Assembly: GCA_938028665.1 (NCBI GenBank)
Contig: CALIMB010000039.1
Coordinates: 1 to 38,595, forward strand
Origin: an uncultured Thermomicrobium sp.
GTDB lineage: Bacteria > Chloroflexota > Chloroflexia > Thermomicrobiales > Thermomicrobiaceae
Length of the DNA: 38,595 nt
Direction: 5' to 3'
The position numbers and the translations under genes are program-made. Below, piece by piece: positions 1 through 38,595 of the stretch; the stretch's first letter is position 1, and each line of letters begins with the position of its first letter. Under the pieces are notes generated by a model that was not told the origin of the DNA, did not search any database, and worked only from the letters and a program-made list of their open reading frames with translations.

Positions 1-231
1 ATGTTCGACCTTGAAGACTATGTCGAAGCGGAAACAGCTGTGGCGATTTTGGCGACCGCCCTTATTCTCTCACCAAAAGCTCGTCGTGTTCTTCGTCGCG
101 GCGTGGTCTACGGACTCGCCGGTGCATTGACAGTAGCGGAGATGGGCCGCACCCTCCTTCGCGGCGTGCAGGACGGCTTTGCTTCGGCCATCTCCCGTGC
201 CCGTCAAGCACCGACGATTAGTGCGAACTAA
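1..231 (+). CDS. Small hydrophobic protein upstream of a P-type ATPase (possibly partial)
   Basis: Encodes 76 residues. The ATG is the first base of the window, so it may be an internal Met and the true start may lie outside; no ribosome binding site can be inspected. Residues about 9-24 and 35-46 are hydrophobic or amphipathic, separated by a basic stretch (SPKARRVLRRG), and the tail is short and polar. It lies 15 bases before the next small gene and 447 bases before the giant P-type ATPase, all on the same strand, so one operon is likely. Short proteins of this general look (the DUF5132 kind) are known next to P-type ATPases carrying N-terminal HMA-like domains, and I suspect such a relation, but I cannot prove membership by eye. 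Function unknown; an accessory or regulatory role for the pump is only an inference from position. Confidence 0.6.
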   Translation: MFDLEDYVEAETAVAILATALILSPKARRVLRRGVVYGLAGALTVAEMGRTLLRGVQDGFASAISRARQAPTISAN

Positions 232-245
232 GCCTGGGGGAAGCC

Positions 246-653
246 GTGCAGGAAGAACGCGATATCCAGCAGCTTGCCTCCGACGAGACATCGGAGTCAC
301 CCCATGACGGCGGGCAACGCCCAGCTCAGCGCCCAGGCCGTCGTCGCTCCACCGGCAGCGAGTCAGCTGGATCGACCGAGCAGGTTATGGCCGAGACACC
401 ACCAACATACTCTGACGCAGACGCCACCAGCACGGCGGCCTCTGCACCACCTGCGAGTATGGTGCGGGCCGAGCAGTTGCTCGATGAGGCTCTAGTCTGG
501 GGTGCGGCGTTCGGGACTGTTTTTGCACGACGGGCTCGTCGCCTCATCGCACGTGCCCGCGAGGAGGTCGAGGACCTCTGGGCAGAAGCAGAGGCGATCA
601 GAAACCAGTGGCAGAAGCAGCTCCGGCATCGACGCACACATCCGGGACAGTAA
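246..653 (+). CDS. Small alanine-rich protein with amphipathic C-terminus, P-type ATPase operon
   Basis: Encodes 135 residues from a GTG start preceded by a G-rich Shine-Dalgarno-like run (TGGGGGAA) a few bases upstream. The first 75 or so residues are polar, low in complexity and probably disordered (Ser, Thr, Ala, Pro, Gln). From about residue 76 a compact segment follows: a helix (AEQLLDEALVWGAAFGTVF), a basic stretch (ARRARRLIARAREEVED), and an acidic/basic helix ending in RNQWQKQ. The segment EDLWAEAEAIR resembles the tail of short DUF5132-like proteins found with such pumps, but this is a resemblance only. It ends 24 bases before the ATPase start and is probably co-transcribed and partly co-regulated with it. 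It could be a membrane-surface accessory factor. Function unknown. Confidence 0.55.
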   Translation: MQEERDIQQLASDETSESPHDGGQRPAQRPGRRRSTGSESAGSTEQVMAETPPTYSDADATSTAASAPPASMVRAEQLLDEALVWGAAFGTVFARRARRLIARAREEVEDLWAEAEAIRNQWQKQLRHRRTHPGQ

Positions 654-677
654 GTCTTACTCGGGGGAAATGGAACA

Positions 678-3600
678 ATGACCGGTGCGCCGCACGGTAC
701 GCCGGTGGTGCAAGTTGCCCACCGGTTGCCGGGACGGATACGTTTCCGCATCGTTCTTGACCAACCCGAGCGGATAGCAAGCGTTCCACGCACATTGCGC
801 TGTCCGGGGATTCGTACCATCCAGGCGAATCCTCTCACCGGCAGTGTCCTCGTCGAGTACGACCCGCAGCTGACTAATGAAGCAGCGATCGCTCAATGCC
901 TCGAACAACTCCTTGAGCAACCAACCGCAACCACTTCGCCCCCACTCACCCAGCGTGGAACATCCAGTCCCGTGGTCGATCACCGCACTCTGCACGTCGA
1001 TAGCCAGGGACGTCGTTGGCAACGGGTCCGTTTACGTGTCATTGGGCTCGAAGATAACCACACCCTTGCTCGCGAACTGGAGACAAAGCTCCACGCCCTC
1101 GGGGTTCGGTTCGTTCGTGCCAGTGTCGCCACTGGCCGTATCCTGCTCGAACATGACGTGGACACCCTTGCACTCGAGACTATTCTGGAAACAGTCAGCG
1201 GACTCTCACTCCCTGAGGAACCTCCGACACTGCGTCGGACGATTGTGCCAACTGACCGTGGCCCTCTGGTCTACGCCAGTTTGCGAGCACTCTTGGCAGC
1301 CTCTGGCCTGGGTCTCACCGCTACCCGTCAACTCTTCGGTGCCACTGGACCCCTCACTACAAGCGCCATTCCAGGAATCGCTGCTGACCTCGTGACCGTC
1401 TTGCGTGGCTTTCCTGCTCTGCGCGAAGGACTCCGTCGTGCTTTCGGACCAGCGGCTGCGGATATCACCACCAGCTCAGTCAGTATGACCGCACAAACAC
1501 TGAACAACCAACAATTGGGGCTCCTTGTCAGCCTCACCGAAGCCCTCCGCCTGCTCTCCGCCCTCCTACCTTGGCGCCGAGCTTGGCAGCGCTACGAGAC
1601 TGGACTCCTGCGCCGTGACCTTGCACGTCCAGGTCAGCAGGTGACGTTGCGGGCAGGAGACCGCGTCCCCTTCTCGAGCCGTATCCAGCGTGGCCGCGCT
1701 GATGTGCTCCTCCCTGACGGCCACTTCGCACGCGTGCGCCCCTTCCGCCGCCTCCCAGCCGGCACGCTCCTGCTCAGTGGTGAGCTTTCTGTCCTTCTCC
1801 AACCACCACCACCTGCCGGCCCCTTCGCTCCCCAGGAACCACGCCCTCCACTCTTGCACTGGTACCTTCGTCTCATTACTCCACTCGCCTTTGCCTACGC
1901 CGGCCTCGCCGGCCTTCTCTCCCGCTCCCTCACAGCAGCAGCCCGTGCCCTCGTCCTCCTCAACGCCCGTACCGCACTCATCGGAGCCGAGGCAGCGGAC
2001 CTCGGCGCTGTCGCCCGAGCCTTACGCGGCGGTGCGCTCGTCACCGCCCTGCGCCCTGGCCGGCGCCTCACGCAACCAACAATCGTTATCCTCGACCACC
2101 CAGGACTCCTTGCTGAAGGCCTAGAGCTTGATCACTGTGTGACGCTTGGCGATGGGCTGACAACTGGTGCAGCACTCGGCGTAGTTGCTCACCTGGCGCG
2201 CGGTACAGCTTGGTACCAGGCTCTGGCCAACCTAGCTCAAACACCGAACGAGCTTGATCCGGCCAACTATCGCCTGACTCTTGCCGACCCAGCGATACTC
2301 AGCCAACTCCCTGCTGAGCAACGTCGTGCCTTCCTTGGTGTCCCGGTGATTCTGGCGCTTACTCAGCGACCCGGTAACCGCCTTGCCGCACTGGTCTCCT
2401 TTCGGCCAAAACCGCGTCCCTTCCTTGAGGAACTGGTCAACACCTGTCAACACGCGCACATTTGTCTCATCGTGCGGGTGCCCAACACGCTCCCACCAGC
2501 CTGGCTCCAAGCCCTCGGCATCGACGCCGTTCCGGCACCCGATCCCGTCTCGCTTGTTCGCGACCTTCGGACACGTGGTGAAATTGTCCTCTACGTCGCT
2601 GATCATGGTCGGGCTGGTCCAGCCTTCGCTGCGGCTCATTACGCAGCCTTGCTCACCTCAACCCGACATCCCGTCGATGTTCCTGTTGATGTGCTGGTAC
2701 CCGATCTCGGTGCTCTCGCGGCGCTCATTACCAGCAGCCGGAGGCGTGATCTCGCTGTTCGTGACAGCGTCGTGCTTTCGCTTGCGGCCAATGTCTTAGC
2801 ACTAGGCGTTGGATTAGGCGCCACCCCTTCACCGTTTTTGACAACGTTGGTATTGGGGGGCGGTGCGTTTCTCGCGCTCCTCGTCGGTTGGGTCCGCCTT
2901 TGGGGTGGTGAGCGTCAGACGACCCTCCCGTTCATTGACCCCGAACCGGAACGCTGGGCTGCCCGCACTCCACAGGAAACACTCCAACTCCTTCGTAGTC
3001 GCCCAGAGGGCCTGACCAGTGCCGAAGCACGAGAGCGACGTGCTGCCCCTTCCTTCGAATCGTCCGAAGGACCTTGGATGCGCGCACTTATCAGCCAGCT
3101 GAGCTCACCTCTTCTTGCTATCATGGCTGCAGGAGCTGGATTGTCCCTCGCTGTTGGAGCTTCGCTCGATGTCGCGATTATCACTGGCACCCTGCTCTTC
3201 AATGTCGCCGTTGGCGCCTGGCAAGAGCAGCGCGTCTCTCGTGCCACTCTACAGCTGGCTGCGCTATCTGCCCCACCAGCTCGGGTTCTCCGCGATGGGC
3301 GTGAGATAACCATCCCCGCAAACGAGCTTGTGCCCGGTGACATCATTCGCCTTGAGTTTGGCGACCGCGTGCCAGCTGATGCTCGCCTCCTTACCGCTGA
3401 AAACCTCTTGGTTGATGAAGCGGCCCTAACCGGTGAATCACTCCCTGTGATCAAGGACCACACAGCCGTTGATGAGCGTGCCATTGTCTTGGCTGGTACC
3501 GATATACTCAGTGGCACGGCAACGGCCATAGTGGTCGCCACCGGTGAGGATACCCGCCTCGGCCGAGCTCAACGTGCACTCCACCAAACCGACCTCTCCG

Positions 3601-5501
3601 GCGAGCACTTGGCTCAACGCTTAGCACAGTACACGCGTATCAGCCTCCCAGTTTCCTTAGCCGCGGGAGCACTTGTTACCCTCACCGGTATCCTGCGTGG
3701 GGCTCCTCTCGCCACACAACTCGCCCTGGGTGCCAGCCTGGCGATCGCGGCAGTCCCCGAAGGACTCCCACTTCTGAGCCGCCTCAGTGAGGCGGCTACC
3801 GCGCGGCGCTTGGCTGCGCGCGGCATTTTGGTGCGGCATCTGTCAGCAGTCGAGGCCCTCGGGCGGGTGAACGTCATTTGTGTCGACAAAACCGGAACTT
3901 TGACCTATGGCCGCATGAGCGTCCAGCGCATTGTGAGTGACAGCCTCGTGGAGGAATGCACACCCAGTTGTTCCCAAGCAGCACGCCAGGTTCTTGCAGC
4001 AGCCGTGCTGGCCTCTCCACCACTCGACCGCAAGGATGCGCTCGCCCATGCCACCGATGCTGCGATCATCGAAGCCGCTCGTCTTTTGGGTCTCTCTGAA
4101 GTGAACGGGGAGGTCGAGCGGCTTGAGGAGCTTCCCTTCGACTCCGTCCGTCCCTATCACGCTGTCCGACTACGCGACCGCGTGGTGATAAAGGGAAGCC
4201 ACGAATTTCTGTTGCCGCGTTGCGTCGGCCGCCGCACCGGCGATGGTATGACTCTCCCCCTCCCCCCCGAACATCTCGAGGACCTTCATGCTCTTGCACT
4301 CAACCTTGCCCGCGATGGCTTGCGTGTACTTCTCATCGCCGAGGGACCTCCCGACACGCGTCTTGACAACCCGCAGCACCTGATCGCTCTGGGCCTCATC
4401 GGGATAGCCGATACCTTGCGCCCGCGAGTTCAAGACGCAATACACCGTTGCCACGAAGCTGGTGTCCGTGTTCTCATGATCACAGGGGATCACCCTGCCA
4501 CCGCCGAAGCCATTGCCCGACAAGCCGGCCTACCCATTGGCCCAGGTCAGGTGTTAAACGCCATGTTACTGCGTGAACTGGACGATAACGTACTCATCGA
4601 GCGGCTGGCACAGGCAAGCGTCATTGCCCGCGCCACACCTCTCGATAAATTACGCATTGTCCAGTTGCTTCGTGCCCACGGCGATGTTGTGGCTATGACT
4701 GGGGACGGTGTGAACGATGCACCAGCACTTCGCCTGGCTGATGTCGGTATCGCCATGGGCTGGGGAACAGCTGTCGCCCGTGAAGCTGCTGACCTGGTGC
4801 TAGTTGAAGACGATTTTGCGGTGATCGTCGATGCCCTCATTCAGGGACGAAGCTTCTGGCGCAATATGCGTCGCTCTGTTGCCCTCCTCCTCGGCGGCAA
4901 CCTGGGAGAGCTCGGGATGATCGCACTGCCGACGCTCCTCACCACGACGCCACCACTCAACACACGCCAGATTCTCATGGTCAATCTCATTACGGATGTC
5001 CCACCAGCCTTGGCCATCGCCCTGCAGCAGCCACGCTTTCGCCGGTTGACAGACCTCGCACGTGAAGGTGAGGAGGCACTCGACCGGACGCTGCGCATTG
5101 ACGTCCTCCGCCGCGCAGCAACCACCGCACTCCCCGCTAGTTTGGCAACGCTTTGGGCCAGTCGCGCCCTTCCGGCTGAGGCAAGTACCATCGCCTTCGC
5201 CTCCCTTGTCGCTGCGCAGCTTGCTCAAGCTCTTGAACTCGGAATGACCGGAAGCGGCCTAACTCCAAGCCTCCTCACCGGTGTGGCCGCCTCCGCCGGT
5301 GTCCTTGCCCTCTCGCTCACCCTACCGCCCGTACGGACACTCCTCGGCTTGGCGCCACTGAGCCCGGCCGGCCTCCTGGTTACCAGCCTCTCTGTCGTCG
5401 CGACAGTGCTCAGTAGCCGGCTTACCTTAGTGCTGGTCCGCGATCTTCCTGCCCTCCCGTCGGCGCCATCCACGCGAGTGGCCCTCCCCGCCCCTGCGTG
5501 A
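678..5501 (+). CDS. Giant CtpI-like cation-transporting P-type ATPase with a degenerate N-terminal ATPase half
   Basis: Encodes 1607 residues. The ATG follows a GGGGGAA ribosome binding site. Two HMA-like folds without CxxC come first (about residues 8-80, with HRLPGRIRFRI and TGSVLVEYD, and about 113-175). A complete but decayed P1B-type ATPase follows: a remnant actuator region (GDRVPFSSRIQRG, about 327 onward), DHPGL at 473-477 where DKTGT should be, and VADHGRAGPAF near 640 where VGDGxNDAPAL should be. The C-terminal half is intact: TGES at 918-921, PEGLP in the transport helix at 1027-1031, phosphorylation site DKTGT with Asp1070, and GDGVND at 1342-1347. PEGLP is typical of P2 (calcium/cation) pumps rather than the CPC of heavy-metal pumps. 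The length matches mycobacterial CtpI/CtpH (about 1540-1630 residues). It should be an inner-membrane ion pump; the transported ion is not readable. Confidence 0.93.
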   Translation: MTGAPHGTPVVQVAHRLPGRIRFRIVLDQPERIASVPRTLRCPGIRTIQANPLTGSVLVEYDPQLTNEAAIAQCLEQLLEQPTATTSPPLTQRGTSSPVVDHRTLHVDSQGRRWQRVRLRVIGLEDNHTLARELETKLHALGVRFVRASVATGRILLEHDVDTLALETILETVSGLSLPEEPPTLRRTIVPTDRGPLVYASLRALLAASGLGLTATRQLFGATGPLTTSAIPGIAADLVTVLRGFPALREGLRRAFGPAAADITTSSVSMTAQTLNNQQLGLLVSLTEALRLLSALLPWRRAWQRYETGLLRRDLARPGQQVTLRAGDRVPFSSRIQRGRADVLLPDGHFARVRPFRRLPAGTLLLSGELSVLLQPPPPAGPFAPQEPRPPLLHWYLRLITPLAFAYAGLAGLLSRSLTAAARALVLLNARTALIGAEAADLGAVARALRGGALVTALRPGRRLTQPTIVILDHPGLLAEGLELDHCVTLGDGLTTGAALGVVAHLARGTAWYQALANLAQTPNELDPANYRLTLADPAILSQLPAEQRRAFLGVPVILALTQRPGNRLAALVSFRPKPRPFLEELVNTCQHAHICLIVRVPNTLPPAWLQALGIDAVPAPDPVSLVRDLRTRGEIVLYVADHGRAGPAFAAAHYAALLTSTRHPVDVPVDVLVPDLGALAALITSSRRRDLAVRDSVVLSLAANVLALGVGLGATPSPFLTTLVLGGGAFLALLVGWVRLWGGERQTTLPFIDPEPERWAARTPQETLQLLRSRPEGLTSAEARERRAAPSFESSEGPWMRALISQLSSPLLAIMAAGAGLSLAVGASLDVAIITGTLLFNVAVGAWQEQRVSRATLQLAALSAPPARVLRDGREITIPANELVPGDIIRLEFGDRVPADARLLTAENLLVDEAALTGESLPVIKDHTAVDERAIVLAGTDILSGTATAIVVATGEDTRLGRAQRALHQTDLSGEHLAQRLAQYTRISLPVSLAAGALVTLTGILRGAPLATQLALGASLAIAAVPEGLPLLSRLSEAATARRLAARGILVRHLSAVEALGRVNVICVDKTGTLTYGRMSVQRIVSDSLVEECTPSCSQAARQVLAAAVLASPPLDRKDALAHATDAAIIEAARLLGLSEVNGEVERLEELPFDSVRPYHAVRLRDRVVIKGSHEFLLPRCVGRRTGDGMTLPLPPEHLEDLHALALNLARDGLRVLLIAEGPPDTRLDNPQHLIALGLIGIADTLRPRVQDAIHRCHEAGVRVLMITGDHPATAEAIARQAGLPIGPGQVLNAMLLRELDDNVLIERLAQASVIARATPLDKLRIVQLLRAHGDVVAMTGDGVNDAPALRLADVGIAMGWGTAVAREAADLVLVEDDFAVIVDALIQGRSFWRNMRRSVALLLGGNLGELGMIALPTLLTTTPPLNTRQILMVNLITDVPPALAIALQQPRFRRLTDLAREGEEALDRTLRIDVLRRAATTALPASLATLWASRALPAEASTIAFASLVAAQLAQALELGMTGSGLTPSLLTGVAASAGVLALSLTLPPVRTLLGLAPLSPAGLLVTSLSVVATVLSSRLTLVLVRDLPALPSAPSTRVALPAPA

Positions 5502-6069
5502 GATCGGGTGCTCTTCGGCTTGAAAGGAGACACCAAAAACTAGACGCCGTGGCCAGAGCCCTCCCCGGCATTGGAACCGAAAATCAGCAGCGCGATCCGT
5601 CCTCGCCAGCCTGAAACTGTACTCTCCCACGATACAGCACCCAGGTGGCCCAGCCATGCCTCATTCTCCTGGGTAAGGCTCGTTGCTCATCTCCACCCGT
5701 GTCACTGTCCTCTCTGTCAAAGGACACGCGAGTTACAGCGTACAGACGGCAAACTCCCACACGAGGTGTCAAGCCCTAGAAACACCACTCCTTCTGTGCA
5801 GACGCTCTCTCAGCATCGTGCAGTAGCCGCCCCGTGCCGCTGCTGGAAACCTCCTGGACTTGCTGGACTTGCTCCACGTCAGCTCGTTCTGACGACCACG
5901 TCCCACACCACTGCCTGGCGCGTGTTCGGCCATCCGATCCCATGAGCGTCTCCACGCTTCCTCTGGAGACGCAGAGGGACATCCTGTAACGCCGATTAAC
6001 AAGCTCTTTACAACTGCGACCTGCATTCCAGCTATTGTTTTTCTCGGAAAACGGAGCAGGGAGTAGGCG
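5502..6069. other. Intergenic, no convincing gene; contains an inverted repeat and a 9-bp tandem repeat
   Basis: No open frame here has a plausible ribosome binding site and protein-like content. A 124-residue plus-strand frame (5571-5945) is rich in His, Pro, Ser, Arg and Thr and looks like read-through of C-rich DNA. Visible structure: TGGACTTGC twice in tandem at 5855-5872, and a perfect 9-bp inverted repeat at 5946-5972 listed separately. The last 60 bases, which are relatively AT-rich, probably hold the promoter of the gene at 6070. Confidence 0.5.
5946..5972. repeat. Perfect inverted repeat (9-bp arms, 9-nt spacer) upstream of the 6070 gene
   Basis: GCGTCTCCA at 5946-5954 is exactly complementary to TGGAGACGC at 5964-5972. 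There is no T-run on either side. It lies 98 bases before the start of the next gene. It may be an operator or an RNA hairpin; a late terminator for the ATPase operon (445 bases upstream) is possible. Confidence 0.5.
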
Positions 6070-6630
6070 ATGTCGATCGCAGTAACCAATCGAGGTATCC
6101 GAAAAACATCACCAGTCCTCGTTCTCAGCACGGAGGCCGATCCAGTTTATCGGGTCGGATTCCAGTTGGGTTACAGCATTGCGCATTTCTGTCTCCGGTT
6201 GGGGTCTGCACGCGTGCCTCAGCCCTCGCTGCGTGACACGACCGTTTTACGACCGCACCAGGTTCATCTCGACCGTAGCGTCCCTGTTCATCCGCGCATG
6301 CTTGAGCCCTATCACCGCGTGACCCAGCACATTCTTGACCGCCGTGCTCTGCAGCGGGCCGTCCAATGCGCCTGTTCCCTGCCTCTGACGAAGCGGGCAG
6401 TCACACGCCTCCTCGGCCATGGTGTCCTGGCCGAGCTCGCCTTGCTCGCAACCGCTCTCCTTGCCCTCACCGCTCTTGGTTCACCAATCACGCTCGACGA
6501 CATTCTGCGCCAACTGGCAAGCCTTGCCATGCTCGCTCTCGAGTTTTTGCTCGCTGCCACAATCGGTGCATTCGCCGCTGAAATCCTTCTCTCGGGCATC
6601 GCCGTGCTGCAGGCTGCCCTCAGCGACTAG
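6070..6630 (+). CDS. Hypothetical membrane protein, two C-terminal hydrophobic segments
   Basis: Encodes 186 residues; the ATG has a GGGAG ribosome binding site six bases upstream. The N-terminal two thirds are soluble and basic, with several His and Arg residues. The C-terminal third has two hydrophobic segments (about residues 117-140, GHGVLAELALLATALLALTA, and about 147-183) separated by a short polar loop (GSPITLDDIL), so a hairpin in the membrane with a cytosolic N-terminal region is likely. I do not recognise a family. It stands alone between the ATPase operon and a convergent dehydrogenase gene, on the strand of the pump. Arguments for it being real are the clean binding site, length and ordered hydrophobicity. 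A strong hairpin follows at 6724-6753. Confidence 0.6.
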   Translation: MSIAVTNRGIRKTSPVLVLSTEADPVYRVGFQLGYSIAHFCLRLGSARVPQPSLRDTTVLRPHQVHLDRSVPVHPRMLEPYHRVTQHILDRRALQRAVQCACSLPLTKRAVTRLLGHGVLAELALLATALLALTALGSPITLDDILRQLASLAMLALEFLLAATIGAFAAEILLSGIAVLQAALSD

Positions 6631-7080
6631 CTGTAGCCGACCGTGCAACGTGTCGGCGCCTTCGCCCCTTTTGTGCCTTGAAACCTCGCCTTTTACTGGT
6701 CTCCTCTTGTGCATCATGAGAACAGGTGGGGTCACCCTACTCCAACCCCACCTCTTCTCTGGACAAAGAATTCAGCCGAGGCAGTAGCCTCTGGCTCTCC
6801 GGCTGGATCCCTCGATACTACCTGGCCATCCAAGCAAGTTCTGTCACACGCCCCCTACACTTTGCCCTGACGCCGACCTTCTGCAAACATGTCAAGCCGG
6901 TTCGCGGAGAAAAGCTCACCGCCAGCAACACATGCCGGACCACCAACAGAACGACATCCACCTGAGTTCGCCATTGGCCGCCAAGGTGCCTGCACCGCTG
7001 AAGTCATTCGCTGCTCGCCGCACCCAAGTTACCGGGAGCACAGGTGCCCATCAAGACCAGCTGATCCGTCAGCTTGTCGC
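6631..7080. other. Intergenic gap between convergent genes
   Basis: About 450 bases without a convincing gene. The first part holds a strong hairpin (6724-6753) and a second small one (GAGGC at 6778-6782 with GCCTC at 6787-6791). The rest shows no coding signature on either strand. Confidence 0.5.
6724..6753 (+). terminator. Candidate terminator hairpin after the 6070 gene
   Basis: AGGTGGGGT at 6724-6732 pairs perfectly with ACCCCACCT at 6745-6753 across a 12-nt loop, and is followed by the pyrimidine tract CTTCTCT. It is 94 bases after the stop codon. The T content of the tail is weak, so factor-independent termination is plausible but not certain. Confidence 0.45.
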
Positions 7081-7962
7081 TCACTCCTCCCCCACGAGTG
7101 CACGGTAGACCAGAGCTAACGCTGAATGATCATGGTCTCCCAGGCCACGGGCGAGCAGACTGTCAAAGAGCGCTGCAACCTGCTGTGTCGCCAGCAGTGG
7201 TACTGCCTGTTCCCGCGCCAGGTTCTGAGCAATCCGCAAGTCCTTGCGATGCAGGCGGGCCCGGAACCCCGGCGCAAAAGCGCCCTCCAACATCCGCTGC
7301 CCATGCACCTCAAGCACCCGGCTGTGCGCAAACCCTCCAAGGAGGGCTTGGCGCACTCGCGCCGGATCCACTCCGGCCTTTTCAGCTAGCAGCAACGCTT
7401 CTGCAACTGCCTGGATGGTCAACGCTACCACGACCTGGTTGCAGGCCTTCGTTACCTGTCCAGCCCCAGCCGCTCCCACATGCACAATGTTCTTCCCCAT
7501 CGCCTGGAAAATGGGCAACGCACGCTGGAATGCTGCCTCCGATCCACCGACCATGATGGAGAGTGTTCCCTGTTCGGCTCCGATCTGTCCACCCGAGACT
7601 GGTGCATCCAGGGCTTCTACTCCGCGTTCCGCAAATCTTGCGTGCAACTTGCGGGCAACTGAGGGATCGATGGTTGACATATCAATAAACAGGCTTCCCG
7701 GCTGGATTCCTTCGATGACCCCGTTTGGGCCGAGTGCCACCTCTTCCACCTCCGGTGAGTCCGGCAGCATGGTTATGACCACCGTACTTTGTTCAGCCAC
7801 TTCCCGCGGTGAACTTGCCCCCTGTGCACCCTGCTCGACAAACGCCTCGATCTTACGGCGATCGCGTGTGTAGACCGTCACAGGAAAACCAGCGCGCAAC
7901 AGATTGCGTGCCATCGGCTGACCCATTATCCCAAGCCCAATGAATCCGATCCGTTCCATCAT
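7081..7962 (-). CDS. NAD(P)-dependent beta-hydroxyacid dehydrogenase (3-hydroxyisobutyrate / tartronate semialdehyde reductase family)
   Basis: Encodes 293 residues from the ATG at 7962, preceded by GAGGAAAGG; an in-frame GTG two codons earlier (7968) is an alternative. The N-terminus is a Rossmann fold (IGFIGLGIMGQPMARNLL) with the GxGxMG signature of this family. The substrate motif DAPVSGG lies near residue 120, and the catalytic lysine region reads GQVTKACNQVV, where the Lys and Asn are the conserved pair. Length and order fit the 3-hydroxyisobutyrate dehydrogenase / GarR / glyoxylate reductase group of cytosolic enzymes that interconvert beta-hydroxyacids and semialdehydes. The exact substrate cannot be read from the sequence. 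It is a monocistronic-looking gene, convergent with the 6070 gene and 404 bases from the nuclease-like gene upstream. Confidence 0.92.
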   Translation of the reverse strand: MMERIGFIGLGIMGQPMARNLLRAGFPVTVYTRDRRKIEAFVEQGAQGASSPREVAEQSTVVITMLPDSPEVEEVALGPNGVIEGIQPGSLFIDMSTIDPSVARKLHARFAERGVEALDAPVSGGQIGAEQGTLSIMVGGSEAAFQRALPIFQAMGKNIVHVGAAGAGQVTKACNQVVVALTIQAVAEALLLAEKAGVDPARVRQALLGGFAHSRVLEVHGQRMLEGAFAPGFRARLHRKDLRIAQNLAREQAVPLLATQQVAALFDSLLARGLGDHDHSALALVYRALVGEE

Positions 7963-8366
7963 GCCCACCTTTCCTCATTCCCTCCGCTTCTGCCCGCCTC
8001 ATAACGCATCTCGCGTGTTCCGGCAAGAGGATGAGCCACCCTACCGGTATGGCCAAGCAGCTCGCCCCTCCACCGTCGAGAAGGACCGCACGACACTGCC
8101 CCCAAGCAAGCGCCGACTCCTGACACGAGGACGTGCTGGTTTTCTGCTCATCGGGGAGAGCACAGCGGGAAAGCTCATGCACCTCGCAGAGCTACCATGC
8201 TCAAACCTTGGCGCAGGCGATCGCCCCTTGACTCAGTCTTCTGTTCACGCTTCGATACCCGAGGAGTCAACGCGGGTGTCAGGACAAGGCACCCTCCGAG
8301 TACCCTATCTTTTTGTGGTCCTCGCCCCGTAGCATCCGGTGTTCCTGTCCAACCAACCGGCTGTGG
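7963..8366. other. Intergenic gap upstream of the dehydrogenase
   Basis: No convincing gene. TTGACTC near 8227 and GAGTCAA near 8266 form a 7-bp inverted repeat with a spacer of about 32 bases, too far apart to call functional. The dehydrogenase promoter should lie in the left part, on the minus strand; I see no clear hexamers. Confidence 0.4.
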
Positions 8367-9215
8367 CTACCACTCGAGCAGTACCTGTGCTGGATCGATC
8401 CCGCTAGCCTCGCATAGCCGCCGCGCACGCGACACGCATCCGCTAGCATTAAGATGAAGATCGATCCAGAGGCCATTGGGGAGTTGAAATGGTGCTCGGA
8501 AGCCTGTTGGCTCAGATCGGACAATCTTTGTCTCAGATCGCAGCTTCCCTTGACTGGCAAGCCATTCGGCAACAACGGTGAGGAAACGACGCCAGGTACG
8601 ACTCCTGTCTATCCCTAGCTCACGGCGCGTGCCATCCGGAAACACCACGGCTCGCGGAGGCTGCTCCCTGGGGCTTACCTTCATATTCGCGAGTGATAGA
8701 CCATGGGTAGGTGCCAATTCTCCCCTCGTCATCCACCACCTTCTCCACAGCACCTCGGCTAACCGGAGCGCCACCTCTTCCATCGGCTGCTGCCCCTTGC
8801 CAAGGTCGATCTGACAGAAAGGATTCTTAAATTGACCCGGTTCCGCCAAGATCCAGCGAAGACCATCCGTCAAGCCAACGTACTTCGGCTCCCTATCTTC
8901 TCGACGAAGTTCCCAAGCATAGCCAACCACTGCCGCGGTCGCCAAGTCCAATTGCCCCCCTAACCTCTTGGCTTCAAGAAGGATAGCCGGCCGACCATCG
9001 CTCCACTTCAGAAGATAATCGACTCGATTGCCCTGCTTCGTCTTCGCCTCAATCTGTGCCATCGCGGGATCTTCCAACCGCCAGCCAAATGCGCGGAGTA
9101 GTGGATCGATCAGCGATAATCTGGTCTGCGCCTCGCTTTCTGCGAAGAGGTCCCGGTACTGGCGCGCCCAGTCGCGGATTTGCTTCATCACTTCGATCAC
9201 TTGCTCGAGATCCAT
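8367..9215 (-). CDS. Orphan HsdR N-terminal-type PD-(D/E)xK nuclease protein
   Basis: Encodes 282 residues. I chose the ATG at 9215 because GGGGGG lies nine bases upstream and a promoter-like pair sits just outside; the longest frame starts at 9278 within that promoter. The N-terminal half matches the type I restriction enzyme R-subunit N-terminal domain: an early helix with SEAQTRLSLIDPLLRAFGW, then the PD-(D/E)xK core with VDYLLKW (Asp) and ILLEAKR (Glu-Ala-Lys). The C-terminal part, about 100 residues with VVFPDGTRRELG and a Trp-Arg-Arg-Phe helix, is a second small domain found with this nuclease type. No helicase, methyltransferase or specificity gene is near, so it is a stand-alone protein. 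A DNA-cleaving, repair or defence role is possible; function unproven. Confidence 0.82.
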   Translation of the reverse strand: MDLEQVIEVMKQIRDWARQYRDLFAESEAQTRLSLIDPLLRAFGWRLEDPAMAQIEAKTKQGNRVDYLLKWSDGRPAILLEAKRLGGQLDLATAAVVGYAWELRREDREPKYVGLTDGLRWILAEPGQFKNPFCQIDLGKGQQPMEEVALRLAEVLWRRWWMTRGELAPTHGLSLANMKVSPREQPPRAVVFPDGTRRELGIDRSRTWRRFLTVVAEWLASQGKLRSETKIVRSEPTGFRAPFQLPNGLWIDLHLNASGCVSRARRLCEASGIDPAQVLLEW

Positions 9216-9764
9216 CTCGAACAGCCCCCCATAGACATCTCTGTCAAGCCATCTTTTCATCCTTATGCCAAAGTACACCAGAAGTTGAGCAAACCGTCAA
9301 CCTACTCAGACTAGGCCCATATCGTTCTCAAGGCTTTAAGAGGCTTTCTGAAACTCGCCTCAACATACCACCTTGGTCTCCGCTCGACCCCCATCCCCAC
9401 GTCTCGACACCTCACCAATTCAAAGTTGATCCGGAAGCACCAACAGGAGCACCCAACGCTGCCTAAGCTCTCCGATGCGGGCCACTCGCCGAACACTTGC
9501 GAAGAGCAGTTTCCTACCGCGGCGCATGTCAGCCACACCGCAGACATTCAACCGACCGCGACGGAGTCATTACTTTCTGAGAGCACGACCCTTCCATCAA
9601 CGGAAGCTGCGTGCGATGGCTGGACATTGCTCCCGCGGCGTGCTTTGAACGCGACCCTTCAGGCTACGGAAGTTAGATAAACTCAACCGCGCCCGTTTGC
9701 CCGCACCTCACCCTTCGGGCAGACTACACGCTGTGAAGCGATCCAGAGGGGCGGAGAGCCCACA
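9216..9764. other. Divergent intergenic region between nuclease and HAD genes
   Basis: About 550 bases. The left end holds the candidate promoter of the nuclease gene (9272-9300, minus). The right end has a small hairpin, TGCCCG at 9698-9703 with CGGGCA at 9716-9721, shortly before the HAD gene. Between them no frame looks coding. Confidence 0.45.
9272..9300 (-). promoter_or_regulatory. Candidate sigma70-type promoter of the HsdR-N-like gene
   Basis: On the minus strand TTGACG (9295-9300) is followed after exactly 17 bases by TGTACT (9272-9277). The -35 matches five of six consensus bases and the -10 four of six. It places transcription start near 9264, about 50 bases before the chosen start codon, and argues against translation from 9278. 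Confidence 0.35.
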
Positions 9765-10556
9765 ATGGCCAAAGGCAGAACCCAAGCGATCCAGGGATTG
9801 CTGATCGACGTCGACGGTGTCCTCCACGTCGACGGCGATCCCCTCCCCGGTGCAGCTGAGGCGCTGCAGCGCCTCAGCGCCCTCGGTATTCCCTACGTGC
9901 TCCTCACCAACACCACTATCCGTACCCGACGCCAACTGGGGGAACTCCTCCGCGCACTCAACTTTCCAGTGAGCGACGATCAAATCGTCACCGCCGGTAA
10001 TGCCACAGCTGCCTACCTCCGCACCTACTATCCTGACCAGCGGTGCTTCCTCCTCGTCGAGGGTGACGTACGTGAGGAGTTCTCTGGCCTCACCGTGGTC
10101 GAGGACGAGAGTGCCACCGTCGTCGTCCTCGGCGGCGCCGGCAGCGTCTACACGTACGACCGCCTGAACCTTGCTTTTCGTCTCCTCCTCCGCGGTGCAC
10201 ACTTCGTGGCCATGCACCGTAACCTCGTCTGGGAACGCCGCGACGGACCAGCACTCGACACCGACGCCTTCCTGATGGGACTGGAAGCTGCTACCGGCCG
10301 TCAGGCCCTTCTCGTCGGCAAGCCTTCCCCCAACTTCTTCCGTGCCGGAATTGCCCGCCTTGGCCTCCCAGCCGAGCGTATCGCCATGGTCGGTGATAGC
10401 CTCACTGCCGACATTACACCGGCTCAAGCGCTGGGGATGACCGGTATCCTCGTGCGCACCGGACGCTTCCGGCCCAGTGACCTCGAACACGGTCAGCCTG
10501 ACGTCATCCTCCCTTCCCTTGCTGAGCTCCCTGCCTGGCTCACCGGCATGCACTGA
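9765..10556 (+). CDS. HAD-superfamily IIA phosphatase (NagD/LHPP-like)
   Basis: Encodes 263 residues; ATG with GGCGGAGAG six bases upstream. HAD motif I is IDVDGVL near residue 11, where the first Asp is the nucleophile and the second the acid/base. Motif II is LLTNTT near residue 47. The conserved Lys is in VGKPSPNFF near 186, and motif IV is MVGDSLTADI near 209. Between motifs II and III is the large C2 cap of subclass IIA. The length is normal for NagD, pyridoxal/phosphoglycolate phosphatase and LHPP-like proteins, which hydrolyse small phosphate esters or phospho-amino groups in the cytosol. The order of motifs suggests the LHPP-type branch, but the substrate cannot be assigned. It is alone on its strand, convergent with the amine oxidase gene. 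Confidence 0.92.
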   Translation: MAKGRTQAIQGLLIDVDGVLHVDGDPLPGAAEALQRLSALGIPYVLLTNTTIRTRRQLGELLRALNFPVSDDQIVTAGNATAAYLRTYYPDQRCFLLVEGDVREEFSGLTVVEDESATVVVLGGAGSVYTYDRLNLAFRLLLRGAHFVAMHRNLVWERRDGPALDTDAFLMGLEAATGRQALLVGKPSPNFFRAGIARLGLPAERIAMVGDSLTADITPAQALGMTGILVRTGRFRPSDLEHGQPDVILPSLAELPAWLTGMH

Positions 10557-10745
10557 CCGGTAGTCGCTTCGTCAGCCTATCACCAAGCTCGCCCTTCCCT
10601 GATCTACCCCATCCTCACTGAGCCTCGCTCCCCAAGCCGCGGCACTGTTGCTATGACACAGGATGTTCAGCTGCAGCCGCTGAAGGTCATAGGCGTCCGT
10701 ACTCCTGTCGGAGCGACATCCAGCATGTTCTCCCCAGCCATTCCT

Positions 10746-10770
10746 ATCCTGACAACATCTCGTCAAGGAT
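10746..10770. terminator. Hairpin overlapping the amine oxidase stop, between convergent genes
   Basis: ATCCTGAC (10746-10753) pairs with GTCAAGGAT (10762-10770) with one bulged base and an 8-nt loop. It overlaps the stop codon of the minus-strand amine oxidase and lies 190 bases beyond the plus-strand HAD stop. There is no T-run; low confidence as a terminator. Confidence 0.25.
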
Positions 10771-12085
10771 GAATCGTAGCTTGCGCCCGTAGTGACAAGA
10801 TCACCTCGGCCGCACGCAACCCGCTCTCGATCGCCCCATGCACCGTCGACGGACGCTCCACACTCGTAAACTCACCGGCGAAGACTAGTCGGCCACCAAG
10901 GACGGAACGGAAACGTGCCCGCAGGCCAGCACCACCTGGAGGCACCACCGAGTACCCCCCGCGGCACCAGGGATCGTTCGTCCAGTCAATCACGGCACCC
11001 CGTCGCACCGCTCCCCCCAGGTCGACACCCAGTACGGCGCCGAGGGTCTGGACCGCCTCACGGATCGCTGCGTCGGGGGGCAACGTCCCAAGGTATCGCG
11101 CATCGCTCCCGCCAGTGAGGAGACTGAAGACCGGTTCGGAGGCTGCGAAGCCAAGTCCCGGACGCTCCCAGATACCATGTGGACACGTCACGAAGAGACA
11201 CCCAATCTCCGGTCCCCACGGATCGTGCGCCAACTCCACGATGATCTTCAGCGACCGCCCAGGATCAAGTCGCTCGATCGCTTCACAGAATTCTTGCGGA
11301 AGTCCGGGCGAAAACTCGACCGTTCCCGATTGCAACACACCCAGGGGTAGGGCAATGACAGCCCAGCGCCCACGGTGTTCGCCGTCTGACGCCAGCACAC
11401 GCACTCCATCGGCGTCCCACTCCACCCGTTCCACAATACAGCCGAGTCGGACGCTCTCCCCTAGCTCCCTCGCCATCCGCTCAGCGAGTGCTTGCTCTCC
11501 CTCGGCAATCCGCCAGTTGCGGAGCCCATCGCCTTCATAGGTTGCTTCGATCTCACCGGAAACACCAATGTCTTCCAGATCGGCAGACCAGCCGATTGCC
11601 GCCAGAGTCTGCCACAGCTCCCAGAGCTCCGGAGTGACCTGAATTCCCTGCTGCGTTGCCCACCAGCGGAGCGCAGACGCCAAGTCTGTATCGGGCTGTC
11701 CCATCGCATCCCAGGCCTCCGCCGCCTGCGCCAGCGGCGTGAAGATTCCCTCCCCTACCGAGCGCGAGAGGTCAGCCGAGGGTAGCACGCGACTATTGAT
11801 TCCCACGTACCTGCGGTCTTGGCTTGGGTCGTCCAGCGCGTGCAGACCATATCGCTGCAGGAACTGCCAGGTAATCACCCGGTCACCGTGGATGAACTCA
11901 GCCCCCAGCTCGACTGGAAACGGACCGTACGCGAAGCTTGTCCACAGTCGCCCCCCAACGCGGTCGCGCGCTTCGAGGACCTCGACCTCGATGCCGGCCT
12001 GAAGAAGGCGCCAGGCTGCCGTCAACCCTGCCACTCCTGCACCGAGCACCAGGACACGATCCACGCTCCTCTTCTGCTCGTCCAC
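10763..12085 (-). CDS. FAD-dependent amine oxidase family protein
   Basis: Encodes 440 residues. Of several upstream GTGs I chose the one at 12085 because AGGAGG lies six bases before it. The N-terminal dinucleotide-binding motif (LGAGVAGLTAAWRLL) is followed by the FAD ribityl/phosphate motif (EARDRVGGRLWT), both typical of flavin monoamine oxidases. A mid-protein segment (ALPLGVLQSGTVEFSPGLP) and the C-terminal FAD motif (GRLVFAGEFTS, then HGAIESGLRAA) complete the fold. Members oxidise amines or related substrates in the cytosol; the substrate (monoamine, polyamine or L-amino acid) is not readable. It follows ctaG by 36 bases on the same strand, so it is probably the last gene of the FNT-ctaG transcript, although the functional link is unclear. 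Confidence 0.88.
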   Translation of the reverse strand: MDEQKRSVDRVLVLGAGVAGLTAAWRLLQAGIEVEVLEARDRVGGRLWTSFAYGPFPVELGAEFIHGDRVITWQFLQRYGLHALDDPSQDRRYVGINSRVLPSADLSRSVGEGIFTPLAQAAEAWDAMGQPDTDLASALRWWATQQGIQVTPELWELWQTLAAIGWSADLEDIGVSGEIEATYEGDGLRNWRIAEGEQALAERMARELGESVRLGCIVERVEWDADGVRVLASDGEHRGRWAVIALPLGVLQSGTVEFSPGLPQEFCEAIERLDPGRSLKIIVELAHDPWGPEIGCLFVTCPHGIWERPGLGFAASEPVFSLLTGGSDARYLGTLPPDAAIREAVQTLGAVLGVDLGGAVRRGAVIDWTNDPWCRGGYSVVPPGGAGLRARFRSVLGGRLVFAGEFTSVERPSTVHGAIESGLRAAEVILSLRAQATIHP

Positions 12086-12121
12086 CACACCCCTCCTTTC
12101 CCGCACACTGAGTGCGGCCCA

Positions 12122-13009
12122 TCACCCTTGTGAGTGTGGTACGAGCACTTCTTTTTCCGCAACCTGGTGCGTTTCTCGCCCGAGTGTGGCCAGCGCGAGA
12201 ATTCCTACCACGAGTGGCCCACTCAGCCACATTACCAGCCCACCAAAAACCTGGTCCGCCATCAGGCGAGAGTGCTCTGTCACCTCTATGAGATAGCGAT
12301 GATAGAGAACATCTGGCCAAAAGGTCACGACTGCCCCAAGAATGCCCGACTGAGTTCCACCAAGTACCAGGTACAGCGCTCGCCCTGCATCACTGCGGAA
12401 GCGCCGTCGCACGGGTGGCGCCCCGACAACCGGCCACCAGTACAGGAGCGCTCCAAGGAAGAAAGTGATGTGCTCAAGATCATGGAGCCAGCGCCGAGTG
12501 AGCACCGCATCGTACAACGGCGGATAATGCCATACCCACAATGACACAATCCCCGCCACAAGCGCCACCGATGGCCGCGTTGCCTGATTCAGGAGCCGAG
12601 CCCCAACACCTCTTCTACTCAGCAGCCGCCGCACAAGCTGCCGGCCAGCTTGGGGGAGTGACCACACTGCAACAGCGAGCGGCCAACCTGCAAGGAGGAG
12701 CGGCGCCGCGTATAGGAGCGCCAGATGCTGCACCATGTGCCAGGAGAAGAAGAGCCCGCCAAGCTCATCGAGCGGCGAGACCAGCGCAAGGAGAAGAAGC
12801 GCAAAACCGAGCAACCACCAAAACGCCCGAATGACGATTGATACACCAACGCGTTTGTACAGAAGCCGGATCAGTCCCATGAAATAGCTCAACGCCATCC
12901 CTGCCAAGACCATGACTACGGGAAGACGCCATGACCAATATGCCGGATCGAACCAGGCTCCAACCGGAAGCCAGACCAGCGGCTCTGCCACGCCACGCCC
13001 CACCCGCAC
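12122..13009 (-). CDS. ctaG: CtaG (caa3_CtaG family) heme-copper enzyme assembly membrane protein
   Basis: Encodes 295 residues from a GTG at 13009 with GGAGAG five bases upstream; another GTG lies two codons further on. The longer open frame overlaps the upstream channel gene and is not credible. The protein is strongly hydrophobic, with about seven membrane helices. It contains the family hallmark SPLDELGGLFFSWHMVQHL followed by LLYAAPLLLAGWPLAV, and later VWHYPPLYDAVL and HDLEHITFFLGALLYWW. Conserved His and Met residues in these segments are thought to carry copper. Bacillus CtaG helps form the CuB centre of caa3 oxidase. It lies 25 bases after the FNT-type channel gene and about 1.2 kb downstream of the heme-copper subunits, so it is the obvious candidate to metallate them. 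Confidence 0.88.
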   Translation of the reverse strand: MRVGRGVAEPLVWLPVGAWFDPAYWSWRLPVVMVLAGMALSYFMGLIRLLYKRVGVSIVIRAFWWLLGFALLLLALVSPLDELGGLFFSWHMVQHLALLYAAPLLLAGWPLAVAVWSLPQAGRQLVRRLLSRRGVGARLLNQATRPSVALVAGIVSLWVWHYPPLYDAVLTRRWLHDLEHITFFLGALLYWWPVVGAPPVRRRFRSDAGRALYLVLGGTQSGILGAVVTFWPDVLYHRYLIEVTEHSRLMADQVFGGLVMWLSGPLVVGILALATLGRETHQVAEKEVLVPHSQG

Positions 13010-13034
13010 CAACTCTCTCCAGGGCGATAGAGTG

Positions 13035-13865
13035 TCACACGCCTCGCCGACCGTATGACCAGGCAAGCACGAGCCCCGTAAACAACCCCCCGCCCACGAT
13101 ATTCCCCAGCGTTGCTGGCACCTGATTCCACATCCACCACGTGCCCAAGCCGATCGGTGCTCCAGCGAGCATCCCGGCCGGAATGACAAACATGTTCACG
13201 ATTGAATGCTCATACCCAAGCCCGAAGAACGTCATAATCGGCAGCCACATCGCCGCAATCTTGCCTACTGTCGAGCGGGAACTGAAAGCCAGCATTGTTC
13301 CAACGGTCACAAGCCAGTTGGCCAGCACTGCCTTCGTGACCACAGTCATCCAGCCGCGCCACCCTTCCTCCAAATAGGCTACCGTCTTACTCAGCGCAAG
13401 TTGGCGTAGCTGCTCCCCCACCACGCCAGAGTCATGACTCCACCAGCCGGTGAGAGCGGCCACCGCAAGCACCGCAAAAGCAGTACCCCCAACCAAGTTG
13501 CCAAGATAGACCCACCACCAGTTGCGACCAACCGCTGCAGCATCCAGCCGTCCCGCATACCAACCTGCCGGGAGTAGAGCAAAATTACCAGTCGCTAGCT
13601 CCAGCCCCAACAAGACCAGCATACAGAACCCCACGGGGAAGATCAGCGCGCCAACAATTCGTGGCAACCCCTGCGCCCAAGCCGTCACCGCCAGCAGCGT
13701 CGCCGCAGCCAGAAGTGCCCCACTCAGTGCACCACGGACAACCATCGGTGTGACCGCAAGCTGTGCCTTGCGCTCGCTGGCCTCTAGTGCGGCCGAAACC
13801 AGTTCATACGGGCTTACCGCGTCACCCAGCGCCGCTTCACGATGGAGTGTTGCCTGCTCTCGCAT
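13035..13865 (-). CDS. Formate/nitrite transporter (FNT) family channel
   Basis: Encodes 276 residues. The ATG at 13865 is preceded by AAGGGGG; the longer TTG start is less likely. About six membrane helices are visible. Family features: the N-terminal amphipathic segment (SPYELVSAALEASERKAQL), GALSGALLAAATLL in helix 1, LGLELATGNFALLPAG around helix 2/3, VYLGNLVGGTAFAVL in the third region, and GYEHSIVNMFVIPAGMLAG containing the central His and Asn of FNT pores. FNT proteins are pentameric inner-membrane channels for formate, nitrite or hydrosulfide. Specificity cannot be read directly. The neighbouring candidate nitric oxide reductase makes nitrite attractive, but that is inference. It starts the FNT-ctaG-amine oxidase transcript, after a hairpin that separates it from the heme-copper genes. 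Confidence 0.9.
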   Translation of the reverse strand: MREQATLHREAALGDAVSPYELVSAALEASERKAQLAVTPMVVRGALSGALLAAATLLAVTAWAQGLPRIVGALIFPVGFCMLVLLGLELATGNFALLPAGWYAGRLDAAAVGRNWWWVYLGNLVGGTAFAVLAVAALTGWWSHDSGVVGEQLRQLALSKTVAYLEEGWRGWMTVVTKAVLANWLVTVGTMLAFSSRSTVGKIAAMWLPIMTFFGLGYEHSIVNMFVIPAGMLAGAPIGLGTWWMWNQVPATLGNIVGGGLFTGLVLAWSYGRRGV

Positions 13866-14195
13866 CGATGCCCCCTTGTCGCTTGCAGACAACGCCGCGT
13901 GCAGTAGTCGAAGATTTAGTCACCGCCAATGGTTGTGCCGGCACTGCCTCGCCGTGGTGAGCACAAGACGGCCGTGACATGCTCTGTGCAAGACTCTCGA
14001 TTGGCTCTTGGATGCATCCGGCCCCATGGTACCGTACGCGCCGTGTGCTGTGGATCGGTGAACAGGCTCATGCTCTCGGACAGCATGGAAGCAACTGGGA
14101 AGACGGCTTGCCGAGATCATAAGTAAGAGGGTGAGGGAGTCAGGCCCAGCACCGCTCCGTCGCCAGACTCCCTCCGCCCGTCCGAACTCCAGACC
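13866..14195. other. Intergenic region between heme-copper operon and FNT operon
   Basis: 330 bases. It contains the long hairpin at 14133-14174 just after the catalytic-subunit stop; the rest should hold the promoter of the FNT gene on the minus strand. No small gene is visible on either strand. Confidence 0.45.
14133..14174 (-). terminator. Candidate terminator of the heme-copper operon
   Basis: GAGGGAGTC at 14133-14141 pairs perfectly with GACTCCCTC at 14166-14174. After one mismatch the stem continues with three more pairs (GGC/GCC), leaving a loop of about 16 nt. It lies 21 bases beyond the stop codon of the catalytic subunit on the minus strand. The downstream minus-strand tail (CCTCTTACTT) is pyrimidine-rich rather than a T-run. 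Confidence 0.5.
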
Positions 14196-15680
14196 TTAGT
14201 CGTCGGAACCGGCTGCCGGAGCCGGCGCCCGCCACGCAGCAGGAATTGCCCGCAGAGAAAGGAACAGCAGCCCCAGGAAGGCAATACCGAGCAACAGGAC
14301 AAACGGGACGGCTAACTGCGCAAGAGGATGCCAGGCGGCAATATGCTCGGCGTACCGCCGCGGCACGCTCTGGAGTCCAGATAGGAAGAACGCCACAACA
14401 AATCCACCAGCTCCAATCGCATACAACCAACTGAGCCAGCGGGCAGCAGGAGTGGTTACCCATCCCTCACTCCCGCCCAGTGTGTGGAACAGATATGCCC
14501 AGGTAAAGCCGGCGGCCCCAAAAAGGTAGTAGGAGTGGAAGTGGGCCGGTACCCACAAGGTGTTGTGCATCACGTTGTTGATCGCAATCGTTCCGTCGAG
14601 CACTGCCGCCACACCTCCAGCAACCCACCCCCAGAGTCCGGCCAAAATGAAGATCACGGGAGCTGACCACCGTACCTGAGAGCCGTAGAGATAGCCAAGA
14701 CTCCCGACGATGGTCACAAAGAAGGCCGGTACACCGACCGCATAGGAACCAAACTGGCCGATTAGGTGCAACGGCCATGGTTGCACAAAGTCTTGATAGA
14801 GATGGTGGAAATACGGCAACAGAACCAAGATGATCACCAAATTAAACGCTAATGCGACTGGGAAGCCCATCTTGAACATACGCCCCGTGTAAGCACCAAG
14901 AGTGGCGTACACCAAGGCAACTGCAAGGTAAATATTCAAGTTCACCAGAGTGTGCCCAAAGAGGAATAACATATTTTTCGCGAACAGAACGTCGAATCCG
15001 TCGACCAGCCCCAGCATCTGCGCAAAGATCGGCACAAGATAAACGACGCCCGCACCAACCGCGATCACCCCATCAATCGCCACCACCGTTGCAGCTAGCT
15101 CCGGCCCGGTCGGCAACGGCCGCTCTGTCTTTCGCCCAAAGAGCACGGGCCAGGCAAGGGCATTTCCCAACCCCCCGAAGGCCCGCACCGCTCCAAAGAG
15201 CACTGCCACACACCACAGCAAGAAGGCGACCGCGACGAGTGTATATCCCAGAAGAAAACCCCACGTCGCACTCATCGGCCAGTCACCACGGACTGGCAAG
15301 GGGTAGGTCGTTGTCCATCCGGCAGCAAAGCCACCCACCAGTGTGGCCAAAATAACCAACCCTGAGCCAAGGAAGTACACGACAAACGCCGTCCACAGAA
15401 GTCGCGGACTAAGCCCGATACGCGGCGCAATGACCCGCGCCACCCCGCCAAGCGACGCCAGGAGCACCCCAGCAACCATACCCGCCCCATGCAGGGTCAT
15501 GATCCGATAAAACCACCGTGGACCCAGGTCTATCCACCCAGCATGCTGCAACCGCATGAGCAACCCTAGAAGGCCCATCAATAAAAAGACTGCAAAGCCG
15601 ACCAGCATATACACCAGGGTTGCCTGTTCAACTGAGCGTTGTGCCTGCGCACTGTTCCCGTTGCCAACCTGTCCCGCCAT
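14196..15680 (-). CDS. Heme-copper oxidoreductase catalytic subunit, B-family-like, lacking the crosslinked Tyr: candidate CuA-type nitric oxide reductase
   Basis: Encodes 494 residues, about 12-13 membrane helices; ATG at 15680 with GAGGTAGG upstream. Aligned by eye to Thermus ba3 oxidase subunit I, all metal ligands are present: His64 (LHGAGM) and His382 for the low-spin heme, His380 (WVPAHFH) for the active-site heme, and His243, His292 and His293 (FGHTLVN; YFHHLYQ) for CuB. In oxygen reductases the residue four after the first CuB His is the Tyr crosslinked to it (GHPxVY). Here it is Asn247. No Tyr elsewhere obviously replaces it. Nitric oxide reductases lack this Tyr, and NorY-type (sNOR) enzymes pair such a subunit with a CuA subunit, as here. 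A pipeline would call it cytochrome c oxidase subunit I. I favour NO reduction (2 NO to N2O); substrate unproven. Confidence 0.9.
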   Translation of the reverse strand: MAGQVGNGNSAQAQRSVEQATLVYMLVGFAVFLLMGLLGLLMRLQHAGWIDLGPRWFYRIMTLHGAGMVAGVLLASLGGVARVIAPRIGLSPRLLWTAFVVYFLGSGLVILATLVGGFAAGWTTTYPLPVRGDWPMSATWGFLLGYTLVAVAFLLWCVAVLFGAVRAFGGLGNALAWPVLFGRKTERPLPTGPELAATVVAIDGVIAVGAGVVYLVPIFAQMLGLVDGFDVLFAKNMLFLFGHTLVNLNIYLAVALVYATLGAYTGRMFKMGFPVALAFNLVIILVLLPYFHHLYQDFVQPWPLHLIGQFGSYAVGVPAFFVTIVGSLGYLYGSQVRWSAPVIFILAGLWGWVAGGVAAVLDGTIAINNVMHNTLWVPAHFHSYYLFGAAGFTWAYLFHTLGGSEGWVTTPAARWLSWLYAIGAGGFVVAFFLSGLQSVPRRYAEHIAAWHPLAQLAVPFVLLLGIAFLGLLFLSLRAIPAAWRAPAPAAGSDD

Positions 15681-15698
15681 GGCCTACCTCACCTCCTC

Positions 15699-16220
15699 TC
15701 ACTGCACGGTAAACTCCGCCACCATCAGGTGGTGACCAGTTGCGCAGAATTCCAGGCAACGAATCGTGTAGGTTCCAGGTTCATCAAACCGGTAGAGCAG
15801 TCGATTCGTGTAACCCGGCATCGCTTGTACCTGCGTCACAATCCGCCCATCTGGCGCGTAGATACCAAACCCATGGTTGACATCGACTGCCCGGACGACA
15901 AACTCCACCGTCTGGCCACGCGGAATCGTCTTCTGGCTCAGCTCCCATGCCCACATCCGTCCAGTCACCTCGACCGTTACCTGGGGAGGTCCAAGCCGCG
16001 CTGCTCGACTTGATGGATATGGCAAAAACGGAAGAGACAGCAGAAACGCCAGAGCAAGGACCACCACGATAAGCAGCGTTCCCCACCGCCGTAGGCGTGT
16101 CACCACTGCACTGATTCCCTCATACGGAACCAAGACGCTAGCACGGGTTGCGACCCACCACAGGATCGCTGTCCAGAGCAATAGGAAGACGAAGAACACC
16201 ACCCCGACTCCTACCAACAT
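15699..16220 (-). CDS. Heme-copper oxidoreductase subunit II with complete CuA site
   Basis: Encodes 173 residues; ATG with AAGGAGGGG upstream. Two N-terminal membrane helices (about 2-23 and 46-67) anchor a periplasmic-side cupredoxin domain. All CuA ligands are visible: His116 (DVNHGFGIY), then Cys155, Glu157, Cys159, His163 and Met166 in CLEFCATGHHLM. Aromatic residues in GRMWAWEL are the usual electron entry patch. It transfers electrons from a soluble donor (cytochrome c or a blue copper protein) to the low-spin heme of the catalytic subunit, whose gene begins 18 bases downstream. The canonical Gly after the second Cys is Ala (CATGHH instead of CGxxH). In CuA-containing NO reductases this subunit corresponds to NorS; in ba3 oxidases to CbaB. 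It is first in its operon. Confidence 0.93.
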   Translation of the reverse strand: MLVGVGVVFFVFLLLWTAILWWVATRASVLVPYEGISAVVTRLRRWGTLLIVVVLALAFLLSLPFLPYPSSRAARLGPPQVTVEVTGRMWAWELSQKTIPRGQTVEFVVRAVDVNHGFGIYAPDGRIVTQVQAMPGYTNRLLYRFDEPGTYTIRCLEFCATGHHLMVAEFTVQ

Positions 16221-18017
16221 CCCGCCCCTCCTTCGCAGACCGGCCTTAGTGCACCCCTGATACGCAAAATCCTCAACTTCGCTGTATTCGTTGTTTCTTG
16301 ACTATGTCTGATCGCTACTATTCTAAGACGCGAGACGTGCTTCCGCAAGACATCCGTCGAGATTCTCTCTCGCTTCCACATCCCCACCCGCCTTCATCCC
16401 AGTTCGGCCAGCCGTTCCAATTCCCGCGCCCGCGTGTGTGAGATGCTTTTCTGATCCCAATTTCATTCACCGAACCAGCGTGCCCGAAAACGCTACCCAC
16501 CAGTAGGTCGTTCTCTCCACAGCCATGCGCGTGCTCCCATGGGCAAGCAGAAGTGGCAGGGATTTTGCGGAACTTGCTGTTCTTCCATTGTTCTTCCACA
16601 CCCGGCTCTCACGCTTTCCCACGACCGACCCCGTACTAGGCCTTCCCCCGCCACCCTGACCTCGGAGCAAACCCCGGAACTCCCAGCTCTTGAGGCTGCT
16701 CTGGCAGCTCCAGGCGCTTCAGCACAGCCTCAACAGGAACGGGCTCTTGCCGTTGCTGCAGCTCACCCTCACCCCGACTTGCTTTGCAGCCAGCACACCA
16801 AGCGATTCACCACTGCGCCCCTCCCTGCCCACCACAGCTACGGGTGTCTCAGTAATCCCCGGCTCGTTGCGCTTTTTTGTACGGTTCTCTCCTCAGACCA
16901 GCCTGTCTCCTGACCATTCCGCACGCGTCTTTTCGGAGCCGACTCTTCTCCCTTGCCCCTTGACTGTGGAATGCTGCTCAAGTCACGGGCTGAGCCATCT
17001 CTGGGGTCACCGAAGATCACGCTCACACACATGCCATCGAGCACCAACGCTGTACCCAGCGCCTGGCCCCACACTCCCGAGCGTGAAGTGGCCGGGGACC
17101 CAGTTATCCAGCATCTCGTCGATGCCTCAGCGCTGAATCCTGCAGCGGTACCGCACATCGTGCCCGCTTTAGGCTTCACACAAGCACTGAGAGCAACGTC
17201 AGAACCGAATCTGGCTTATTGCTTTGCGTGCACACGCTGGGTTGGTATCTCAACGAAAAGCACTTCCAACCGAGACAGTCTCTCGAACGACCCCCCGAGG
17301 GGGTTCAGGGACACGCGTGGGCAGCAACCTCTCGTGCTTCGACTCCGGAATTCATCTTCTTTGCCGCGCTGACCACGCCCGAGAGTGTTTCTCCGGTCGC
17401 CAAAACCCCTCACTCCACAGCCGTGACCGCTCGCAGCGACGAGCATCTTTCCCCATTGCGACTATGCTGCTACTCGATCACGCTCCCATCCTCGCTCACC
17501 GTAGCCGAACACGCACTCTTGACCGTCCAGTGACGTCTAACAGACCTCGGCCCGTCTACGAGTCTTGGTTGCATCTCGCATCTGCTCCATCGATCGGTCA
17601 CCGTCTGTCTGGACGGTTGGGCGTGTGCGAGGCGAGGACGCAAGCTCACCTCGCGGTGGATCAGTCTGGTGTTTGGCTGCACCACACCCAGCCTCTCGAC
17701 GCCGTCCTCGAGCACCCGTCTTGACCATACCGCACCACGGAAGCCGCATTGCTGGGTCACGGGCGCAACACGAATCTCTCTGCACACCTCGTCGGACGGC
17801 GTATTCCCGCTCTGACGTAGGCTGAGAGGCTCACGCTCCACCGTCCCACCAGGTGCTTGCTAGTGCTCCAACGCAACGCTTCACAACAGCCAACTGTCCC
17901 ATGGGCGCAGAAGTTCGCACGCGTCAGGCAAATCATGCGCCGAAACAAAGCTCTGGGGACATCCCCTAACCAACCTGGGCTCATGCCGATCGGCTGAGGC
18001 GGTACTCCACCCCTTCT
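16221..18017. other. 1.8-kb region without a convincing gene
   Basis: The left 100 bases should carry the promoter of the heme-copper operon (minus strand, relatively AT-rich around 16260-16325), though I cannot fix hexamers. The rest has many short frames on both strands, none with a good ribosome binding site plus protein-like content. The least bad are minus-strand frames at 17470-17841 (123 residues) and a short one near 16640-16830 encoding an amphipathic stretch with VEAVLKRLELPEQPQELG. Small perfect hairpins occur at 17290-17304 (ACCCCC/GGGGGT, 3-nt loop) and 17600-17617 (ACCGTC/GACGGT, 6-nt loop). It may be decayed coding DNA. Confidence 0.4.
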
Positions 18018-19190
18018 CTATTGGCTGAAGAATCGTCGCATCCGCTCAATCGCCTCAAGCAAATTCTCTAGTGAGTTCGCGAAGGAGAGACGCAAATATC
18101 CCTCCCCGTACCGACCGAACGCGGTTCCTGCCAGCACGGCGACGCCTGCCTGCTCCAGGAGCTCGCGTGCCAATACCTCCGCCGATCGTCCTGTGCCAGT
18201 GATGTTCGGAAAGACGTAGAACGCCCCAGCGGGCACGGTACAGCGGACGCCAGGGAGACTATTCAGCCCTGCCACTACGGCGTCCCGGCGCCGCCGGAAC
18301 TCCACCACCATCCGCTCTACCGGCTCCTGCGGTCCACGCAGCGCCGCCAGCCCGGCCCGCTGCGTAAACCCCGGCACGCAGGAGTGGCTATTCACCGCAA
18401 GCCGCACCAGGTGCTCCGCTAGCCAACGCGGTGCCACTCCGTACCCCAGTCGCCAACCGGTCATGGCGTATGTCTTCGAGAACCCATCAAGGATTACCGT
18501 CCGCTCAGCCATTCCCGGCAGGCTGGCCACGCTCCAGACTTCGCCATCGTAAACAATACGCCGATAGATCTCGTCCGAAAGCACCATGAAATCGAATTCC
18601 TGTGCTAGCCGCGCCAACTCCTCAAGCGCCTCCCGTCCGACCACCCCTCCAGTCGGATTCTGCGGCGAGTTCACGATCACTAATCTCGTGCGCTTTGTCA
18701 CCAGTCGACGAAGCTCCTCAGGATCGAACGCAAACCCCAACTCCTCACGCAACGGGAGCGGCACCGGCGTGGCACCGGCAAACCGAATGACTGACTCATA
18801 GATGGGAAATCCGGGATCTGGATAGATGACTTCTGCCCCACTTTCCGCTAGGGCGAGAATCGTGAAGAACATGATTGGTTTTCCGCCAGGTGTCACGACA
18901 ACCTGATCGGGATCAATCATGATCCCGCGCGTTCGGCTCACCTCCTCAGCGATCGCCGCGCGGAGTTCCGGCAGTCCAGCTGCGGGCGTGTAGTGTGTAT
19001 CGCCTGCACGCAGTGCTTCAACCGCCGCTTCGACGATATGCGGCGGCGTGTCGAAGTCCGGCTCCCCGATCTCAAGATGAATAATGGATCGTCCCTGAGC
19101 TTCGAGCGCCCGCGCCCGAGCAAGCACCTCAAACGCGCTCTCCGTTCCCAGCCTGCTCATGCGTTCTGCGAGCAACTCCCGCAATTCCAT
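18018..19190 (-). CDS. Class I/II PLP-dependent aminotransferase (AspC-like, subgroup I-gamma style)
   Basis: Encodes 390 residues; I chose the ATG at 19190, preceded by AAGGAG seven bases upstream, over the longer frame at 19244. Fold type I features are all present: IGEPDFDTPPHI (substrate loop), THYTPAAGLPELR, VVTPGGKPIMF, NSPQNPTGGV (Asn that holds PLP), LSDEIYRRIVYDG (Asp206 and Tyr209), and DGFSKTYAMTGWRLGY with the Schiff-base Lys239. The C-terminal GYLRLSFANS supplies the carboxylate-binding Arg. Such enzymes transfer amino groups between aspartate, alanine or aromatic amino acids and 2-oxoglutarate in the cytosol. Donor specificity is not assignable by eye. It stands alone, divergent from the small membrane protein gene at 19484. 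Confidence 0.93.
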   Translation of the reverse strand: MELRELLAERMSRLGTESAFEVLARARALEAQGRSIIHLEIGEPDFDTPPHIVEAAVEALRAGDTHYTPAAGLPELRAAIAEEVSRTRGIMIDPDQVVVTPGGKPIMFFTILALAESGAEVIYPDPGFPIYESVIRFAGATPVPLPLREELGFAFDPEELRRLVTKRTRLVIVNSPQNPTGGVVGREALEELARLAQEFDFMVLSDEIYRRIVYDGEVWSVASLPGMAERTVILDGFSKTYAMTGWRLGYGVAPRWLAEHLVRLAVNSHSCVPGFTQRAGLAALRGPQEPVERMVVEFRRRRDAVVAGLNSLPGVRCTVPAGAFYVFPNITGTGRSAEVLARELLEQAGVAVLAGTAFGRYGEGYLRLSFANSLENLLEAIERMRRFFSQ

Positions 19191-19483
19191 CGTCGTTCTC
19201 CTTCCCTCAAGACCTTGCCGCGTGCCCGTGATCGCTTTCATCACATCATCGCATGCGCATGCGGCATCAGCGAGCCCCGCGCATCCACGCAGGCAGGAGG
19301 ATTACTTCTGCTCTCCTCGCAGGTCCAGTCGCTAAGCCAAATCCTTGGATCAATCACCTTGTCTTCCATTCTTCTTGGGATAGACGACTTGCCACCAATG
19401 GCGCACTCACGCATACTGCAACCAGAGTACGCGCTGAGGCTGGCGACCACCAGCCCACCTAGTCGAGTGAAGGAGGGAGCCGA

Positions 19484-19693
19484 ATGCGCCGTGACCTGGT
19501 ACTCGCCCTCGTCGTGCCGATCCTCTCCGTCGCTATCGCTGTTGCCATCATTGTCGCCATTGGTGAAACACTTCTGTTCGTGCGCGCTATGACGCACAAC
19601 CGTTGGCCGCCCGTTTTCGTCGGTACAACGATCATGATCGCCTTCACGCTTCTCGCCTGGCTGCTTTCCCGGCGACCATCGACGGCACGCTGA
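19484..19693 (+). CDS. Small two-helix membrane protein
   Basis: Encodes 69 residues; ATG preceded by AGGAGGGAG, one of the best ribosome binding sites in the window. Two hydrophobic helices (about residues 5-30 and 45-62) are joined by a short polar loop containing RAMTHNRWPP, and the C-terminus is basic (SRRPSTAR). No family recognised. It lies 387 bases upstream of mutS on the same strand and is divergent from the aminotransferase gene. Real gene likely; function unknown. Confidence 0.65.
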   Translation: MRRDLVLALVVPILSVAIAVAIIVAIGETLLFVRAMTHNRWPPVFVGTTIMIAFTLLAWLLSRRPSTAR

Positions 19694-20080
19694 GCATCTT
19701 GACCCAGCTCACCCCAGCGCCGACCGCTGCTCCCCGACCGAGATGCCTCCGGTTCCGTCTCGTCGGTCGTATGTCCTTGCTCCTACCCTCGCCATCCTCA
19801 TGCTCTTGGCTCCGCGTCAGGAAATCTGTGGTAGGCCTGTCACAACGCACTGAGGTCGGAATGACGCAGCAGTAAACCCTCCCAAGTGCACGGACAGCTC
19901 CCGACCTTTCTCCCCCTCTCCCGACCCCGGTCTTCATCTCACCCCTGCCGACCTCTCACGCCTCTCCCATGCTCCTGCCCAAGCAACCGCTGGTATCGTT
20001 GCCATCCAGTCACCAAGTTCCTCGCCTTCGTATCCTTGATCCTGACAACGCAGATCGCACAGGGGGAAGAATCGCTGCCG
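19694..20080. other. Pyrimidine-rich gap upstream of mutS
   Basis: 387 bases, extremely C/T-rich on the plus strand around 19905-19985. The mutS open frame extends to 19886, but that extension reads as low-complexity Pro/Ser/Leu and is not expected in MutS. The mutS promoter should be here; no clear hexamers seen. Confidence 0.45.
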
Positions 20081-22738
20081 ATGACCAACAGCACACCGTC
20101 CACTAAGTCGCGGATCAGTCGCTCGCGCAAGCCTGAGGCCGAGGAACTCGTCCCTTCACGCCGACAATACCTTCGCCTTAAGGCCCAATACCCTCATGCT
20201 ATCTTGCTCTACCGACTCGGCGATTTCTACGAAGCCTTTGACCAGGATGCTGAGATCGTCGCTCGCGACGCTCGCATCACTCTTACCTCGCGTTCCTTCG
20301 GGCGCAACGGTCGTGTCCCAATGGCGGGCATCCCTCACCACGCTCTTCACCATTACCTCGGGAAACTGCTCGCCGCCGGTCACACGGTGGCCATCGCTGA
20401 ACAGCTCAGCGAGCCGAAACGTGGACTCGTTGAGCGCGCCGTCACACGTGTGCTGACCCCGGGGACAGTCGCTGAAGCCGCCCTCCTCCCTGCCACGGAG
20501 AATCGCTATCTGGCTGCAGTTACTTTCCAGGGAGATCGCCTTGGCCTCGCCTGGGTCGATGTCAGCACCGGCGAGTTTGCGACGATGGAGCTTACTGGCC
20601 ACAACCGGCTAGAACTTCTCACCGAGGAGTTCGCCCGCCTGGCACCAGCCGAGTGCCTCGTTGCCGAAACCTTTGAGGGTACGCTTCCATCCGTTGGCCG
20701 TCTCACACGCCTTGAACCATGGCATTTCGATCCCGACCGTGCTGCACAACGCTTGCGCACCCTCTTCGGTGTCCATTCACTTGCGCCCTTCGGCTGCGAG
20801 CAGACTCCCGCTGCCCTCGCCGCCGCTGGTGCGATTGTTGCCTACCTGGAACGAACCAATCCCTCACTCGTGTCACTGCTCACCAGCCTGCGCACAGAAC
20901 TCCCTGCGTACCGCGTCGGGCTGGATGCCGCCACACGCCGGAACTTAGAACTCACCCGGAGCTTACGCACCGGTGGCACCCGGGGCAGCCTCCTTGGGGT
21001 CCTTGATGTCACCTGCACACCGATGGGCGCTCGCACGCTCCGTCGCCTTGTCAGTGAGCCCATCCGCGACCTCGCCGAACTCCAACGCCGCCAGGACCTC
21101 GTCGCCTGTCTCGTCGCACGCCCTGAGCTCCGCCACCGGCTAGCCCAGATCTTGGTCGGCGCTGGTGATTTGGAACGGCTGACGAGTCGGATCGTTCAGG
21201 GTACCCCCTCTGTCCGCGACTTCTCTACCCTGCGACAGGCGCTCGCCAGCGCTGCGGCATTGGTGGGCGCACTCCAGGCAAGCCCAGATCAGCCCTTACG
21301 CGAATTCGCCGAGATGGCCGGTTCCTGTCACGATCTGGCCACACTTCTGGAACGGGCGATTGTCGAAGATGAAGAGGGTGCTCGGATCCGTCCCGGCTTC
21401 TGCCCAGAACTCGATGCCGAATTCGCCGTCATCCAGGAGACCCGTCGCTTCCTCACGACCCTTGAGCAGCGTGAACGGGAACGCACCGGTATCCGCTCGC
21501 TCAAAGTCGCCTACAACAAGGTGTTCGGGTACTACATTGAGGTCACGCGTCCCAACCTCCACCGGGTTCCACCTGACTACATACGGAAACAGACAGTCGC
21601 AACCGGTGAGCGCTTCATAACCCCCGAACTGAAGGACGCCGAGGCGCGTCTCCTCACAGCCGAAGCACGGATCGCCGAACTGGAGCGTTCCGCCCTCGAG
21701 CAGCTCACTCGCCAGGTCACCTGCCGCACCGGAGCAGTGTTGCGTCTAGCGCGTTGGATCGCGCAGCTCGATGCCTTTCGCGCTCTGGCCGAAGTGGCAG
21801 CGCGGTACGGCTGGGTACGCCCTGATCTGGAGGAGAGCGACGTCCTTGAGATCGTGGGCGGTCGTCACCCGGTGGTCGAAGCCACGCTCAACGACCATCC
21901 CTTTGTTCCCAACGACTGTCAACTCGGCGGCACAGGGCCACAAATCCTCCTCGTCACCGGTCCGAACATGGGGGGCAAAAGTACGTATCTCCGTCAGGTA
22001 GCTCTCATCGTGCTCCTTGCCCAGATCGGCTCCTTTGTCCCCGCCCAACGCGCGCGGATTGGTCTTGTCGACCGTCTCTTCAGCCGCATCGGTGCGCATG
22101 ATGATCTCCCAGGAGGGCAGAGTACGTTTATGGTCGAAATGTTGGAGACGGCAACGATCCTCCGCCAGGCCACCCGCCGCAGTCTGGTGATCCTCGACGA
22201 GGTAGGACGTGGCACCGCAACGCAGGACGGTCTTGCCATTGCCCGTGCAGTGCTTGAAGATCTCCATGACCGCGTCGGCGCCCGCACACTCTTCGCCACC
22301 CACTTCCTCGAGCTCACAGCTCTGGCCGCTGAGCTCCCGCGTGTCGCAAACGTGCATGTTGCCACAATCGAGCGCGACGGCCACGTCATCTTCCTCTACC
22401 GTGTACTTCCTGGCCCCGCCGACCGCACCTATGGCATCCACGTCGCCCGCCTCGCAGGCCTCCCCTCATGGGTGGCAGACCGTGCCGAGGCACTCCTCGG
22501 CGCTTCATTCGGTGCCCCAACCGTCACGCTCCAAGACGATCAGCAACCCTGTTCGGGAAAGATCGTCAACTCGCGCCAGCTCCCTTTGCCAGGGTTCCCC
22601 AACCAACTATCGGCTGCCCAGTCCCTTGTTCAAGAGCTCCTAGCGCTCGACTTGAGCGAGCTCTCACCCCGCCAAGCACTCGACTGGCTCTTTCAGCAAC
22701 AGGCACGTCTGCGTGGCACCACCCTTCCGTGGAGTTGA
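20081..22738 (+). CDS. mutS: DNA mismatch repair protein MutS
   Basis: Encodes 885 residues from the ATG at 20081; the nearest G-rich site (AGGGGGAAG) is about 13 bases upstream, longer than ideal. Domain order is that of MutS1: the mismatch-reading loop GDFYEAF (Phe49, Glu51 of the Phe-x-Glu motif, within LLYRLGDFYEAF), connector, core lever and clamp (YIEVTRPNLHRVP), and the ATPase with Walker A GPNMGGKST (627-635), STFMVEM, Walker B VILDEVGRGT, and the ATHFLELT switch. The C-terminus carries the dimerisation tail (LDLSELSPRQALDWLFQQQ). It binds mismatches and small loops and recruits MutL. Only three bases separate its stop from mutL, so they form one operon. Confidence 0.97.
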   Translation: MTNSTPSTKSRISRSRKPEAEELVPSRRQYLRLKAQYPHAILLYRLGDFYEAFDQDAEIVARDARITLTSRSFGRNGRVPMAGIPHHALHHYLGKLLAAGHTVAIAEQLSEPKRGLVERAVTRVLTPGTVAEAALLPATENRYLAAVTFQGDRLGLAWVDVSTGEFATMELTGHNRLELLTEEFARLAPAECLVAETFEGTLPSVGRLTRLEPWHFDPDRAAQRLRTLFGVHSLAPFGCEQTPAALAAAGAIVAYLERTNPSLVSLLTSLRTELPAYRVGLDAATRRNLELTRSLRTGGTRGSLLGVLDVTCTPMGARTLRRLVSEPIRDLAELQRRQDLVACLVARPELRHRLAQILVGAGDLERLTSRIVQGTPSVRDFSTLRQALASAAALVGALQASPDQPLREFAEMAGSCHDLATLLERAIVEDEEGARIRPGFCPELDAEFAVIQETRRFLTTLEQRERERTGIRSLKVAYNKVFGYYIEVTRPNLHRVPPDYIRKQTVATGERFITPELKDAEARLLTAEARIAELERSALEQLTRQVTCRTGAVLRLARWIAQLDAFRALAEVAARYGWVRPDLEESDVLEIVGGRHPVVEATLNDHPFVPNDCQLGGTGPQILLVTGPNMGGKSTYLRQVALIVLLAQIGSFVPAQRARIGLVDRLFSRIGAHDDLPGGQSTFMVEMLETATILRQATRRSLVILDEVGRGTATQDGLAIARAVLEDLHDRVGARTLFATHFLELTALAAELPRVANVHVATIERDGHVIFLYRVLPGPADRTYGIHVARLAGLPSWVADRAEALLGASFGAPTVTLQDDQQPCSGKIVNSRQLPLPGFPNQLSAAQSLVQELLALDLSELSPRQALDWLFQQQARLRGTTLPWS

Positions 22739-22741
22739 CGC

Positions 22742-24472
22742 ATGGCATTACAGCCTGCCGCACAGCGCCGTTCCATTCGTCTCCTCCCCCCTGCCATCGC
22801 TGCCCGCATTGCAGCCGGCGAGGTCATCGAGCGCCCAGCCTCCGTCGTCAAGGAACTCGTCGAGAACGCGCTTGATGCCGCCGCCTCTCAGATCCGCATC
22901 CAGATCCGCGGCGCCGGTTTGCTTGAGATCCGCGTCACCGACAACGGTTACGGCATCCCTGCTGATGAGCTCCCGCTTGCCGTTCAGCGACACGCTACCA
23001 GTAAACTCCCCGACGACGACCTTGAACGCATCCAGACACTGGGCTTCCGCGGTGAAGCGTTACCGAGCATTGCCGCGGTGGCCGAGCTCTCGATCGCCAG
23101 CGCAACGCTCGAGGCACCGCTGGGCCGTCGCCTCACGCTCGGCGGCGGGAAGATCATCGCCGACGAACCAATCGCCCACCCACCAGGTACCACCGTCATC
23201 GTTCGCCGGCTCTTTGAAAATCTTCCGGCCCGCCTTGCCGCTACCCGCAACGAACGCGCTGAGGTCGCCGAGATCGTCCGCGTCGTACGCCGCCTTGCCA
23301 TCGCTGCACCAGGCGTGCGTTTTGCACTTTGGCTCGAAGACCGGCTCGCGCTTCAGACTACCGGCACCGGCGACCTTTCGACGACGCTCATCGAGCTCTA
23401 CGGCCCCGCCCTCGCAGATGCGCTCCGCCCACTTGGGCCGCTAGAGGTCGCCGGCGCCCACCTTTCTGGTCTCGTTTCCACTCCCGACCTGACCCGGTCC
23501 AATCGCAACCACCTCCATGTCATTGTCAACGGTCGGTGGACACAGCCAAGAGTCCTTCTCACCTCTCTCGAAGCAGCCTATCGTCCGCTTCTCCCCCGTG
23601 GGCGCCATCCGATCCTGGTACTCGTCATTGAGGTCGATCCCCGCGCCGTCGACGTCAACATCCACCCGGCCAAGCTGGAAGTCCGACTACAGGCTGAGCG
23701 AGAGATCGGCCTCGCCGCTTGTGAGCTCCTGCGCGGGGTCCTAGCCCGTACTCCTCGTCGCTTCGCCTTGACTCCACCGCTGCAATCCCTCGATCCCCTC
23801 CACGACACCGCTGCCATCAACGAACCAGACACTCAGTACGATGAAGAACTCCAACAGACGGAAATTCTCACCCCGGCGTTTCCACCCTTGCGACTGCTCG
23901 GCCAGGTCCAGAAGCGGCTGATCCTCCTTGAGGGGCCAGACGCACTGTATCTTGTCGACCAGCACCGCGCCCACGAGCGGATCTTGTATGAGCAACTCCG
24001 CAAGGCACGGACTGCGCAACCCGAAGCAGTGCTGCTCCCTGAGCCGATCCTCATCAACGTCCGTCTCGCAGAGGTCGAGCGCTTCACAAGTTGGCTCGAT
24101 CGCCTCGCCACACTTGGCTTCCATTGTGAACCGTTCGGACCCCGCTCATTCCTCCTCCGCGCGGTCCCCACCCTTCCTGGCCTCGTTCCCGGCTCCGACC
24201 CCCTGGCTGGCATCGGCGAGCTCGATGAACTTGCGCCTAGCCTGCTGACACTGCTCGATGAACCCAACCTGAACGAGGACTGGCACGATCGCTTTCTTGT
24301 TCAGCTCGCCTGCCGCACCGCTGTCCGCCGTGGCCGTCCTCTTTCTCGTCCCGCCTTACGTGCACTCGTCGAAGCACTCGGACAGACCAGCGCACCGGCG
24401 GTGTGCCCGCACGGTTCACCGATCGTCCTGCGCATCGAGGCCCACGCCCTCGCCTCCCAATTCCGTTGGTGA
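22742..24472 (+). CDS. mutL: DNA mismatch repair protein MutL (endonuclease-type)
   Basis: Encodes 576 residues, beginning three bases after the mutS stop, so translation is probably coupled. The GHKL ATPase is clear: AAGEVIERPASVVKELVENA with the catalytic Glu, DNGYGIP, and GFRGEALPSIA in the lid. After a linker, the C-terminal domain has the metal-binding endonuclease motif at 406-417, read as DQHRAHERILYE. The usual form is DQHA(x)2E(x)4E; here the fourth position is Arg, while Asp, His and both Glu are kept. Near the end ACRTAVRRGRPLS and CPHGSP match the other metal-site motifs (usually CPHGRP). It should nick the strand to be repaired, consistent with lack of MutH in such bacteria. Confidence 0.96.
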   Translation: MALQPAAQRRSIRLLPPAIAARIAAGEVIERPASVVKELVENALDAAASQIRIQIRGAGLLEIRVTDNGYGIPADELPLAVQRHATSKLPDDDLERIQTLGFRGEALPSIAAVAELSIASATLEAPLGRRLTLGGGKIIADEPIAHPPGTTVIVRRLFENLPARLAATRNERAEVAEIVRVVRRLAIAAPGVRFALWLEDRLALQTTGTGDLSTTLIELYGPALADALRPLGPLEVAGAHLSGLVSTPDLTRSNRNHLHVIVNGRWTQPRVLLTSLEAAYRPLLPRGRHPILVLVIEVDPRAVDVNIHPAKLEVRLQAEREIGLAACELLRGVLARTPRRFALTPPLQSLDPLHDTAAINEPDTQYDEELQQTEILTPAFPPLRLLGQVQKRLILLEGPDALYLVDQHRAHERILYEQLRKARTAQPEAVLLPEPILINVRLAEVERFTSWLDRLATLGFHCEPFGPRSFLLRAVPTLPGLVPGSDPLAGIGELDELAPSLLTLLDEPNLNEDWHDRFLVQLACRTAVRRGRPLSRPALRALVEALGQTSAPAVCPHGSPIVLRIEAHALASQFRW

Positions 24473-24636
24473 CCGCCCAAAGCTGCAACAGAGACAAGGC
24501 TTGTAACAAGCCACACTCCGCTGCACTCACCAGGCACACGTCGGTTCGTAGATTGCCCCACGTCCCACACCCCCCGCCGTGAAGGGCTGCGTTGGCAAGG
24601 ATGCCAATCGCTGCTTCCCGTGCACTCCGCCGCGCG

Positions 24637-24725
24637 ACCGTCACGCGACGGTGTGTTGGTGCTCAGATCCTGAGACACAGATCTGACCTAGTCGAAAGCG
24701 TCCTCGCACAGTGAGGAGTTTCGAC
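24637..24725. terminator. Cluster of three hairpins between convergent mutL and fabF
   Basis: Three inverted repeats follow each other: ACCGTC/GACGGT at 24637-24652 (4-nt loop), TCAGATC/GATCTGA at 24663-24686 (10-nt loop), and an imperfect 12-bp stem at 24691-24725 (GTCGAAA/TTTCGAC outside, TCCTC/GAGGA inside). They lie between the mutL stop (24472) and the fabF stop (24761) and probably end both transcripts. None has a clean T-run. Confidence 0.45.
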
Positions 24726-24760
24726 CGTCCTCTTTCTGCGCCAGTCTGGAAGCGCCGGTG

Positions 24761-26005
24761 TTACATCGTCTCCTGGTACGCGCGGAAGATCGCGACGGCG
24801 TTCTGCCCTCCGAAGCCAAAGGCATTGGCCATGGCGACGCGCACCGACATCGGCCGCGCCACGTGTGGTACGTAATCGAGATCACACTCCGGATCGGGAT
24901 TTTCCAGGTTAATCGTTGGAGGAACTACCGCGTCACGGATCGCCAGCACACAAACCGCTCCTGAGACCGCCCCCGCAGCCCCCACTAGATGCCCGATCAT
25001 ACTCTTCGGCGAACTAATCGCTACGCGATACGCATGCTCACCAAACACTGCCTTGATGGCTTTGGTCTCCGTCACGTCATTGAGCGGCGTCGATGTTCCG
25101 TGAGCGCAGATGTAGTCCACCTCTTCGGGCTGGATCTGCGCATCCCGCAATGCCAGACGCATCGCTCGTGCTGCACCAAGGCCGTCAGGATCTGGTGCAC
25201 TGATGTGATACGCATCACCAGTCACCGCCCCGCCGGCGAGTTCACAATAGATCCGCGCACCGCGTCGTCGGGCATGTTCCTCCGTCTCCAACACCAGCAC
25301 GGCACATCCTTCGCCGAACACGAACCCATCACGATCACGATCAAACGGTCGGCTGGCTTTCTGCGGCTCCTCGTTCCGGCGTGAGAGCGCACCCATGTTG
25401 GCGAAGGCTGTCACGGCGACCGGTGTTATCCCTGCCTCTGTTCCTCCAGCGATCATGACATCAACCTCACCCAGCCGCAGCAGACGCAGTGCATCAACGA
25501 GGGCCTGCGTCCCCGCCGCACACGCAGCGACTGATGCCATGATTGGTCCCGTAATTCCGTAGACGATCGAGATCTGACACGCAGCCATGTTCGGCGCGAA
25601 CATCGGAACGAAGAAGGGACTCACCCGATTGGGTCCCCGCTGGTAAAACGTCACAACCTCGCGCTCCATCGTCTGGATGCCGCCGCCCCCAGTGTTCAAC
25701 ATGACGCCGATGCGGTCAGCATTCTCGCGCGTAATCTGAAGCCCCGCATCACGGATCGCCTCACCAGCCGCCGCAACTGCGAACTGCGAGAACCGATCCA
25801 TTCGGCGAGCTGCCTTGAAGTCCATGAACTCGCGCGGGTCAAAACCCTTTACCTCAGCAGCGATCTGGACCTCAAGATTGCTCGGATCAAAGCTCTGGAT
25901 TCGATCGATCCCTGATTCGCCAGCCAAAAGCCGGCGCCAAAGCGTCGCGACGTCCAGCCCGAGTGGCGTGATCGCTCCAAGTCCGGTCACCACGACGCGG
26001 TGCAC
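24761..26005 (-). CDS. fabF: 3-oxoacyl-ACP synthase II (FabF)
   Basis: Encodes 414 residues from a GTG preceded by GAGGGGG. The thiolase-fold condensing enzyme has its complete Cys-His-His triad: Cys162 (SVAACAAGT), His302 (CAHGTSTPLND) and His339 (KSMIGHLVGAAG). It also has VVTGLGAITPLG at the N-terminus, the gatekeeper region with GFVFGEGCAVLVLE, and the C-terminal NAFGFGGQNA. Length is normal for FabF. It elongates acyl-ACP with malonyl-ACP in cytosolic fatty acid synthesis, including the long unsaturated or branched chains. It lies 22 bases downstream of fabD. No acpP or fabG gene is adjacent, unlike many fab clusters. Confidence 0.96.
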   Translation of the reverse strand: MHRVVVTGLGAITPLGLDVATLWRRLLAGESGIDRIQSFDPSNLEVQIAAEVKGFDPREFMDFKAARRMDRFSQFAVAAAGEAIRDAGLQITRENADRIGVMLNTGGGGIQTMEREVVTFYQRGPNRVSPFFVPMFAPNMAACQISIVYGITGPIMASVAACAAGTQALVDALRLLRLGEVDVMIAGGTEAGITPVAVTAFANMGALSRRNEEPQKASRPFDRDRDGFVFGEGCAVLVLETEEHARRRGARIYCELAGGAVTGDAYHISAPDPDGLGAARAMRLALRDAQIQPEEVDYICAHGTSTPLNDVTETKAIKAVFGEHAYRVAISSPKSMIGHLVGAAGAVSGAVCVLAIRDAVVPPTINLENPDPECDLDYVPHVARPMSVRVAMANAFGFGGQNAVAIFRAYQETM

Positions 26006-26027
26006 AGTCGCCCCCTCGTCTAGTCAC

Positions 26028-26978
26028 TCACGGTTCTAACCCTAAATCGCGCATCGAATAGGCTTCGACATCGCGTTGGATCTTCCGCACCAGCCCAGTC
26101 AAGACCTGTCCCGGCCCCACCTCAAGGAAGGTTGTCACTCCGCGATTCACCATCTCCCGCACACTCGAGGTCCACTGCACGGGCTGGGCTACCTGGCAGG
26201 CCAGTTCACGCCGAATCTCCTCAACCGTCGACAAGATCTTGCCGGTCACGTTGGCGACGATCGGAATGTCCGGTTCCCGCAGCGGGATACGAGCAAGAAG
26301 CTCCGCCAGTGCTTGCGCCACCCGCTCCATTAACGGCGAGTGCGACGCGACGGTGACACCAAGACGCACGACGCGTTTCGCACCGCGCTCTTCTGCTAAC
26401 ACCATCGCACGTTGAAGCGCACGCTCCTCACCCGAGATCACCAGTTGCCCCGGGGAGTTGTCATTTGCTACGACCACCAGCCCCATCTCACTCGCCTGAC
26501 GACACACATCTTCCAGTGCCTCCCGCCCCAGGCCAATAACCGCTGCCATCCCTCCCGGCCGTTCCAAACTCGCCTCCCGCATCAGTCGACCGCGCTCGCG
26601 CACCAGGCGCAAAGCGTCCTCAAACCGCAGAGCATTGGCAGCAACCAGCGCCGTGAATTCCCCCAAGCTGTGTCCAGCAACCATGGTCGGCTGTAGCGAC
26701 GCTCCAAGCTCTCGCAGACGCTCACGTAACGCCTCAAGGTATGCCAAACTGACCGTTAAGATGGCCGGCTGCGCGTTGGCGGTGTCCGCCAATTCGTCTT
26801 CCGGCCCCTCGAAGCACAGGCGTCGCAACGGCACCCCCAGCACTTCTTCGGCCTGGCTGAAGATCCGCCGTGCTGCTTCTGAAACTTGATGCACTCGTTG
26901 CCCCATTCCAACATGTTGGCTTCCCTGACCTGGAAAGAGCAGCGCGAGTCGCCTCTGCAACAACCCCCCCAATTCCAT
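26028..26978 (-). CDS. fabD: Malonyl-CoA:ACP transacylase (FabD)
   Basis: Encodes 316 residues; the ATG at 26978 has GAGGTG seven or so bases upstream, and the longer frame to 27122 reads as nonsense before this Met. Family motifs: LLFPGQGSQHVGMG at the N-terminus, AGHSLGEFTAL with nucleophile Ser104, the malonate-binding Arg in RERGRLM (Arg129 region), ASHSPLM with the catalytic His213, and VEVGPGQVLTGLV near the end. It loads malonate on acyl carrier protein, feeding the FabF gene that follows by 22 bases. First gene of a two-gene fab operon. Confidence 0.96.
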   Translation of the reverse strand: MELGGLLQRRLALLFPGQGSQHVGMGQRVHQVSEAARRIFSQAEEVLGVPLRRLCFEGPEDELADTANAQPAILTVSLAYLEALRERLRELGASLQPTMVAGHSLGEFTALVAANALRFEDALRLVRERGRLMREASLERPGGMAAVIGLGREALEDVCRQASEMGLVVVANDNSPGQLVISGEERALQRAMVLAEERGAKRVVRLGVTVASHSPLMERVAQALAELLARIPLREPDIPIVANVTGKILSTVEEIRRELACQVAQPVQWTSSVREMVNRGVTTFLEVGPGQVLTGLVRKIQRDVEAYSMRDLGLEP

Positions 26979-28327
26979 CGTCGCACCTCGCCCTCTCCCA
27001 TCCTGCTGTCTACTGTCGCCGTATCGTAACACATACTTGCTCCTTCTATGCGGTTGCCGCCTTTTCCGGGCGCAGCACACAGCGCGCAATACTCCTACAC
27101 CAGCAGAGGACTCCCTGTTCACTGCTCCCCAACGCTTGTCTGTCCATGCTCAGCAAGGAATTCTGATACCTCCAGCACATCAGGCGGCATTCCACCTGCA
27201 GCGGCACGACAGAACAGCCCACCGACGCACCGCCAGTGTGAACAACCGTCTGTATGCTGGCTGCGCAACTGGCTACCGCGTCTTGTCTCGGCTCGGCCTC
27301 CAGGATCTGACCTCCCGCGTTGCTCGACGACAAATCAAGTACCAGCACCGTTCACCGCCTCCTCACACCCGAGCTACCCAAAAGGCATGCTTATACGTCT
27401 GCACTACTGCCTATCAACGTGTATCATACCTCTAGGGACAGTATAACATATACTAAGCCATTATTTCATAGCCTGATCAATAAACATGACCATTCCCGGC
27501 TCGTCACCTTGTCATGCTTTTTGCCCACTGATGCTACGATACGGAACCACACGTATCACTTGCCCCTGAGCATTCTCCCCACGGTCGGGGCACTGCTCAC
27601 AGACCCATGCGGCGAGGTACAAGGTGCATACCCATCCCCCTCACAGTCCTCTCAGCGGCAACTGCAATGCGCGGCACATCAACAAGCTAACAACGTAAAC
27701 TCCCTTCTTGCGCCTCGGTATGATGAAGCGGTCAGTCTTTCGAACAGGAACCTCGCCATCGCACGTGATCTCCCACCAATAGCATCCTGCCCTGCCCAGT
27801 ACGACTAGCCGACAGCTGCCTTGCTCCAGCATGATCTGCCAGGCACTCGCTTCCTCAGCGTTGCACCGACACTCCATTGCCGGTCACTGAGTCAACAACA
27901 ACTCACCTGTGACACATCTGATTCCGGACTCACTAACGCCTCCGACATTCTGCGACGCGCACTCTCACTTCTGCTTCTGCACTACCCGAGCACGCGTGCC
28001 CAGACCCCGGTCCAACGGACTGCACAAGAACGGTCCTTTAGCGCTTAGCGCTCGGCAGTGGACAGAGAAGAGAGCTGCGACCATCCGTTCGCAACCAGTA
28101 CCTGTAGACGTCCCGAGTCGCTAGGCAGTCGCCCACTTGTAGCCTGCTGACATCGAAAAAGCTACCGTCCTCGCAACGCTGCGTCACCTCAGCTAATTGC
28201 TGGTCCGGCCCCAACACGAAGAGCATCAGAGCTGGCAATCTCAAGGGGCCTCCTCGCCGAGCGTGTTCCCTCTTGCTGTCCGCTGCTCGGGCCGTACTGA
28301 CAGCTGTGTGAGGATGTGTCATTGAGC
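26979..28327. other. 1.35-kb region without a convincing gene, containing an AT-rich islet
   Basis: The left end should hold the fabD promoter (minus); TACGAT is a possible -10 near 27023 but no good -35 is spaced to it. Around 27415-27490 the sequence becomes AT-rich with a short palindrome (27440-27454). Plus-strand frames here are long only by chance and rich in Thr, Pro, His and Cys. A weak minus-strand frame at 28038-28331 is listed separately. Confidence 0.4.
27440..27454. promoter_or_regulatory. AT-rich palindrome, possible operator
   Basis: AGTATA (27440-27445) and TATACT (27449-27454) are exact inverted copies separated by ACA. It sits in a local AT-rich islet about 460 bases upstream of fabD. 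Shape and size would suit a dimeric regulator, but no promoter can be tied to it. Confidence 0.25.
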
Positions 28328-28331
28328 TCAA
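28038..28331 (-). CDS. Doubtful small ORF downstream of the VUT transporter gene
   Basis: The frame gives up to 97 residues from a TTG overlapping the VUT stop codon, or 62 residues from an internal ATG. The C-terminal half (QLAEVTQRCEDGSFFDVSRL, then VYRYWLRTDGR) reads more like protein than its surroundings, and the frame runs in the same direction right after the transporter gene. There is no good ribosome binding site. The stop lies in a short tandem repeat (TTAGCGC twice on the plus strand). Could be a real lineage-specific gene, a remnant or chance. Confidence 0.22.
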   Translation of the reverse strand: MSSMTHPHTAVSTARAADSKREHARRGGPLRLPALMLFVLGPDQQLAEVTQRCEDGSFFDVSRLQVGDCLATRDVYRYWLRTDGRSSLLCPLPSAKR

Positions 28332-29029
28332 TCCAGATGGAACGGTGAGAGGCTCACGCCGTAATCGAACGTATCAATACCTTCCGCGCGCTTCAATGTG
28401 TTCACCACAAGGTACGTCAGCGGCGTCGCTACGGCTTCATATGCCGACTTGACGAGCCAAGCAGTCACCATCGTCCGCACCAAGTCCTGTCCTGCTATCG
28501 TTCCCCAGAACGCCACGGTCACGAAGACCAGGGAATCGAGTCCTTGCCCCACCAGCGTTGAGCCAATCGTCCGCATCCAGAGGAATCGACCTCGCGTAAG
28601 AAGCTTTAGCCGTGAGAGCACTGCCGCATTCGCAAACTCCCCGACGAGATACGCAAGGAATGACGCTGCTAACAACCGCGGCGTGTAGCCCAGGATGCGC
28701 ACGTAAGCCGCCTGGCCGTCCCAGAACGGAGCCGCGGGAAGGTACTGTGTGACCGTGAAGGCAGCCACCGCGAGCACGTTACAAGCAAATCCAAGCCAGA
28801 TGACCAGCCGGGCACGTCGGTACCCATACACCTCGGTCAGCACATCACCGAAGATGTAGGCGAGTGGGAAGACAGTCACTGTCCCCGCTGGGACGTATAG
28901 TCCCCACACATCAACGATCTTCACCGCGACGATATTCGATGTGATCAGCGTAGTGACAAACAACGCGGTCAGTGCCACGAACCAGCGGCTGTACTGCCCC
29001 GGTCCCAGCTCCACCGGTATAGACCGCAT
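28328..29029 (-). CDS. VUT-family membrane transporter (YhhQ-like, queuosine precursor transporter family)
   Basis: Encodes 233 residues from the ATG at 29029, with GGAG six bases upstream; an ATG eight codons earlier (29053) is an alternative. About six membrane helices. Family hallmarks are the first helix TTLITSNIVAVKIVDV, then FPLAYIFGDVLTEVYGY with conserved Asp, Glu and Tyr, later YLVGEFANAAVLSRLK, and IGSTLVGQGLDSLVFV. E. coli YhhQ imports 7-deazaguanine precursors of queuosine (preQ0/preQ1), so salvage of the tRNA modification precursor at the inner membrane is the likely role. No queuosine biosynthesis gene or obvious preQ1 riboswitch is in the window. Alone between two gaps. Confidence 0.9.
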   Translation of the reverse strand: MRSIPVELGPGQYSRWFVALTALFVTTLITSNIVAVKIVDVWGLYVPAGTVTVFPLAYIFGDVLTEVYGYRRARLVIWLGFACNVLAVAAFTVTQYLPAAPFWDGQAAYVRILGYTPRLLAASFLAYLVGEFANAAVLSRLKLLTRGRFLWMRTIGSTLVGQGLDSLVFVTVAFWGTIAGQDLVRTMVTAWLVKSAYEAVATPLTYLVVNTLKRAEGIDTFDYGVSLSPFHLD

Positions 29030-29778
29030 GCGGCGCTCCGCTTTCCGCTTCATCTCCTGCGGCGCACTCCTCCCAACCGTTCGACTTTCATCTCTCGCCG
29101 AGCTCTCTACTGGCCTCACCAAGCAGCATAACCGATCGCGCCTCGTGTACGCAGATCGGGTTCGCAGCCATACTCATCTGAGCCCAGGCCTCCCTCCACG
29201 TTCACGCGCAGTCAAGTCTCCCCTGCTGTCTCACATCGGTTGGCAAGGGAGAGGCCCTTTCCTCTAGCACATCGATCGGTTACTGCCATGACGTCAGGGC
29301 ACCCCCAACCACTACCTCGCGCGGTGCTGCGCTACCTATCCCGAGACTGAGAGTACTCCTAAAACAAAAGACGACTGCGGTGAGTCCAGTGTTACCCCTC
29401 ATGCATTACAGGGTCGACCGATGACTGAGCAAGCCCAGGTACGCTCTACTGCAGCCGATGTGGCTGCAATCCGCTGGGCATCGCCTCCTCCCACATCAAG
29501 CGTCCTCAACCAGTTTGAGTAGCCCCTGCCGAGAGGCACAGGCAGTGACGGCACTGGCGAGTCCCTCAAGCCGGAGCTTCTGTTTTGGAGTTTGCCGCTG
29601 GGATCAGCAAACCTCGCATCGCTCCACGCCCGAGAGAAGACAGAAGGAGGAGCGGTTGCGAGAGCACGTTCGTCCCAACCGTCTCCTCCACCTGCGTGAC
29701 CTACCAAGGTGACCAACGATCCGAAAGGCGAAATCTCCAAGAGGCGCCGACCAACCGGTGCGGATTGGCACGCCTCGC
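29030..29778. other. Gap between VUT gene and ftsH
   Basis: Contains the VUT promoter region (right of 29029, minus), a small hairpin AGAGG/CCTCT near 29245-29262, and a weak minus-strand frame at 29399-29782 directly after ftsH (listed separately). On the minus strand the tract TCTTTTGTTTT around 29361-29371, just after a short GACT/AGTC stem, is the best T-run in any gap and may end the ftsH transcript. Confidence 0.4.
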
Positions 29779-29782
29779 TCAA
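29399..29782 (-). CDS. Doubtful ORF overlapping the ftsH stop
   Basis: 127 residues from a TTG that overlaps the ftsH stop codon. The frame is uninterrupted and its stop lies just before a T-rich tract that could be a terminator, which would put it inside the ftsH transcript. Against it: third-position GC in the first 40 codons is only about 57 percent by count, lower than in the confident minus-strand genes sampled, there is no binding site beyond the ftsH 3' end, and no recognisable motif. It may equally be an untranslated 3' region. Confidence 0.2.
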
Positions 29783-31749
29783 CGCTCGCCTATCGCCCCG
29801 ACCGGCTGCTCGCCCAAGACTTCGCGGATCTTCTCCGGTCCCACCGTCTCCTCGGCAATCAGGAGCTCCGCCAACCGGTCCAACTCGGCGCGGTGCTCGC
29901 GCAAAACCTCTTCCGCTCGTGCCATCGCTTCGTCTAGCAATCGTCGCACTGCCTGATCAGCTCGATCGAGCGTGCTCGTCCCGATGCTGTGATCTTGCAC
30001 GATCTCGCGCCCGAGGAAGACATGCTGTTCGCCAAGCCCAAGATATACCGGCCCAAGTTCCTCGCTCATCCCCCACAGACCGACCATGCGGCGTGCCAGC
30101 TGCGTGGCTTCCTTCAAGTCATTCTGGGCACCGGTCGAGACCTCGTTGAAGACCAGCTGTTCCGCTGCGCGACCGCCCAAGAGGACCGCCAACCGGCCGA
30201 GGAGTTGGCTCCGCCTGTAGTTGAAGCGATCCTCCTCTGGTGCTTGCACGGTGACGCCCAACGCCCGGCCACGTGGCACGATACTGATCTTGCGCAGCGG
30301 ATCTGATCCTGGAGTGAAGTAGGCCACCACTGCATGCCCCGCTTCATGGTACGCCACCAGCCGCCGCTCCTCTTCGCTCATCAGGAGCGAGCGCGTCGTC
30401 CCTAGCAGTACCTTGTCAAGCGCCTCTTCGAAATCTGAACGGTCGACAATCTGCTTGCCCCGGCGTGCCGCAACCAGCGCCGCTTCGTTCACCAGGTTTG
30501 CCAAATCCGCCCCTGAAAACCCTGGCGTCGCAGCTGCCAGTGCCTCCAGATCGACGTCAGGTGCAATCGGGATACCGCGCGTGTGGATCCGCAGGATAGC
30601 TGCTCGTCCTCGCTTGTCCGGCAACCCCACCATCACTTGCCGGTCAAACCGGCCAGGCCGGAGCAGGGCTGGATCCAGAACGTCCGGTCGGTTCGTTGCC
30701 GCAATCACCACAACGTCGGTATGCGCCTCGAATCCGTCCATCTCAACCAGCAATTGGTTAAGCGTTTGCTCTCGCTCATCGTTGCCGACACCCAAGCCAG
30801 CAAAGCGCTGCCGGCCGACCGCGTCGAGCTCGTCGATGAAGACAATCGCTGGTGCCTGTGCCTTTGCCCGTTCGAACAGGTCACGCACCCGACTCGCGCC
30901 GACACCAACGAACATCTCAACGAACTCGGAGGCGCTAACACTGAAGAATGGCACCCCGGCCTCCCCAGCCACGGCACGCGCCAGGAGTGTCTTCCCCGTA
31001 CCTGGCGGGCCAACCAGCAAAACCCCACGCGGCAACCGTGCCCCAATCCGATGGTACTTGGCCGGATTCTTCAGAAAGTCCACCACCTGCGACAATTCCG
31101 CCTTCGCTTCTTCCTCTCCCGCGACATCCGCAAACGTCACCTGAGGTCGCTCAACGTCGTACACTCGCGCCCGCGAGCGCCCAAAGCTGAACACGTTCTG
31201 TTGCCCTCGACTCAGGTTACGCCCAAGCAAGAAGAGAAGCCCAATCAGGAAAATGAACGGTAAAACACTGACCAGAAGCGAGGGAAACGAAATCCCAGCA
31301 CTCGGACGCACCTGCACCAGCACTCCGTGCTGCCGCAAAAGGTCCGCTACCTCAGCCTGCGTATTGTCTGGGATCACTGTCCGGAACCGTGTCACTGACC
31401 GCACCTGTGCCGGATCAACTGTGTCCGGCACTGGCTCGTCCGGCAAAAAGACTTTACCGTTCGCGATACGCAGTGGCTGAGTGAATTGCCCCTCCACCGT
31501 ATTCCCAGAGAGCGTAGCGCTGGAAACCAGTCCGCGTTCAACCACCTCGATGAAACTCGAGTAGGCAACGTCAGGCTGCGGACCCGACTGACCTGGACGG
31601 AACAAGGCATACAGGTTGTAAAACAGGATCAGCCCCACAATGATCCACAAAATGCCGAACCGCGAGCTCAAGAGGCCGCGGAAGAATCTCCCCAATCCAT
31701 TTCCCTGTTGATTGCGTGGTTCGTGCGGTGTGCGATTGCGTTCGTCCAT
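29779..31749 (-). CDS. ftsH: ATP-dependent zinc metalloprotease FtsH
   Basis: Encodes 656 residues; the ATG at 31749 has GAGGGA seven bases upstream. Two membrane helices (about 31-50 and 157-176) flank a periplasmic-side domain of about 105 residues. The AAA+ module has Walker A GPPGTGKT (247-254), Walker [10 protein letters not shown] (Asp306, Glu307), pore loop region [17 protein letters not shown], and [20 protein letters not shown] with arginine fingers. The protease domain has the zinc motif HEAGH (468-472). Length is typical. It degrades unassembled membrane proteins and short-lived regulators at the inner membrane. A second-site feature is [19 protein letters not shown], close to consensus. 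Its upstream region has three hairpins (31773-31944), possibly relevant to control. Confidence 0.97.
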
Positions 31750-31772
31750 CGTCAAATCCCTCGTTCTCTCAA

Positions 31773-31796
31773 GCCAGCCGAATCATTTGAGCTGGC
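31773..31796 (-). promoter_or_regulatory. Hairpin in the probable 5' UTR of ftsH
   Basis: GCCAGC at 31773-31778 pairs with GCTGGC at 31791-31796 across a 12-nt loop. It lies 24-47 bases upstream of the ftsH start and a dozen bases from its ribosome binding site, so it could influence translation. Confidence 0.35.
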
Positions 31797-31847
31797 CGGT
31801 TCTCTGTGATTGTACCTGCCAGGAACCTGACACGTCCGAACAACGCA

Positions 31848-31878
31848 CGAGGCAGCCATGAAAGAATCGGCTGCCTCG
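31848..31878. repeat. Perfect 10-bp inverted repeat upstream of ftsH
   Basis: CGAGGCAGCC at 31848-31857 is exactly complementary to GGCTGCCTCG at 31869-31878 with an 11-nt spacer. It lies about 100 bases upstream of the ftsH start. It does not match the CIRCE heat-shock operator. Operator or RNA hairpin. Confidence 0.55.
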
Positions 31879-31916
31879 CACGTGAGGAGGAGATGAGACA
31901 GGTGTGCAACAGTGGG

Positions 31917-31944
31917 GCCGGGATATCAAGACGTTACTCCCGGC
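31917..31944. repeat. Perfect 7-bp inverted repeat upstream of ftsH
   Basis: GCCGGGA at 31917-31923 pairs with TCCCGGC at 31938-31944 across 14 nt. It is the third and most distal hairpin of the ftsH upstream region. Confidence 0.4.
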
Positions 31945-32431
31945 ACTCAGGAGTATGCCATGATCTCCGGCACAGCGTCTACCCCCAATCGTGACCATTC
32001 CGTTGCACCGCGCCCTGAGAGCTTCTGGAAGACGCCCCTTTCGCCCCCTCTCCACGCTCGCCACACGCAAGGCCCCCAGCTCAAGTCCAGCCAAGTGGGA
32101 TGAACCATGGAGCACGCTACTCAACAGAATCAGTAACTTCGTTCTCTGGTGATACCCTGTAGTATGCATCACTAGAGTACAGCACAATGACCATAACCAT
32201 AGATATTCCGTGATTAGTCATAAACAGGTATTGCTAACTTATAATTTGGCAATAGTCAGAACTTATCCATACTTCAAAAGGTCCGGCGTACATCCCATCA
32301 TCCCTGCACGGCGATGACGTACCCGGAGCCTTGCCTTCCCATCGGACTTAGCACGAACAGGCCGCTCCGTATGCCAGGCATCATCGCCCTCAGAGCCAAT
32401 CAGACCGTACAGCTCCGTTGCTGCACGGCTC

Positions 32432-32845
32432 TCAGGCCAATCCACGCTCCCGCAGAAGAGTCAACAGTCCCGCCAGATCGAAATAGCACGCCTGCCGGAC
32501 GATGAGACCGTCCCGGACCGTGAAGAATGCCGCCATCGGTTGTGTGACGCGTTCGTTCCCGTGCGTCGCGGTTGCGACAAGCTCCACCGCGACCTCGTCA
32601 CCATCCGCGATAAGCGCACGCACCGCAGCCCAGCTGTCCGGCCACGCCGCCTCGCTCGCCTCAAGGAACGTCCGCAACGCTTCCTTCCCGCGGAGCTCTG
32701 TTCCATCAGGTGTCGGTCCCGGTGCCCACAGCACGATATCGTCCGCGCAGTAGGCAAGTGCCCCCTCAATGTCTCCCCGGTTGAGGGCTGCCAGGACCGC
32801 CCGCACCACCCTTGCTGGCTCGTGTTCTCGCTCGCCTCTGCTCAT
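32432..32845 (-). CDS. SnoaL-like / NTF2-like polyketide-cyclase-fold protein
   Basis: Encodes 137 residues; its ATG overlaps the stop of the upstream zinc-ribbon gene (ATGA), so translation is coupled. The pattern is that of the NTF2-like fold: an N-terminal helix (VVRAVLAALNRGDIEGALAY), then CADDIVLWAPG, GKEALRTFLEASEAAWP, and a beta sheet with EVAVELVATATHG and MAAFFTVRDGLIVRQACYFD. The Asp/His/Tyr placements resemble SnoaL and ketosteroid-isomerase relatives, which act on diverse small molecules or have no known activity. Small, cytosolic. Last gene in a four-gene minus-strand operon with exported copper-related proteins; its role there is unclear. Confidence 0.85.
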   Translation of the reverse strand: MSRGEREHEPARVVRAVLAALNRGDIEGALAYCADDIVLWAPGPTPDGTELRGKEALRTFLEASEAAWPDSWAAVRALIADGDEVAVELVATATHGNERVTQPMAAFFTVRDGLIVRQACYFDLAGLLTLLRERGLA

Positions 32846-33504
32846 TCTGATACCGGTTCGAACGTCACCCGCAAAGCTCCCGGTTCGAGTTCCACCGCAA
32901 CTGGACGCACACCCGCTTGGGCTAGCCGCTCATCCAGCGCTGCTTGCAACCGCGCCGTTACCTGTCCCACGCCGATCCCTATGCCAAGCGGCCCCTCCAC
33001 CCGAGCATCCTCCAGTACCAACCGCCCCTCCTCCACCACCGGCCGAGCACGGTACGTCGCACCGAATCCGTAGACACGGACATGCACGGCGATCCCCTCA
33101 GGCCTGATCTCAGCCCGCGGATCGCTCGCCGGGCGGAACTCAGCTTCGTGTTCGCTAAGCCACCGGTTCAGTTCCGCTTCGCTCACGACGATTGTCCGGC
33201 CGCTGCCAGTCGCTTGGGACGAGGCCTGCACCTCCGGCGTGACAGCGGTCGGCAGAGCGCTGCCGCTCACCGAGCTGGGAGCACGCACGGGTTCGCGCGT
33301 CAGGAACGCCACTACCGCCAGCAAAAGCACGAGAGCAGCCACCAGCGTCGTCACGCACCCCGCAACCCGTGCTCCCGTTGTGCGCCGCACGTAGCGCTGC
33401 CGTCGGACCTGCCGAGCCCCAACCGCCTGGCGACGGAACGACTGTCCGCAAGCGAGACACACCGGGCCCGGTGGCTGTTCGGCTCCGCAACTCGGGCAGT
33501 ACAC
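32842..33504 (-). CDS. Zinc-ribbon membrane-anchored protein, hypothetical
   Basis: Encodes about 220 residues if it starts at the GTG at 33504; the open frame extends to 33606 into the preceding gene, but the family-like start is just before the zinc ribbon. Residues 3-19 form a zinc ribbon (CPSC then CLAC), followed by a basic stretch, a membrane helix (about 48-68), a low-complexity linker and an external domain of about 115 residues (VVSEAELNRWLSEHE, then GIAVHVRVYGFGATYRARPVV, then GQVTARLQAALDERLAQAG). The external part suggests a lipid- or surface-binding beta fold, but I do not recognise it. It lies between the blue copper lipoprotein gene and the SnoaL-like gene, overlapping the latter by four bases. 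Confidence 0.72.
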   Translation of the reverse strand: MYCPSCGAEQPPGPVCLACGQSFRRQAVGARQVRRQRYVRRTTGARVAGCVTTLVAALVLLLAVVAFLTREPVRAPSSVSGSALPTAVTPEVQASSQATGSGRTIVVSEAELNRWLSEHEAEFRPASDPRAEIRPEGIAVHVRVYGFGATYRARPVVEEGRLVLEDARVEGPLGIGIGVGQVTARLQAALDERLAQAGVRPVAVELEPGALRVTFEPVSE

Positions 33505-33560
33505 CTCAACCTGACCTCGCGCCGCGATCGAACGATCGCCGAGCAAGGATACCCCACTCG

Positions 33561-34034
33561 TTAGCGCACGATGATACGCCCACGCATCTCCGGATGGAGG
33601 GTACACCAGTACTCGTATGTTCCCGGCTCAGAGAACCTCCATGAGAACGTCTGTCCCGCTTCTAGCAAGCCGCTGTCGAATGCCCCATTCTTGGCTGTCA
33701 CGGTATGCGTCGTTGCTGAATCGTTCCGCCAGATCACAGTCGTGCCACGGACCACAGTCAGCTCGGCCGGCTCGAAACCAAAGTTGACAATACGAACCTC
33801 TGCAGTTGTCGGACTCGCCTCCACTGTCACCACTGGCCTGTCCGTCTGTGCCGGCTCATACCCAGAATGCCCCCTCACCGGCATCTGCGTTGCTGCACCA
33901 GTCGGCCTGTAATCGTACGGTCCTCCATATTCGCTCGCAGAGCCAGCCATTGGGCTCGCTTCACCCGCCTGGCCACATCCCACAGGCCCGAGCACACTGA
34001 GTACGAGGAACACTACCCAGAACCGGCGCAACAT
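33561..34034 (-). CDS. Blue copper (plastocyanin/azurin-like cupredoxin) lipoprotein
   Basis: Encodes 157 residues; ATG at 34034 with GAGGAG upstream. A signal peptide with basic residues then a hydrophobic core ends at Cys20 (GPVGC), a probable though imperfect lipobox. After a flexible linker (about 21-75) a single cupredoxin domain follows, with type 1 copper ligands His110 (ATTHTVTA), Cys144, His147 and Met150 (YWCTLHPEM). It should be exported and anchored on the outer face of the membrane, carrying single electrons. It is a plausible donor to the CuA subunit at 15699-16220, but the genes are 17 kb apart. It follows the SodC/CHRD-like gene by 10 bases. Confidence 0.9.
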   Translation of the reverse strand: MLRRFWVVFLVLSVLGPVGCGQAGEASPMAGSASEYGGPYDYRPTGAATQMPVRGHSGYEPAQTDRPVVTVEASPTTAEVRIVNFGFEPAELTVVRGTTVIWRNDSATTHTVTAKNGAFDSGLLEAGQTFSWRFSEPGTYEYWCTLHPEMRGRIIVR

Positions 34035-34044
34035 ACCACGCTCC

Positions 34045-34569
34045 TCACCGCCACACTCGGCGCAGCGCCATTCCACTCGTCAAAAACAACAGCCCAGCCA
34101 GCCCCGCAGCGATCACACCCCAGACGGGAAGACGACGCCCTCTGGCACCAGTCATCGGCGTCACCTGCGCTCGAATCTCGCCGCAGGCCACGTAGGTCTT
34201 GATCTCCTCCTGCGACTTGTGCACATTGATCGCGAACTGCCCAGCGAGGAGCTGGCTGAGCGGCACATCCACCACCGTCTCCGAACGCCCGTTCATCAGA
34301 CTCTGCAGCGGATAGCGCGGCTGTGGATTGAGGTTGGCACAGGTACCCTCATGAATGTGCGCTGGTTGTGCCACTCCTGCTGGTGGGTTAGAGAGAGTGA
34401 CTACCACTCGCGTCTGGTTCCCCACCGCCGTGAGGACTGCCGTGCCCGACTGTCCGGAACCACTCTGTTCGCGCAGCGTGATCGTCACTGACTCCTGCGC
34501 TGCCACAGGGAGGGCGAAGACTATAAGCGCCAGCAGCGTACCGACAACTGACAAAATTAGTGTGCGCAT
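34045..34569 (-). CDS. Exported SodC/CHRD-like beta-barrel protein with C-terminal anchor
   Basis: Encodes 174 residues; ATG with AGGAG seven bases upstream. Signal peptide 1-24 (ending PVAAQ), a domain of about 115 residues, then a C-terminal membrane helix (about 149-166) with a basic tail (RRVWR). The domain has AHIHEGTC (His71, His73, Cys77) and INVHKS (His117) plus YVACG (Cys129). This pattern resembles the copper-binding HxH and the disulfide of Cu/Zn superoxide dismutase, and also CHRD domains. It lacks the full zinc-loop ligand set, so dismutase activity is doubtful. First gene of the operon with the blue copper lipoprotein; copper handling at the cell surface is a reasonable guess. 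Confidence 0.75.
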   Translation of the reverse strand: MRTLILSVVGTLLALIVFALPVAAQESVTITLREQSGSGQSGTAVLTAVGNQTRVVVTLSNPPAGVAQPAHIHEGTCANLNPQPRYPLQSLMNGRSETVVDVPLSQLLAGQFAINVHKSQEEIKTYVACGEIRAQVTPMTGARGRRLPVWGVIAAGLAGLLFLTSGMALRRVWR

Positions 34570-35220
34570 TGCTCGCTCCTGTCCGTCATCGCAGACCGTC
34601 CGATGGTAGTACGCACGAACCCCCCCATCGGTTCATACCACCCGCAAATCCGATCACATGCTTGCCATGGGCTCGTCGTCACGGTTGTCCGAAGTCACAC
34701 ACCCTTTGCATAATGCCCTTCTGGCTCTACCCTGTGCCGTATCAGCGGAGCAATCACGAAGACCACGGATATCGCTGCGCCAACCTCCTTGGCGATCACA
34801 CCGCCTTTGATGGCACCTCTCCCACGGCCATAGCCTCTCCCCTTCGCAACTGGCGGAGCTTACTATCCTGGACACGGGACGCTTCCATCGTGTTTCTGGA
34901 TGCATCACTTTGCAGCCATCCAGAACACTGCGGCGCAACAGCAAGATGCCCAGTCGTCCGTCTAGCTAGGCACACTCGCCAGCACCCCAACCGACCTCCC
35001 GGTCCTTCTCAAGCTGTGTCGTACGCGTTCCTTGCAGCCTCTGAGGGGAACCGGTATTCCACAGGCGGTACCCTGAGCCACCGACATCGTGCGCGTCGCT
35101 GACTTGACTCACCCCACCTGCGCTCGATTGCCCGGCTTCTCCTGACGCGTAACCAAGAGGCTGCTGCCATGCTATACTTTCCAGTTGGCCGTCTGCTCGG
35201 CCACGCAGGAGGAGCAACGC
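34570..35220. other. Divergent intergenic region between the copper operon and map
   Basis: 651 bases holding both promoters. A strong hairpin is at 34890-34928. TATACT at about 35173 could be the -10 of map, without a good -35. A plus-strand frame (34560-35102) looks non-coding. Nothing else recognised. Confidence 0.45.
34890..34928. repeat. 12-bp inverted repeat with one bulge, between divergent operons
   Basis: GTGTTTCTGGATG (34890-34902) pairs with CATCCAGAACAC (34917-34928), leaving a single bulged T and a 14-nt loop. It lies about 320 bases upstream of the SodC/CHRD-like start and 290 bases upstream of map. No T-run, so operator or stable RNA hairpin rather than a classical terminator. 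Confidence 0.5.
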
Positions 35221-35970
35221 GTGCCCATCGTCCTCAAACGACCGGAACAGATCCGTCTCATGCGCGAAGCCGGCAAAATTGTTGCCAAGACCCTGGTCTT
35301 GCTTGCTGAGGCTGTTCACCCTGGCATCACCACTGCTGAGCTTGACCGTCTGGCTGAGCAGATTATTCGGAAACACGGGGCCGTGCCTTCCTTCAAGGGT
35401 TACCGTGGCTTCCCTGCTTCGATCTGTGTATCAGTGAACGAGGAGGTTGTCCACGGCATTCCCGGCCCGCGCGTCCTCCAGGAAGGCGATATTGTCGCCA
35501 TCGATGTGGGAGCTCGCTACCGCGGCTACCACGGGGATGCTACCATCACCGTCCCAGTCGGGAGAATTTCGCCAGAGGCAGAGAAGCTCCTGCGCGTCTG
35601 CCGCGAAGCGCTTGAGATCGGCATCGCCCATGCCCGCGCCGGTAATCGCCTCACCGATATCTCTCACGCGATTCAGCAACATGTTGAGCATCACGGTTTC
35701 TCAGTCGTGCGCAACCTCTACGGTCACGGTATCGGTCGCGCACTGCACGAGGAACCGATGCTGCCGCACTATGGTCCACCCGGCCAGGGGCCAGTGCTTC
35801 AACCCGGCATGGTCCTGACTATTGAGCCGATGATCGCCGCTGGTCGTCCTGAAACACGCCTCCTTGCTGACCGTTGGACTGTCGTCACCGCAGACGGCAG
35901 CCTCTCCGCCCAGTTCGAACACACGGTCGCCATCACCGAAAACGGTCCCGAAATTTTGACTCTCCCATAA
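35221..35970 (+). CDS. map: Methionine aminopeptidase, type I
   Basis: Encodes 249 residues from a GTG with GGAGGAG six bases upstream; a longer TTG frame at 35185 lacks this. The pita-bread fold has all metal ligands: Asp95 (AIDVGA), Asp106 (YHGDAT), His169 (YGHGIG), Glu202 (TIEPM) and Glu233 (FEHT), plus the substrate His78 (VVHGIP). Length is that of a bacterial type Ia enzyme without N-terminal extension. It removes the initiator Met from new proteins with small second residues, in the cytosol. Often map follows adk and secY; here it stands alone, convergent with the EamA transporter gene 21 bases away. Confidence 0.96.
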   Translation: MPIVLKRPEQIRLMREAGKIVAKTLVLLAEAVHPGITTAELDRLAEQIIRKHGAVPSFKGYRGFPASICVSVNEEVVHGIPGPRVLQEGDIVAIDVGARYRGYHGDATITVPVGRISPEAEKLLRVCREALEIGIAHARAGNRLTDISHAIQQHVEHHGFSVVRNLYGHGIGRALHEEPMLPHYGPPGQGPVLQPGMVLTIEPMIAAGRPETRLLADRWTVVTADGSLSAQFEHTVAITENGPEILTLP

Positions 35971-35991
35971 CCCTCAGTCCTCCGTTCGCAT

Positions 35992-36888
35992 CTACAGGCG
36001 CGCAGCCCGGCGGAGTGCCAACCAGCCAGTACGACCCTGGACAACCGCCATCCCAGCCAAAATCAGCACCACCCCCACGATCAGCCGCCAACCGATCGAT
36101 TCCCCCAAGACAGCCCAACCGAGCACCACACCGACTGGCGGCATCAGGTAGGTTGCCAACGACGCGACCACGGCGCCTGCCGACGCAATCAACCGGTAAT
36201 AGAGCACATAGGCAACCCCACTGCTCACCACCCCCAGTGTTCCAAGTGCTAACAGCTGGGGAACGGTGGGATGCAAGTCCCGCGGTACCCCAGAGACAAA
36301 CACCAGCGGCGACAGCAGCACTGCTGAGAGTCCAACTTGCGCTGCTGCCAAAGCCAGAGGAGCTCCGTGAGCGAACCGTCGCGCATAGGCAAACCCCAAA
36401 CCGTAACAGGCACTCGACGCCAGCACTGCCAACTGCCCCTGCGTCGACGCTGAGCGGAACGCTGCCAGACCTGCGCCACTTAGAACGGCCACCCCCACGA
36501 ACCCAAGCGCCACACCCACCGCTCGACACAGCGTGAGCTGCTCCACGCGGAAAACAAGCACTCCGCACAGCACTGTGAAGAACGGTGTCGTCGCATTCAG
36601 GACCGCAGCCAGCCCAGAATCGATATGCTGCTCACTCCACGCAATGAGAAGAAAGGGCACCACGTTGCCAAGAAGTGCCATCACCACAAGGTGAGGCCAG
36701 ACAGGCCGCGCTGGCCAGCGCTGCCGCATCCACCAACGGATCACCAACAGCACCGCCGCTCCGAGCAGCAGTCGTCCTTCCACGAGAAGGATCGGCGGAA
36801 ACCCCTCGACGGCAACCTTGATGAAGAGATACGAGCTTCCCCAGATTGTCCCCAAGAGCACCAGTTGCCACAGTTGCTCAGCCGTCAT
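35992..36888 (-). CDS. EamA-family (DMT superfamily) membrane transporter
   Basis: Encodes 298 residues; ATG with GAGGGG about eight bases upstream. Ten hydrophobic helices in two five-helix repeats. Each repeat starts with a typical EamA pattern: TIWGSSYLFIKVAVEGFPP in the first, and ACYGLGFAYARRFAHG in the second. GNVVPFLLIAWSEQHIDSG, AAVLNATTPFFTVL and GVALGFVGVAVLSG are family hallmarks, and the second repeat ends with VLGWAVLGESIGWRLIVGVVLILAG. Such transporters export amino acids or other metabolites at the inner membrane; substrate unknown. Its stop is 21 bases from the map stop. A 10-bp hairpin lies at 36927-36950, upstream of its start. Confidence 0.92.
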   Translation of the reverse strand: MTAEQLWQLVLLGTIWGSSYLFIKVAVEGFPPILLVEGRLLLGAAVLLVIRWWMRQRWPARPVWPHLVVMALLGNVVPFLLIAWSEQHIDSGLAAVLNATTPFFTVLCGVLVFRVEQLTLCRAVGVALGFVGVAVLSGAGLAAFRSASTQGQLAVLASSACYGLGFAYARRFAHGAPLALAAAQVGLSAVLLSPLVFVSGVPRDLHPTVPQLLALGTLGVVSSGVAYVLYYRLIASAGAVVASLATYLMPPVGVVLGWAVLGESIGWRLIVGVVLILAGMAVVQGRTGWLALRRAARL

Positions 36889-36926
36889 TCCCTACCCCTC
36901 GTCTGGTCCCCCATACTCACCCCATC

Positions 36927-36950
36927 CTTTTGATCAGAAGATCAAGAGGA
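36927..36950. promoter_or_regulatory. Hairpin upstream of the EamA gene
   Basis: CCTTTTGATC (36927-36936) pairs with GATCAAGAGG (36941-36950) with one G-T wobble and a 4-nt loop. It lies 39-62 bases upstream of the EamA start, in the likely 5' UTR. The inner TTGATC/GATCAA looks like a Crp/Fnr-type half-site pair, but the spacing is two bases too long for an Fnr box. Confidence 0.45.
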
Positions 36951-36968
36951 TTAACAAGATATGCATAT

Positions 36969-37127
36969 TTATGTTATCATAGTATCGGCGGAGTCGAAGA
37001 AGGCATAATCCACTTGTCGTGCGCGGTCACTTAAAGGCTGATGCATATCGAAGTAGACCCCGTTTTTCAATAGTTTTTTCAACCGCGATAACACAGGGAT
37101 CCTTCTTGCCTGTACCTCAGTGATCAT
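36969..37127 (-). CDS. Doubtful AT-rich small ORF, 52 residues
   Basis: Starts at ATG 37127 and ends in an AT-rich stretch. The peptide (ITEVQARRIPVLSRLKKLL at the start; QPLSDRARQVDYAFFDSAD near the end) is compositionally protein-like and its codons are AT-richer than those of its neighbours. No clear ribosome binding site. May be a remnant of acquired DNA or chance. No family recognised. Confidence 0.25.
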   Translation of the reverse strand: MITEVQARRIPVLSRLKKLLKNGVYFDMHQPLSDRARQVDYAFFDSADTMIT

Positions 37128-37658
37128 GAGCAGCTCTGTATTCTTTCCGCGCGGGAAGCGTGGTGGCACACACTCGCACGAGACGGGTATGGATCCTGCT
37201 GGCACAGATCCGAGGATTCTTGACGACCAATACGCTCAAGAGCTCGCCGGTGACTCACTCCAGGCTGAAACAACCCTCTATCGCCCAGCACCGATTCGCT
37301 ACTCGGCGGTGGATCACCTGCCACAACATCAGCCACTCCACCCCTGCGCCTCCGTACCATCCCGCCGTCATTCCCCTCTCGGCAACTCTGCTCCTCGTAC
37401 GCAAGCATTCTCAGCCAACTTCTACCGAGTTGTAGCCAACTCGCCCGACAAGCAGCTTCAGCTGCCCGAGGACGACGAACCCTGTACTTAAAGGATCCCC
37501 CTTCCCACAGATACACTCCGTACCCCAAAAGACTCCCCGCCGCCAACAGCAAAGCACCGCTCCACGTGTGACACAACAGCAACCGTCATCCCTCTGCCAT
37601 CTTCTGGATGCCAAGCTGCCCCTTGCTAGGACGAAGAGTTCGGTGCCTTCACGCCGCA

Positions 37659-37684
37659 ATCTCCTCCGCTCTCACGGAGGAGAT
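37659..37684. repeat. Perfect 10-bp inverted repeat in the right-end gap
   Basis: ATCTCCTCCG (37659-37668) is exactly complementary to CGGAGGAGAT (37675-37684) with a 6-nt loop. It is the most stable-looking short hairpin in the window, with no T-run and no neighbouring gene. The right arm contains GGAGGAG, which could mimic or mask a ribosome binding site on the plus strand, but no start codon follows at the right distance. Confidence 0.55.
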
Positions 37685-38595
37685 ACCTTACGAGGATGAA
37701 TACTTCGGTACCTCCCAACAATATGTGAGTATCCTCTACCACGAACCACAACAGTTCTCCACCATCTCGCCCATGGTCTCACGTTCAGCGATCCAGCAGT
37801 GACCAGAACGCCAAGAGATGCAGCTCTACCCAGATCCCCCTCATTGCCACTCACACGATCCTCGCCGCGGTGCGACCCTATATCGGCCTGACACAGTGTC
37901 CGCATCCGCACCTCTTGTCTCTTTCCATCAACCGAGGTCTCGACCAGCACCCAGCCACCAAGGTCCAGCGCACCCAGGCTTTGCAACCCCCGAGCTTCCC
38001 AAGGAATCGTTGCATTCCGCCGAGTTCGTACTCCGGCAGCTCAGCTCCCCAATCTGGGCAAGGCGCACTGGCCATGCTGTGCACCGTAGCTGTGGCCACC
38101 ATTATCGCCACTTGCTCTCGTCTCTGGGCGATCTTCTTGCCGAGAGAATAGCCTCACGCCACCCTGTCTAACCTACTGAAACCAGCGCGAGACTCTACAG
38201 TCCTAAAGACAGAGATGACGTAGTGCTAGCTCGATCGCACAGCGAGGAGAGCGTGTGGCACCCCGCTTCTAGTGTGCACTGTCGTGAACCATGAGGATCC
38301 TTCCGCCTCAGTCCGTGTGAGGAATCAGCTAGCCTCCTTGCTGCCACACTCACGCTGAGCGACGAACTGGAAGCCTATGGCAACGATACCTGCACCACCC
38401 ACTCCTCAAACTGTGGCAGGCACCCCGTCCGACATCGTCGCTCGCGCTCGTTCCCCCACCGAGCCCTCACTGTTGTATCGGCGCATCACCACGACTGAGG
38501 AAGTCTGACGAGCTTTTGCCCTGCTGCGTTCTTGTTGCAGGCCTTGGCGCCAATCGCTCCTCGCCTTCCGTTACCGCACTGTACGAATGGTTGTG

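Follow-up and report, generated by a model that had tools for sequence, protein, structure and literature searches.

A probable sNOR-type (NorS-NorY) nitric oxide reductase encoded by an uncultured Thermomicrobium

Genes at the locus

The window analysed here is the whole stretch of 38,595 nucleotides from an uncultured Thermomicrobium sp. (contig CALIMB010000039.1), and the gene under study encodes a norY-like catalytic subunit I of 494 aa at positions 14196-15680. The preliminary description of this DNA had the coordinates exactly right but gave no strand, which is corrected here: the gene lies on the minus strand, and the plus strand of the same interval is full of stops in the ORF check. 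The translated protein matches Pfam COX1 at 6.4e-42, and NCBIfam returned a weak CtaD match, far under the cut-off.

Adjoining norY directly upstream is a norS-like gene (15699-16220, minus strand) for a CuA subunit II of 173 aa, in which two N-terminal hydrophobic transmembrane helices precede a cupredoxin domain. Its translation carries the CuA motif CLEFCATGHHLM (C155, C159, H163 and M166; 15723-15758, minus strand), which follows the pattern CxExCxxxHxxM, with H116 as a further ligand. The pairing of a CuA subunit II with a tyrosine-less subunit I, which had been proposed as the NorSY arrangement, is thus present in the window.

On the 3' side of norY, likewise on the minus strand, follow a formate/nitrite (FNT) family transporter (13035-13892, by domain match), probably in the same transcription unit as the sNOR genes, a Caa3_CtaG-type assembly factor (PF09678, 12122-13189, by domain match) and an amine oxidase. 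Because the PF09678 domain begins only around residue 102 in the ORF as listed, the true start of the CtaG-type gene is probably internal. A Caa3_CtaG factor adjoins norY in two other Chloroflexota as well. In the case of the FNT transporter, the gene adjoins sNOR not only in Thermomicrobium but also in two members of the Rhodobacterales (L018, 10563-11381; L019, 10531-11322), with 26-27% identity between the Thermomicrobium protein and these two; at three other sNOR loci of Chloroflexota no such gene was found. An FNT gene is part of the sNOR clusters of Ruegeria pomeroyi and Parasedimentitalea, which are also adjoined by a divergent Rrf2-type regulator; the Rrf2 family includes the NO sensor NsrR. 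The FNT gene next to sNOR could possibly tie nitrite or a related anion to NO metabolism. The window cluster differs from known sNOR clusters in that no SCO/SenC gene, usual in these clusters, was seen in it, a Caa3_CtaG factor being there instead, and no Rrf2 regulator was recognised next to its sNOR genes.

Between the aminotransferase gene and norS, about 1.8 kb (16221-18017) are without a convincing gene, where relatives have about 0.5-0.8 kb. At the nucleotide level this upstream DNA matched neither relatives nor plasmids, and Rfam gave no match within the window.

Catalytic residues and architecture

Translation confirmed all six haem and CuB histidines at the residue numbers claimed for them. 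Alignment assigns His64 (15489-15491) to the low-spin haem and His292-His293 (14802-14807) to CuB, and the roles of His380 at the high-spin haem and His382 at the low-spin haem (His380-Phe-His382, 14535-14543) follow from alignment with Thermus ba3; all of these codons lie on the minus strand. The remaining CuB ligand, His243, stands in the helix VI motif FGHTLVN, whose codons G242 to N247 were placed at 14940-14957 (minus strand) by arithmetic from the ORF. Four residues after His243, Asn247 occupies the place of the cross-linked tyrosine, as had been noticed beforehand, and it is invariant across the sNOR homologues.

We also looked for a tyrosine that might replace the missing one. The site used by cbb3 oxidases, which we place, following the P. 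stutzeri structure, in helix VII and six positions ahead of the HH pair, is V286 in the window protein, and the alignment has an invariant Val there across sNORs. Tyr251, at His243+8, is invariant in sNOR, and the other families have no Tyr at that column. Since it is two helical turns further on in that helix, a cross-link to His243 should be out of its reach. Placement among the ba3 oxidases together with a Tyr from another helix, which would have spoken for an oxidase, was searched for and not found.

Along the Thermus K-path, five of the seven residues are lost in the alignment (Y237 to N, Y244 to V, S261 to M, S309 to A, and T312, which falls in a gap), and the equivalents of Y248 and T315 remain. 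Judged from the aligned sequences, this loss appears in line with the published entry for sNOR, which lists N as active-site residue, no proton channel, and Silicibacter (now Ruegeria) as a member (PMC8756737, Table A4).

The predicted model of the norY protein shows 12 long helices in a haem-copper fold (pLDDT 79, pTM 0.85), and it is weak near the active site, where residues 377-379 fall below 50 and residues 290-299 lie around 53. Fold searches ranked oxidases of the A-, B- and C-families near one another and therefore do not discriminate between families. The likeness to cbb3 oxidase is one of fold only (Z of 32.5 to 3mk7), as the window pair has CuA rather than haem c subunits and no helix VII Tyr. 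With Thermus ba3 the protein shares the overall fold, the six histidines and a CuA subunit II at about 22% identity, and it differs by the substitutions above and by its separate clade. Altogether, the architecture of the pair (494 aa and 12 modelled helices in subunit I, two hydrophobic helices in subunit II) matches that of 'qCuANOR type II' and not that of bNOR. This type was described from B. azotoformans and Geobacillus with a Tyr to Asn exchange, a short 12-helix subunit I and a two-TM subunit II (PMC3475470).

Homologues and phylogenetic placement

Ten sNOR sequences, from several Chloroflexota lineages and one alphaproteobacterium, were aligned. These homologues are 32-93% identical to the window protein, and Asn247 and the six histidines are invariant, as are Ile250, Tyr251, Tyr258, the HHLxQD pattern and Tyr384. 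The motifs GHxxxNxxIYxA and HHLxQD hold out to R. pomeroyi, whose protein is only 34-36% identical to Thermomicrobium norY. The Asn247 column holds Tyr in all aligned B-family oxidases (Thermus and Chloroflexota) and Gln in all eNOR-like proteins.

The closest relatives are those of Thermomicrobium sp. CFH 73360 (93%), SKW109 (84%) and T. roseum (about 83%). With the window protein as query, nine of 400 Chloroflexota genomes matched at <=1e-30, in a patchy spread. The R. pomeroyi query recovered seven Chloroflexota genomes, all within those nine and without the pseudogene fragment described below, and no further Chloroflexota genomes at 1e-20. A tblastn search of plasmids added two more homologues, both from Rhodobacterales.

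In T. roseum the gene order is the same as in the window: mutL, mutS, aminotransferase, subunit II, subunit I, FNT, CtaG and FAD oxidoreductase. There the locus lies on a 918 kb megaplasmid, and the window probably sits on an equivalent replicon. The T. roseum NorSY pair has the accessions WP_012642720/WP_012643266, and its subunit I, the orthologue of the window protein, is annotated as 'cbb3-type cytochrome c oxidase subunit I'. Thus, the expectation that automated annotation would label such a gene as an oxygen-reducing oxidase held, and the particular name foreseen, ba3, did not.

In the LG+C20 tree, which had R. pomeroyi as its one named sNOR reference and contained no bNOR, gNOR or nNOR sequences, the sNOR rows including R. 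pomeroyi form one clade (support 100/99). The B-family O2 reductases form a separate clade (99/98) and the eNOR rows a clade of 13 (100/100). The sNOR clade still received 100/100 once the stretch with the diagnostic motif (residues 231-300) had been taken out. A tree in which the Thermomicrobium proteins were constrained to join the B-family O2 reductases was 112 log units worse (p-AU 1.8e-57). The alignment and tree suggested as a check thus place the window protein outside both the ba3 oxidases and eNOR, with R. pomeroyi. Because R. pomeroyi and Thermus have long branches, we make no claim on how the families are related at greater depth.

Several known families could be set aside in this way. 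A B-family (ba3) O2 reductase is rejected by Asn at His+4 and by the AU test, eNOR by Asn instead of Gln at His+4 and its separate clade, cNOR/qNOR (Glu at His+4 with FeB) by the Asn, and a C-family (cbb3) oxidase by V286 at the helix VII Tyr position.

The preliminary assignment to sNOR/NorSY is borne out by motif, gene pairing, helix count, channel-residue loss, the clade with R. pomeroyi and the AU test. On the strength of these sequence features, judged by criteria drawn from PMC8756737, PMC3475470, PMC11388526 and PMC6967387, the window pair can be regarded as a well-supported member of sNOR (NorSY-type), a family of predicted NO reductases. It resembles the systems of Nitrosomonas, Nitrococcus and R. 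pomeroyi and 'qCuANOR type II' in having Asn at His+4, an upstream CuA gene, 12- and two-helix subunits and no intact K-channel, and the FNT gene recurs in the R. pomeroyi cluster. The Tyr to Asn sNOR family itself has for years been described and catalogued in the literature, so that the window gene adds one more member to it, which is new or has only now been recognised. No paper linking Thermomicrobium and sNOR was found in a limited literature search, and one may exist.

Haem-copper proteins and nitrogen genes of the host

COX1-type proteins number five in the host genome. Two are oxidases, one of the A-family and one of ba3 type that has the Tyr; the others are the window sNOR, an eNOR-like protein with Gln and a Glu-type protein. 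The eNOR-like subunit I (L003; G000:C12:17932-19668) has Gln at His+4 (GHGAQQV) and occurs in the four Thermomicrobium genomes searched. Like the enzyme predicted from the window, eNOR is a CuA-linked, B-family-related NO reductase, so that sNOR is not the sole NO-reductase candidate of the host.

The Glu-type protein (L037/L089; G000:C11:1-1995) is a haem-copper-like subunit I that is linked to CuA and whose His+4 residue is Glu (FAHNLMEAMG). As 'TAHTM' replaces HxH in it, a Met may be a ligand of its low-spin haem. Conservation of the Glu/TAHTM pattern extends to a congener (91%; L090 in G126) and to another Chloroflexota family (57%; L091 in G276), and this type of subunit I was found in only 3 of 301 genomes.

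Regarding nitrogen genes, the host encodes NarG (1496 bits) and clade II NosZ (927 bits). NirS was not found in the host genome, and for NirK nothing scored above the cut-off there, the best match being a multicopper oxidase. Going by its gene content, the host seems capable of reducing NO to N2.

Proposed function and alternative readings

We consider it likely, from the sequence features described, that the window enzyme is an sNOR (NorS-NorY) membrane nitric oxide reductase. Electrons would pass from a cytochrome c or cupredoxin on the periplasmic side to CuA of subunit II, reach the low-spin haem (His64/His382) and proceed to the site formed by the high-spin haem (His380) and CuB (His243, His292, His293). 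There, two NO molecules would be joined: 2 NO + 2 e- + 2 H+ -> N2O + H2O. The NORs of the haem-copper superfamily have E, Q, D or N replacing the Tyr (PMC3475470), and for this reason the window site most likely reduces NO. Without the His-Tyr cofactor, the site would miss the extra reducing equivalent used for one-step O2 splitting, which would suit it to NO reduction. Since most of the cytoplasmic K-channel is gone, protons probably come from outside, and therefore the reaction is likely not proton-pumping. In the cell, the enzyme may remove NO, or complete the path from NO over N2O to N2 with clade II NosZ. Substrate, electron donor and proton route are in this way what we infer from the protein; the literature searched contained no sNOR that had been purified and assayed.

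The literature itself gives two views of the family, citing indirect support for NO reduction in Nitrococcus and arguing for an O2-scavenging role in Nitrosomonas (PMC6967387). Following the proposal for the N. europaea sNOR, the window enzyme could be a high-affinity O2 reductase without the cross-linked Tyr and with NO reduction as a side activity. Transcripts of the N. europaea sNOR rise 2.7- to 10.8-fold under O2 limitation, its site is thought to hold CuB (PMC6967387), and the lack of a recognised NirK or NirS in the host points in the same direction. Against this stand the Tyr kept by all aligned B-family O2 reducers and lacking in sNOR at both the B-family and the cbb3 position, the Tyr-bearing A-family and ba3 oxidases that the host already has, and the Rrf2-type regulator beside proteobacterial sNOR. 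We therefore regard this reading as unlikely. It is more doubtful still that sNOR would be mainly a true O2 reductase, perhaps with Tyr251, one turn below Asn247, as electron or proton donor; if so, O2 splitting would be possible without the His-Tyr cofactor, contrary to the rule.

The two other readings concern identity rather than substrate. A bNOR (formerly CuANOR, type I) would also combine the Tyr to Asn exchange with a CuA subunit (PMC3475470). PMC11388526 treats bNOR and sNOR as separate and points out that KEGG names both coxA. However, bNOR has a longer subunit I with 13 helices and a one-TM subunit II, against 12 and two in the window pair, it is reported only from Bacillota (PMC11388526), and the window protein groups with R. 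pomeroyi, in a tree without bNOR sequences. This makes a bNOR very improbable. Least credible is a degenerate ba3 oxidase that lost its Tyr by drift in a dying gene. The broken norY of congener G126 would be in keeping with it, but the window gene and four congener copies are intact at 83-93% identity with all ligands retained, the Asn is invariant across phyla and the AU test rejects a ba3 placement.

The result corrects an annotation error: such genes of Thermomicrobium and other Chloroflexota, labelled as cytochrome c oxidases, are probably NO reductases, so that surveys relying on cNOR/qNOR overlook possible N2O producers. Furthermore, a thermophilic sNOR may be a stable target for purification and structure determination in a family whose substrate is debated.

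Variation of the gene pair in relatives

At the corresponding locus of congener G126 (L031, C2, about 10100-10610), norY is present only as fragments covering residues of about 316-484. The locus retains the aminotransferase, FNT (83% identical) and amine oxidase genes, ctaG matches in pieces, and norS was not detected there. This pseudogene offers a natural loss case for physiological comparison.

In the case of Parasedimentitalea marina pW43B (L019), the norY homologue at about 8001-9358 matches in two pieces with no gene listed, and for this reason it may be frameshifted in the record. In another genome (L034; G129:C290:1710-6650), an sNOR pair stands head to head with an eNOR-like pair within 8.8 kb, each with its own CuA subunit.
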